Program-made: the position numbers and the translations under genes | Origin: Pseudonocardia hydrocarbonoxydans | GTDB taxonomy: Bacteria > Actinomycetota > Actinomycetes > Mycobacteriales > Pseudonocardiaceae | NCBI RefSeq assembly: GCF_006539565.1 | Contig: NZ_BJNG01000009.1 | Location: forward strand, 1 to 51,732 | Reading direction: 5' to 3' | DNA length: 51,732 nucleotides | Shown: piece by piece, positions 1 through 51,732 of the stretch | Layout: each line of letters starts with the position of its first letter | How positions within the stretch are numbered: the stretch's first letter is position 1 | Notes under the pieces: model-generated | What the model saw: only the letters and a program-made list of their open reading frames with translations | The model's database searches: none | Told to the model about the DNA's origin: nothing

Positions 1-65
1 CCCTAGCGGCCCGGCCACCCGGAGGAGGGGCGGCGGGCGGGCCGCGCCGGTGGACGCCGCCCCCG

Positions 66-119
66 GTCCGGGACAGGATCCCGGCCGGTCCGGGACGGGC
101 GGCCCGTGCGCTCCGGGAC
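66..119. promoter_or_regulatory. Phased triple operator array upstream of the two-component operon
   Basis: Three 9-bp boxes lie just upstream of the first gene: a perfect GTCC-G-GGAC palindrome at 66-74, a second perfect copy at 88-96, and a one-mismatch copy CTCCGGGAC at 111-119. Start-to-start spacing is 22 and then 23 bp, about two helical turns, so all boxes face one side of the DNA. The last box ends 23 bases before the ATG at 143. The same arrangement with the same spacing occurs at 3445-3498. I infer binding sites for the NarL/LuxR-type regulator encoded at 2805-3437; this is inference from geometry only. Confidence 0.6.
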
Positions 120-142
120 GCCGGACGCCCACCCTCGACACC

Positions 143-619
143 ATGTCGGCGACGACCCGGCCGCCCGGCCGCACCAGCACCCCCGACCGGCGGCGCACGG
201 CCCTGCTGCGCTGCGGCTCCGTCGCCGCCGCGGTGGCGGGTCTCGGGTTCGGCGTGCCGGGCGTCGTCGGGGTCGGGTACCTCGCCGAGCACGGCGAGGT
301 CTGGCGGCTGTTCGGGCTGCCGACCTACGGTGAGGGCCCGTTCGACGCCGTGGGCCTGCCGGCGTCGGTCCCGCTGCTGGGGGCGTTCGTCGCCGTCTGC
401 GCGGCCGAGACCGGGCTGGCGGTGCTGCTGTGGCGGGGTCGCGGCCGGAGGCCTGCGCTGCTCCTGCTGCCCGTGGAGCTCGTGTTCTGGACCGGGTTCG
501 CACTGCCGTTCGGGCCGCCGCTCGGCCTGGCCCGCACGGCCGCGGTGCTGCTGGCCGGGCCGCGGCCGCGGCCCGGCCGACGGCACCGCGAGGGGGTTCC
601 CGGCTCCGCCACACTGTGA
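143..619 (+). CDS. Small integral membrane protein, first gene of the two-component operon
   Basis: 158-residue protein of unknown function with about four hydrophobic segments after a basic, proline-rich N-terminus of about 25 residues (first segment around residues 26-50). The ATG at 143 is preferred over an upstream in-frame ATG at 50 because the region upstream holds the operator array and reads as low-complexity sequence. Its TGA overlaps the GTG of the histidine kinase gene in a GTGA junction, so the two are translationally coupled. It may be an accessory or sensed membrane component of the kinase. No family recognised. Confidence 0.7.
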   Translation: MSATTRPPGRTSTPDRRRTALLRCGSVAAAVAGLGFGVPGVVGVGYLAEHGEVWRLFGLPTYGEGPFDAVGLPASVPLLGAFVAVCAAETGLAVLLWRGRGRRPALLLLPVELVFWTGFALPFGPPLGLARTAAVLLAGPRPRPGRRHREGVPGSATL

Positions 620-2808
620 CGGTGGCGCCGCCGACCGGGTCCGCCGCCGCGGGGCCGCGCGCGGGCCGGGCCGCGGCGGTGGCCGTCACGCTCGCCGTCG
701 CCCTCGTCCCGGCGGCCGGGTACGCGGGATGGTGGACGGTCACGCCGGGCGACTGCGCCGTGCTGACGCCGGCGGTCGGGGTCTGGCGCGCCGACGGCGT
801 GCACCCCGAGCTGCGGGGCCGGTGCGCCGCGCTGCGGCCCGGCGACACCGTCGTCGCCGTCGCCCCCGGTGGCTACACCGTGCGCCGCGACGGCACGCTG
901 CGCGCCGTCGCCGAGCCGGCCGTCCCGGGACGGTGGGGCGAGGCCCTCGCCGCCGGCTGGTCCGCACTGCTGTTCGTGCTGAGCCTCGCCGTGCTGGCCG
1001 GTTACGCGCTGGTGCGCGGCCGCGGACGGGACCCGGCCGCCGCCGCGCTGGCGGTGCTGGCCGCGGGCCTGCTCGGCAGCACGGTCGTCACCGTGCTGGG
1101 CCTGCCCGCCGCGGCGCTGGGGACGGGTGGGCAGTGGCTGTTCCTGTTCGCGGTGCAGGTCGTCTACACCGTGGCCTGGAGCGGGCTGGTGGCCTTCACC
1201 CTGCTGTTCCCGGCGCCGTCGCGACCGCGCCGGGGCACGCTCGCCGCGGTGTACGCCGTCCCGCTCGCCGTGCTGGCCGCGGCGGCCGCGCTGCTGCCCG
1301 GACCGGTGGGGTCCCCGGGCTGGGTCGGCGGGATGATCGTCGTCCAGTCGGCCCTGACGGTCGCGGCGCTGGCCACCGGCCTCGCGATCGGGACCCGGCG
1401 GTTCCGCCGCGCCGACCGCGACGGTGTGGCCGGGCGGCAGCTGCGCTGGATCGGCGCCGGCGGCTGGACGGCCTCCGCGCTGGTGCTCGCGGGCTGGTTC
1501 GTGCCGGCGCTGATCACCGGGGCGCCGCTGCTCCCGGCCTCCTGGCTGGGCCTGCCGGGCCTCGCGCTGGTGGTGGCGCTGGCCGTCGCGCTGCTGCGGT
1601 TGACGCTGTTCGACCTCGACGTCGTGCTGCGCCGCACGATGGTCTACGCCGCGTTGACCGTCGCCGTCGTCGCGCTCTACCTGGTCGTCGTCACCGTGTC
1701 CGCGGCCGGCCTCCCCGGGAGCGCGACCGGGCCGGTCGCGGTGGCCGGCGCGGTCGCGGTCGCGCTGCTGGTCAACCCGCTGCGGCTGCTGCTGCACCGC
1801 GCGGTCGGCCGGGCCTTCTACGGCGACCGCGACGACCCGGCCACCGCGCTGCGCCGCCTCGGCGGGCACCTCGCCGCGACCCCGGCGAACGTCCTGCCGG
1901 TGGCCGCCGCCGACGTGGTGGCGGCGCTGCGGGTCCCGTTCGCCAGGATCGAGGTGCTGCGCGGCGGTGGCGACCCGGTGCACGTCGCCGTCGCCGGCAC
2001 CGAGCCGGCCGGGGTGGCGTTGTGGTCCGAACCGCTGCGTCACGGCGGTGAGGTGGTCGGCGCGCTCGTCGTCGCGCCCCGGGAGGTGGGGGAGCGGCCG
2101 GGACCGGCCGACCGCGCCCTGCTCGCGGACCTCGCGGGCCGGCTCGCCCCGGCCGCGCGGGTGCTGGCGCTGGACATGGACCTGCAGCGCTCGCGGGAGC
2201 GGCTGGTGCTCGCCCGTGAGGAGGAGCGCCGCGCGCTGCGCCGGGCCCTGCACGACGAGATCGGCCCGTCGGTGGCGGCGCTGGGACTGCGGGCGGAGAC
2301 CGCCCGGCGCCTGCTCCGCGCGGGTGCGCCGGACGTGGACTCCGAGCTGGACCGGTTGCGCCGGGAGGCGACGGACGCGGCGGGCGTGCTGCGCCGGCTC
2401 GCCTACGACCTGCGCCCGCCCGCGCTCGACGAGCTGGGGCTGGCCGGGGCGATCCGGGAGCAGGCCCGGCGGCTCGAGCCGCTGGAGGTCGACGTCGGGA
2501 TCGACCCGGCCGACGGGCTGCCCGCGGCCGTCGAGGTGGCGGCGTACCGGATCGTCGTCGAGGCCATGACCAACGCGGCCCGGCACGGCGGGCGCCGCTG
2601 CCGCGTGCACGTGGCACGGGAGGGCGACGCGCTGGACGTCCGGGTCGACGACGACGGCCCCGGCTTCACCGACGGCTTCCGGGCCGGCGTCGGGATCACC
2701 TCGATCCGCGAGCGGGCCGGGGAGCTCGGCGGCCGGTGCACGCTCGACGCGGCCCCCGGCGGGGGCGCGCGGGTGGCCGTCACCGTGCCGCTGCGGGGGC
2801 CGTCGTGA
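616..2808 (+). CDS. Membrane sensor histidine kinase (NarL/DesK class)
   Basis: 730-residue two-component sensor kinase. The GTG at 616 overlaps the upstream stop. One N-terminal membrane segment is followed by an extracytoplasmic stretch of about 70 residues with a PDZ-like LRPGDTVVAV motif, then about eight more hydrophobic segments, a weak GAF-like region, and a HisKA_3 dimerisation domain with phospho-acceptor His546 in ALHDEIGPSVAALG. The HATPase domain shows the N-box EAMTNAARHGG near residue 650 and the DDDGPGF box near 678. It should phosphorylate the regulator encoded next, whose GTG overlaps its own TGA. The signal is unknown; the PDZ-like loop suggests a peptide or envelope signal (inference). 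Confidence 0.9.
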   Translation: MTVAPPTGSAAAGPRAGRAAAVAVTLAVALVPAAGYAGWWTVTPGDCAVLTPAVGVWRADGVHPELRGRCAALRPGDTVVAVAPGGYTVRRDGTLRAVAEPAVPGRWGEALAAGWSALLFVLSLAVLAGYALVRGRGRDPAAAALAVLAAGLLGSTVVTVLGLPAAALGTGGQWLFLFAVQVVYTVAWSGLVAFTLLFPAPSRPRRGTLAAVYAVPLAVLAAAAALLPGPVGSPGWVGGMIVVQSALTVAALATGLAIGTRRFRRADRDGVAGRQLRWIGAGGWTASALVLAGWFVPALITGAPLLPASWLGLPGLALVVALAVALLRLTLFDLDVVLRRTMVYAALTVAVVALYLVVVTVSAAGLPGSATGPVAVAGAVAVALLVNPLRLLLHRAVGRAFYGDRDDPATALRRLGGHLAATPANVLPVAAADVVAALRVPFARIEVLRGGGDPVHVAVAGTEPAGVALWSEPLRHGGEVVGALVVAPREVGERPGPADRALLADLAGRLAPAARVLALDMDLQRSRERLVLAREEERRALRRALHDEIGPSVAALGLRAETARRLLRAGAPDVDSELDRLRREATDAAGVLRRLAYDLRPPALDELGLAGAIREQARRLEPLEVDVGIDPADGLPAAVEVAAYRIVVEAMTNAARHGGRRCRVHVAREGDALDVRVDDDGPGFTDGFRAGVGITSIRERAGELGGRCTLDAAPGGGARVAVTVPLRGPS

Positions 2809-3437
2809 TCCGGGTGGTGCTCGTCGACGACCACCCGGTGTTCCGCGACGGGCTGGCCGGGCTGCTGGGCACCGCGCCCGACGTCGAGGTGGTCGGCACC
2901 GGTGGCGACGGCAGGGCCGCGGTCGAGCTGACCGGCCGGCTCCGCCCGGACGTCCTGGTGGTCGACCTGCACATGCCGGTGCTGGGCGGGATCGCGGCGA
3001 TCCGGCAGGTGCTGGCGGCCCGGCCGCGGCTCGGGGTGCTGGTGTTGACGATGGACGACGCCGACGCGCTGGTGGTCGACGCCGTGCGGGCGGGGGCGCG
3101 GGGCTACCTGCTCAAGGAGAGCGACCCGGACGCGGTGCTGCAGGCCGTCCGCGCCGTCGCGCGCGGCGAGGCGGTGTTCGGGCCGGCGCTGGCCGCGCGG
3201 CTGGCCACCTGGTTCGCCGTCGGCCGGGCCGAGCCGTTCGCCCAGCTCACGGCCCGCGAGCGGGAGGTGCTCGACCTCGTCGCCCGCGGCCTGGGCAACG
3301 CCGCGATCGCCGCCCGGCTGGGGATCGCCCCGAAGACCGTGCGCAACGTCGTGTCGACGGTGCTGGTCAAGCTGCACGCCGCGGACCGCGCCGGCGCGAT
3401 CGCCGCGGCCCGCGAGGCCGGTCTGGGGCGGGCCTGA
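2805..3437 (+). CDS. NarL/LuxR-family response regulator
   Basis: 210-residue response regulator cognate to the preceding kinase; its GTG overlaps the kinase stop. The receiver domain (about residues 1-120) has the acidic pair in VLVDDHP, the phospho-acceptor Asp54 in VVDLHMP, and the conserved Lys in GYLLKES. The C-terminal LuxR-type helix-turn-helix (about 148-200) contains LTAREREVLDLVARGL and a TVRNVVSTVLVKL recognition helix. It probably activates its own operon and the downstream membrane genes through the GTCCGGGAC arrays at 66-119 and 3445-3498 (inference). Length and architecture are standard. Confidence 0.93.
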   Translation: MIRVVLVDDHPVFRDGLAGLLGTAPDVEVVGTGGDGRAAVELTGRLRPDVLVVDLHMPVLGGIAAIRQVLAARPRLGVLVLTMDDADALVVDAVRAGARGYLLKESDPDAVLQAVRAVARGEAVFGPALAARLATWFAVGRAEPFAQLTAREREVLDLVARGLGNAAIAARLGIAPKTVRNVVSTVLVKLHAADRAGAIAAAREAGLGRA

Positions 3438-3444
3438 CGCCGGC

Positions 3445-3498
3445 GCCCGGGACCGCTTCCCGCCCGGTCCGGGACGCCCGACCCGAGACGGCCGGGAC
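3445..3498. promoter_or_regulatory. Second copy of the phased triple operator array
   Basis: Boxes GCCCGGGAC (3445-3453), GTCCGGGAC (3467-3475, perfect palindrome) and GGCCGGGAC (3490-3498), spaced 22 and 23 bp as at 66-119. The last box ends 22 bases before the ATG at 3521, against 23 bases in the first array. Matching sequence, spacing and distance to the start codon make chance unlikely and imply that the membrane genes after 3521 have their own promoter controlled by the same regulator. Confidence 0.6.
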
Positions 3499-3520
3499 GG
3501 TCCGGCCGCATCCTCGTGCG

Positions 3521-4071
3521 ATGACCGAGACGAGAAGTGCCCCGCGGGCGGCGGGGCCGACGGCGGCCGGCGGCACGGCGTGCGCGTCCGGCGCGATCCT
3601 GTACCTGGTGTCGTTGCCCGCGCAGGTGGCGGACCCGGGCGCGGCGTGGCCGCTGCTGCTGGCCGGTGCCGGGTCGGTGCTGCTGGCCGCGGGGCCGGTG
3701 GCCCTCGACCGTTCCGGGGCCGCCGGGGCGGGTGTCGCCGCGCGGGCGGGCCTCGCGGTGGCGTCGCTGGGCTGGCTGGTGACCGCGGTGGCGAACGTCG
3801 TGGCCGGGACCGTCCGCAGCGACCCGGTCGCGGTGTACGTGGTGGGCACGGCGCTGCTGTTCGTCGGCATGCTCGCCGCCGGGGTCGCGGTGCTGCGGGC
3901 CCGGCGCTGGTCGGGATGGCGGCGCGCGACCCCCTGCTCTGCGCGCTGTGGCTGCTCGCGGTCGGGTGGCTCTTCGGTGACGACGGCCCGTCCGGTGCGC
4001 TCGCCCTCGGCAGCTGGCTGCTCACCTGGGCCGTGCTCGGCGTGGCACTGGCCACCGGGAGGCGGAGGTGA
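3521..4071 (+). pseudogene. Membrane protein gene split by an apparent 1-base frameshift
   Basis: From the ATG at 3521 the frame encodes a hydrophobic protein with about four membrane segments as far as WSGWRRATP (near 3934). After that the same frame turns arginine-rich, while the frame one base away continues naturally as LLCALWLLAVGWLFGDDG and a last membrane helix to a TGA at 4069-4071. The switch lies at a run of five C (3930-3934); a sixth C would join the halves into one protein of about 183 residues. It is either a true frameshift or a sequencing error. The stop overlaps the GTG of the next gene. Unknown function; an operon partner of the two-component system by context. Confidence 0.7.
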
Positions 4072-4706
4072 ACCGGCCGGCGGGCGGGGTCGCGATCCCG
4101 CGCCCGGCCGCGCCCCGAGCCCCGGCCCGCCGGGGTGTCGCGTACGTCGTCGCCGGCGGTGTCGCCGGGCTGGCCTGGGCCGCGGGGCTGCGCGGGTTCA
4201 TGGTCGAGGTCGCGGGCGCCGAGACCACCGTCGGCTGGCTCGCGACGTTCGGGGGGATCCTGCTCCCCGGTGCGGTCACCGGCGCGCTGCTGGGCCGCGC
4301 CGAGCACCTGCGCCGGTCGGGCGACGACCGGTTCCGGCGCCTGCTGGCCGCGGCGCCGCTGGCCTTCGTCGTCGCCAACCCCTACGCGTTCGTCACGGTC
4401 GTCACCGAGGGCGGCATCGGCGGCGCCGCGCTCGCCGTCCCGCTGTTCGGGATCGCGGGTGGGTACGCCCTGGCCGGGCGCGGGCGCAGGGCGGGCCGCG
4501 TCGCCGCGGGCGTCGTCGCGTCGATCGGGATCCTGGGATGGGCGGCCGGCGCGGCCGTCATCGGCGACCGGGTCCCGCACCTGGCGCCCGGCACCCCGCG
4601 CGGGGCCTGGGTCGCGGTGCTCTACACGGCGTCGATGGCGGTGCTGGCGATGGCGTGCGCGATCCCGCACCGGGCCGCGGACGGGCCGGGCGCCGGCACC
4701 ACCTGA
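4068..4706 (+). CDS. Conserved membrane protein, unknown function
   Basis: 212-residue protein with about six hydrophobic segments (roughly 23-43, 54-74, 90-108, 112-130, 140-163 and 180-200) and short charged loops such as GRAEHLRRSGDDRFRR. The GTG at 4068 overlaps the TGA of the frameshifted gene, so it is coupled to that gene and is the last member of the operon before a strong hairpin. No family recognised; a target or modulator of the adjacent two-component system by context. Confidence 0.75.
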   Translation: MNRPAGGVAIPRPAAPRAPARRGVAYVVAGGVAGLAWAAGLRGFMVEVAGAETTVGWLATFGGILLPGAVTGALLGRAEHLRRSGDDRFRRLLAAAPLAFVVANPYAFVTVVTEGGIGGAALAVPLFGIAGGYALAGRGRRAGRVAAGVVASIGILGWAAGAAVIGDRVPHLAPGTPRGAWVAVLYTASMAVLAMACAIPHRAADGPGAGTT

Positions 4707-4719
4707 CCCCCCGACGCGA

Positions 4720-4758
4720 ACGGCCCGCCCACCCGGACAGGTCGGGTGGGCGGGCCGT
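4720..4758. terminator. Bidirectional hairpin between convergent genes
   Basis: Perfect 15-bp inverted repeat (arms 4720-4734 and 4744-4758, arm sequence ACGGCCCGCCCACCC) with a 9-base loop, lying between the end of the membrane-protein operon (4706) and the end of boxB (4774). There is no clear T tract, as is common in GC-rich actinobacteria. It could serve both strands. Confidence 0.75.
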
Positions 4759-4773
4759 CCGTGCGGGCCGGGA

Positions 4774-6186
4774 TCAGGGGAAGTGCACGTACTCGTACTC
4801 GAAGGGCTTGTCGTTGATGCCGTTGCTCGGCGGGGCGATCCAGCCGGCGATCTTGCCGGGCTCGTAGACCGGGCGCATCAGCGACTGGACGTGCACCTTG
4901 TCGGCCTCGCTGGGCAGCCACCGGTCCTTGCCGGCCTCCCACACGTCGGGCCCGACGACGTCGCCCTTCGGGGTGACGTGGTGCCCGGAGAACAGCCCGA
5001 CCTCGCGGTTGAAGCCGACGTGGGGCAGCGAGAGGCGGCGGTCGATCCCGGCCTTCTCCAGCACCCGGTTCCAGCGCTTCATGCCGGTGGCGCAGTCCTG
5101 GACGTACTCGTTGCGCAGGTCGTGGTTGAGCGCGACCAGCGCCGAGACCTCCTCGGTGGTGACGACGCCGTCGCGCACCAGGTCGACGTGGGAGGAGTCC
5201 TCGGTGAGCTGGTGGTCGTCCTTGCGGCGCTCCTCCTGCCAGCGGCCCTTGAGCCCGGCGGTGAAGTAGTTCGCCGCGTTCGTCGACTTCTCCGACCCGA
5301 ACAGGTCCAGGCTGACCGAGTAGTGGAAGTTGACGTACTTCTGGATGACGTCGAGCGAGATGCCGCCGTGGGGGGACACGTCGTCGGTGTCGTGCTCGCG
5401 CATGAGCTCGGCGGTGCGGGTGACGACGCGGTCGATGCCGGTGGTGCCCACGAACATGTGGTGGGCCTCCTCCTTGAGCATGAACTCGCACGTGCGGCTC
5501 AGCGGGTCGAACGCCGACTCCTTCAGCGTGCCGAGCTGGTACTTGCCGTCCCGGTCGGTGAAGTAGGTGAACATGAAGAAGCTCAGCCAGTCGGGGGTCT
5601 CCTCGTTGAACGCGCCGAGGATCCGCGGGCTGTCGAGGTCGCCGGAGTTGCGCTGCAGCAACGCCTCGGCCTCCTCGCGCCCGTTGCGGCCGAAGTAGGC
5701 GTGCAGCAGGTAGACCATCGCCCAGAGGTGGCGGCCCTCCTCGACGTTGACCTGGAACAGGTTGCGCAGGTCGTAGAGCGACGGGGCGGTCTCGCCCAGG
5801 CGGCGCTGCTGCTCGACCGACGCGGGCTCGGTGTCGCCCTGGATGACGATCAGGCGCTGCAGGTCGGCGCGGTACTCCCCGGGCACCTGCTGCCAGACCG
5901 GCTGGCCCTTCTGCTCACCGAAGGCGATCTTGCGGTCGGCGTTGTGCTCGGAGAGGAACACGCCCCACCGGTACTCCTCCATCGCGACGTGGCCGAACGA
6001 CGCCCAGCCCTCGCGGCCGACGTCGACGGCGGTGCGCAGGTAGACGTCCTCGGTGGGGACGGCCGGGCCCATCGTCTTCCACCAGTTGATGAAGTTGGGC
6101 TGCCAGGACTCCAGCGCGCGCTGCAGCTTGCGGTCGCCGGCGAGGTCGACGTTGTTGGGGATCTTCTCGGAGTAGTCGATGCTCAT
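4774..6186 (-). CDS. boxB: Benzoyl-CoA 2,3-epoxidase, oxygenase component BoxB
   Basis: 470-residue diiron oxygenase that converts benzoyl-CoA to 2,3-epoxybenzoyl-CoA with O2 and electrons from a reductase (BoxA). Characteristic BoxB sequence runs throughout: IPNNVDLAGDRKLQRALESW near the N-terminus, WPNFINWW-like and EEYRWGVFLSE segments, and two E-x-x-H metal motifs in VEEGRHLWAM and KEEAHHMFVG. Length matches the family (about 473). The ATG at 6186 follows the boxC stop (6189) by two bases, so boxC and boxB form one transcript. No boxA is visible in the window, so the reductase must be elsewhere. The 3' end is closed by the hairpin at 4720-4758. Confidence 0.95.
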   Translation of the reverse strand: MSIDYSEKIPNNVDLAGDRKLQRALESWQPNFINWWKTMGPAVPTEDVYLRTAVDVGREGWASFGHVAMEEYRWGVFLSEHNADRKIAFGEQKGQPVWQQVPGEYRADLQRLIVIQGDTEPASVEQQRRLGETAPSLYDLRNLFQVNVEEGRHLWAMVYLLHAYFGRNGREEAEALLQRNSGDLDSPRILGAFNEETPDWLSFFMFTYFTDRDGKYQLGTLKESAFDPLSRTCEFMLKEEAHHMFVGTTGIDRVVTRTAELMREHDTDDVSPHGGISLDVIQKYVNFHYSVSLDLFGSEKSTNAANYFTAGLKGRWQEERRKDDHQLTEDSSHVDLVRDGVVTTEEVSALVALNHDLRNEYVQDCATGMKRWNRVLEKAGIDRRLSLPHVGFNREVGLFSGHHVTPKGDVVGPDVWEAGKDRWLPSEADKVHVQSLMRPVYEPGKIAGWIAPPSNGINDKPFEYEYVHFP

Positions 6187-6188
6187 GG

Positions 6189-7886
6189 CTAGACCCGCTT
6201 CCTGTCGAAATCGGCCTTGCGTCCCGTGCCGTACTTGCGCAACGCACCGTCCGGACCGGACGCGTTGGGTCGAACGAAGATCCAGTTCTGCCAGGCGGTG
6301 AGCCGGCTGAAGATGCGGCTCTCCATCGTCTCCGGGCCGACGAACCGGTGGTTGGCCTCCATGCCGGTGAGCGCGTCGGGGGACAGGGAGGCCCGCTCCT
6401 CGAGCATGATCCGGACCTCGTCGTCCCAGTCGATGTCGTCGGGGGCGTCGGTGACCAGCCCCAGCTCCATCGCCTCGACGGCGTCGATGCGGCGGCCGGT
6501 CTCCTGGCGCAGCTTCGCGACGGCGTCGTCGTCGCCGTAGAACCGGCTGCCCAGCCGGGACAGCCCGTTGGACATCGGGAAGGTCCCGAAGTTCGACGCC
6601 GAGAGCACCAGCTGCGCGGGCTCGCCCTCCTCGTCGGCCTCCTCCATGAAGCCGTCGAGCATGTACTGCCGGTCGCACGCCAGTGCCAGCTCCAGCAGCG
6701 CGCCCGCGAAGCAGGAGCCCGGCTCGATCAGCGCGATCAGGGAGCGCGAGGTGACGTCGAGCCGCTTGAGCACGCGCTTGAAGTAGTGCCGGATCTCGTT
6801 GACCAGCCAGTCCGAACCCGAGAACTGCTCGATGACGCGCTCGAAGGCCAGCGCGTCCTCGACGTCGCCCTTCGTGCGGACGATCCAGGTGCCCAGCTCG
6901 AGCTCGTTGGCGCGCAGCCGCAGGATCAGGTCGTCGAGCTCGCGGGTCATGGCCAGCGGCCAGAACTCCGCGCCCAGCTCGTGGACGCGCTCGACGGTGT
7001 CCGGGACGTCGCCCTCCGGACCGTGCACGGTGATGTTCACCAGGCCCGCGTCCCGGTCGAACTCGGCGGTGACGTGGCGGTAGCGGATCCCGTCGGCGTC
7101 CTCCTCGCGCTGCAGCGGCGGCAGCGTGACGCCGGTGGCGTCGGCGGGGCGGGTGGAGCGGGCCGCGGCGGCGGCGGCGCGCTCGGCCACCGTCTCGTCC
7201 CAGGCCCGCTTGGGGATCACCTCGTCGACGAGCTTCCACTCGACGGCCTGCTTGCCCCGGGCGCCCTCGGACTTGGTGGCGAACACGTCGGCGCGGTCCT
7301 TGCGCACCTTCCGCTTGTCGATCACGCGGGTGAGCCCGCCGGTGCCGGGCAGCACGCCCAGCAGCGGGACCTCGGGCAGCGACACCGCGGAGGAGTTGTC
7401 GTCGATGAGCAGGATCTGCTCGCAGGCCAGCGCCATCTCGTACCCGCCGCCCGCCGCGGTGCCGTTGACGGCCGCGATCCAGGTCTGGCCCGAGTTCGCC
7501 GTGGCGTCCTCGATGCCGTTGCGGGTCTCGTTGGTGAACTTGCAGAAGTTCACCTTCCACGGGTGGCTCGACTGCGCGAGCATCCGGATGTTGGCGCCGG
7601 CGCAGAAGTTGCGGTCCTTCGCGCTGGTGAGCACCACGGCCCTGACGCCGGGGTGCTCGAAGCGCAGCCGCTGCGTGGCGTCGTAGAGCTCGATGTCGAC
7701 GCCCAGGTCGTAGCTGTTCATCTTCAGCTCGTAGCCCGGGACGATCCCCGCGGTCTCGTCGATGTCGAGGCGGAGATAGGCGACCTCGCCCTGCACGTCG
7801 AGCTTCCAGTGGCGGTAGGTCGACGGTTCCGCGTCGAACGAGACCTGCGGGACCTCGACCTGGTCAGGGTCGGCCGTGGTGGACAT
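6189..7886 (-). CDS. boxC: 2,3-epoxybenzoyl-CoA dihydrolase BoxC
   Basis: 565-residue crotonase-superfamily enzyme that opens the epoxide ring made by BoxB, releasing formate and 3,4-dehydroadipyl-CoA semialdehyde. Two crotonase-like halves are visible; the first contains FCAGANIRML, AAVNGTAAGGGYEMALACE and SLPEVPLLGVLPGTGGL (oxyanion-hole region). The second contains LIALIEPGSCFAGALLELALACDR. Length is typical of BoxC. The ATG at 7886 is only 9 bases from a predicted -10 element, so the mRNA is probably leaderless. It is the first gene of boxCB. The next enzyme, the semialdehyde dehydrogenase BoxD, is not in the window. Confidence 0.95.
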   Translation of the reverse strand: MSTTADPDQVEVPQVSFDAEPSTYRHWKLDVQGEVAYLRLDIDETAGIVPGYELKMNSYDLGVDIELYDATQRLRFEHPGVRAVVLTSAKDRNFCAGANIRMLAQSSHPWKVNFCKFTNETRNGIEDATANSGQTWIAAVNGTAAGGGYEMALACEQILLIDDNSSAVSLPEVPLLGVLPGTGGLTRVIDKRKVRKDRADVFATKSEGARGKQAVEWKLVDEVIPKRAWDETVAERAAAAAARSTRPADATGVTLPPLQREEDADGIRYRHVTAEFDRDAGLVNITVHGPEGDVPDTVERVHELGAEFWPLAMTRELDDLILRLRANELELGTWIVRTKGDVEDALAFERVIEQFSGSDWLVNEIRHYFKRVLKRLDVTSRSLIALIEPGSCFAGALLELALACDRQYMLDGFMEEADEEGEPAQLVLSASNFGTFPMSNGLSRLGSRFYGDDDAVAKLRQETGRRIDAVEAMELGLVTDAPDDIDWDDEVRIMLEERASLSPDALTGMEANHRFVGPETMESRIFSRLTAWQNWIFVRPNASGPDGALRKYGTGRKADFDRKRV

Positions 7887-7894
7887 GCCCTAAT

Positions 7895-7934
7895 ACTCTA
7901 CGCAGTCGACGCTGTCCGTCAAGGTTCTGTAGAA
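7895..7934 (-). promoter_or_regulatory. boxC promoter with conserved upstream box
   Basis: On the minus strand: TTGACG (7922-7917), 16-base spacer, TAGAGT (7900-7895), then the ATG at 7886, which predicts transcription starting at or within about two bases of the start codon. Directly upstream of the -35 lies TTCTACAGAACC (7934-7923), nearly identical to the box at the ligase promoter (9583-9623). The upstream box is a candidate site for a benzoate-responsive regulator (inference). Confidence 0.65.
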
Positions 7935-7958
7935 GATCCGTGTCGGCGGACCCCGCGC

Positions 7959-9554
7959 TCAGCCCTGGGCCTCCGCCACGTCGGTGGCGGCCTGCGGCGC
8001 CGGGGCGACGGTCGACGCCGCCAGCTCGCGCAGGCGGAAGCGCTGGATCTTGCCCGTCGCGGTGCGCGGCAGTTCGCCGACCTCGACGACCAGCCGCGGC
8101 CGCTTGAACGACGCCAGCCCGGCGCGGCAGAACGCGATGACCTCGTCGGGATCGACGGCGACCCCCGGCTTCGGGACGACGTAGGCCACCGGCTTGTCGA
8201 GCCCGTCGGCGTCGGGCACCCCGACGACGACCGCCTCGGCGAGCCCCGGGTGCTCCAGCAGCCGGGTCTCGACCTCGGTGGGGCTCACCCAGATGCCGCC
8301 GACCTTGAGCACGTCGTCGGCGCGGCCCAGGCAGGTGTAGCTGCCGTCGGCCCCGCGCACGTACTGGTCGCCGGTGCGCATCCACTCGCCCTGGAACACC
8401 CGGCGGTTGATCTCGGTGCGACACCAGTACCCGGTGCAGATCGAGTCGCCCGCGACGTAGAGCATGCCGGGCTCGTCGGCGCCGGAGATCACGCTGCCGT
8501 CGTCGCGGCGCAGCTCCACGCGGTAGCCCGGCACCGGGAACCCGGAGCTGCCGGGCACCACCGCACCGGCCACGTTGGAGATGAAGATGTGCAGTGCCTC
8601 GGTGGAGCCGATGCCGTCGAGGATCTCGAAGCCGTACTGGTCGCGGACGCCGTGGAACATGCGCGCGGGCAGCGCCTCCCCGGCCGACACGCCGTTGCGC
8701 ACGGTCGCGAACTGCGCGGGGGGCAGGTCGGCGGCCATCAGCGGGCCCCAGAAGCTGGGGCCGGCGAAGAACAGCGTGACGCCGTAGCGCTCGGTGAGCT
8801 CGCCGAACCGGGCCGGGTTCGGGCGGGCGGGTTCGAGCACCGCGGACGCGCCGACCGAGAGCGGGAAGAACAGCGAGTTGCCGATGCCGTAGGCGAAGAA
8901 CAGCTTCGCGCCCGACAGGCAGACGTCGGCGGGCCCGATCCGCAGCACCTCGCGGGCGTAGGTCTCGCAGACGAACCGGATGTCGGCGTGGCGGTGCATC
9001 GCGCCCTTGGGTGTGCCCGTGGTGCCGGAGGTGTAGAGCCACAGTGCGGGCGACTCGTCCCAGGTGGCGTAGGGGGCGTCCAGCGGCTCGGCAGCACGCA
9101 GCTCGTCCCAGGTGCGGGTCGTGACGCCGGGGACCTCCGGGGCCGTGTCGCCGGTGAGGACGAGGTGGCGCAGGTCGGGGGCGCCGCTCGCCGCCGTGAC
9201 GACCGCGGCGGCGAACTCGCTGCTGCCCAGCAGGGCCCGGGCGCGCGAGTCGACGACGAGCTTGGCCAGCTCCGGACCGGTGAGCATCGTCGAGCACGGC
9301 ACGGCGACCGCCCCGACGTACATCGCGGCCAGGATGCCGGTGACGAGCTCGACGTCGTCGACCATCGCCAGCAGCACCCGCTCCTCGGGCCGCACCCCGA
9401 TCGCCACCAGCCCGGCGGCGACGCGGCGGATCTCCTCGGTCAGCTGCCGGTAGGTGTGGGAGCCCCGGGGATGGTGGATCGCGACCCGGTCGGCGTCCCC
9501 CGCGGCGACGCGGTCCTCGGTCAGAAACGTGGCGGCGTTGAACGGTTCCGTCAT
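7959..9554 (-). CDS. Benzoate-CoA ligase
   Basis: 531-residue ANL-superfamily acyl-CoA synthetase, probably activating benzoate to benzoyl-CoA for BoxB. Visible motifs: the AMP-binding P-loop YTSGTTGTPKGAMH, the LFFAYGIGNSLFFP region typical of aryl-CoA ligases, GSTEALHIFISN, the hinge motif RADDVLKVGGIWVSP, and the C-terminal catalytic lysine in TATGKIQRFRLRE. Length and sequence fit the BclA/BadA group; ring-substituted benzoates are possible substrates. It precedes boxC in the same direction with a 72-base gap holding a separate boxC promoter. Its own promoter is at 9583-9623. The symbol is left blank because several names are in use. Confidence 0.9.
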   Translation of the reverse strand: MTEPFNAATFLTEDRVAAGDADRVAIHHPRGSHTYRQLTEEIRRVAAGLVAIGVRPEERVLLAMVDDVELVTGILAAMYVGAVAVPCSTMLTGPELAKLVVDSRARALLGSSEFAAAVVTAASGAPDLRHLVLTGDTAPEVPGVTTRTWDELRAAEPLDAPYATWDESPALWLYTSGTTGTPKGAMHRHADIRFVCETYAREVLRIGPADVCLSGAKLFFAYGIGNSLFFPLSVGASAVLEPARPNPARFGELTERYGVTLFFAGPSFWGPLMAADLPPAQFATVRNGVSAGEALPARMFHGVRDQYGFEILDGIGSTEALHIFISNVAGAVVPGSSGFPVPGYRVELRRDDGSVISGADEPGMLYVAGDSICTGYWCRTEINRRVFQGEWMRTGDQYVRGADGSYTCLGRADDVLKVGGIWVSPTEVETRLLEHPGLAEAVVVGVPDADGLDKPVAYVVPKPGVAVDPDEVIAFCRAGLASFKRPRLVVEVGELPRTATGKIQRFRLRELAASTVAPAPQAATDVAEAQG

Positions 9555-9582
9555 GGTGGCGCTCCGTGTTCGGGGTCACCGG

Positions 9583-9623
9583 ACTCTACTGGGGGGCAAC
9601 CGGCCGTCAACGGTTCCGTAGAG
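9583..9623 (-). promoter_or_regulatory. Benzoate-CoA ligase promoter with conserved upstream box
   Basis: On the minus strand: TTGACG (9610-9605), 16-base spacer, TAGAGT (9588-9583), followed by a leader of about 20 bases with a GGAG ribosome site before the ATG at 9554. The box CTCTACGGAACC (9623-9612) lies one base upstream of the -35 element and matches the boxC upstream box. CTCTAC (9584-9589) and GTAGAG (9618-9623) also form an inverted repeat across the promoter. The divergent dehydrogenase gene begins about 90 bases away, so the box could serve both directions. Confidence 0.65.
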
Positions 9624-9624
9624 C

Positions 9625-9653
9625 TTCCCAAGACATGCGCACCCTGCTATGAA
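9625..9653 (+). promoter_or_regulatory. Candidate promoter of the alcohol dehydrogenase gene
   Basis: TTCCCA (9625-9630), 17-base spacer, TATGAA (9648-9653, with an upstream TGC resembling an extended -10). The regulator-like box at 9612-9623 abuts it on the upstream side. The match to consensus is only moderate. Confidence 0.35.
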
Positions 9654-9710
9654 CCGTGTGGCGCGCCGCACAGCGGCTACCGAGACCCCGAACTGTTCAA
9701 GGGAGAACTT

Positions 9711-10838
9711 ATGCAGACCCGCGGAGCGATCGTCCGTCAGGCACCGGGCAAGTACGAGGTCGTCGACCTCGAGGTGGACGACCCGCGTCCCGGCGAGGTG
9801 CAGGTCAAGCTGGTCGCGTCGGGCCTGTGCCACTCCGACGACCACGTCGCCACCGGCGACATCCCGGTGGGCGTGTACCCGTTCGCCGGCGGCCACGAGG
9901 GCGCGGGCATCGTCACCGCCGCCCCGCCCAACCACAAGGGCATCAAGGAGGGCGACCACGTCGTCTTCTCCTTCCTCCCGTCCTGCGGGCACTGCCGTTG
10001 GTGTGCCTCGGGCCAGCAGAACCTGTGCGACCTGGGCGCCGGGCTGCTCGCCGGCTCCCGCTGGGAGGACACCTCCAGCTTCCGGCTCAAGCTGTCCGAC
10101 GGCGGCGCCCCGGTCGGCCAGATGTGCGGCATCTCCACGTTCGTGGAGACCACCACGGTCTCCGCCGACTCCGTGGTGAAGGTCGACTCCGACCTGCCGC
10201 TGGACAAGATCTGCCTGCTCGGCTGCAACGTCGGCACCGGCTGGGGCGCGGCCGTCAACTCCGCCCAGGTGCAGCCCGGGCACACCGTCATCGTCATGGG
10301 CATCGGCGGCGTCGGCATCAACGCGGTGCAGGGTGCGGCCCACGCGGGCGCGGCCAACATCATCGCCGTCGACCCGGTCGCCCTCAAGCGCGAGAACGCC
10401 ACCCAGCTCGGCGCCACCCACGGCGTCGAGACGATGGAGGAGGCCACCGAGCTCGCCAAGCAGTTCACCAACGGCCAGGGCGCCGACTCGGCGATCATCA
10501 CCGTCGGCGTCATCAAGCCCGAGTACGTCGGGCAGGCGATGGCCTCGATCCGCAAGGCGGGCACCGTCGTCGTCACCGCGCTGGGCAACATCGCCGACAC
10601 CACCCCGCTGCCGGTCTCGCTGGCCGACGTCACCCTGTTCCAGAAGCGCATCCAGGGCTCGCTGTTCGGCGAGTCGAACCCCAACTGGGACATCCTGCGC
10701 CAGGTGGAGCTCTACCGGGCGGGCGTGCTGAAGCTCGACGAGGTCATCACCACGACCTACAGCCTCGACCAGATTGGCACCGGCTACGAGGCCATGCACG
10801 CGGGCACCAACCAGAAGGGCGTCATCGTCTACAGCTGA
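9711..10838 (+). CDS. NDMA-dependent (mycofactocin-class) zinc alcohol dehydrogenase
   Basis: 375-residue zinc MDR dehydrogenase. Catalytic zinc ligands lie in ASGLCHSDDH (Cys40) and GGHEGAG. The structural zinc cluster is SCGHCRWCASGQQNLC, and the nucleotide-binding motif is GIGGVGINAVQGA. The sequence resembles the NDMA-dependent alcohol dehydrogenase family, in which tightly bound NAD is thought to be re-oxidised through mycofactocin rather than free NAD (established for the family; assignment here by eye). The ATG at 9711 has a GGGAG ribosome site. Divergent from the benzoate-CoA ligase, it may oxidise benzyl or other aryl alcohols feeding the box pathway (inference). A strong hairpin follows. 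Confidence 0.85.
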   Translation: MQTRGAIVRQAPGKYEVVDLEVDDPRPGEVQVKLVASGLCHSDDHVATGDIPVGVYPFAGGHEGAGIVTAAPPNHKGIKEGDHVVFSFLPSCGHCRWCASGQQNLCDLGAGLLAGSRWEDTSSFRLKLSDGGAPVGQMCGISTFVETTTVSADSVVKVDSDLPLDKICLLGCNVGTGWGAAVNSAQVQPGHTVIVMGIGGVGINAVQGAAHAGAANIIAVDPVALKRENATQLGATHGVETMEEATELAKQFTNGQGADSAIITVGVIKPEYVGQAMASIRKAGTVVVTALGNIADTTPLPVSLADVTLFQKRIQGSLFGESNPNWDILRQVELYRAGVLKLDEVITTTYSLDQIGTGYEAMHAGTNQKGVIVYS

Positions 10839-10854
10839 CGACCGGCACCCCCGA

Positions 10855-10886
10855 GCGAACGGCACCCCCGCGGGGGTGCCGTTCGC
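10855..10886. terminator. Perfect 32-bp palindromic hairpin after the dehydrogenase gene
   Basis: Arms 10855-10870 and 10871-10886 are perfectly complementary (left arm GCGAACGGCACCCCCG), with the central bases forming the loop. It lies 16 bases after the dehydrogenase stop and 19 bases before the next start, so it probably separates two transcripts. No T tract. Confidence 0.75.
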
Positions 10887-10905
10887 GCGTCCACGAGAGG
10901 TCCCC

Positions 10906-12738
10906 ATGAACGCCCCCACCCCCGTCGTCGGGCTGCGCCGCGAGCGCGAGGTGCTGACGGTCGCGCTCCTCACCGGGCGCCACGTCGTCATCGAAGGGCC
11001 GCCCGGCACCGGGAAGTCCACCCTGCTGCGTTCCATCGCCGCCGACACCGGGCAGGAGGTCGTGTTCGTCGAGGGCAACGCCGAGCTGACGCCCGCGCGC
11101 CTGGTCGGCCAGTTCGACCCGTCGCAGGTGCTCGCGACCGGCTACCAGCCCGACTCCTTCGTCGACGGCCCGTTGATCACCGCGATGCGCACCGGCGGGC
11201 TGCTCTACATGGAGGAGCTCAACCGGGTGCCCGAGGAGACGCTCAACGTCCTCATCACCGTGCTGACGGAGGGCGAGATCGCGGTGCCGCGGCTGGGCAC
11301 CGTCCACGCGGGCAAGGACTTCCGGCTGATCGCGGCGATGAACCCGTTCGACGCCGTGGGCACCGCCCGGGTGTCACAGGCCATCGCCGACCGCATGTGC
11401 CGGGTGGTGCTCGGCTACCAGGACCTCGACGGCGAGCGCGCGATCACGTCGTCGGTGAGCGGGCTGGCCGGTCGCTGGGTCGACCTGTCGGTCACCCTGA
11501 CGCGCGCCACCCGCGAGCACCGCGACGTCCGCATGGGCAGCTCGGTGCGCGGGGCGATCGACCTCTCGCTCGTGCTCACCGGGCTGGCGGAGCTGCGCAA
11601 GGAGGCCGACCCGTCGCGGGACACCGCGCGGGACGCCGCCTACGCCGCGCTGTCGGGCCGCATCCGGATCGTCGACGGGGTGGACCGCACGGCCGAGTCG
11701 GTGATCGACGAGCTGCTCGACGCGCACTGGCCCTCCGAGGAACCGGCGGAGCCGCCGGACGACGCGGACTCCCCGGACGCCGAGGGAAAAGCACCCAGCC
11801 CGGGGCATAACCCGGGCTTCCAGCAGCGCTCGCGCCCCGGCCGGGAGCAGCCGGGCCGTACCCAGGGCCGCCGGCAGATCGCGGCCAACCACCCGTCCTT
11901 CGACGAGGTGTCGCCCGAGCCGGGCGAGCTCGACGTCGAGGCCTTCGACCGGCTCGCGGGGGAGGACCCGGAGGGTGCGGCGGCGCTGCTCGCCGACATG
12001 GCCGTGGCCACCGACGTGGCGCTGCGGGCGGCCGCCCGCCGGCTCGCCGGGCGGGTGTTCATCCGGCTCGGCCGGGTCGGGCCGGCCAAGGCGCGGGGCA
12101 CGCGGCGGCTGGGCCCGTCACGGCGCCTCGACGGCGACCTGGACCTGGACCGGACGCTGGAGGCGTGGGACCCGTCGGCGTCGCGGCGGCCCGAGGAGCT
12201 GGTCACCCGCACCTGGACGGCGCACCGGCGCGCGGTCTGCCTGGTCGTCGACATCTCCGGGTCGATGAAGGGGCTGGCGGTGGCGCTGGCCGCGGTCGCG
12301 GCGGCCGGGGTCGTCGTCGCCAACGAGAACGGGCCGCCGCAGCTGCAGCCCTCGGTGCTGGCGTTCGGGGCCGGGGTGCAGGTGCTGCAGGCCCAGGGCG
12401 TGCGGCGCCCGCCCGAGGACCTGCTGTCGGACCTCATCGCGCTGCGCGGGCACGGCACCACCGACCTCGCGGCGGGGCTGCGGGAGGCGTCCAAGCAGCT
12501 GGCGTCCGCGGTCGCCGACGAGCGCTTCGTCGTGCTGCTGTCGGACTGCCTGCACACCGCGGGCGACGACCCGGCCGAGGCGCTGGGCGGCATCGACCGC
12601 CTGCACGTCCTCGTGCCGCTCGGCGGCGCGGACGCCGAGGCGGCGGCGTTCCCGCTGGCCGCACGCGGCGGCGGCCGGGCGCAGGTGGTGGCGCGGCTGG
12701 CCGACATCGCCCCGGCCCTGACCCGCATCCTGGCCTGA
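10906..12738 (+). CDS. MoxR-type AAA+ ATPase fused to a VWA domain
   Basis: 610-residue fusion. The N-terminal AAA+ domain (about 1-280) has Walker A GPPGTGKST, Walker B LLYMEELNRVPEE and the MoxR-type sensor AAMNPFDAVGTARVS. An acidic and proline-rich linker (about 285-345) follows. The C-terminal VWA domain has an intact MIDAS: DISGSM near residue 447, GHGTTDL and VLLSDCL. In other systems MoxR and VWA proteins are separate partners that activate or insert cofactors into enzymes (CbbQ/CbbO, NorQ/NorD), so this is probably a one-polypeptide chaperone or activator. The target is unknown; the adjacent dehydrogenase or the box oxygenase are candidates by position only, and a hairpin separates the transcripts. 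Confidence 0.85.
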   Translation: MNAPTPVVGLRREREVLTVALLTGRHVVIEGPPGTGKSTLLRSIAADTGQEVVFVEGNAELTPARLVGQFDPSQVLATGYQPDSFVDGPLITAMRTGGLLYMEELNRVPEETLNVLITVLTEGEIAVPRLGTVHAGKDFRLIAAMNPFDAVGTARVSQAIADRMCRVVLGYQDLDGERAITSSVSGLAGRWVDLSVTLTRATREHRDVRMGSSVRGAIDLSLVLTGLAELRKEADPSRDTARDAAYAALSGRIRIVDGVDRTAESVIDELLDAHWPSEEPAEPPDDADSPDAEGKAPSPGHNPGFQQRSRPGREQPGRTQGRRQIAANHPSFDEVSPEPGELDVEAFDRLAGEDPEGAAALLADMAVATDVALRAAARRLAGRVFIRLGRVGPAKARGTRRLGPSRRLDGDLDLDRTLEAWDPSASRRPEELVTRTWTAHRRAVCLVVDISGSMKGLAVALAAVAAAGVVVANENGPPQLQPSVLAFGAGVQVLQAQGVRRPPEDLLSDLIALRGHGTTDLAAGLREASKQLASAVADERFVVLLSDCLHTAGDDPAEALGGIDRLHVLVPLGGADAEAAAFPLAARGGGRAQVVARLADIAPALTRILA

Positions 12739-12775
12739 CGGCGTCCGGGGTGCCGGTCGTCGTAGGCTCGTCGGC

Positions 12776-13564
12776 GTGGGAACCATCGTCTCCTTTCACG
12801 CCCATCCCGACGACGAGTCGATCGGTTCGGCAGGCACCCTCGCGCGCGCCGCGGCGGCCGGGCACCGGGTGGTGCTGGTCTTCGCCACGCGCGGCGAGCT
12901 GGGCGAGCCCGTCCCGGGCGTGCTGGAGCCGGGGGAGCCGCTGTCGACGCGGCGCTCCGCCGAGTGCTACGAGTCGGCCGCGGCGATCGGCGCCAAGCGC
13001 GTCGAGTTCCTGGGGTACACCGACTCCGGGATGATCGGCGAGCCGAGCAACGAGGCGCCGTACTGCTTCTGGCAGGCCGACGTCGAGCACGCGGCGCGGC
13101 GCCTCGCGGTGATCCTCGACGAGGAGGAGCCCGACGTCCTCACCGCCTACGACGACAACGGCGGCTACGGCCACCCCGACCACATCCAGGTGCACCGGGT
13201 GGGCCGGCGGGCGGCGGAGCTGTCGGCGGTGCCGGTCGTCGCGCAGGGCACGATCAACCGCGACTGGATGCTGCGCGGCATGAAGGCGCAGAACCCCGAC
13301 TTCACCCCGCCCCCCGGCATGGACACGATGGGCAAGCCCGAGTCGGAGATCACCCACCGCGTCGACGCCGTCGACTTCGTGGAGCAGAAGCGCGCCTCGA
13401 TGCGGGCCCACGCCAGCCAGATGGGCCCCGACCACTTCCTGCTGTCGATGCCCGACCCGATGTTCGCCCTCGGGATGGGCACCGAGTTCTACATCGTCGA
13501 CCCGCCGGTCAACCCGGCGTCGGCGCCGGAGCTGTTCGAGGAGCTGTTCCTGCCGCTGCGCTGA
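12776..13564 (+). CDS. PIG-L (LmbE) family deacetylase
   Basis: 262-residue zinc-dependent N-acetylglucosaminyl deacetylase-like enzyme. The N-terminal metal motif AHPDDE (FHAHPDDESIG), the ATRGELGE loop and the second metal motif GGYGHPDHIQVHR are intact. The family includes MshB and Mca of mycothiol metabolism; the sequence is not clearly either, so the substrate is uncertain. The GTG at 12776 is the only start that keeps the family N-terminus. Its last 76 bases are antisense to the 3' end of the convergent fetB-like gene. Confidence 0.85.
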   Translation: MGTIVSFHAHPDDESIGSAGTLARAAAAGHRVVLVFATRGELGEPVPGVLEPGEPLSTRRSAECYESAAAIGAKRVEFLGYTDSGMIGEPSNEAPYCFWQADVEHAARRLAVILDEEEPDVLTAYDDNGGYGHPDHIQVHRVGRRAAELSAVPVVAQGTINRDWMLRGMKAQNPDFTPPPGMDTMGKPESEITHRVDAVDFVEQKRASMRAHASQMGPDHFLLSMPDPMFALGMGTEFYIVDPPVNPASAPELFEELFLPLR

Positions 13565-14343
13565 AACACCCGGGGGTGAGCCCGCTCGGCGGTGATCTCG
13601 GCCGGTTCGGTGGCGCGGTGGATCCGGCCGCGGCACACCATCTCCACGGCCAGCGCCACCGCCACGGTCTCGACGGCGAGCAGCAGCACCAGCACGAGCA
13701 GCTGCACCGCGCCCGCCTCCACCGGTGACGCCCCGCCCAGCAGCATCCCCACGAACGCGCCGGGCAGGGTGACGAGCCCGACGGTGCGGGTCTGGTCGGT
13801 CACCGGGATCAGCGCGGACGCCGCCGCGGGCCGCGCGATCTCGACGGCGGCGTCGCGGGCGACGAAGCCGAGCGACAGCGCCGCCTCGACCTCCCCGCTG
13901 CGCGCCTCCAGCTCGTCGAGCGCCCGCTTCCCGGCGAGCGCGGTGGCCGTCATCGTGCCGCCGATGAGGATGCCCGCCGTCGGGATCACCGAGATCCCGG
14001 TCGCGGGCACGACCCCGGCCAGCACGAGCGCCCCGACGACGGGCAGCGGCGTGACCGCGATCGGCAGCGCGGCCCACCACCCGCTGCGGCTGTCGGTCAT
14101 CCGCTTCCCCGCGGTGCGTGCGGCGACCACCACCATCACCGCGACGAACAGCGCGCTCAGCGCGAACGAGCCCACGATCGCGCCGATCAGCAGCGACACG
14201 GCCCCGAGCTGCAGCGTGGCCCGCACCGCGGCCGTCACCGTGGCGCGGGAGGTGCCCAGCCGGGCCGCCCACGCCACCGCGGCGCCCAGCAGCACCGCCA
14301 CGACCATGGCGACGGCCAGCGCCGGGCCCATGACGATGTTCAC
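13489..14343 (-). CDS. FetB-like (UPF0014) ABC transporter permease
   Basis: 284-residue integral membrane protein with about seven hydrophobic segments. It shows the family pattern ALPIAVTPLPVVGALVLAGVVPATG, ILIGGTMTATALAGKRALDEL and DQTRTVGLVTLPGAFVGMLLGGASP. E. coli FetB is an iron-export permease (about 259 residues). The hydrophilic extra C-terminal tail of about 28 residues here is encoded antisense to the PIG-L gene and looks like read-through sequence. GTG at 14343; an ATG four codons in is an alternative. The ATPase partner (FetA) is not adjacent. Divergent from ctaD. Confidence 0.8.
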   Translation of the reverse strand: MNIVMGPALAVAMVVAVLLGAAVAWAARLGTSRATVTAAVRATLQLGAVSLLIGAIVGSFALSALFVAVMVVVAARTAGKRMTDSRSGWWAALPIAVTPLPVVGALVLAGVVPATGISVIPTAGILIGGTMTATALAGKRALDELEARSGEVEAALSLGFVARDAAVEIARPAAASALIPVTDQTRTVGLVTLPGAFVGMLLGGASPVEAGAVQLLVLVLLLAVETVAVALAVEMVCRGRIHRATEPAEITAERAHPRVFQRSGRNSSSNSSGADAGLTGGSTM

Positions 14344-14430
14344 GGATGCGGATGATGCCCGACGTGTCTTCGACGGCGGGTAGAGCTAAGCTCCTCCCGA
14401 GCTCAACAGACCACCGCAGGGAGTGAACAC

Positions 14431-17399
<2,969 letters not shown>

Positions 17400-17472
17400 G
17401 CGGGCCCGCGAGGTCACCGTCCGGCGCGGTACCGCTGGGCGCGGCGACGACGGGCATCGGCGGAGAGCGGGC

Positions 17473-18159
17473 GTGACCGGGGCCCCGCCGCCCGTGCGCG
17501 CCGCGGTGCTGGCGCCGCTCCGGGCCCGCCGGTTCCCGCCCGAGCCCGACGGCGTCGTCCGCGCGATGCCCCTGGTGCTGCGGCTGGAGAAGCCGCCCGC
17601 CGCGCGCACCCCGGTGCTGGAGGCGGCCGCCGCGGCCGCGCTCGCCGTCTGTCTCGACCCGCGCGCCGAACCCGGCGGGGAGTGGCACGACGCCGTGTCG
17701 GGCTGGGTGGCGAGCCGGATCCGCAAGATCGCCCGGCGGGCCCGCGGGGCGCACTGGGAGGCCGTGCAGGAGCTGCCCGGCGTCACCTGGACGGTGGGGG
17801 AGGCGCAGGTGCGCGCGCTGCTGCCCGGCCCCGTCGACGACGTGCCCCGGGTCGTCGCCCGGCTGCAGATCGGCGGCACCGACCTCGCCCCCGACGATCC
17901 CGGCCCGCCCCCGGACGGCCCGGTGATCTGGGTGAACGCGGCCCTGGAGATGACGGTGGGGAAGGCCGCGGCGCAGGTGGGGCACGCCTCGATGCTCTAC
18001 GCGGCGGTGCACGGCCTCACCGCGGTCCCGGCGTTCGCGGTCCGCGCGGCCGGTCCCCGGGACTGGGCGCGGCTGTGCGCCGACCCGGCCGCGGTCCCGG
18101 TGCGTGACGCCGGGTTCACCGAGGTGGCGCCGGGCACGGTCACCTGCCTCGCCCGCTGA
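17473..18159 (+). CDS. PTH2-type peptidyl-tRNA hydrolase domain protein
   Basis: 228-residue protein. The C-terminal half resembles the PTH2/Bit1 family: VIWVNAALEMTVGKAAAQVGHAS (about 150-172) corresponds to the family's conserved KGKxAAQ-GHA helix, followed by YAAVHGLTAVPAF and FTEVAPGTVTCLA. The N-terminal half (VLAPLRARRFPPEPDGVVRAMPLVLRLEKP) is actinobacterium-specific and of unknown role. PTH2 enzymes recycle peptidyl-tRNA released during translation; whether this one is catalytically active cannot be judged from sequence. GTG at 17473 with GGAG a few bases upstream. Confidence 0.7.
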   Translation: MTGAPPPVRAAVLAPLRARRFPPEPDGVVRAMPLVLRLEKPPAARTPVLEAAAAAALAVCLDPRAEPGGEWHDAVSGWVASRIRKIARRARGAHWEAVQELPGVTWTVGEAQVRALLPGPVDDVPRVVARLQIGGTDLAPDDPGPPPDGPVIWVNAALEMTVGKAAAQVGHASMLYAAVHGLTAVPAFAVRAAGPRDWARLCADPAAVPVRDAGFTEVAPGTVTCLAR

Positions 18160-18196
18160 CACCTGCGGTGTCGGGGGTCGCTGGCATGCTGCGCCG

Positions 18197-19375
18197 GTGA
18201 CCGTCCGCCGCATCGACGCCGCCGAGCGCCGCGCCCGCCTCGTGGTGCGGCACCGGCACGTCCCGTCCGCCCGCACCGACGACGTCGTCGCGATCGCCGA
18301 CGACCTGGTGGCGCTGCACTCCACCGACCCGGTCACGGTGTACCTGTCGGTCGCGGCCCGGATGCGCACCCCGGCGCTGGAGCCGCTCGCCGCCGCGCTC
18401 TACGACGACCGCACGCTGATCCGGCACCACGCGATGCGCCGCACGCTCTGGGTGTTCGGCCACGACACCGCCCGGCTGGCCCACCACGGGGCCACCCTGG
18501 CCGTCGCGCGGGTGCAGCGCCGCGACCTGCTGGCGTCGCTGGGCGCGAGCGGTGTCGCCGACCCGCAGGCCTGGCTCGCCGCCGCCGACGAGCAGGTGCA
18601 CGCTCTGCTCGCCGCGGAGGGCCCGCTCACCGCCCGCGAGGTGGGCGCGCGGCTGCCCGAGCTGACCCGGCCCCTCACGGTCGGCGGGGGGAGGTTCGCC
18701 ACCACGCAGGCCGCGCACTCCCGCGTCCTGCTGGTGCTGGGGTTCACCGGGCGGGTCGTCCGGGCCCGCCCGACGGGTACCTGGATCAACGGGCAGTACC
18801 GCTGGGCCGCGGCCGACCGCTGGCTGCCCGGCGGCTTCGGCGAGGCCGACGTGCGGGAGTCGGCGGCGGGGTTGGCGCGGCGCTGGCTGCGCGCGTTCGG
18901 GCCGGGCACCCGCACCGACCTGGCGTGGTGGGCGGGATGGACGGTCGCCACCACGAAGGCCGCGCTGGCCGACGTCGGGGCCGTCGAGGTGGAACTCGAC
19001 GAGGGCCCGGGCTGGGTACTGCCCGACGACGTCGACCCCGTGGCGCCGCCGGAGCCCTCCGCCCGGCTCCTGCCCGGCCTCGACCCGTCGACGATGGGGT
19101 GGAAGCAGCGGGCGTTCCACCTCGACCCGGACCACGTGCCGCTCCTGTTCGACCGCAACGGCAACGGCGGACCGACGCTGTGGGTCGACGGGCGGATCGT
19201 CGGGAGCTGGGTGCAGCGCCGCGACGGTGCGATCGCGACGAGGCTGCTCACCGACGTCGGGGCGGAGGCCGCGGCGGAGCTCGAACGGCACGCCCACGAG
19301 CTGGAGGCGCTGCTGGGCGACGTCCGGTTCGCCGTGCGCGACCCGGCCCCGGTGCAGGCCGAGCTCCTCGCGTGA
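18197..19375 (+). CDS. Winged-helix DNA-binding protein, HTH_42 (YcaQ/AlkX-like)
   Basis: 392-residue protein of the HTH_42 family, widespread in actinobacteria. Recognisable segments are DDLVALHSTDPVTVYLSVAARM near residue 35, RHHAMRRTLWVF near 78, a winged-helix part around LTAREVGARLPELT and RVLLVLGFTGRVVRARP, and the C-terminal VDGRIVGSWVQRRDG. E. coli YcaQ (AlkX) and Streptomyces AlkZ act as DNA glycosylases for crosslinks or bulky lesions; the defining catalytic Q-x-D/Q motif is not obvious here, so a repair role is only possible. GTG at 18197 chosen for the family start TVRRIDAAERRARL. Confidence 0.75.
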   Translation: MTVRRIDAAERRARLVVRHRHVPSARTDDVVAIADDLVALHSTDPVTVYLSVAARMRTPALEPLAAALYDDRTLIRHHAMRRTLWVFGHDTARLAHHGATLAVARVQRRDLLASLGASGVADPQAWLAAADEQVHALLAAEGPLTAREVGARLPELTRPLTVGGGRFATTQAAHSRVLLVLGFTGRVVRARPTGTWINGQYRWAAADRWLPGGFGEADVRESAAGLARRWLRAFGPGTRTDLAWWAGWTVATTKAALADVGAVEVELDEGPGWVLPDDVDPVAPPEPSARLLPGLDPSTMGWKQRAFHLDPDHVPLLFDRNGNGGPTLWVDGRIVGSWVQRRDGAIATRLLTDVGAEAAAELERHAHELEALLGDVRFAVRDPAPVQAELLA

Positions 19376-19389
19376 ACCAGTGTTGAGGG

Positions 19390-21330
19390 GTGGATACCTC
19401 GAGACAGCGGGTACTGGCCCGCGGCGGGACCCGGCGTGGGCGTCCGGGTGCGGCCGTGGAGCGTCCGCCGGTGGAGACCGTCGCGGCGGCCTACGCCGAG
19501 CTGGCACGGACCCGCATCGCGCTCGCGGCGTCGGAGCTGGAGGCGCAGCTGGCCGGCCGGTTCGGCCTCCCGTCCGACGACGAGCTGCTCCTCGACGCGG
19601 GTGACGAGGCGATGCTCGACCCGTACTCGCCGCTCACGCTGCTGGCGCCCGAGACCGTGGTGCACGCCCCCGCGCTGATGGCCGGGGCGGTGCTCACCCA
19701 CCGCCTCACCGCCGACGAGCGCGCGGGCGGCTACCTGGTCCTCGACGTCGACCTCGCCGGGTTCCTGCGCGTGCCCGGCCCGCACACCGGCGCCGGGCCG
19801 CTGGCCGTCGACGACGTCGACGGGGAGCCCGCCTGGATCGGCCCCGAGGACTGGCTCGCCGCGCACCCCGCCGACGCCCTGCTCGCCGTGCGCGTCGCCG
19901 ACGACGGTGCGGTCGAGGTCTCGGTGCCCGACGCCGACCCGGCCGTCCCGCCGGGGCTGGTGGAGCGGCTGCGGGCGGTCTACGACGCGGAGCTGGACTC
20001 GCCCGACGAGCCGGGACTGCCGGTGTCGGCGGAGAACCTGCTGCTCGGGGTGCGGGTGGCCGACCGCGGCGCGCTGGTCTCGCCGGTGCCGCCGCTCGTC
20101 GAGCTGGCCGCGGCCGCCGGGCTCGAGCGGCGCGGGCCGGAGTTCGCCCACACCGGGTCGGTGTGGGCCGCGGGGGAGGAGGCCGACCGGCACTGGCGCC
20201 TGATCGACCGCCTCGGCACCGACGGCGACGCGACCACCGCGTTGGAGGCCCTGGACCTGCTGGCCGATCCCGCGGGCGATCCCGGCACCCTGCGCCGCGC
20301 CCTGGAGCTGCTCCAGGAGCCCGACGTCCTGGTCGCGGTCACCGACGAACTGCTCGCCGGCGACGACCCCGCCCGGCTCGCCCCGTTCGTCGCGCTGGCC
20401 GACCGCATGGTGGCCGCGGCGGGCACCACGCCCCGGGCCGCGGTCGCGCGCTGGATGGCCGCCGTCGCCGCCGAGCGCGACGGGCGGGCCCTCGACGCCG
20501 AGTCGCACCTGCGCGCCGCGTGCAGCGAGGCCGAGGGCTGGCCGTTCGTCGAGGACCGGCTGGCCTGGTACGAGGCCGACCGCGGGGACGCGGCGGCGGC
20601 CGCCGGGCGCTGGCGCTCGATCGGTACCCCCGACGACGATCCCGACCTCGCCGCCGCCGCACGTGCCGCCGCCGGGCTCGGCCCGGAGCCCGGTCGCAAC
20701 GAGCCCTGCTGGTGCGGGTCCGGGCGCAAGTTCAAGCAGTGCCACAGCGGCCGTCCGATGGCCCCGCCGCTGCCGGAGCGGGTGGGCGGGCTGTGGCGCA
20801 AGGCGGTCGCGTACCTGGAGCGGCGCGGCGGTGCGGCCGAGGAGGACCTGGCCGACTACGCGGCGTGGCGCGCGGGGGAGTCGGGCGACCCGGACGCGGC
20901 CTTCGACGACCCGTTCACCGTCGACGCCACCCTGCACGAGGGCGGCTGGTTCGCGCAGTTCCTCGTCGAGCGCGGCCCCCTGCTCCCCGCCGACGAGGCG
21001 GAGCTGGGGGCGTCCTGGCCCGACGCCGACCGCGCGCTGTACGAGGTGCTCGCCGTGCGCCCCGGCCACGGGCTCGACGTGCGCGACCGCCGCGGCGGCG
21101 AACCGCTGACGGTCGTCGAGCGCACGGCGAGCGGGGCGGTGCAGGTGGGTGCCGTGCTCTGCGCCCGGGCCGTCCCGGACGGTGGGGGCGGGCTCCGGTT
21201 CGTCGGGGCGGTCCTCCCGGTCCCGGCCGACGCGGAGGCCGATCTGGCCGAGCTGCTCGAGGTCGGTGACCCGTCCCTGCTCCTGGGCTGGGCGGCCACC
21301 CACGTCCCGGTGGCCCCCGCCCGGACCTGA
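19390..21330 (+). CDS. Large SEC-C metal-binding motif protein
   Basis: 646-residue soluble protein of unknown function. A SEC-C zinc motif, PGRNEPCWCGSGRKFKQCH, lies near residues 434-452, the same motif that ends SecA. The N-terminal ~430 residues are acidic and alanine/leucine rich and read as helical repeat sequence. The C-terminal ~190 residues (LADYAAWRAG, LHEGGWFAQFLVERG, VLAVRPGHGLDVRDRRGGE) resemble the tail of other actinobacterial SEC-C proteins. GTG at 19390 is used; the first ~25 residues are basic and poorly conserved-looking, so a later start is possible. It may be a metal-dependent protein-interaction factor (inference). Confidence 0.8.
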   Translation: MDTSRQRVLARGGTRRGRPGAAVERPPVETVAAAYAELARTRIALAASELEAQLAGRFGLPSDDELLLDAGDEAMLDPYSPLTLLAPETVVHAPALMAGAVLTHRLTADERAGGYLVLDVDLAGFLRVPGPHTGAGPLAVDDVDGEPAWIGPEDWLAAHPADALLAVRVADDGAVEVSVPDADPAVPPGLVERLRAVYDAELDSPDEPGLPVSAENLLLGVRVADRGALVSPVPPLVELAAAAGLERRGPEFAHTGSVWAAGEEADRHWRLIDRLGTDGDATTALEALDLLADPAGDPGTLRRALELLQEPDVLVAVTDELLAGDDPARLAPFVALADRMVAAAGTTPRAAVARWMAAVAAERDGRALDAESHLRAACSEAEGWPFVEDRLAWYEADRGDAAAAAGRWRSIGTPDDDPDLAAAARAAAGLGPEPGRNEPCWCGSGRKFKQCHSGRPMAPPLPERVGGLWRKAVAYLERRGGAAEEDLADYAAWRAGESGDPDAAFDDPFTVDATLHEGGWFAQFLVERGPLLPADEAELGASWPDADRALYEVLAVRPGHGLDVRDRRGGEPLTVVERTASGAVQVGAVLCARAVPDGGGGLRFVGAVLPVPADAEADLAELLEVGDPSLLLGWAATHVPVAPART

Positions 21331-21399
21331 CGACGCTCCCGCCCCGCCCGCCCGGGGCCGGTGCGGCGGGCCCGGTGGAGGGCACGCCCCGCGCGTACT

Positions 21400-21800
21400 G
21401 CTCGCGGCTGCGCGCACCTCGCTGATGCGCGCACCGTGGGCGGCCGCGGGCAGCTCGGGCGGCCGGGCGCACGTGGGGCAGCTGGGCGGCGGCCGCGGGC
21501 ACCGTGGTCGGCGGGGCGCACGTTGAGCGGCTGGGCGTCCGGGGTGTCTGCGCGCACCTTGGGCGGCCGCGCGCACGTTGGGCGGCCGCGCGCACCGTCG
21601 AGGGTGCGCGGGCGGGGCGAAGGTGCGCGCGGGGCTCGGTCGGCCCCCGGCCACCTGGCCACCCGGCCCCCGGCTCTCTGCACACCGTCGGCGTTGTGCG
21701 GAGCGCGGTGCCGATCCGCCCGCACCCACGCGTATCCCCCGCCGCCCCGCGCACCGTCGAGCGTGCGCGTGGGGAGCGAGTGTGCGCGGGGGACCGGGCG
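21400..21800. repeat. GC-rich degenerate repeat array downstream of the AbiEi-like gene
   Basis: The 520 bases from 21331 to 21850 hold no credible gene. They contain degenerate units built on GCGCGCAC. The clearest are two contiguous 19-bp units, 21550-21568 and 21569-21587 (GCGCGCAC-C/G-TTGGGCGGCC), and a partial third from 21588. Two hairpins of the form CGCGCAC-N8-GTGCGCG lie at 21589-21610 and 21748-21769. Related units in the opposite orientation lie on the other side of the neighbouring gene (22862-23030). Confidence 0.7.
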
Positions 21801-21850
21801 TCGCCCGATCCACGGGCGGGGGCGCGGGGCGTGTCCGAGCCGCGTACGCC

Positions 21851-22771
21851 TCAGCACCCCGTCCGCGCGAAGCACTGCCGGAGCCGGGTGGCGACCGGGT
21901 CGAAGCAGTCGATGTCGGGCCAGATCCAGCGGGTCATCCGCCAGTCGCAGGCACGTATGGCGTCCTCGCGCACTTTCTCGGCGAAGACCGCGTCGCCCGG
22001 GTCGCGGCCGGGCTCGAGCAGCCGGCCGTACTTGATCCGCCCGTCGAACTCGCCCACGGTGCGCAGGTTCGGCCAGGCGAAGTCGACACACCCGACGAAC
22101 CCGCCCGCGTCGGAGAAGATCTCGTACTGGAGCACGGGCCGGGGCAGGCCCGCGCGGTGCATCGCCACCCGGCTGCGCGACTCACCGGGGCTGCGGGCTC
22201 CGCCGTCGGCGAACCGGATCGCCCGCAGCGCCTGCGGGGCCCCTCTCCAGAGCCCGGACCGGGCCTGCGCGGCGAGGAGGGCCGCCGGGTCGAGCGGCAG
22301 TGTGGCCAGGGCGGCGTCCGCGACCACCACCGCCTGCTCGAACGACACCGTCCGCGCCACGTCGGTGACGGTGCGCGCCGGCGAGGTGACCCGCAGCCCG
22401 TCGACGACGGTGGTCTGGTCCTCGTCCAGCGGCGACACGTGCCGGTGCACCCCGCGGGTGAGCCGGCCGCCGCCGCTCCCGTCGCGCGTCACGTGCACGC
22501 GGCCCAGGTCCTGGCCCCACACCGGCAGTCCGAGGACGACGGCGGCGGAGGCGTGGCTCAGGACCCAGCCCGGTGCGAGGTGGGGGAGGGTGGCCCGGAT
22601 CAGGAGGAGGTGCTGCGCCTCCGGGGTGTCGGGTTGCGGATCGAGGGGCCGGACGTAGCTGCCGCGGCGGACGGGGTTGAGCACGCCCGACTGCCGCAGC
22701 CGCTGCACCTCGGCGCTGGTCCAGCCGGCGCCGAGGAGCTCACGACGCAGGGTGAGCGGGGGGATGGCCAT
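21851..22771 (-). CDS. AbiEi-like antitoxin/DUF559 nuclease-type protein
   Basis: 306-residue two-part protein. The N-terminal ~45 residues (LTLRRELLGAGWTSAEVQRL, GVLNPVRRGSYV) resemble the winged-helix start of AbiEi-type antitoxins. The C-terminal part has a DUF559/Vsr-like PD-(D/E)xK pattern: Glu197 in SPGESRSR, Asp230 in GCVDFAWP, then Glu241 and Lys247 in EFDGRIKYG. Such proteins are common and often solitary in actinobacteria; no AbiEii-like toxin is adjacent. The ATG at 22771 is preferred to an in-frame start 40 codons upstream, which would run through proline-rich junk. It sits alone between two GC-rich repeat arrays, suggesting a mobile or defence-related locus (inference). Confidence 0.8.
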   Translation of the reverse strand: MAIPPLTLRRELLGAGWTSAEVQRLRQSGVLNPVRRGSYVRPLDPQPDTPEAQHLLLIRATLPHLAPGWVLSHASAAVVLGLPVWGQDLGRVHVTRDGSGGGRLTRGVHRHVSPLDEDQTTVVDGLRVTSPARTVTDVARTVSFEQAVVVADAALATLPLDPAALLAAQARSGLWRGAPQALRAIRFADGGARSPGESRSRVAMHRAGLPRPVLQYEIFSDAGGFVGCVDFAWPNLRTVGEFDGRIKYGRLLEPGRDPGDAVFAEKVREDAIRACDWRMTRWIWPDIDCFDPVATRLRQCFARTGC

Positions 22772-22861
22772 GGCCACGACTCTGCGGCGATCACGGCAGC
22801 TCGGGAAGCCCCGCCCCCGCTGCTGTGGACGGGCCGCCTCCGATGTGGACAACCCACCGGC

Positions 22862-23030
22862 CGGGCGCGCACCTTCCGGCTCCGCGCGCACGCTCGAGCG
22901 TGCGCGCGGCGGTGGAACGTGCGCGTGGGGGTGGAACGTGCGCGTGGGGCGACGTGCGTGGGCGGACGGGCCGGGGCGACGTGCGTGGGCGGACGTGCCG
23001 GGGGCGATGTGCGCGCGGACGGGTGGGGCG
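22862..23030. repeat. Palindrome and tandem repeats upstream of the AbiEi-like gene
   Basis: Contains a perfect 28-bp palindrome at 22882-22909 (half-site CCGCGCGCACGCTC), two contiguous identical 19-bp units at 22911-22929 and 22930-22948 (GGTGGAACGTGCGCGTGGG), then a 27-bp unit repeated at 22946-22972 and 22973-22999 with one mismatch and a degenerate third unit from about 23000. The 19-bp unit in reverse complement resembles the 19-bp units at 21550-21587, so the gene lies between inverted arrays of one repeat family. Confidence 0.75.
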
Positions 23031-23050
23031 GGACGGGTGGTGGGTGCGGC

Positions 23051-25051
23051 TCAGGCCCCGCGCAGGCGCCGGAGGGCGGCGTGGACCGTGTCGCGGTCGT
23101 CGGTGGCCCAGAACGGGGGGAGGCTCGCGCGGAGGAAGCCGCCGTAGCGGGCGGTGGCCAGGCGGGAGTCGAGGATGGCGACGACGCCGCGGTCGTCCAT
23201 GCCGCGCAGCAGCCGCCCGGCGCCCTGGGCGAGCAGCAGGGCGGCGTGGGTGGCGGAGACGGACAGGAAGCCGTTGCCGCCGCGGGCGTCGGTGGCGCGC
23301 TGTCGCGCGGCGACGAGCGGGTCGTCGGGCCGGGGGAACGGGATCCGGTCGATGATCACGCAGGAGAGCGAGGGGCCGGGGACGTCGACGCCCTGCCACA
23401 GCGACAGCGTGCCGAACAGCGACGTGGCGTCGTCCTCGGCGAACTTCTTCACCAGCAGCATCGTGGAGTCCTCGCCCTGGCACAGCAGGGGGGTGTCCAG
23501 CCGCCCGCGCAGCGCCTCGGTGGCCTGCTTCGCCGCCCGCGTCGAGGAGAAGAGCCCGAGCGTGCGCCCGCCCGCGGCCGCCACCAGCCCGGCGATCTCG
23601 TCGAGGGTGGCCGGGGCGAGCCCGTCGCGCCCGGGCGGGGGCAGGCGCCGGGCGACGTAGAGGATGCCGCTGCGCGCGTGCGCGAACGGCGACCCGACGT
23701 CCATGCCCGACCACTTCGGGGTGCCCGGCTCGTCGGACGGGGCGTCGGACGGCGGGAGTCCCCACTGCCGGGCCAGCGCGTCGAAGTTGCCGCCGAGCGC
23801 GAGGGTGGCGCTGGTCAGGACCACCGTCGAGCGGCCGAACAGGCGCTCGCGCAGCAGCCCGCCGACCCACAGCGGCGCGGCGCGCAGCACCTTGTGCCGG
23901 GCGCCGTCGGGCCCCTGCTCACCCAGCCAGACGACGTCACGGCGCTGGGACGGGTCGGGCTCGGCGAACGCCTCGATCAGGCGGACGGCGACCTCGGACA
24001 CCTCGTCGAGCGCGGCGAGCGCCAGCTTGCGCGCCACCGCGCCGTCGGGATCCTCCTTGCGCTCGGGCCCCAGCGCCTGGCGGCACTCCCCGGCGCTGTC
24101 GCGGATCGTCGCGAGCACCCCGGACGCGGCGGGGGACAGGGCGTCCCAGCGGCCGGGCGGCAGGTCGTCGAGCACCATCGCCAGGCCCTCGCCGGACTCG
24201 GCGAGCCGGTCGGCGACGGCCTGGTCGACCAGCTTGCCCAGCCGCCGGGCGGCCGCGCCGACCATGCCGGAGGTCAGCTCCGCGGTGGCGACGCCGGTGA
24301 CGCGGTCGACCAGCTCGTGGGCCTCGTCGACGACCACGACGTCGTGCTCGGGCAGCACCGGCCGCCCCTCCAGCGCGTCGATGGCGAGCAGCGCGTGGTT
24401 GGTGACGACGATGTCGGCCTTCCCGGCCTCGGCCTTGGCCAGCTCGGCGAAGCAGTCGTCGCCCACCGGGCACTTCGACGCGCCGACGCACTCCCGCGCC
24501 GTGACCGACACCTGCCGCCACACCGCCTCGGTGACGCCGGGCACGAGCTCGTCGCGGTCGCCCTTCTTCGTGGTGTCGGCCCACTCGTGCAGGCGCTTGA
24601 CCGCGCGCCCCATCGCGGAGACCGCGAACGGGTCGAACAGCTCGGGCTCGACGGCTGCGTCGTCCTCGGGGCCGTGCAGCTTGTTCAGGCACAGGTAGTT
24701 GCGCCGGCCCTTGAGGATCGCGAACGTCGGCGCCCGGCCGATCAGGGGCTTCAGCGCCGCGGCCAGACGGGGCAGGTCGCGGTCGACGAGCTGGCGCTGC
24801 AGCGCGATCGTCGCCGTGGAGATGACGACGCTGCGGTCCTTCGCGACGGCGTGGTGGATCGCGGGGACGAGGTAGGCCAGCGACTTCCCGGTGCCCGTGC
24901 CGGCCTGCACGGCGAGGTGCTCGCCGCTGCTCAGGGCCTTCCGGACGGCCTGCACCATCGCGTCCTGGCCCTCGCGCCGCGTGCCGCCGACGGCCTCGAC
25001 CGCGGCCTCCAGCAGCTCGGCGACACCTGGGAGGGACGTCTTGGCCGGCAC
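23051..25051 (-). CDS. dinG: DinG-type ATP-dependent DNA helicase
   Basis: 666-residue superfamily 2 XPD-like helicase. Walker A GTGTGKS is at residues 51-57. Iron-sulfur cluster cysteines are visible in NYLCLNK and ECVGASKCPVGDDCF. The Walker B/DEAH box is VVVDEAHELVD, and the C-terminal motifs include FGTLSLWQGVDVPG and LLLAQGAGRLLRGMDDRGV. DinG-type helicases unwind DNA structures during repair. GTG at 25051 gives the family N-terminus. M. tuberculosis dinG (Rv1329c) is likewise next to pncB1; here a thioesterase and pncA lie between them. I see no LexA box upstream of it. Confidence 0.93.
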   Translation of the reverse strand: MPAKTSLPGVAELLEAAVEAVGGTRREGQDAMVQAVRKALSSGEHLAVQAGTGTGKSLAYLVPAIHHAVAKDRSVVISTATIALQRQLVDRDLPRLAAALKPLIGRAPTFAILKGRRNYLCLNKLHGPEDDAAVEPELFDPFAVSAMGRAVKRLHEWADTTKKGDRDELVPGVTEAVWRQVSVTARECVGASKCPVGDDCFAELAKAEAGKADIVVTNHALLAIDALEGRPVLPEHDVVVVDEAHELVDRVTGVATAELTSGMVGAAARRLGKLVDQAVADRLAESGEGLAMVLDDLPPGRWDALSPAASGVLATIRDSAGECRQALGPERKEDPDGAVARKLALAALDEVSEVAVRLIEAFAEPDPSQRRDVVWLGEQGPDGARHKVLRAAPLWVGGLLRERLFGRSTVVLTSATLALGGNFDALARQWGLPPSDAPSDEPGTPKWSGMDVGSPFAHARSGILYVARRLPPPGRDGLAPATLDEIAGLVAAAGGRTLGLFSSTRAAKQATEALRGRLDTPLLCQGEDSTMLLVKKFAEDDATSLFGTLSLWQGVDVPGPSLSCVIIDRIPFPRPDDPLVAARQRATDARGGNGFLSVSATHAALLLAQGAGRLLRGMDDRGVVAILDSRLATARYGGFLRASLPPFWATDDRDTVHAALRRLRGA

Positions 25052-25122
25052 CCGAGGGAGGCTACCCGGGCACCCCGTCCGACCGTGGGGCGTCCGTTCG
25101 GCGCACACCCCCCGTGACCCCC

Positions 25123-25398
25123 TTGTGACCATGGGCACATCGAGGGTACAAATCACCCACGGAACGGCGGCAGGCCAAGGCCGGATCGGTGGAGAAGATC
25201 CGTCCTCCCGGTCGCAGTTCCCGGCACGGACACCGGGTACCCACGCGGAGCACGCCGCGGAGGCACCAGGTCGTGGGTCTGCAGCGGTCGGCGACAATCG
25301 CCCATCGATGCCGAGACCACCCACACGGCCGACTGCGCACGCTTGGTAACCCGCTGATCCGTGTCTTCGGACGCCGCCCGCCTCCACGCGGGCGGCGT
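25123..25398 (+). ncRNA. Candidate structured small RNA or leader
   Basis: The 393 bases between dinG and the thioesterase gene hold no gene. A promoter-like TTGTGA (25123-25128), 18-base spacer, TACAAA (25147-25152) is followed by about 240 bases with several short stem-loops, for example CGGATC/GATCCG around 25183-25203 and GGCGA/TCGCC near 25287-25299. It ends with a strong 11-bp hairpin, arms 25371-25381 (ACGCCGCCCGC) and 25388-25398 with a 6-base loop, about 46 bases before the thioesterase start. It may be a small RNA with its own terminator or an attenuated leader. I do not recognise a known RNA family. Confidence 0.35.
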
Positions 25399-25444
25399 TC
25401 GGCTGTCCGGGGTCCGGTCCGTCACCGGAACGGGTGGCGGCACA

Positions 25445-26332
25445 ATGCGGGAAGTGACCGCCACGCAGCTGCTGCTCGAACCCGCCTCGTTCCCCGTGCT
25501 CGTCGAGCACCCCGCCCGCTACAGCGACCTCGACCCCAGCCGCCGCATCGGCCGCGACGCGCTCGTCCGCTGGTTCGAGGACGCCCGCGTCGCCGTGGAG
25601 CGCGACGCCTTCGGCGGCGACCTCGACACCCGCCTGCGCGGCGAGATGCGCCTGCTGCTCGCCGCGGTCCGTGTCGACGTCCTCGCGCCGCTGCGGGTGA
25701 CCGGTCGCTACCGCATCGGCCTCGGGGTCACCGCCGTCGGGACGACCTCGTTCACCTACGTCTACGCCGTGTTCGCCGGTGACGAGTGCGTGGCCACCGG
25801 CGAGTCGGTCAGCGTGCACGCCACCGCCGACGGCCCCGCGCCGCTGCCCGACGCGGTGCGCACCGCGCTGGACGGGCTGCGGGTGGCGGGCGAACCGTCG
25901 CCGCGCAGCGACCGCGATCTGGTCGTCCGTGAGGCCTATCCGTTCCGCCTCGACGTCCGCACCCGCTTCGGTGACCTCGACACCAACCGCCACGTCAACA
26001 ACGTCGCGCTGGCCGGCTGGTACCTCGACGCGCTCGCCGAGCTGCACCTCGACGTCCTCGGCTACCCGACCGGCGGCCCGCTCGACGGGCTGCAGCCCAG
26101 CTCGCTCACCGTCCAGTACCTCGCCGAGGTGCACTACCCGGGCATCCACCAGCTGCGCGTCGGCGTCCTGGAGCTCGACGAGGAGACGGTGACCTACGCC
26201 TGCGGCCTGTTCGACGGCCCCCGCTGCATCGGGCTCGCCCGGGCCACCGGGGCCCACCACGCGCGGGGCGGCGACGGCGGGCCCGTCGAGCTGGCCGCCG
26301 CGCTGGAGCCGTTCCGGATGCGGGCGATCTAG
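25445..26332 (+). CDS. Double-hotdog acyl-CoA thioesterase
   Basis: 295-residue protein with two 4HBT-type hotdog domains. The first has HPARYSDLDPSRRIGRDALVRWFEDARV (about 19-46). The second has VRTRFGDLDTNRHVNNVALAGWYLDAL (about 175-200), with the Asp/Asn residues typical of the catalytic site. It probably hydrolyses acyl-CoA esters; the substrate is unknown. The ATG at 25445 is chosen; a GTG three codons later is equally plausible. The gene stands alone between a possible small RNA and a 161-bp inverted repeat that begins at the base after its stop codon. Confidence 0.85.
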   Translation: MREVTATQLLLEPASFPVLVEHPARYSDLDPSRRIGRDALVRWFEDARVAVERDAFGGDLDTRLRGEMRLLLAAVRVDVLAPLRVTGRYRIGLGVTAVGTTSFTYVYAVFAGDECVATGESVSVHATADGPAPLPDAVRTALDGLRVAGEPSPRSDRDLVVREAYPFRLDVRTRFGDLDTNRHVNNVALAGWYLDALAELHLDVLGYPTGGPLDGLQPSSLTVQYLAEVHYPGIHQLRVGVLELDEETVTYACGLFDGPRCIGLARATGAHHARGGDGGPVELAAALEPFRMRAI

Positions 26333-26493
26333 GAGCGCCCTGAACAACTCGGGCCTACTGCGCGACGCCCAGGCGGCGCCCTCGCTGCGTTGGGCAGGTG
26401 CGGCGATACAACAGCGGTATCGCCGCACCTGCCCGCCTTGCGATGCCACCACCTGGCCGCCGCTCGCTACGGCCGGAGTCGTTCAGGACCCTC
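26333..26493. repeat. 161-bp imperfect inverted-repeat element filling a convergent gap
   Basis: The whole gap between the thioesterase stop (26332) and the pncA stop (26494) is one long imperfect palindrome. The inner 18-bp arms are perfect (26392-26409, GGGCAGGTGCGGCGATAC, and 26417-26434) around a 7-base loop. The outer arms also match, for example CCTGAACAACTC near 26339 against the complement of GAGTCGTTCAGG near 26476. It could act as a bidirectional terminator, but its length and mosaic pairing look more like a MITE or REP-type element. Confidence 0.8.
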
Positions 26494-27036
26494 CTAGACC
26501 ACCGTGACGCCGGCCGCCCGCAGCTCGTCGAGCGCGCGGGCGGTCGAGTCCGGCGCCACCCCGGCACACAGGTCGAGCAGCACGACCGTGGAAAAACCGG
26601 CCGCGGCGGCGTCGAGCGCGGTGGCCCGCACGCAGTGGTCGGTGGCCAGGCCGACGACGTCGACGGCGTCGGCCCGGCGCTCGACGAGCCAGTCGCGCAG
26701 CGTGACCCCGGCGGGGTCGGTGCCCTCGAAGCCGGAGTAGGCCGCGGTGTACTCGCCCTTGGCGAACACCGCCTGCACCGGACCCACGTCCAGGGCGGGG
26801 TGGAACGACGCGCCCGGGGTGCCCGCGCGGCAGTGCGGCGGCCAGCTGTCCACGAAGTCGGGGGTGTCGGAGAAGTGGTCGCCCGGGTCGACGTGCAGGT
26901 CGCGGGTGGCGACGACGAGCTCGTAGTCGCCCATCCGGGCCGAGACCGCGGCGGCCACCGCCGCGCCCCCGGCGACGGCGAGCGAGCCGCCCTCGCAGAA
27001 GTCGTTCTGCACGTCGACGATCACCAGAGCCTTCAC
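26494..27036 (-). CDS. pncA: Nicotinamidase/pyrazinamidase
   Basis: 180-residue enzyme converting nicotinamide to nicotinate for NAD salvage. The catalytic triad is Asp8 (IVDVQNDFCEGGS), Lys93 (FAKGEYTAAY) and Cys135 (ATDHCVRATA). The metal site is Asp46, His48, His54 (RDLHVDPGDHF) and His68 (WPPHC). The GTG at 27036 follows the pncB stop by 13 bases, so pncB-pncA form an operon in which PncA makes the substrate for PncB. The family also activates pyrazinamide. Confidence 0.95.
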   Translation of the reverse strand: MKALVIVDVQNDFCEGGSLAVAGGAAVAAAVSARMGDYELVVATRDLHVDPGDHFSDTPDFVDSWPPHCRAGTPGASFHPALDVGPVQAVFAKGEYTAAYSGFEGTDPAGVTLRDWLVERRADAVDVVGLATDHCVRATALDAAAAGFSTVVLLDLCAGVAPDSTARALDELRAAGVTVV

Positions 27037-27049
27037 GCGAACACCGTCC

Positions 27050-28345
27050 TCACACGAACACCGTAGGGATCGCCGGCTCGCCCCGCGAGAGCTTGAGGCC
27101 CTCCCACGGCACCGACACCAGCGCGGCGCGCAGGTGCTCGCGGGCACCCTCCAGCGTCGGCAGGTCGGGCACCGGCTCCCCGCCGCGGATGAGCGGCACC
27201 GGCAGCACACGGTCGTGCGGGCCCACCGGGACCGGTGCGGCGGCCGCGCACACCACCTCCTCGACGGCGGTGCCGGTCGGCTTGTAGCGGCGCACGGCCG
27301 TCTTCGCCCCGCCGCGCGACTCCTTCGCCGCGCTGCGCTTGGCGACCGGCCGCCCGTCGACCTCCACGAGCTTGTAGACCATCCCCGCCGTCGGTGCCCC
27401 GGACCCGGTGACGACCGACGTGCCGACCCCGTAGGAGTCGACGGGCTCGGCCCGCAGCGCGGCGATCGCGTACTCGTCGAGGTCCCCGGACAGGACGATC
27501 CTGGTGGAGGTCGCACCGAGCGCGTCGAGCTGGTCGCGGGCCTGGCGGGCCAGCTCGCCGAGGTCGCCGGAGTCGATCCGGATGGCACCGAGCCCGGGGC
27601 CCGCCGCCTGCACGGCCAGCTCGACGCCGCGGCGGATGTCGTAGGTGTCGACGAGCAGCGTGGTGTCCGGCCCGAGCGCCTTGACCTGGCTGGAGAAGGC
27701 GCCCAGCTCGTCGTCGTGCAGCAGGATCCAGGCGTGCGCGGCCGTGCCCGCGGTCGGGATGCCGTGACGGCGCCCGGCCTCCAGGTTGGAGGTGGCGCCG
27801 AACCCGGCGAGGTAGGTGGCCCGCGCCGAGGCCACCGCGGCGGCCTCGTGGGTGCGCCGCGACCCCATCTCGATCAGGGGGCGCCCGGCCGCGGCCGTCA
27901 CCATCCGGGCGGCGGCCGAGGCCACCGCGCAGTCGTGGTTGAGGACCGAGAGCGCGAGCGTCTCCAGCAGCACCGCGTCGGCGAACGTGCCGCGGACGGT
28001 GAGCACCGGCGAGCCCGGGAAGAACAGCTCGCCCTCCGGGTAGCCGTCGACGTCGCCGGAGAAGCGGTAGGCGGCCAGCCAGTCCAGCGTCGGGCCGTCG
28101 ACGACGTCGGCCAGCGCGGCCAGCTCCTCGTCGCCGAAGCGGAAGCGGGTGATCGACTCCAGCAGGCGTCCGGTGCCCGCGACGACGCCGTAGCGCCGCC
28201 CCTCGGGCAGGCGCCGGGCGAAGACCTCGAACACGCAGCGCCGCTCGGCGGTGCCGTCGGCCAGCGCCGCGGCCACCATCGTCAGCTCGTAGCGGTCGGT
28301 GAGCAGGGCCGTCGAGACCCCGGCCGACTGTGGGCTGCCACTCAT
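27050..28345 (-). CDS. pncB: Nicotinate phosphoribosyltransferase
   Basis: 431-residue enzyme joining nicotinate to PRPP. Characteristic segments: [13 protein letters not shown] at the N-terminus, [96 protein letters not shown] and [19 protein letters not shown]. First gene of the pncBA operon, with ATG at 28345. Divergent from clpS, 38 bases away. The pncB/clpS divergence matches M. tuberculosis pncB1 (Rv1330c)/clpS (Rv1331). Confidence 0.96.
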
Positions 28346-28383
28346 GGCACGTGACCCTAGGCGCCCGTGCCACCATGGGGAGC

Positions 28384-28683
28384 ATGACGGCGCCGCTTCC
28401 CGCCCCGACCCGGCAGACGGACACCGCAGTCGACGAGGACGTCGCGGGAGACGTGCCGTGGCAGGCGATCGTCTGGAACGACCCCGTCAACCTCATGTCC
28501 TACGTGGCCTACGTGCTGCAGAAGCTGTTCGGCTACCCCGAGCCGAAGGCCACGGCGCTCATGCTCGACGTGCACCACAAGGGCAAGGCCGCGGTGTCGG
28601 CGGGCGACAAGGACAAGATCGAGGCCGACGTCGCGAAGCTGCACGCCGCGGGCCTGTGGGCGACCATGCAGAAGAGCTCGTGA
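28384..28683 (+). CDS. clpS: ClpS adaptor of the Clp protease
   Basis: 99-residue N-degron adaptor that delivers substrates with destabilising N-terminal residues to ClpC/ClpP. The core [23 protein letters not shown] and the family end [12 protein letters not shown] are intact. Start choice is uncertain: the ATG at 28384 gives MTAPLPAP, and another in-frame ATG lies three codons upstream at 28375; neither has a well-spaced ribosome site. Its TGA overlaps the GTG of the DUF2017 gene. Confidence 0.93.
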
Positions 28684-29231
28684 ACGGCTGGAAGAAGGCC
28701 GGCCGCGGGGCGAAGGTGCGCCTGGTCGCGTCGCTGGAGGCCCAGGAGGCCGCGGTGCTGCGCGGGCTCGTCGCCGAGGTCCGGCAGATGCTCGCCGGCC
28801 GCGTCGAGCAGAACCCGGCCGACGAGCTGGCCGCGATCACCGGGATCCGCACCGGCCCGTCGACCCGCCCCGACGACCGCGTGCTGGCCCGGCTGCTGCC
28901 CGACTTCACCACCGAGGACGCCGACCTCGCCGCCGGGCTGCGCTCGATCCACGAGCCCGAGCTGATCGAGGCCAAGGACGCCGCGGCCGCGCTCGTCCTC
29001 GACACGCTGCCCGACACGGGCGGGCGGATCGAGCTCACCGTCGAGCAGGCCGACGTCTGGCTCGCCGCGCTCAACGACGTCCGCCTCGCGCTGGGCACCG
29101 CGCTCGACGTCAGCGAGGACATGCCCGACGAGCTCGACCCCGACGACCCCCGCGCGTCGCACCTGGGGGTCTACCAGTGGCTGACCTTCGTGCAGGACGC
29201 GCTGGTGCAGAGCCGGATGCAGGTCCGCTGA
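28680..29231 (+). CDS. DUF2017 family protein
   Basis: 183-residue actinobacterial protein of unknown function (Rv1332-like by position). It is acidic and helical, with [16 protein letters not shown] near residue 23 and the family C-terminus [19 protein letters not shown]. The GTG at 28680 overlaps the clpS stop, so it is translationally coupled to clpS. This clpS-DUF2017 pairing is conserved across actinobacteria, which suggests a link to Clp proteolysis (inference). Confidence 0.88.
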
Positions 29232-29294
29232 GCGGGGTGTGAGCGAGGGCGCTGCCGGGTGCGACCGGGCGGGGACGCCACGTAGGCTGGCGGG

Positions 29295-29873
29295 GTGCTG
29301 CAGATCCGCGCCGACCTCGTCGAGGAGATCATGGCGCACGCCCGGGAGGAGCACCCCCACGAGGCGTGCGGGATGATCGCCGGTCCCGAGGGCGCCGAGC
29401 GGCCCGAGCGCTTCTTCCGGATGCGCAACGCGGCGAAGCCCTCGGGTGACGCGGCCGCCGAGGAGCGCGAGCAGGCCCACCGCGCGCTGGTGCTGGGCGA
29501 GGCGCACGCCGAGTACGAGGGCGAGCGCCGCTCGTCGCTGACGTACTACACCTGGGACGTGAAGGAACGGCTGCGCGCGCAGCGCGAGATGGACGCCGCC
29601 GACGAGTGGCCGGTCGTCATCTACCACTCGCACACGCGCAGCCCCGCCTACCCCTCGCAGGTCGACATCGACGTGGCGTCGGGCCCGGCGAACGACCCGC
29701 GCATCCACTACGTGATCGTCTCCACGCGCCCCGACGCCGAGCCGCGTGTGCACGGCCACGACCTCCGGTCGTTCCGGATCGTGGACGGTGTGGTCACCGA
29801 GGAAGAAGTCGACGTCGTGGAGACTTACATGTTCGCGCACACCGGCGCGGACGACGTCCCGGACCTCGGCTGA
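29295..29873 (+). CDS. mec: Mec, JAMM metallo-isopeptidase of the CysO pathway
   Basis: 192-residue MPN/JAMM zinc hydrolase that cleaves cysteine from CysO-cysteine, regenerating CysO (established for M. tuberculosis Mec). The JAMM ligands are visible: Glu23 (PHEACGMIAG), His111 and His113 (YHSHTRSPAYPSQVDID), Ser121 and Asp124. It is longer than the mycobacterial protein (about 146), with an insert around residues 45-100 and an extended C-terminus. GTG at 29295. First gene of mec-cysO-cysM. Confidence 0.93.
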   Translation: MLQIRADLVEEIMAHAREEHPHEACGMIAGPEGAERPERFFRMRNAAKPSGDAAAEEREQAHRALVLGEAHAEYEGERRSSLTYYTWDVKERLRAQREMDAADEWPVVIYHSHTRSPAYPSQVDIDVASGPANDPRIHYVIVSTRPDAEPRVHGHDLRSFRIVDGVVTEEEVDVVETYMFAHTGADDVPDLG

Positions 29874-29917
29874 CGCCGGTCCCGCCCGTCCCGAACCACC
29901 TCCAGGAGAGCATCCGC

Positions 29918-31142
<1,225 letters not shown>

Positions 31143-31207
31143 CGGTGCGGTGCGGTGGGCGGATCGACGCCGCCCGGCACCGTCGCCGCGCCGGTACGCT
31201 CGTCACC

Positions 31208-31819
31208 ATGACCGCACCCGTCCCGCGCCGGACGATCGGCCGTGTCCTGCCCCCGCAGCCGGCCCGTGCGGCGGTCACGATGCTGGTGTTCACCGCGCTG
31301 CTCTACGTCGTGGAGATCGCCGACGTGATCTCGGGCGACGCGCTGGAGCGCAACGGCATCCAGCCGCGCGAGACCGGCGACCTCGACGGGATCCTGTGGT
31401 CGCCCCTGCTGCACGGCGACTGGGCGCACCTGGCCGCCAACACCGTGCCGTTCCTGGTGTTCGGGTTCCTCGCGATGGCGGGCGGGGTGCGGCAGTTCGT
31501 GCTGGTCACCGCCACGATCTGGCTGCTCGGCGGCCTGGGGGTGTGGCTCACCGGCGAGGACGGGACCTACCACATCGGCGCGTCCGGGCTGGTGTTCGGC
31601 TGGCTCGCGTTCCTGCTGACGCGCGGCTTCTTCGCGCGCAGCGGGCGTCAGATCGCGGTGGCCGTCGTGCTGTTCCTGATCTGGGGCGGGGTGCTGTTCG
31701 GGGTGCTGCCCGGGCAGCCGGGGATCTCCTGGCAGGCGCACCTGTTCGGGGCGCTGGCCGGGGTGCTCGCGGCGTGGCTGGTGGCCCGGGCCGACCGACC
31801 GGCCGTGGTCGCCCCGTAA
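31208..31819 (+). CDS. Rhomboid family intramembrane serine protease
   Basis: 203-residue membrane protease with about six membrane helices. The catalytic serine is Ser126 in [11 protein letters not shown] and the catalytic histidine is His178 in [29 protein letters not shown] segment matches the conserved rhomboid region after helix 1. The ATG at 31208 is preferred over an upstream in-frame ATG at 31145 because the extra residues are basic and unlike the family. Same position as Rv1337 in M. tuberculosis; the substrate is unknown. Confidence 0.93.
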
Positions 31820-31832
31820 GTACGCTCGGTCC

Positions 31833-32633
31833 GTGGACCTCGACGCCCCGATCGGCATCTTCGACTCCGGCGTCGGCGGCCTCACCGTGGCCCGCTCGAT
31901 CATCGACCAGCTGCCCGCGGAACGCGTCGTCTACGTCGGCGACACCGCACACGGCCCGTACGGCCCGCTGGCCATCGCCGACATCCGCCGCCACGCCCTC
32001 GCCGTCGGCGACTCGCTGATGGAGCGCGGGATCAAGGCGCTCGTCGTCGCCTGCAACACCGCGAGCGCGGCCTGCCTGGCCGACATCCGCGAGCGCTACC
32101 CGGTGCCGGTCGTCGAGGTGATCCGGCCCGCCGTCCGCCGCGCGGTGGTGGCCACCCACACCGGACGCATCGGCGTCATCGGCACGCGGGCGACGATCGC
32201 CTCGGGCGCCTACGTCGACGCGTTCACCGCCGCCCGCGACGTCGAGGTGACGGCCGTGGCGTGCCCGCGGTTCGTCGACTTCGTGGAGCGCGGCACCACC
32301 AGCGGGCGGCAGGTGCTGGGGCTGGCGCAGAGCTACCTGGAGCCGCTGCAGCGCGCCCAGGTCGACACCCTCGTCCTGGGCTGCACCCACTACCCGCTGC
32401 TGTCCGCGGTGCTGCAGATCGTGATGGGCCCCGAGGTCACGCTCGTGAGCAGCGCCGAGGAGACGGCGAAGGACGTCGTGCGGGTGCTGTTCGAGACCGG
32501 GCTCGCGCGGGAGCCGGGGCCGGCCACGGGGCCGCACGAGTTCCTGGCCACCGGCGACCCCGAGCCCTTCGCCCGGCTGGGCCGCCGCTTCCTGGGGCCC
32601 GAGGTCGGCGCGGTCGCCGCCCTGACGTCGTGA
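31833..32633 (+). CDS. murI: Glutamate racemase
   Basis: 266-residue enzyme making D-glutamate for peptidoglycan. The two catalytic cysteines are Cys74 ([10 protein letters not shown]) and Cys184 (LGCTHYPLL). The N-terminal [15 protein letters not shown] and [11 protein letters not shown] segments are canonical. GTG at 31833. Its TGA overlaps the GTG of the MFS transporter gene. Synteny with Rv1338. Confidence 0.97.
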
Positions 32634-33799
32634 TCTCCCCGCTGCGGCTCACCCTGCTCGCGGGCGGCGCGTTCGCCGTCGGCACCAGCGCCTACGTGGT
32701 GGCCGGGCTGCTCCCCGACATCGCCGCCGAGCTCGGCGTCACGGTCGCCGCGGCCGGCCAGCTGACGACGGTGTTCGCGCTGTCCTACGCCCTCGGCGCG
32801 CCGGTGCTGGCCACGCTGCTCGGCCGCCGGGAGCGCCGCGGCCTGCTGGTCGCCGCGCTGCTGCTGGCCGCCGCGGGCAACCTGCTCTCCGCGCTCGCCC
32901 CCGGCTACGCGCTGCTGATGGCCGGGCGGGTGCTCACGGCGCTGGGCGCGGCCGCGTTCACCCCCGCCGCGACGCACGCCGCCACCCTGCTCAGCCCGCC
33001 CGAGCGCCGCGGCCGGGCGGTGTCGGCGGTGTACACCGGGATCACGGTCTCGCTGGTGGTCGGAGTGCCCGCGGGCACGCTGATCGGCGGCGCGCTGGGC
33101 TACCGCGGCGTGTTCGTCGTGGTCGCGGCGCTGTGCCTGGCCGGTGCGGTCGGTGTCCGGGTGCTGCTGCCGACGGTGGACGCGCCCGCGCCGGTCGGGC
33201 TGCGCGAGCGCCTCGCCGTGGCCGCGGACCGTCGCGTGCTCACCATCCTCGGCATCACCGTGCTCGGGCTGACCGCGGTGCTGACGGTCTACACCTACGT
33301 CGCCCCGCTGCTGGCGGAGGCCGCCGGTGTCACCGGGCCGGTACTCGGTGCGCTGCTCGTCGTCTACGGGATCGGCGCGCTGGTCGGCAACGACCTGGGC
33401 GGCCGGCTGACCGACCGCCTCGGCAGCCGCCGACCGCTGCTGTTCGCCCTGCCGGTGATCACGCTGGCGCTGGTGACGCTGCCGTTGACGGTCACCTCGG
33501 TGGTCGGTGCGGGGATCGCGCTGTTCGTGCTCGGCGGCGGGTTCGTCGTCAACGCCCCGGTGCAGTCGCAGCTGATCGAGCTGGCGCCGGGCGGCAGCGC
33601 GCTGGTGCTCTCGCTCAACGCCTCGGCGATCTACCTCGGGATCGGTCTCGCCGGGCTCGTGGGCGGGGTGGTCGTGGCGACGCTCGGAGTGCTCGCGCTG
33701 CCGTGGGTCGGGGCGGCGTTCTCGCTGCTGTCCCTCGGCCTGCTCCTGGTGGCCCTGCGGCAGGAACCGGTGCGCGGCCCGGGTAGCGTCGCGGCGTGA
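32630..33799 (+). CDS. MFS efflux transporter (arabinose-efflux/YdhP-like)
   Basis: 389-residue major facilitator with 12 predicted membrane segments. Family motifs include a motif A-like [18 protein letters not shown] after helix 2 and [23 protein letters not shown] in helix 4. It belongs to the drug/sugar efflux group; the substrate is unknown. The GTG at 32630 overlaps the murI stop and its own stop overlaps the next start, so it lies in a tightly packed operon. No equivalent sits between murI and Rv1339 in M. tuberculosis, so it appears to be a lineage-specific insertion. Confidence 0.85.
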
Positions 33800-34161
33800 T
33801 CGACGCGCTCGTGCTGGTCGTCGTGGCGGCGCTGGCCGCGCTCGCCGTGTTCGGCCTCGTCACCACGGTGATCAACCGCCCGCCCGACCGCTGGACCCGC
33901 CTGGCCGTGGCCGGGGTCGTCGGCCTGCTGGTGGTGCAGGCGGTGATCGCGGCGGTGCGGGTGTTCTCCGGTGTCGCGCTGCCGGAGACCTCCACGTTCC
34001 TGATCTACCTGGTCGTGTCGGTGTGCGTGCTGCCGATCGCCACGCAGTTCGCCACGGCAGAGCCGACGCGCTGGGGCGGGGCGGTCATCGCGGCGGGGGC
34101 GGTCGGCACCGCGGTGGCGGTGGTCCGCCTGCAGGGGCTGTGGGACGCCGCCGGTGGCTGA
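33796..34161 (+). CDS. Small membrane protein, unknown function
   Basis: 121 residues with four hydrophobic segments (about 2-23, 36-57, 66-84 and 94-112) and almost no soluble part. The GTG at 33796 overlaps the MFS stop, and its own end overlaps the next gene by 8 bases. I do not recognise the family. Tight coupling to the MFS gene and the next membrane protein suggests the three act together (inference). Confidence 0.75.
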   Translation: MIDALVLVVVAALAALAVFGLVTTVINRPPDRWTRLAVAGVVGLLVVQAVIAAVRVFSGVALPETSTFLIYLVVSVCVLPIATQFATAEPTRWGGAVIAAGAVGTAVAVVRLQGLWDAAGG

Positions 34162-34546
34162 GCGCACCTCCAGCGGCTTCGGCCGGCTGCTGATCACCGT
34201 CTACGGCATCTTCGCGCTGTCGGCCACCGCGCGCGCCGGGGTGCAGATCGCCACCCGCTTCTCCGAGGCCCCGCTGCCCTACCTGCTCTCCGCGCTCGCG
34301 GGCGTCGTCTACATCCTGGCCACGATCGGGCTCGCGCGCCGCGGGCCGGGCGCGCGCCGGCTGGCCTGGGGGGCCGTCGGGTTCGAGCTGGCCGGGGTGC
34401 TGATCGTCGGCGCGCTCTCGGTGTTCGACGCGGGCGACTTCCCCGACGACACGGTGTGGTCGGCGTTCGGCCGGGGCTACGGCTTCATCCCGCTCGTGCT
34501 GCCGCTCGTCGGCCTCTGGTGGCTGTGGCGCACCCGCCCGCGTTAG
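34154..34546 (+). CDS. Small membrane protein, unknown function
   Basis: 130 residues with about four hydrophobic segments (about 11-28, 40-60, 70-88 and 107-126). The start GTG at 34154 lies within the 3' end of the preceding gene. The segment GRLLITVYGIFALSATARAGVQIATRFSEAPLPYLLSA is of a type common in actinobacteria but of no known function (only its first residues, GRLLITVYGIFALSATARAG, are diagnostic). Last of the three membrane genes inserted between murI and the phosphodiesterase gene. Confidence 0.75.
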   Translation: MAERTSSGFGRLLITVYGIFALSATARAGVQIATRFSEAPLPYLLSALAGVVYILATIGLARRGPGARRLAWGAVGFELAGVLIVGALSVFDAGDFPDDTVWSAFGRGYGFIPLVLPLVGLWWLWRTRPR

Positions 34547-34556
34547 CGTGACGCCC

Positions 34557-35330
34557 ATGCGTCTGGTCGTGCTCGGCTGCTCGGGCAGCGGCCCCGGGCC
34601 GTACTCGCCCGCGTCGGGCTACCTGGTGGAGGCGGGCGACCTCCGGGTCGTCCTCGACCTCGGCAACGGCACCCTCGGCGCGCTGCAGCGCCACCTCGAC
34701 CCGTGGCTCCTCGACGCCGTCGCGTTCTCCCACCTGCACCCCGACCACTGCGCCGACTTCACCGCGCTGGTCGTGCACCGCCGCTACCACCCGTTCCCGC
34801 CCGCGCAGGTGCGCAGGCTGCCGGTGTACGCCCCCGCCGAGGCGCCCGACCGCTTCGCCGCCGCCTACGCCCCCGACGCCGCCGAGCGGGCGGAGACCGA
34901 CCTGAGCGACGCCTTCGACTTCCGCCCGCACACCGCCGTGACCGCGATCGGCGACCTCGTGTTGCGCACCGCGCCCGTCGACCATCCCTGCGACGCCTAC
35001 GCCCTGCGCGTCGAGCACGCCGGGCGCAGCCTGGTCTACAGCGGCGACACCGGCCCCACCGACGCGCTCGTCGAGCTGGCCCGCGGGGCCGACGTCCTGC
35101 TCTGCGAGGCCACCTGGCCGCACGTCACCCCGGTGTGGGACGAGCCGCCGCCTGGGGTGCACCTGTCCGGGCGTCAGGCCGGGGAGCACGCCGCCGCCGC
35201 GGGGGTGGGCCGGCTGCTGCTCACCCACGTCCCGCCCTGGTTCGACGCCGCCGAGCTGGCGGCCGAGGCGAAGGCCGCGTTCGGCGGGCCGGTGGAGGTC
35301 GTCACGGCCGACGCGGGCTACGAGGTCTAG
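34557..35330 (+). CDS. Metallo-beta-lactamase-fold phosphodiesterase (Rv1339-like)
   Basis: 257-residue MBL-fold hydrolase. Metal motif [10 protein letters not shown] (near residues 58-67), [14 protein letters not shown] and [15 protein letters not shown] provide further ligands, with a final histidine in LLLTHVPPW. It corresponds in position and sequence type to M. tuberculosis Rv1339, reported as an atypical class II cyclic-nucleotide phosphodiesterase; cAMP turnover is therefore likely but not certain. The ATG at 34557 is preferred over the GTG three codons upstream. Convergent stops with the DUF2231 gene overlap by four bases. Confidence 0.88.
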
Positions 35331-35797
35331 GACCAGACGGCCGAGGCCCCGGAGTGGCCGATCCAGACCACCAGCGCGGCCACGACCACCCCCACGGCCG
35401 CGGCGGCGACGGCCAGCGCGGGCGCGAGCCGGGACGGGGGCGCGGGCTCGGCGTGGCCGCCCGCCGCCACCGGAACCCGCCGGTCGGCGAACACCACCGC
35501 GGCGAGCAGGGCGACGAACAGCACGGCCGCCGGCAACAGGTACGACGCGCGCGCGGCGTGCTCGGCCACCAGCGGGCTGCCGCCCTCCATGGTGCGCCGC
35601 AGCTGCCACCCGCTCGTCGACGCCAGCGGCACCGCGACCGCCCCGCCCAGGGCGACCAGCAGTGTGGGGATCGCGAGCGCGCGCCGCCCCGCCGGGCGCG
35701 CCGCGGCGGCCAGCGTGCCGACCGCCGCGAGCGGCAGCAGTACCACGACGGCGTGGACGATCAACGGGTGCAGCGGCAGACCCGCGACGGTGTACAT
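35327..35797 (-). CDS. DUF2231-type membrane protein
   Basis: 156-residue membrane protein with about four hydrophobic segments. The [18 protein letters not shown] start is the hallmark of DUF2231 proteins, which are found with heme or redox partners in some genomes; function unknown. Start uncertain: ATG at 35797 gives [11 protein letters not shown], and an in-frame ATG at 35848 would add 17 residues. Divergent from rph. Confidence 0.78.
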
Positions 35798-35860
35798 CCG
35801 GACATCCCACACGAACGGTGGTGGACGGGGTGTGACCGGGTCCCGCATAGGCTGTCCTGC

Positions 35861-36607
35861 GTGAACCGACTCGATGGCAGGACCGACGACGAGCTCCGGC
35901 CGGTGACGCTCACCCGCGGCTTCCAGGCGCACCCGGCGGGCTCGGTGCTCGTCGAGTTCGGGGGCACGAAGGTGCTGTGCGCGGCGAGCGTCACCGCGGG
36001 CGTGCCGCGCTGGCGCACCGGTTCGGGACTGGGCTGGCTCACCGCGGAGTACGCGATGCTGCCCTCGGCCACGCACACCCGCAGCGACCGCGAGTCGGTC
36101 AAGGGGCGCGTCGGCGGGCGTACACACGAGATCAGCAGGCTCATCGGCCGCTCGCTGCGGGCCTGCATCGACCTCAAGGCGCTGGGGGAGAACACCATCG
36201 CCCTGGACTGCGACGTCCTGCAGGCCGACGGAGGCACCCGCACCGCCGCCATCACCGGCGCCTACGTCGCGCTGGCCGACGCCGTCACCTGGCTCCGCGC
36301 GCACGGGCGCCTGGCCGACCCGCAGCCGCTGTCCTGCCAGGTCGCGGCCGTCAGCGTGGGGGTGGTGGACGGGCGCGTGCGCCTGGACCTGCCCTACGCC
36401 GAGGACTCCCGCGCCGAGGTCGACACCAACGTCGTCGCCACCGACCGTGGCACGCTGATCGAGGTCCAGGGCACCGGCGAGGGCGCCACCTTCAGCCGCA
36501 GGACCCTCGACGCCATGCTCGACTCCGCGCTCGGCGGCATCGAGCGGCTGTGCGCACTGCAGGCCGAGGCGCTCGCCGCGCCCTACCCCGGCGAGCTCCC
36601 GACGTGA
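35861..36607 (+). CDS. rph: Ribonuclease PH
   Basis: 248-residue 3' exoribonuclease of tRNA and rRNA maturation. Family motifs include [69 protein letters not shown] and [20 protein letters not shown] at 35861. Its TGA overlaps the GTG of rdgB, the usual rph-rdgB coupling. Same order as Rv1340-Rv1341. Confidence 0.96.
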
Positions 36608-37197
36608 GCGGCCGGATCCTGCTGGCCACCCGCAACGCGGGCAAGCTCGTGGAGCTGCGTCGGATGCTGGCCGGGTTCGAGATCGTGGGCCTGGCCGACG
36701 TCCCGGAGTTCCCCGACGCGCCCGAGACCGGTGCCACCTTCGCCGAGAACGCGCTGGCCAAGGCCCGCGACGCCGCGGAGGCCACCGGGCTGCCGTCGGT
36801 GGCCGACGACTCCGGCCTCGCCGTCGACGCGCTCAACGGGATGCCCGGCGTGCTGTCGGCGCGCTGGAGCGGGCGCCACGGCGACGACCTCGCCAACCTG
36901 GAGCTGCTGCTCGCCCAGCTCGGCGACGTCCCCGACGACCGGCGCGGCGCCGCGTTCGTCTGCGCCGCGGCGCTCGTGGTCCCCGGCGGCACCGAGACCG
37001 TCGTGCACGGCGAGTGGACCGGGACGATCGTGCGCGCGCCCCGGGGCACGGGCGGCTTCGGCTACGACCCGGTCTTCGTGCCCGACGGCTCCGACCGCAC
37101 CTCCGCCGAGCTCACCCCGGCCGAGAAGGACGCGGCCTCGCACCGCGCACTGGCCCTGGCCGCGCTCCTGCCGCACCTGGAGGCCCTTTCCACCTGA
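36604..37197 (+). CDS. rdgB: XTP/dITP diphosphatase (RdgB/HAM1)
   Basis: 197-residue housekeeping pyrophosphatase that removes non-canonical purine nucleotides. The motifs [55 protein letters not shown] and [13 protein letters not shown] are complete. GTG at 36604, coupled to rph. Last gene of the conserved block that begins at clpS. Confidence 0.96.
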
Positions 37198-37202
37198 TCG
37201 GG

Positions 37203-37601
37203 TCAGGCGGGCGGCGACGGCTCCTCGGCCAGGACGCGGCGGGCCACGGCGAAGGCCGAGTTGGCGGCCGGGACGCCGCAGTAGACCGCGGTCTGCAGCA
37301 GGACCTCGACGATCTCCTCGCGGGTCAGCCCGTTGCGCAGCGCGGCACGCAGGTGCAGCTCCAGCTCGGCGAGGTGGCCGTGCGCGACCAGCGCGGTGAG
37401 GGTGACCGCGCTGCGCATGCGCCGGTCGATGCCCGGGCGCGTCCAGATGTGGCCCCAGGCGTACTTCGTGATCATCTCCTGGAAGTCGGCCGTGGTCGCG
37501 TCGACGCGGGCCAGTGCGGCGTCGACGTACTCGGGGCCGAGCACCTCGCGGCGCACGGCCAGTCCGTCGGGATCGAGGTCGAGGGGCACCGGTTCGGTCA
37601 C
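37203..37601 (-). CDS. Carboxymuconolactone decarboxylase family protein (PcaC-like)
   Basis: 132-residue AhpD-fold protein. RREVLGPEYVDAAL, FQEMITKYAWGHIWTRPGIDRRMRS and LTREEIVEVLLQTAVYCGVPAANSAF match 4-carboxymuconolactone decarboxylase (PcaC) of the protocatechuate branch. It lacks a CxxC pair, favouring the decarboxylase over an alkylhydroperoxidase role. No other pca gene is nearby, so the physiological link is uncertain. GTG at 37601. Confidence 0.85.
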   Translation of the reverse strand: MTEPVPLDLDPDGLAVRREVLGPEYVDAALARVDATTADFQEMITKYAWGHIWTRPGIDRRMRSAVTLTALVAHGHLAELELHLRAALRNGLTREEIVEVLLQTAVYCGVPAANSAFAVARRVLAEEPSPPA

Positions 37602-37707
37602 GTGATCACGGTAGCCCGGTGACCGGCGGGTGTCCGGCGGGTGACGGGGCGGGGGGTTCGTCACCCGGGGCGGCCGGCGGGGCCCCGGCGTCGGTACCGT
37701 CGTCGCC

Positions 37708-38352
37708 GTGAACCCCCGCCGCGTGGCCGCCGGCCTCGTCGCGCTCGCCGCCGCCGTGGCCGTCGTGCTGGTCGTCCGCTCGGTGGGCCTGCCCGACGTC
37801 CGCGGGGCCGTCGAGGAGTCGGGGGTGTGGGCGCCGCTGCTGTTCGTGCTGCTCTCCGGGGTGGTCACGGTGGCACCCGTGCCGCGCACGGTGTTCACCG
37901 TGGCCGCCGGGGTGCTGTTCGGCTCCGTCACCGGGGTGCTGCTGGCCGTCGCCGGCACCACGCTCGCCGCGGCCGGTGCGTTCTGGCTGGTGCGGCTGCT
38001 CGGCGGCGCGTTCGTGGACCGGCACGCGCACCGCCGCGGCGTGGCCTGGGTGCGCGCCCGCCTCGACCGCAGCGGCCTGCTCGCCGTCCTGTCGCTGCGG
38101 CTGATCCCGATGGTGCCCTTCGCGATGCTCAACTACGCCGCGGGCCTGTCCGGGGTGCGCTTCGTCCCCTACGTGCTGGGCACCGTCCTGGGGATCCTGC
38201 CCGGCACCGTCGCCGTGGTGGTGCTGGGTGACGCCGCGACGGGTGGCACGCCGCACCCGGTGCTGCTGGCCGTCTCGCTGGTGGGCGGGCTGGTGGGGGT
38301 CGGCGGGGCGCTGCTCGCGGCCCGGCGGCCCGCCGTGGTGCCGACCGGGTAG
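37708..38352 (+). CDS. TVP38/TMEM64 (VTT/DedA-like) membrane protein
   Basis: 214-residue membrane protein with about six hydrophobic segments. The VTT-domain hallmarks are TVFTVAAGVLFGSVTGVLLAV and the re-entrant region LRLIPMVPFAMLNYAAGLSGVRF. Homologues are implicated in lipid scrambling. GTG at 37708. Its TAG ends at 38352 and the CCA end of the convergent tRNA begins at 38353, leaving no spacer. Confidence 0.88.
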   Translation: MNPRRVAAGLVALAAAVAVVLVVRSVGLPDVRGAVEESGVWAPLLFVLLSGVVTVAPVPRTVFTVAAGVLFGSVTGVLLAVAGTTLAAAGAFWLVRLLGGAFVDRHAHRRGVAWVRARLDRSGLLAVLSLRLIPMVPFAMLNYAAGLSGVRFVPYVLGTVLGILPGTVAVVVLGDAATGGTPHPVLLAVSLVGGLVGVGGALLAARRPAVVPTG

Positions 38353-38428
38353 TGGTGCCGGCGGCGGGATTCGAACCCGCACTGTCAACTACCTAAAAGT
38401 TGCGCCTCTCCCGTTGGGCTACGCCGGC
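38353..38428 (-). tRNA. tRNA with leucine anticodon UAG but a class I (short variable arm) fold
   Basis: Seventy-three nucleotides plus encoded CCA. The acceptor stem is 7/7 paired (GCCGGCG with CGCCGGC), and the D-arm is GCC/GGC. The anticodon stem is CAACT/AGTTG around loop TTTAGGT, giving anticodon UAG at 38395-38393 (codon CUA). The variable region is only ACAGT, and the T-arm GCGGG/CCCGC encloses TTCGAAT. Discriminator A73, U8, A14, A15 with U48, and G18-G19 are present. Bacterial leucine tRNAs are class II with a long variable arm, so this is atypical. The 5' half is also the end of the HNH coding sequence, so it must be processed from that transcript. Confidence 0.85.
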
Positions 38429-39070
38429 GTTCCGCCCACACCAGGTGTCGGTGAGGGCGTGGCAGTTCGGGCACAGGATACGGAGATTCTCCAGTCGGTT
38501 GTCGGTGTGGTCGCCGTTGATGTGGTCCAGCGCCAACGGCAGCGGCCGTCCGCGCCACTCCGCCAGGCTGCACTCCTCGCAGTGTCCCGGCTTCAGGCCT
38601 GCTCTGATCAGGCGTTTTCGCAGTCGCCCGCCAGCGCGGTAGGTCGAGCCACGGACCAGAATGCCCTCCAACGGCACGACGCGCCGCCCTGCACCGGTGT
38701 GGCCCCTGTTCCACCCCTGACCGGTGAAGTGCGAGATGTCGAGCCCTAGCCGCCGGATGTGGCCGACCATGAGCCGGTGCATGCCACCGCTCGGCCGGTA
38801 TCCCAAACGGCGGCAAACCTCGCTGACCGAGACGCTGTCGGCGACGGCCCGGGCGAGGTCGTCGTCGGTCCAGCTCAGCCGCTTGCGGGGGGAGCCGGGT
38901 GCGGCCGTCGGGAGGTGCGTCGCGTCGAGACCCAACCGGGCGATGTGCGCCCGCATCGAGTCGTACCTCCCGGCCCGCAGACCGAGCCGCACGTGCACCT
39001 CGCTCAGCGTGCGGCTCGCCGCCACGGCGGCGGCGAGCTGGTCGTCGGTCCAGCTCCGGGGGCGCGGCAT
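38393..39070 (-). CDS. SOS-regulated HNH endonuclease ending inside a tRNA gene
   Basis: 225-residue protein. Two similar N-terminal DNA-binding-like repeats (SWTDDQLAAAVAASRTLSEV at 6-25 and SWTDDDLARAVADSVSVSEV at 66-85) precede a zinc-type HNH domain: CEEC (164-167), LDHINGD (181-187), NRLENLRILCPNCH (191-204). Residues 215-225 and the stop are the 5' half of the overlapping tRNA; codon 215 starts exactly at tRNA position 1 and the TAG stop is the anticodon. A consensus LexA box lies 13 bases upstream of the ATG, with a -10-like TACGAT at 39082-39077 that predicts a leaderless mRNA. It resembles homing-type or phage HNH nucleases; the target is unknown. Confidence 0.88.
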   Translation of the reverse strand: MPRPRSWTDDQLAAAVAASRTLSEVHVRLGLRAGRYDSMRAHIARLGLDATHLPTAAPGSPRKRLSWTDDDLARAVADSVSVSEVCRRLGYRPSGGMHRLMVGHIRRLGLDISHFTGQGWNRGHTGAGRRVVPLEGILVRGSTYRAGGRLRKRLIRAGLKPGHCEECSLAEWRGRPLPLALDHINGDHTDNRLENLRILCPNCHALTDTWCGRNAGVAQRERRNF

Positions 39071-39082
39071 CCGCCCATCGTA

Positions 39083-39098
39083 TCGAACATGTGTTCGA
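39083..39098. promoter_or_regulatory. LexA (SOS) box
   Basis: TCGAAC-ATGT-GTTCGA, a perfect palindrome matching the actinobacterial LexA consensus TCGAAC-N4-GTTCGA; symmetry extends one base each side (ATCGAACA/TGTTCGAT, 39082-39099). It lies between the bcp stop (39111) and the HNH start (39070), next to the predicted HNH -10 element, where LexA would block transcription until DNA damage. Confidence 0.85.
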
Positions 39099-39110
39099 TG
39101 CGGGTGCGGA

Positions 39111-39578
39111 TCAGACCTTGAGGTCCCGCCGCAGCTTGGCCACGTGCCCGGTGGCGCGGACGTTGTACTGGGCCACCTCGATCTTGCCGTCGGCGTCGAC
39201 GACGAAGGTCGAGCGGATGACGCCGGTGACGGTCTTGCCGTACATCGTCTTCTCCCCGAACGCACCCCACGCCGTGAGCACGGAGCGGTCCTCGTCGGAC
39301 AGCAGCGGGAACGTCAGGCCCTCCTTGTCGCGGAACTTCGCGAGCTTGGCCGGCTTGTCCGGGGAGATGCCGACGACGTCGAGGCCGGCGTCGCCGAGGT
39401 CGGCGAGGCTGTCGCGGAAGTCGCAGGCCTGCTTCGTGCAGCCGGGGGTGGCGGCGGCCGGGTAGAAGTAGACGACGACCCGGCGGCCGCGGTAGTCCGA
39501 CAGCGACACGGGCTTGCCGTCGGCGTCGGGCAGGGTGAACTCCGGCGCAGCGTCACCGGGGGAGAGGCGGTTGGTCAT
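39111..39578 (-). CDS. bcp: Thioredoxin-dependent peroxiredoxin, Bcp/PrxQ type
   Basis: 155-residue peroxiredoxin reducing peroxides with thioredoxin. Peroxidatic Cys47 and resolving Cys52 lie in ATPGCTKQACDFRD, the C-x4-C spacing of the alpha PrxQ type. VVVYFYPAAATPG and GVIRSTFVVDADGKI are typical. ATG at 39578. It is co-directional with the HNH gene 40 bases downstream, but the LexA box implies separate control of the latter. Confidence 0.94.
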   Translation of the reverse strand: MTNRLSPGDAAPEFTLPDADGKPVSLSDYRGRRVVVYFYPAAATPGCTKQACDFRDSLADLGDAGLDVVGISPDKPAKLAKFRDKEGLTFPLLSDEDRSVLTAWGAFGEKTMYGKTVTGVIRSTFVVDADGKIEVAQYNVRATGHVAKLRRDLKV

Positions 39579-39659
39579 GCGCGCGATCCTGGCACGGCCC
39601 CCCGACACCGTGTGATCTACGGTGGCCACCTGCACCGGCCGTACTACACAGGAGGCGTC

Positions 39660-39881
39660 GTGGCCCGCGACCCGGACACCATCCAGCGCGAGATCGAGAA
39701 GGCCAGGGACGCCCTCGCCGAGAGCCTCGACGCGCTCGGCGAGAAGGCGAGCCCGAAGCGGTTCGCCGACCAGGGCCGCGAGGCGGTCCAGGCCAAGCTG
39801 GCCGACCCCCGGATCAAGTACGGCCTGATGGCCGTCGGTGCGCTCGTGGGTCTGGCGATCCTGAGGAAGATGTTCCGCTAG
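39660..39881 (+). CDS. DUF3618 small membrane-anchored protein
   Basis: 73-residue protein. The N-terminal DPDTIQREIEKARDALAESLDAL is the DUF3618 signature, predicted as an amphipathic coiled coil. The C-terminal GLMAVGALVGLAILRKMFR is a single membrane helix with a basic end. Function unknown; homologues occur beside membrane-stress and phage-shock-like genes. GTG at 39660 with GGAGG upstream. Its stop overlaps the convergent flavoprotein stop. Confidence 0.85.
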   Translation: MARDPDTIQREIEKARDALAESLDALGEKASPKRFADQGREAVQAKLADPRIKYGLMAVGALVGLAILRKMFR

Positions 39882-41089
39882 CGCTGCGCGGCGGCCAGCT
39901 CGAGCGCCGCGGCCCGGTCGGCGCCGTCGGCCACCGGCGCCCGGAAGCGGGCGACGTGGCGCGCCGCCCCGAACCCCGCGACGGCGACGAGCCTGCCGCC
40001 GGCCAGGTAGCCGGCCACCGTGCCGCGCACCGCGCCGCCGTCGAGGCCCGCGCCGAGCAGGGGCAGCACCTCGTCGGCGCCGTCGGGATGGCCGACGAGC
40101 TGGATCTTGAGCCCGAACTGGTCGGACCAGAAATAGGGCACGGGCGGCGGCGGCGGCGCGACGCCGAGGATGTCGTGCGCCACCGCGGCGGCCTGGTCGC
40201 CCGCGCTGGTCCAGTGCTCCGTGCGGCGCCCGTCCCACGCGGCGACGTCGCCGACGGCCCAGACTCCCGGCAGACCGTGCACGCGGCCGGTGGGCCCGCA
40301 GGGCAACCCGTCGGTGACGTCGAGGTCGCGGCCGTCGGCGATCCAGTCCAGCCGCGGAACCCCCCCGACGCCGACGACCAGCACGTCGGCGGAGAGCTCG
40401 GTGCCGTCGGCGAGCGCGACGCCCGCCCCGGTGAACCCGGTGAGCGCGGTGCCGGTGCGCAGGTCGACCCCGGCCTCGCTCATCAACCGCCCGGCGAGAC
40501 CGCCCAGCACCGGGCCCAGCGCCCGCTCGGCGGGCACGGCGGCGGCCTCCAGCACGGTGACGGCCAGGCCGTGCCCGACGGCCGCGCTCGCGACCTCCGC
40601 CCCGATGAACCCCCCGCCGACGACGAGCAGCGACGACGCGCCGTCCAGGGCCGCGCGCAGGGCCAGGGAGTCGTCGAGGGTGCGCAGGGTGAACGCCGAG
40701 GCGGGCTGGCCGGGCAGCATGCGCGCCTCCACCCCGGTGGCGACGACGGCGGCGTCACCGTGCAGTGACGACCCGTCGGCCAGCTCCAGCGCGATCGTGC
40801 CGCGCTCGCCGTGGCGCAGCGCGACGGCGGGGGTGCCCAGGTGCGCCCGGACGCCCAGCTCGGCGAGCGCGCCCGCGTCGCGCAGGGTGGCCCGATCCGG
40901 CTCCCACGCCCCGGTGAGGACCTGCTTGGACAGCGGCGGGCGGTCGTAGGGCGGGTGCGGCTCCGCCCCGACGAGGCTGATCCGGCCCTGGTGGCCCGCC
41001 GCGCGCAGCCGCTCCGCCGTCCGCAGGCCGCCCAGCCCCGCCCCCACCACCAGCACGTGCTCGGGTTGCATGGGTTCATCCAAACCCAT
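39878..41089 (-). CDS. FAD-dependent ferredoxin-reductase-like oxidoreductase
   Basis: 403-residue two-dinucleotide-binding flavoprotein. FAD motif VVGAGLGGLRTAERLR near residue 14, PPYDRPPLSKQVL near 47, the NAD(P)H motif VVGGGFIGAEVASAAVGHGLAVTVLE near 155, and GVWAVGDVAAW near 278, matching rubredoxin/ferredoxin reductases of oxygenase systems. The C-terminal Reductase_C-type domain (FWSDQFGLKIQLVG) is present. It could supply electrons to a P450 or oxygenase, but no partner is adjacent. The start could also be an ATG six codons further in. Confidence 0.9.
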   Translation of the reverse strand: MGLDEPMQPEHVLVVGAGLGGLRTAERLRAAGHQGRISLVGAEPHPPYDRPPLSKQVLTGAWEPDRATLRDAGALAELGVRAHLGTPAVALRHGERGTIALELADGSSLHGDAAVVATGVEARMLPGQPASAFTLRTLDDSLALRAALDGASSLLVVGGGFIGAEVASAAVGHGLAVTVLEAAAVPAERALGPVLGGLAGRLMSEAGVDLRTGTALTGFTGAGVALADGTELSADVLVVGVGGVPRLDWIADGRDLDVTDGLPCGPTGRVHGLPGVWAVGDVAAWDGRRTEHWTSAGDQAAAVAHDILGVAPPPPPVPYFWSDQFGLKIQLVGHPDGADEVLPLLGAGLDGGAVRGTVAGYLAGGRLVAVAGFGAARHVARFRAPVADGADRAAALELAAAQR

Positions 41090-41098
41090 GCGACCCGG

Positions 41099-41878
41099 TC
41101 AACCCACGCGGGTCTCGGGATCCAGCCGGCTGCGCAGCCGGTCGAGGGTCTGGGAGAGCAGCCGGGAGACGTGCATCTGGGAGATCCCCACCTCCTCGGC
41201 GATCTGGGTCTGCGTGCGGTTGCCGAAGAACCGCAGCAGCACGATCGTGCGTTCCCGCTCGGGCAGCTCGCTCATCACCGGCCGCAGGGCCTGCATGACG
41301 TCGACGCGGTCGAGCTCGGCGTCGGCCTCGCCGACCAGCTCGCCGACGGTGGCGCTGCCGGCGTCGGAGGACAGCATCTCGTCGAGGGAGGAGCTGCGGT
41401 AGACCTCCGAGGCCTCCAGGCCCTCCAGCACGTCGGAGACGGGGATGCCGAGGTGCTGGGCGATCTCGGTGGGCCGGGGCGCGCGCCCGATCTCCTGGGC
41501 CAGGTGCGACACCGCGCCGTTGATCGACACGTGCAGGTCCTTGAGCCGCCGCGGCACCCGCATCGACCAGCCGAGGTCGCGGAAGTGGCGCCGCACCTCG
41601 CCGCTGATGGTGGGCACGGCGAAGGAGAAGAAGTCCGTCCCGCGGTCGGGGGAGAAGCGGTCGACGGCGTTGATCAGCCCCACGGTGGCGACCTGGACGA
41701 GGTCGTCGAGGGGCTCGCCGCGGTGCGCGAAGCGCCGGGCGATGTGCTGGGCCACGGGGAGGTAGCCGGTGACCAGCTCGTCCCGCAGGCGTTCGCGTGC
41801 GGGATCGTCCTCGGCCAGTGCGGCGTAGCGTTCGAGCAGGGGGACCAGATGGCCGTACTCGGTGTCGCCCCTGGTCAC
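41099..41878 (-). CDS. SigB/SigF-family stress sigma factor
   Basis: 259-residue group 3 sigma factor. Region 2 has HRGEPLDDLVQVATVGLINAVDRF and FFSFAVPTISGEVRRHFRD; region 3 has RPTEIAQHLGIPVSDVLEGLEA. Region 4 has LPERERTIVLLRFFGNRTQTQIAEEVGISQMHVSRLLSQTLDRLR. It should bind core polymerase when released from RsbW. The GTG at 41878 overlaps the rsbW stop. It resembles SigF of mycobacteria and Streptomyces; I avoid a symbol because several paralogues are common. Confidence 0.93.
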   Translation of the reverse strand: MTRGDTEYGHLVPLLERYAALAEDDPARERLRDELVTGYLPVAQHIARRFAHRGEPLDDLVQVATVGLINAVDRFSPDRGTDFFSFAVPTISGEVRRHFRDLGWSMRVPRRLKDLHVSINGAVSHLAQEIGRAPRPTEIAQHLGIPVSDVLEGLEASEVYRSSSLDEMLSSDAGSATVGELVGEADAELDRVDVMQALRPVMSELPERERTIVLLRFFGNRTQTQIAEEVGISQMHVSRLLSQTLDRLRSRLDPETRVG

Positions 41879-42315
41879 CGGGGTGGGTCGCCGGCGAGCT
41901 TGTCCAGTCGGATGCCCACCGTCGGACGCCCGCCGTCGGCGGTGGGGGCGGCCAGGACGTCGACCTCGTCGGCGAGGGTCTGCAGGACCCGCCAGCCGAA
42001 GGTGTCGGTGGAGACCGTCGCGGCCGGCTCGTCGACCTCGACCTCCACACGCACCTCGATGCCGTCGACGCGGACGTGGAAGGTGCAGCGCAGCGCCGAG
42101 CGCGGCGCGGCGACGTCGACGAGCGTGGCGCACGCCTCGTCGACGGCCATCCGCAGGTCGGAGATGGCGTCGAGGTCGAAGTCGGCCCGCGCGGCGAGGT
42201 CGGAGGCGACGGCCCGGATGGTCGGGATGAGCGCCGCGCTGGCCGAGGTCCGGACCTCCACGGTGGACACCCCGTCGAGCGTCTCGGCGGGGTGGGGGGA
42301 GTCCAGATCGGACAC
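41875..42315 (-). CDS. RsbW-type anti-sigma factor / serine kinase
   Basis: 146-residue GHKL-fold protein. The N-box region reads DLRMAVDEACATLV (near 55-68), with a non-canonical residue where classical kinases have Asn, as in actinobacterial UsfX-type anti-sigma factors. TFGWRVLQTLADEVDV near 105 is typical. It should hold the SigF-like factor encoded by the overlapping next gene and phosphorylate the RsbV-type antagonist. GTG at 42315 with GGAAGGAGA upstream. Confidence 0.88.
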   Translation of the reverse strand: MSDLDSPHPAETLDGVSTVEVRTSASAALIPTIRAVASDLAARADFDLDAISDLRMAVDEACATLVDVAAPRSALRCTFHVRVDGIEVRVEVEVDEPAATVSTDTFGWRVLQTLADEVDVLAAPTADGGRPTVGIRLDKLAGDPPR

Positions 42316-42365
42316 GCTGCCGGTCTCCTTCCGGGTCGGGCGCGGGGACGTGCGGGGCCATCTTG

Positions 42366-42390
42366 CTACCCCGGACGGGGGAGATCAATC
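42366..42390 (-). promoter_or_regulatory. Candidate SigF-type promoter for rsbW-sigF
   Basis: On the minus strand GATT (42390-42387), 15-base spacer, GGGTAG (42371-42366), about 50 bases before the rsbW start. It resembles the SigF consensus GTTT-N15/16-GGGTAT with one mismatch in each element. Autoregulation of rsbW-sigF from such a promoter is established in mycobacteria. Confidence 0.45.
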
Positions 42391-42400
42391 GAGGCGCGGC

Positions 42401-42793
42401 TCAATCGTCGCAGGCGAGGCCTGCGGAGGCGCGATCGGTGTACATGTCGAACAGCTGGTCGGTGCCGGTGATCTCCAGCGGGCGCCGCACCTGGCGGCCG
42501 GAGACGACCAGTCGGAGCCGCCGTCCGGAGCGGTCGGCCCGGTGGGCGGCCTGGATGAGCACTGCGAGCCCGCTGGAGGCGAGGAAGGTGATGCCGGTGA
42601 GGTCGGCCACCAGCGTGCCGTCGGTGGCGCCGACCAGCGTGTCGAGCGCCACCTCGAGGTGCGGGGCGGTGACGGTGTCGATCTCACCGGCGACGGTGAG
42701 CAGCGCGGTACCCGACTGCGGGCGGGTGAGGGCGGTGACGATCGCCTGCGCGGCGGCGTCGTCGCCGGTCGCTGACGGAATCGTGTCGAACAC
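42401..42793 (-). CDS. RsbV-type STAS anti-anti-sigma factor
   Basis: 130-residue STAS-domain antagonist. It binds RsbW when unphosphorylated, freeing the sigma factor. TVAGEIDTVTAPHLEVAL and GTLVADLTGITFLASSGLAVLIQAA contain the phospho-acceptor serine region (LASSGL). The GTG at 42793 is chosen because GGAGG lies seven bases upstream; longer in-frame starts would add an unrelated proline-rich leader. It lies upstream of rsbW, with an 85-base gap holding a SigF-type promoter. Confidence 0.88.
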   Translation of the reverse strand: MFDTIPSATGDDAAAQAIVTALTRPQSGTALLTVAGEIDTVTAPHLEVALDTLVGATDGTLVADLTGITFLASSGLAVLIQAAHRADRSGRRLRLVVSGRQVRRPLEITGTDQLFDMYTDRASAGLACDD

Positions 42794-42962
42794 TGCGGGA
42801 CCTCCACGCACAGGGGAAGAACGGTCCGCGGGCAGGGGCGCGGACGGCGCGCCGGTCGGGCCGGCGCGCGGCGGCGGCTGTGCACTCAACCGCTCTCGGG
42901 TACGACCCTACCGTCGGCGGTCGCGGCAGGCGCGCGCTGGCGACGTCTCCTAAAGTGTCGCC

Positions 42963-45134
42963 GTGACCGATGTCTCCGCGGCGGTCGGCCTCGCGGCCGC
43001 CGACCTGCCGCACGTCCTGCACGGCGCCCCGGCCGCCGTCCTGATGATCGACCTGGCCAGCCGCGAGGTCGTCTACGCCAACGCCGCGGCCATCGAGCTG
43101 ACCGGCGACCGGGTGGCCCTGCCCGTCGACGTCGACGCCTGGGGTGACGCGGCCGGGCTCACCGACCTCGGTGGCATGCGGATGAGCGACACGACCTCGC
43201 CGCTGTCGCTGGTGGCGGCCGGGGTGCCCGTCGCCGGGGAGCCGGTGGCGGTGCACGACGCCGCCCGGCGCGGGTCCACCGTCACGGCCGAGCAGCGCGA
43301 CGCGAGCGAGGGCCGGCTGCTGTGGGTCACCGGGTTCGGCCTCGCCGGGGCGGGCCCGGTCCCGGAGGGGGCCGGGCTGGAGACCCGGGCCCTGGTGGTG
43401 TTCCTGCAGATCTCCGGCACCGAGCACGGCGACCGCAGGCGCCTGGAGGTGCTGCGCGACCGGGCCGTCGTCGCCACCGAGATGTCGTTCACGATCACCG
43501 ACCCGCGCCTGCCCGACGACCCGCTGGTCTGGGTCAACCCCTCCTTCACCCGGCTCACCGGCTACTCCTTCGAGGAGGTGGTGGGCCGCAACTGCCGGCT
43601 GCTGCAGGGCCCCAACACCGACCGGGCCACCGTCGAGCGGATCGCCGACGCGCTGCGCCGCCGCGAGCCGTTCACCTCGCTGCTGCTCAACTACCGCAAG
43701 GACGGGTCGGCGTACTGGAACCAGGTCTCGATCTCCCCGGTCTTCGACGGGTCGGGTGAGCTGGTCAACTTCGTCGGCGTGCAGAACGACGTCACCGAGC
43801 GGGTGACGGTGGAGCAGGAGCGCGCCACGGCGCTGGCCGACGCGGAGTCCAGCCGCAGCCAGCTGCGCCTGCTCGCCGAGGCCACCACGCAGATGACCGA
43901 GGCCCTCGACGTCGCCGACGCCTGCGCGCGGCTGGCCCGCATCGTGGTGCCGCAGCTGGCGGACCTGTGCGCGATCGACCTGCTCGACCGGCCGGGCGTC
44001 GCCGCCCCGACGCGGCTGGCCGTCGCCGCCCGCGACGTCGCCGACGAGGACCGGCTGCGCCTGCTGGGCGAGCTGCGGGGCTACCGCGCCGGCGCGTCCA
44101 GCGACACCGGCCGGGTGCTCGCGGGCGACCTCCCGCAGCTGATCGCGGAGCTGCCCGACACCGGGGCCGAGCGGCACCCCGGCGACCCGGAGGCCGCCCG
44201 CGTGTACGACGCGCTGCGGCTGCGCTCGGCGATGGTGGTGCCGATCCGGGCGCGCGGGCGGGTGCTCGGCACGCTGACGCTGCTCACCCAGCTGCCCTAC
44301 GGCCGCCGCTACGGCTCGCGCGACCTGCACCTGGCCACCGACCTGGCCGGACGCGCCGGTCTGACGGTCGACAACGCCCGGCTCTACGAGGTGGAGCACG
44401 CCGCGGCGGCCACGCTGCAGCGCAGCCTGCTGCCGGTGGTGCCCGAGGTCGACGGGCTGCAGGTGGCGGCGCGCTACCTCGTCGGCGCCGACGGCAACCA
44501 GGTCGGCGGCGACTGGTACGACGTGCTGCCGCTGCCCGACGGCGCCGTCGGCATCGCGGTGGGCGACGTCGTCGGGCACGACCTCGCGGCGGCCGCCGCG
44601 ATGGGGCAGCTGCGCGGTGTCGTCCGCTCCTACGCCTGGGAGGGTCGCGGCCCCGGCTCGGTCCTCGACCGCTGCGACCAGCTGGTGCAGGGCCTGGAGA
44701 TGGCCGCCATGGCCACCGCGTTCTACGCCCGCATCGAGGCGCCCGACGCCGACGGCGTGCGGGTGGTCCGCTACGCCAACGCCGGGCACCCGGCACCGCT
44801 GCTGCTGGCGCCCGACGGCTCGCTGCGCCGCCTCGACGAGCAGCGGTCGCCGATGATCGGCGCGGTGCCGCTGTTCGGGCACGCCGCGGGCGGCGCGCGG
44901 GCGGTCGAGGACCTGCGGTGCCCGCGCGGCTCGGTCCTGCTGCTCTACACCGACGGGCTCACCGACGTGGCGGGCCACGACGCCGACGAGCGCACCCGGC
45001 TGCTGGAGGACACCGTCGCGGCACAGCCGGCGGGGGTCGCCGCGGAGGACCTCGTCGAGCGGGTGCTGGCCGCGTGCGCGCCCACCCGCCTGACGGACGA
45101 CGTGGCGCTGCTGGCGGTCCGGATCACCGGCTGA
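42963..45134 (+). CDS. PAS-LOV-GAF-PP2C photoreceptor phosphatase (RsbU-type)
   Basis: 723-residue multidomain regulator. An N-terminal PAS-like region (about 14-120) is followed by a LOV domain (about 165-280) with the flavin-adduct motif GRNCRLLQGPNTDR (Cys211) and the flavin contacts NYRKDG, YWNQVSISP and GVQNDVTER. A GAF domain (about 290-470) and a PP2C/SpoIIE phosphatase domain (about 485-720; GGDWYDVLPL, GDVVGHDLAAAAAM, LLYTDGLTDV, TDDVALLAVR) follow. It is predicted to dephosphorylate the RsbV-type antagonist in response to blue light. Divergent from rsbV. GTG at 42963; TAAAGT at 42951-42956 would make the mRNA leaderless. An inverted repeat GGCGAC-N12-GTCGCC (42939-42962) abuts the start. 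Confidence 0.92.
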   Translation: MTDVSAAVGLAAADLPHVLHGAPAAVLMIDLASREVVYANAAAIELTGDRVALPVDVDAWGDAAGLTDLGGMRMSDTTSPLSLVAAGVPVAGEPVAVHDAARRGSTVTAEQRDASEGRLLWVTGFGLAGAGPVPEGAGLETRALVVFLQISGTEHGDRRRLEVLRDRAVVATEMSFTITDPRLPDDPLVWVNPSFTRLTGYSFEEVVGRNCRLLQGPNTDRATVERIADALRRREPFTSLLLNYRKDGSAYWNQVSISPVFDGSGELVNFVGVQNDVTERVTVEQERATALADAESSRSQLRLLAEATTQMTEALDVADACARLARIVVPQLADLCAIDLLDRPGVAAPTRLAVAARDVADEDRLRLLGELRGYRAGASSDTGRVLAGDLPQLIAELPDTGAERHPGDPEAARVYDALRLRSAMVVPIRARGRVLGTLTLLTQLPYGRRYGSRDLHLATDLAGRAGLTVDNARLYEVEHAAAATLQRSLLPVVPEVDGLQVAARYLVGADGNQVGGDWYDVLPLPDGAVGIAVGDVVGHDLAAAAAMGQLRGVVRSYAWEGRGPGSVLDRCDQLVQGLEMAAMATAFYARIEAPDADGVRVVRYANAGHPAPLLLAPDGSLRRLDEQRSPMIGAVPLFGHAAGGARAVEDLRCPRGSVLLLYTDGLTDVAGHDADERTRLLEDTVAAQPAGVAAEDLVERVLAACAPTRLTDDVALLAVRITG

Positions 45135-45305
45135 GGCCGGGGCACCGGCCGGGCGACCGGCCGCTCGGAGATCGTTCCGGGCCGCTGGGCGTATGTACCC
45201 GTGCATGATGCGGGGACCGTCGCCGGGACACGGTTGACTCGGCGCGGTAGAGCTGATCCGCGCCCGTCCCGGAGCGTGTCGACGGCCGGGGCGAGGGGGC
45301 AGTGG

Positions 45306-45917
45306 ATGGTCGCGGTTCCGGCGGGCGCGCTGCCGTCGCCCGAGGCTCCGGCGGCGGCCGGGCGGTCCGTCCGGCCGGTCACCGAGCGGCGCCTCGTCGC
45401 CGTCTCGGTGTGCACCGTGGAGCTGCTGCGGCCGGGGTCCGATCTCGTGCGCCTGCTCGAGGGCGGCCGGTCGATCGACCTGCTGGTCGCCTGCGACGAC
45501 GACCCGGTGGGCGGCCCGGCCCCGGTCGGGGTGCTGGGCGTCGGCGACGCGGTGCTGCTCGACGACGGCGCGACCGACCTCGACGACGAGGACGGCGACT
45601 GGGACGACGAGGACGGCGGCGACGCGCTGCGGGCCCGCGTCGCCGAGCTCGGGCTCCCCGGCCTGACGGTGCACCGGCTGGGCCTGCGCTCCCCGCTGGG
45701 GCCCGGTGCCGAGGACGACCTGGTGGCGGCGCTGAGCGAGCTGGTCGGGTTCGACCCGGAGCCGGGGGTCTACCTGCTGGGACCGCAGGTCGACGCGGTG
45801 CGCGCGGGCGTCGACCGGGTGGTCGTCGACCGGGCGGTGCAACGCATCGCGCAGGTCTACGGCATCCCGCTGCTGCGCTACCGCTGCCACGAGCTGACGG
45901 TCGTCGACCCGGGCTGA
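45306..45917 (+). CDS. Hypothetical protein with an acidic central stretch
   Basis: 203 residues, no family recognised. An alanine/proline-rich N-terminus is followed by RRLVAVSVCTVELLRPGSDLVRLL, then a highly acidic stretch (DDGATDLDDEDGDWDDEDGG, near residues 86-105). An ordered C-terminal part contains GFDPEPGVYLLGPQVDAVRAG and VYGIPLLRYRCHELTVV. Start uncertain: the ATG at 45306 follows a purine-rich GAGGGGG, while an in-frame ATG at 45201 would add a basic leader. Context between the LOV phosphatase and dps suggests a stress-associated role (inference). Confidence 0.6.
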   Translation: MVAVPAGALPSPEAPAAAGRSVRPVTERRLVAVSVCTVELLRPGSDLVRLLEGGRSIDLLVACDDDPVGGPAPVGVLGVGDAVLLDDGATDLDDEDGDWDDEDGGDALRARVAELGLPGLTVHRLGLRSPLGPGAEDDLVAALSELVGFDPEPGVYLLGPQVDAVRAGVDRVVVDRAVQRIAQVYGIPLLRYRCHELTVVDPG

Positions 45918-45944
45918 GGCGCCCGCCACGTCGGCGGCCGCGGT

Positions 45945-45970
45945 GGAATGGCGGGTCCGGACGACCCGTT
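45945..45970 (+). promoter_or_regulatory. Candidate SigR/SigH-type promoter of dps
   Basis: GGAAT (45945-45949), 18-base spacer, GTT (45968-45970). This fits the GGAAT-N18-GTT consensus of the thiol-oxidative-stress sigma factors SigR (Streptomyces) and SigH (mycobacteria). It lies about 55 bases before the dps start, a usual leader length. Confidence 0.5.
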
Positions 45971-46024
45971 GGAACGGGTGAGTACCGAACCGACTGCGCC
46001 ACCACCACCCCTGGAGGTCCCGTC

Positions 46025-46525
46025 ATGGCCGCATCCCCGGCCCACCCCATCCCCAGCACCCTCGACGACGCCGCCCGCGACGTCACCGGCGCCGCGCTGC
46101 AGGCCACGCTGGTCGACCTGGTCGACCTGGCGCTGGTCGCGAAGCAGGCGCACTGGAACCTGGTCGGCCGCCAGTTCCACGACGTCCACCTGCACCTCGA
46201 CGAGCTCGTCGACACCGCCCGCACGTTCTCCGACACCGTCGCCGAGCGGGCCGCGGCCGTCGGCGTGTCCCCGGACGGCCGCACGGTCACCGTCGCCGCC
46301 ACCACCGGCATCGCCACGCCGGTGGCGGGCTGGGTGCGCGACCGCGACGTCATCGCGCAGGTGTTCGAGGCGCTCGACGGCGTCGTGGCGCGGCTGCGCC
46401 CGCGCATCGAGGAGACCGGCAAGACCGACCCGGTCACCGAGGACCTGTTCATCGGCATCGTCGCGGAGCTGGAGAAGGCCCGCTGGATGTGGCAGGCCCA
46501 GAACATCGGCTACCAGGGCGCCTGA
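46025..46525 (+). CDS. dps: Dps-family ferritin-like DNA-protection protein
   Basis: 166-residue ferroxidase that stores iron and shields DNA in stress. The diiron site segment KQAHWNLVGRQFHDVHLHLDELVD (near 38-61) is canonical, and WMWQAQNIG near the C-terminus is family-typical. ATG at 46025 with GGAGG at 46013-46017. A predicted SigR/SigH promoter lies upstream and a strong hairpin downstream. Confidence 0.95.
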   Translation: MAASPAHPIPSTLDDAARDVTGAALQATLVDLVDLALVAKQAHWNLVGRQFHDVHLHLDELVDTARTFSDTVAERAAAVGVSPDGRTVTVAATTGIATPVAGWVRDRDVIAQVFEALDGVVARLRPRIEETGKTDPVTEDLFIGIVAELEKARWMWQAQNIGYQGA

Positions 46526-46540
46526 GCCGGACACGGAAGA

Positions 46541-46569
46541 ACGGGCCCACCCCCCGCGGGTGGGCCCGT
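46541..46569. terminator. Bidirectional hairpin between dps and whiB3
   Basis: Perfect 12-bp stem, arms 46541-46552 (ACGGGCCCACCC) and 46558-46569, with a 5-base loop, between two convergent genes. No T tract, but position and strength fit termination in both directions. Confidence 0.75.
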
Positions 46570-46592
46570 CCTCGTCTGCGGTGACCGGGCGG

Positions 46593-46886
46593 TCAGCTGG
46601 CCAGCGGGACCCCGCGGCGTTCGAGGATGACGCGGCGCTCGGCCTCGGCCAGCCCGCCCCACACGCCGAACGGCTCGCGCGTCTCCAGCGCGAACTCCCG
46701 GCACATGTCGATGACGGGGCACCGGTGGCAGACCTCCTTGGCCTGCGCGGTGCGCCGGGCGCGCGACGGGTTCCGCTCGCCGTCCGGGTGGAAGAAGCTG
46801 GCGCTGTCCATGCCACGGCACGAGCCGAGGCGCTGCCACTGCCAGGCGTGGTCCATCGGACCGGGGAGCCGGGAAACGTCGCTCAT
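46593..46886 (-). CDS. WhiB3/WhiD-type iron-sulfur transcription factor
   Basis: 97-residue Wbl protein. Cluster cysteines are Cys23, Cys53, Cys56 and Cys62 (CRGMDSASFFHPDGE; EVCHRCPVIDMC), followed by the GVWGG turn and the basic end ERRVILERRG. The LPGPMDHAWQWQ start and HPDGER segment place it in the WhiB3/WhiD group, redox-sensing regulators that bind the housekeeping sigma factor. The ATG at 46886 is preferred because GAGGTGA lies about eight bases upstream; a GTG four codons earlier is possible. A SigF-like promoter lies further upstream. Confidence 0.93.
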   Translation of the reverse strand: MSDVSRLPGPMDHAWQWQRLGSCRGMDSASFFHPDGERNPSRARRTAQAKEVCHRCPVIDMCREFALETREPFGVWGGLAEAERRVILERRGVPLAS

Positions 46887-46944
46887 CGCGAAAGTCACCT
46901 CATCATGCGTCCGTGCCCGGAACTGCCGGGCGATCGGAGCACTG

Positions 46945-46970
46945 ATTCCCGATCCGGCGGTCGACCAAAC
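46945..46970 (-). promoter_or_regulatory. Candidate SigF-type promoter of whiB3
   Basis: On the minus strand GTTT (46970-46967), 16-base spacer, GGGAAT (46950-46945), close to the SigF consensus GTTT-N15/16-GGGTAT with one mismatch. Start of transcription would be about 50 bases before the whiB3 ATG. Confidence 0.5.
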
Positions 46971-47018
46971 GCGGTAAGCCGTCCGGTGTGACGTGAATCA
47001 CCCCGGCCCGGGGTGCTC

Positions 47019-47432
47019 TCAGGTGGCGGCGAGCGCGGCGTCGAGGGTGTCGTGGATGTCGAACAGCGGCACCAGCCCGGCGATGGTGAGCGGGCGCAGG
47101 ACCCGCCGGGCGGTGCACGCGAGCCGCAGCTCGACGCCCGCGGCGTGGGCCGCCTCGCGCACCTCGATCAGCGCGGCGAGGCCGCTGGTGCCCAGGAACG
47201 TGACGCCGTCGAGCACGAGGACGACCAGCTCCACGCCGCTGTCGGGGGCGAACCGGTCGAGCACCGCCGCCCGGAGCTGCGGGGAGGTGAGCATGTCGAC
47301 CTCGCCGCCGACCTCGATCACGACCTGGCCGGTGCCGGCGGGCCGGACCTCCAGGCTGATCTGGTCGTCCGTGTCACCGCCACGACGGGTCGGGGCGGGG
47401 TCGGGGGTCGGGGTCTCACGCGTCTCGGACAT
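47019..47432 (-). CDS. Second STAS-domain anti-anti-sigma factor
   Basis: 137-residue STAS protein with a ~25-residue polar leader. VVIEVGGEVDMLTSPQLRAAVL and LDGVTFLGTSGLAALIEVREAAHA contain the phosphorylatable TSGL motif. It ends LFDIHDTLDAALAAT. It is probably a paralogous antagonist feeding the partner-switching network at 41.1-45.1 kb or another RsbW. ATG at 47432, divergent from nothing close; it follows selB on the same strand after an 18-base gap. Confidence 0.85.
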   Translation of the reverse strand: MSETRETPTPDPAPTRRGGDTDDQISLEVRPAGTGQVVIEVGGEVDMLTSPQLRAAVLDRFAPDSGVELVVLVLDGVTFLGTSGLAALIEVREAAHAAGVELRLACTARRVLRPLTIAGLVPLFDIHDTLDAALAAT

Positions 47433-47450
47433 CGACCGACACGGTAGGGC

Positions 47451-49229
47451 TCAGGGGGGCCCGGTGCCACCCGGGGCGCGCAGGCGGTGGCCCCCGTCGG
47501 CGGTGCGGACCGTCCGGCCGGTACGCGCGAGGTGCTCCAGCATCGGCAGTGCGACGCGCCGGCTGGTGCCCAGCGCCTGCCGGGCCTGGCTCGCGGTGAA
47601 CTCCGCGGGCAGCCCGGACAGGGCCCGCACCGCACGGTCGTCGGCCCCGGCCAGGAGGACCACCCCGTCGGCCAGGCGCAGCAGCTCGCCCGCGCGCACC
47701 AGCGACGCCACCTCCCGCGGTCCCAGACCCAGGCCGGCCAGCCGTGCCGCGTCGGGAGCGGCGAACGGCGCCCGCGCGAGGTCCGCGCGCAGGGCCTCCA
47801 GCGCGGTGACGACGGCGGGCGTCAGCCCGGCGGCGGCCGTACGCACCACCCGCCCGTCCCGGTGGGCGAGCCCGGGCGCTCCGGGCAGCACGGCGTCGAC
47901 GAGCCGGGCGTCGGGCAGGCCCGCCGCGCGCCGGGCGGCCTCGGTGGGCAGGCCGGGGTCGAGCGGGTCGGCCCGGTCGTGGGCGTCGACGGCGGCGGCG
48001 AGGTCGCGCGCGGCCGCGGCGGCCCGCTGCGGGTCGATCAGCCAGCCGCCGGGGGCGGGGCCGAGCCCGTCGACGGGCACCCCCATCGCGGCCAGCTCGG
48101 CGCGCCGCACGACGCCGCGGCGGCGCAGCTCGGCGGCCGGGTCGGGCCGGTCGCCCATCGCGGCCAGCTCGCCGGCCCGGGCGGCGGCCGCGCCGCGGCG
48201 CCGCAGCTCCGGCGGGCGGACGTCGAGCACGGTGGCGCCGGCGTGCACCCGGCGGCGGCCGGGGTCGCGCAGCACGGCCCGGTCGCCGACCCGCAGCGGC
48301 AGCGGCTCGCGCAGGTGCAGCCGGGCGGTGTCGGGGCCCAGCGGGCGGACCCGGACGGTGACGGCCGCGGAGCCCACGTGCAGCGTCAGCTCGCGCGGCG
48401 GCTCCCCGCCGCCGGGCCGCAGCCGGACGTCGACGGTGCCGGTCGCCAGCCACGCGCCGGGGGTCAGCAGGGCGTCGCCGCGGGTGAGGGCCTCGCGCGG
48501 CACGCCGCGCAGGTTGACCGCCACCCGGCTCACCCCGCCCGCCTCCCCGACGGGCGCGCCGAGGCTCTGCAGCCCGCGCACCGACACCCGCCGCCCGCCC
48601 GCGGTCTCCAGCTCGTCGCCGACGCGCAGCCGGCCCGCCGGCAGCGTGCCGGTGACGACGGTGCCCGCGCCGTGCACGGTGAAGCAGCGGTCGACCCACA
48701 GCCGGACGTCGGCGGCGTCGTCCGGGGCGGGCAGGCGCCGCGCCAGCGCGCCCAGCTCGGCGCGCAGGGCGTCGATCCCGGCGCCGGTGCGGGCCGACAC
48801 CGCGACGGCCGGGACCGCCTCCAGGGGCGTGCCGCGCAGGTGCGCGCGGGCGTCGTCGAGGGCGAGGTCGGGCTCCAGGAGGTCGGTGCGGGTGATCACC
48901 AGCAGGCCGTCGCGGACGCCGAGGGCGACCAGGGCGTCGAGGTGCTCGGCGGACTGCGGCATCCATCCCTCGTCGGCGGCGACGACCAGCAGCACACCCG
49001 GCACCGGCCCCACCCCGGCGAGCATGGTGGTGACGAACCGCTCGTGGCCCGGCACGTCGACGAAGGCGACGGTGCCCGCGGCACCCAGGTCGGTCCAGGC
49101 GAAGCCGAGGTCGATGGTCATGCCGCGGCGGCGCTCCTCGGCGAAGCGGTCGGGCTCCATCCCGGTCAGGGTGCGGACCAGCGTCGACTTGCCGTGGTCG
49201 ACGTGCCCGGCGGTGGCTAGGACCTGCAC
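47451..49229 (-). CDS. selB: Selenocysteine-specific elongation factor SelB
   Basis: 592-residue GTPase delivering selenocysteyl-tRNA to UGA codons. The N-terminal GTPase has G1 AGHVDHGKST, switch II DVPGHERFV and the NKxD-like TRTDLL, followed by the EF-Tu-like domain 2 and C-terminal winged-helix repeats that would read the SECIS element (VVRRAELAAMGVP, VALPMLEHLARTGRTVRTADG). The GTG at 49229 lies 13 bases inside the selA 3' end, so the two are coupled. Presence of selA, selB and selD implies at least one selenoprotein in the genome, usually a formate dehydrogenase (established pattern). Confidence 0.94.
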   Translation of the reverse strand: MQVLATAGHVDHGKSTLVRTLTGMEPDRFAEERRRGMTIDLGFAWTDLGAAGTVAFVDVPGHERFVTTMLAGVGPVPGVLLVVAADEGWMPQSAEHLDALVALGVRDGLLVITRTDLLEPDLALDDARAHLRGTPLEAVPAVAVSARTGAGIDALRAELGALARRLPAPDDAADVRLWVDRCFTVHGAGTVVTGTLPAGRLRVGDELETAGGRRVSVRGLQSLGAPVGEAGGVSRVAVNLRGVPREALTRGDALLTPGAWLATGTVDVRLRPGGGEPPRELTLHVGSAAVTVRVRPLGPDTARLHLREPLPLRVGDRAVLRDPGRRRVHAGATVLDVRPPELRRRGAAAARAGELAAMGDRPDPAAELRRRGVVRRAELAAMGVPVDGLGPAPGGWLIDPQRAAAAARDLAAAVDAHDRADPLDPGLPTEAARRAAGLPDARLVDAVLPGAPGLAHRDGRVVRTAAAGLTPAVVTALEALRADLARAPFAAPDAARLAGLGLGPREVASLVRAGELLRLADGVVLLAGADDRAVRALSGLPAEFTASQARQALGTSRRVALPMLEHLARTGRTVRTADGGHRLRAPGGTGPP

Positions 49230-50524
49230 GGCGCGCGGGTGATCGCCTCGACCAGGGTGTCGTCGGACGAGGGGGGCACGGCGCGCAGGTCGAGCAGGCA
49301 CCGGCCGTGCTCCAGACGCCCCAGCACGGCGGGCCGCCCGGCGCGCAGGGCCGCGGCGTAGGGCTCGGGCAGCGACACCGCGGCGCTGGGCAGCGTGACG
49401 CCCGGTGCGCCGCCGCCGCCGACGGTGGACACGCTGTCGACCACGGCCGCGTCGATCCCGGGCAGGCGCGCCAGGACCGCCCGCGCCCGGGCCCGCAGCG
49501 TGGCCGGGTCGGCGTCGAGCGCGGCGCGGGTGGGCGGCACCGGCCCGCGCAGGGTGGCCTCGAACGCGGCGAGGGTGAGCTTGTCGACGCGCATCGCGCG
49601 GGCCAGCGGATGGCGCCGGATGCGGGCGACGAGCCCGGCCCCCTCCCCGGGCCCCCCGAGCAGCAGCCCGGCCTGCGGGCCGCCGAGCAGCTTGTCGCCG
49701 GACGCGGTGACCAGCGCGGCGCCCTGCGCCAGGGTGGTGGCGGCGTCCGGCTCGTCGGGGAGCAGGGGGTGCGGGGCGAGCAGCCCGGAGCCGATGTCGG
49801 CGACGACCGGCACCCCGAGCCCGGTGAGCTCGTCGACGGCACACGAGCGGGTGAACCCGGTGACCACGAAGTTGGACGGGTGCACCTTCAGCACGAACGC
49901 GGTGGCGTCGGTGACGGCGTCGGCGTAGTCGGCCGGGGTGACGCGGTTGGTGGTGCCGACCTCGCGCAGCCGCGCGCCGGTGGCCGTCAGCAGGTCGGGG
50001 ATGCGGAAGCCGGCGCCGATCTCCACCAGCTCCCCGCGCGCGACGACGATCTCGCGCCCGCCCCCGGCGAGGGCGGCGGCGACCATCGCGATCGCCGCGG
50101 CCCCGTTGTTGAGCAGGTGCGCCGCGGCCGCCCCGGGCACGGCGGCGAGCAGGGCGTCGGTGGCGGCGACACCGCGGGCGCCGCGCCCGCCCGTCGCCAG
50201 GTCGAGCTCGACGTCGCAGGTGCCCGCGGCCACGTCGAGGGCGGCCCGCGCCGCGGCGGAGAGCGGCGCGCGGCCCAGGTTGGTGTGCAGCAGCACCCCG
50301 GTGGCGTTGACGACCGGCGTCAGCGCCGTCGGGGTGGCGGGCAGGGCGGCGAGCGCGGTGGCGGCGACGTCGGCCGGGTCGATGTCGCCGACCCGCGCCC
50401 GGCCCTGCGCGGCCACCACGGCCTGCTTCACCAGCGACCGCCCCAGCCGCCGCGCCGCCTCGGCGACGGCGGGCTGGGCGAGCACGGCGTCGGTCCGCGG
50501 CACCAGGCGTCGCACGTCGGTCAC
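49217..50524 (-). CDS. selA: L-seryl-tRNA(Sec) selenium transferase
   Basis: 435-residue PLP enzyme converting seryl-tRNA(Sec) to selenocysteyl-tRNA(Sec). The PLP lysine is Lys278 in TASGDKLLGGPQAG. VVNATGVLLHTNLGRAPL and LLNNGAAAIAMV are family signatures. GTG at 50524, divergent from selD with a 23-base gap that must hold overlapping promoters for both strands or one of them. Confidence 0.96.
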   Translation of the reverse strand: MTDVRRLVPRTDAVLAQPAVAEAARRLGRSLVKQAVVAAQGRARVGDIDPADVAATALAALPATPTALTPVVNATGVLLHTNLGRAPLSAAARAALDVAAGTCDVELDLATGGRGARGVAATDALLAAVPGAAAAHLLNNGAAAIAMVAAALAGGGREIVVARGELVEIGAGFRIPDLLTATGARLREVGTTNRVTPADYADAVTDATAFVLKVHPSNFVVTGFTRSCAVDELTGLGVPVVADIGSGLLAPHPLLPDEPDAATTLAQGAALVTASGDKLLGGPQAGLLLGGPGEGAGLVARIRRHPLARAMRVDKLTLAAFEATLRGPVPPTRAALDADPATLRARARAVLARLPGIDAAVVDSVSTVGGGGAPGVTLPSAAVSLPEPYAAALRAGRPAVLGRLEHGRCLLDLRAVPPSSDDTLVEAITRAPCRS

Positions 50525-50547
50525 GTCCGTCAGCCTAGGGTCCTCCC

Positions 50548-51570
50548 ATGCCGAGCCGCCGACTCACCGAGTTCAGCCACGGGGCCGGGTGCGGGTGCAA
50601 GCTCGGCCCGGGGCACCTGGCCGAGATCCTGGGTGCCCTCACCCCGTCGGGAGCGCCGGAGCTGCTCGTCGGCACCGAGACCGGTGACGACGCCGCGGTC
50701 TGGCGCCTCGACGCCGACCGCGCGCTCGTCGCGACGACCGACTTCTTCACCCCCGTCGTCGACGACGCCCGCACCTGGGGCCGGATCGCGGCACAGAACG
50801 CGGTGTCCGACGTCTGGGCGATGGGCGGGCGGCCGCTGTTCGCGCTGAACATCGTGGCCTGGCCGCGGGACGAGCTGCCGATGGCACTGCTCGGCGAGGT
50901 GCTGGCCGGCGGCGCGGAGATCGGGGCGGAGAGCGGGTTCGCCGTCGTGGGCGGGCACAGCGTCGACGACCCGGAGCCCAAGTACGGCCTCGCCGTCGTC
51001 GGGGAGGTGCACCCCGACCGCGTCCTCACCAACACCGGCCTGCGCCCCGGCGACGCGCTGGTGCTCACCAAGGCGCTCGGCATCGGCATCGCCACGACGG
51101 CGATCAAGGCCGGCACGGTGCCCCCGGGCCTCGCCGAGGCGGCGGTCGCGTCGATGACGCGCAGCAACGGCCCCGCCGCGGCCGCCGCGCTCACCGCGGG
51201 CGCCACCGGCTGCACCGACGTCACCGGGTTCGGGCTGCTCGGGCACCTGTCCAAGATGGCCGCGGCGTCGGGCGTCGACGCGGAGATCGACGTCGCCGCC
51301 GTCCCGTTCCTCGACGGCGTGCGCGCGCTGGCGCAGGCCGGCACCGTCCCGGGTGGCTCGCGGCGCAACCGCGACTGGGTGGCCCCCGGCGTCGACGCGG
51401 GGCGCTTCGGCGAGGTCGACCTCCTGCTGCTCGCCGACGCCCAGACCTCCGGCGGCCTGCTGTTCGGCGCCGCCCCGGAGCGGGCGGCGGAGGCGGTCGC
51501 CGAGCTCGGCCCGCCCGCCGCGGTGATCGGCACCGTCCGCGCGGGCACGGGCCGCATCACCCTCCACTGA
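50548..51570 (+). CDS. selD: Selenophosphate synthetase (selenide, water dikinase)
   Basis: 340-residue ATP-dependent enzyme supplying selenophosphate to SelA. The catalytic segment SHGAGCGCKLGPG has Cys15 aligned with E. coli Cys17 and Lys18 with E. coli Lys20, so this is a cysteine, not selenocysteine, version. Also typical: TTDFFTPVVDDARTWGRIAA, NAVSDVWAMGG, GGHSVDDPEPKYGLAV and GCTDVTGFGLLGHL. ATG at 50548. Its TGA is the outer tip of the following inverted repeat. Confidence 0.97.
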   Translation: MPSRRLTEFSHGAGCGCKLGPGHLAEILGALTPSGAPELLVGTETGDDAAVWRLDADRALVATTDFFTPVVDDARTWGRIAAQNAVSDVWAMGGRPLFALNIVAWPRDELPMALLGEVLAGGAEIGAESGFAVVGGHSVDDPEPKYGLAVVGEVHPDRVLTNTGLRPGDALVLTKALGIGIATTAIKAGTVPPGLAEAAVASMTRSNGPAAAAALTAGATGCTDVTGFGLLGHLSKMAAASGVDAEIDVAAVPFLDGVRALAQAGTVPGGSRRNRDWVAPGVDAGRFGEVDLLLLADAQTSGGLLFGAAPERAAEAVAELGPPAAVIGTVRAGTGRITLH

Positions 51571-51671
51571 CCCCCGCGAGTCGGGAGATCCGTGCGACCG
51601 AGACCGCCGCCGGGTGCGTGCGCACGGAGGGCCCGACTCGGTCGCAGGAATGTCCCGACTCGCGGGGGTCA
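51568..51671. repeat. 104-bp inverted-repeat element joining two stop codons
   Basis: Perfect 19-bp outer arms at 51568-51586 (TGACCCCCGCGAGTCGGGA) and 51653-51671, and perfect 10-bp inner arms TGCGACCGAG (51593-51602) and CTCGGTCGCA (51637-51646). The outer arms start and end exactly on the selD TGA and the TGA of the minus-strand gene beyond. It probably works as a bidirectional terminator but is much longer than needed. Confidence 0.8.
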
Positions 51672-51732
51672 GGCGTAGCTGCGCGGCGCGGCGGCCGAGG
51701 CGACCGGCACCGGCCGGTGCTCCAGGCGGGGG
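51669..51732 (-). CDS. 3' end of a minus-strand gene, cut by the window edge
   Basis: Only about 20 codons are present, ending VPVASAAAPRSYA and TGA. Codon use (GC at third positions) fits a coding sequence, and the inverted repeat ends exactly on its stop. Too short to name. It is convergent with selD and could be related to selenium use only by position. Confidence 0.4.
   Translation of the reverse strand, partial: PRLEHRPVPVASAAAPRSYA

Follow-up and report, generated by a model that had tools for sequence, protein, structure and literature searches.

An HNH endonuclease gene of Pseudonocardia hydrocarbonoxydans lies between bcp and the only tRNA-Leu(UAG) gene detected in the genome, and its sequence context points, with a probability of about two in three, to a free-standing homing endonuclease that is likely released by LexA. 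Homing-type HNH nucleases are known; the novelty here would be that one stands behind a LexA box and is tied, by an overlap and a likely embedded promoter, to a tRNA that is very likely essential.

Layout of the locus and predicted LexA control

The window (the whole stretch of DNA analysed, 51,732 nt) carries the features listed in Table 1. The HNH ORF overlaps the first 36 nt of the tRNA on the same strand, and its stop codon, TAG, is the anticodon of tRNA-Leu(UAG) (tRNA positions 34-36). The tRNA matched the Rfam tRNA model at 57.6 bits (gathering score 29); Group II intron and Plastid-ycf2 Rfam matches at the locus fell below their gathering scores and were taken as chance. As TACGAT abuts the LexA box and the ATG of the HNH gene follows 6 nt further on, the HNH mRNA is likely leaderless. 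A strict sigma-70 consensus scan detected no promoter anywhere in positions 38300-39250, the LexA box and the TATCCT within the ORF included; the promoters discussed below are therefore proposed from conservation alone. A terminator scan of the same positions returned none either, including between the LexA box and the tRNA. The first-pass annotation of this DNA had described a perfect LexA palindrome beside a -10-like element, and an HNH gene with a tRNA gene at its 3' end. The palindrome is an exact match and the only exact site in the window; the -10-like element does abut it, although the consensus scan found no promoter there; and both genes are indeed on the same strand, where they overlap rather than merely adjoin.

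Table 1. Features of the HNH/tRNA-Leu(UAG) locus, with positions in the window.
Feature	Position	Strand	Remarks
Predicted LexA (SOS) box, TCGAACACATGTTCGA (minus-strand reading)	39083..39098		Exact palindrome, 12 nt before the HNH start codon
-10-like TACGAT of the putative HNH promoter	39077..39082	-	Read from the sequence, function inferred; abuts the LexA box
HNH endonuclease gene, 225 aa	38393..39070	-	ATG at 39070 to TAG at 38393
-10-like TATCCT within the HNH ORF	38475..38480	-	Codons Arg197-Ile198-Leu199; 52 nt before the tRNA
tRNA-Leu(UAG), short variable arm, A73, encoded CCA	38353..38428	-	Rfam tRNA match, ARAGORN
Gene taken to encode a bcp-type peroxiredoxin	39111..39578	-	Upstream neighbour
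Gene taken to encode a DedA/SNARE-associated-like membrane protein	37708..38352	+	Convergent; stop abuts the CCA end of the tRNA

TCGAAC-N4-GTTCGA occurs exactly once in the window, where five LexA-type sites with up to two mismatches were counted against 1.69 expected. The whole genome (5.29 Mb) holds 10 exact sites, and 42 when one mismatch is allowed, vs. 9 for the reversed pattern. Five of the nine other exact sites are located at, or no more than about 90 nt before, recognisable genes (dnaE2-like, two DUF222-HNH, a 2OG-Fe(II) oxygenase that is alkB-like, and GNAT). A site with one mismatch was found at recA, and three two-mismatch sites precede lexA (0.07 expected), which has a single match in the genome. 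Since such sites stand at recA, lexA and SOS-type genes, the motif is likely the LexA operator of this organism. Not every exact site has an SOS-type gene: at the four remaining sites (L169, L175, L177 and L178), the ORFs scanned, those of L169, L175 and L178, matched no Pfam family. The two DUF222-HNH genes (L170 and L174, presumably of the 13E12-type family) are both located behind exact LexA boxes. The window gene is like them in having a LexA box directly before an HNH gene, and unlike them in having a tRNA partner and a protein in which the Pfam scan detected no DUF222 domain (present in the L170 and L174 proteins).

A search with the window protein matched 25 of 60 genomes, namely its own, 22 of 35 from the same genus and two weak matches elsewhere. 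tRNA-Leu(UAG) follows the HNH gene in 23/23 of the genus loci; no tRNA was found at the two weak-match loci (L024, L025). After Actinomycetospora and HNH-free loci had been added and duplicates removed, the set comprised 50 loci, 28 of them classed as intact (including L052, which has a one-base insertion near the 3' end) and the others as decayed or empty. P. dioxanivorans is among the carriers of the locus (L047). The HNH stop starts inside the tRNA in 17 of the 28 intact loci, up to 20 nt before it in eight, and beyond it or at an undetermined place in three. A LexA box matching at least 10 of 12 positions lies 12-14 nt before the HNH start in 21 of the 28 intact loci, and in 26 of the 35 loci with an identified HNH start when decayed copies are counted. 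By composition, the chance of such a box at three offsets is about 5e-5 per locus, assuming 73% G+C (the window has 73-77%). The intact loci without the box are L012, L013, L014, L037, L043, L046 and L234.

Further afield the picture changes. Among 30 homologous loci of the class (L185-L213 and L060; HNH ORF parsed in 27), none had a 10/12 box 12-14 nt before the homology-supported start; L210 has a 10/12 match 13 nt before an unlikely upstream start, and L208 has one about 90 nt upstream. LexA control as a family-wide trait was accordingly excluded. As the box was found at the HNH start only in Pseudonocardia and Actinomycetospora while tRNA adjacency is class-wide, the adjacency is a family trait and the predicted LexA control a local one. 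The first-pass annotation had proposed LexA control of the HNH gene and a search for recurring boxes and overlaps. The proposal gains support from the fixed distance of the box and from the similar sites at recA, lexA, dnaE2-like, DUF222-HNH and alkB-like genes, and both features do recur (box in 21/28 and stop inside the tRNA in 17/28 intact loci). Homologues without a LexA box, which it had regarded as counter-evidence, are what was found outside the two genera, but there the tRNA-Leu adjacency persists.

In 10 of 33 loci (L003, L006, L007, L008, L011, L014, L016, L023, L040 and L234) the HNH start is preceded, at a distance of 48-60 nt, by a 9-mer that we take to be DnaA-box-like, TTGTCCACA, with 0.017 occurrences expected by mononucleotide shuffling; the 9-mer is absent from the window.

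The HNH protein, its tRNA neighbours and its probable exchange

The N-terminal half of the HNH protein consists of two similar helical domains (about residues 5-48 and 65-112), which we read as helix-turn-helix-like, and the C-terminal HNH domain has two CxxC knuckles. The Pfam HNH_3/HNH models fell just under the cut-off, and the best named family was phrog_10822 HNH endonuclease (E 2.4e-57); the Pfam and phrog scans matched HNH-type families and no GIY-YIG family. D182, H183, N195, H204 and the four knuckle cysteines are invariant in 44 sequences. The AlphaFold2 model has a mean pLDDT of 85; nothing matched below E 0.001 when structures were searched, and fold searches gave nothing firm. Nine close pairs, with dN/dS values of 0.12-0.26, show purifying selection on the gene, and its product is predicted to be a DNA-cutting homing enzyme.

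The HNH profile matched 54 of 296 genomes in the class and 51 of 249 in the order. All 29 class loci fetched besides our own have a same-strand tRNA-Leu after the HNH gene (27 UAG, 2 UAA), and all nine further loci fetched from the order have a tRNA-Leu (6 UAG, 3 UAA). Twenty stretches with weaker matches, chosen by us, all contained a tRNA (12 Thr(UGU), 5 Leu(UAG), 2 Arg and 1 Pro); about 0.03 per stretch would be expected at the tRNA density of our own genome. Relatives also occur in Saccharibacteria and other bacteria, with the ORF stop 11-45 nt inside tRNA-Leu(UAA) in 8 loci, and 10 of 14 viral contigs with relatives have tRNAs in the stretch. The tRNA was absent at three Prevotella loci and one contig end, and the link was missing in L070-L072 (0/3), L081 (0/1) and the viral L092-L095 (0/4). 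L055, L057 and L079 sit among other tRNAs, and L073 has a tRNA-Leu on the opposite strand.

Five Pseudonocardia loci (L139-L142, L144) and two from other families (L148, L150) have no HNH gene, and only a short spacer separates bcp from the tRNA-Leu(UAG) after it; L143, L145 and L147 keep HNH remnants. Judged from these sequences, the ancestral locus is bcp-tRNA, and the HNH gene is an optional insertion that is seen intact, decayed and absent. Of 36 filled or decayed loci, 32 have bcp within the fetched stretch, though in some it is not the immediate neighbour. Eight of these 32 (L044, L048-L052, L069, L076) carry bcp on the opposite side and convergent with the tRNA; there too the HNH gene is located directly 5' of the tRNA. 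Because the position of bcp shifts while the HNH gene stays 5' of the tRNA, the unit that stays together, as far as gene order tells, is HNH-tRNA.

Trees were built for 16 Pseudonocardia loci with HNH, bcp and DedA. The bcp and DedA trees have 9 of 13 splits in common, whereas the HNH tree shares two with bcp and three with DedA. The AU test rejected the HNH tree for bcp (p 0.0002) and for DedA (p 5e-57), and rejected the flank trees for HNH (p < 0.001); the bcp and DedA trees also differ somewhat from each other (AU p 0.04 and 0.002). An earlier run, which covered 23 loci with fewer replicates and was limited to HNH and bcp, agreed on the conflict. Given this conflict with both flanks, transfer of the HNH gene from lineage to lineage at a fixed site is probable, and homing would predict it. 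The locus thus has the marks of a homing endonuclease: an HNH-motif nuclease, an optional intergenic insertion with empty and decayed sites, and inheritance independent of its flanks. A selfish homing cassette at a tRNA site, one of the ideas of the first-pass annotation, is in line with the empty sites, the decay, the tree conflict and the class-wide tRNA adjacency.

The HNH gene might instead be a domesticated host gene, i.e. a damage-inducible repair or defence nuclease that descended vertically beside tRNA-Leu and was frequently lost. Such a history would agree with a LexA box in 21 of 28 intact loci, with the purifying selection and with the order bcp-HNH-tRNA, which is the same in distant families of the class. 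We consider it improbable, as the HNH tree is rejected for bcp and DedA alike, two genes whose own trees largely agree, decayed copies are numerous, the HNH matches include none of 39 genomes drawn from the family's other genera, weaker relatives are located at tRNA-Thr, Arg and Pro, and tRNAs accompany the relatives on 10 of 14 viral contigs.

The tRNA-Leu(UAG) gene and its candidate promoter

A whole-genome tRNA search gave 45 matches, among which ARAGORN identified long-armed tRNA-Leu with GAG and CAG anticodons and short-armed tRNA-Leu with CAA, UAA and UAG. The window gene is the sole tRNA-Leu(UAG) detected in the genome (completeness 99.18%), and the tRNA is therefore very likely essential. 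Short-arm tRNA-Leu (UAG, UAA or CAA) was also found in several other families of the order; by this comparison the short variable arm is ordinary in the order and the tRNA is no exotic passenger. In 32 aligned tRNA-Leu(UAG) genes the D and anticodon stems covary, UAG and A73 are invariant, and the changes are compensatory. Fold, UAG anticodon, A73 and its place as sole detected isoacceptor all assign the window gene to the housekeeping tRNA-Leu(UAG). The first-pass annotation had seen an unusual leucine-anticodon tRNA that might alter CUA decoding, a view at odds with a sole detected UAG isoacceptor and with a short arm that occurs in several families.

The HNH ORF contains a candidate promoter for this tRNA. 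The Arg197 codon is CGT in 24/24 aligned ORFs, vs. 10.8% of the Arg codons in these genes (7.6% outside the motif, 51/674 in 22 ORFs), and in the 67 conserved columns every other codon with 4- or 6-fold degeneracy varies. Arg197-Ile198-Leu199 spell TATCCT or TATTCT, 50-79 nt before the tRNA. TAT[CT]CT is kept in 28/28 intact loci and in 45/50 overall, including frameshifted copies and the HNH-free L140; the five loci that lack it are all HNH-free. Other -10-like hexamers precede the tRNA at empty sites, as judged by eye. No consensus -35 was found for the TATCCT within the ORF. A rare codon that is invariant, and kept in decayed copies too, suggests that the tRNA probably has its promoter inside the nuclease gene.

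This bears on the joint induction put forward in the first-pass annotation, in which a single LexA-driven transcript would raise tRNA-Leu(UAG) after DNA damage and change CUA decoding. HNH gene and tRNA do overlap on one strand, and read-through could add tRNA, as the scan found no terminator-like site from the box to the tRNA and no consensus tRNA promoter. The only UAG isoacceptor detected is, however, needed without damage, a -10-like element is conserved just upstream of the tRNA, and the tRNA persists, with -10-like hexamers (by eye), where the HNH gene and the box are gone. We regard joint induction as very unlikely; a dependence of the tRNA on the LexA-driven transcript is doubtful when a -10-like element is conserved against codon bias inside the HNH ORF, albeit with no consensus -35.

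The anticodon stem of tRNA-Leu(UAG) was highly variable, with 18 distinct forms in 32 Pseudonocardia genes (mean identity 0.46), compared to 2 forms in 9 (identity 0.96) for tRNA-Leu(UAA) of the same genus, taken from our own genome and 8 genus members without an HNH match. Pseudonocardia loci without intact HNH (L139-L147) were equally varied (8 distinct stems in 9). In other genera of the same family, 39 genomes with none among the HNH matches gave 38 readable genes, with 5 stems (0.72) and an identical loop in 38/38. The tRNA-Leu(UAG) search pattern, which found a match in 87 of 249 genomes, holds part of the D arm constant and hence samples conserved D arms; in family f8 it was too strict (1 of 81 genomes matched). 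A Streptomyces-type control pattern for tRNA-Leu(UAA) was ill-fitting and matched 0 of 41 genomes. The HNH tree accounts for the D-stem type better than chance (4 changes, p 0.008) and the bcp tree does not (6 changes, p 0.42), and across 21 loci tRNA distances showed a weak partial correlation with HNH distances (0.17, p 0.015) and none with bcp. The anticodon-loop type was excluded as a marker of co-inheritance, because it follows neither the HNH nor the bcp tree (p 0.74 and 0.76). A hypervariable, compensated stem together with the fit between D stem and HNH tree suggests that the DNA of the D and anticodon arms may be the target of the nuclease, and that resistant, recoded tRNAs may travel with the HNH gene. 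Since stems are equally varied in HNH-free Pseudonocardia, past HNH occupancy must be assumed there.

Relaxed constraint on the decoder of a very rare codon would be another source of this variability, with the HNH gene hitchhiking beside the tRNA without cutting. CUA is rare in such G+C-rich genomes, a point in its favour. The varied stems at loci without intact HNH would then need no nuclease, and the invariant Arg197 codon could serve another DNA or RNA signal. We find relaxed constraint rather unlikely, considering that the 38 genes read from the family's other genera show 5 stems and one loop, that tRNA-Leu(UAA) is conserved at an identity of 0.96 within Pseudonocardia, and that the changes are compensatory with UAG and A73 invariant.

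The loop CCTAGGA, found in L010, L011, L020, L023, L048 and L051, has C at position 33, which in tRNAs is normally U.

Proposed mechanism and relation to known systems

Under the homing reading, DNA damage would cause LexA to leave its box, and the nuclease would be made while RecA-dependent repair is active. It would cut HNH-free tRNA-Leu(UAG) alleles in the DNA of the D and anticodon arms, and repair would copy the HNH gene into the cut chromosome along with its linked, sequence-altered and uncuttable tRNA. Constant transcription of the tRNA from the promoter inside the HNH ORF would make the insertion cheap for the host, while a full deletion of the HNH gene would silence an essential gene. 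The essential tRNA gene would thus be both the landing site and the safeguard of the nuclease. A more far-reaching reading, which we offer tentatively and at clearly less than even odds, is a natural cleave-and-rescue gene drive: the SOS-released HNH nuclease would destroy naive tRNA-Leu genes and spread with its own recoded, uncuttable copy, in an arms race leading to hypervariability of the tRNA.

Several parts of this scheme have precedents in the literature cited here. The seg and mob free-standing homing endonucleases of phage T4 are intergenic and lie beside conserved genes, and their ORFs embed promoters of downstream genes (segG for the essential gene 32; similarly segA, segE, mobB and mobC), which according to the T4 review favours retention of the endonuclease (PMC2988022). 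The locus described here resembles them in its intergenic nuclease gene with a likely downstream-gene promoter in the ORF. It differs in its bacterial chromosome, its tRNA gene, its LexA box and an ORF stop supplied by the tRNA; the cited parts of the T4 review make no mention of LexA control (PMC2988022). SegB of T4/T6 is encoded next to tRNAs, cuts within tRNA genes and is often tRNA-associated in phages (PMC13096335). The likeness is a homing-type nuclease gene adjoining a tRNA, but SegB is a GIY-YIG enzyme in phage tRNA arrays, whereas the HNH gene is found here at a single-copy chromosomal tRNA.

HNH genes in mycobacterial and phage tRNA arrays have been taken as a sign of horizontal transfer, and a cluster-encoded short-arm tRNA-Leu(TAG) has been reported for such arrays (PMC6582537, PMC5966550). 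Their partners are extra, array-borne tRNAs, whereas here the partner is the sole UAG isoacceptor detected, with a LexA box and a -10-like element in the ORF. Synthetic Cleave-and-Rescue sets a nuclease against an essential gene and links it to a recoded, uncuttable copy; it is Cas9-based and was built in flies (PMC7951863). The same logic would apply here, in a natural setting and as deduced from sequence. Among the matches listed in a search of open-licence full texts, no LexA-controlled HNH gene at a chromosomal tRNA-Leu was found.

In the literature found, phages and tRNA arrays are the settings in which homing endonucleases beside tRNAs have been described. Here such an arrangement would act on a chromosomal tRNA that is single-copy and likely essential, in members of a whole bacterial class and, for one lineage, with SOS timing. 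Should the nuclease cut naive tRNA genes and spare linked ones, the locus would be a natural model of a cleave-and-rescue drive, and it would explain how one housekeeping tRNA can be hypervariable.

Weaker HNH relatives near tRNA-Thr(UGU) were observed in 12 loci from two families (L214-L221, L223-L225, L233), and other tRNAs may thus have HNH partners of their own; none of these 12 has its tRNA after the HNH match, the tRNA being ahead of the match or opposite to it. Two tandem HNH motifs precede tRNA-Leu(UAG) in L185, L186, L189, L190, L192-L197 and L210, and within the tandem-HNH genus, g43, these tRNAs diverge strongly in sequence and in arm class. In L199, L201, L202, L205 and L206 the HNH frame is open through the whole tRNA-Leu, with the stop at tRNA position 163 to 433.
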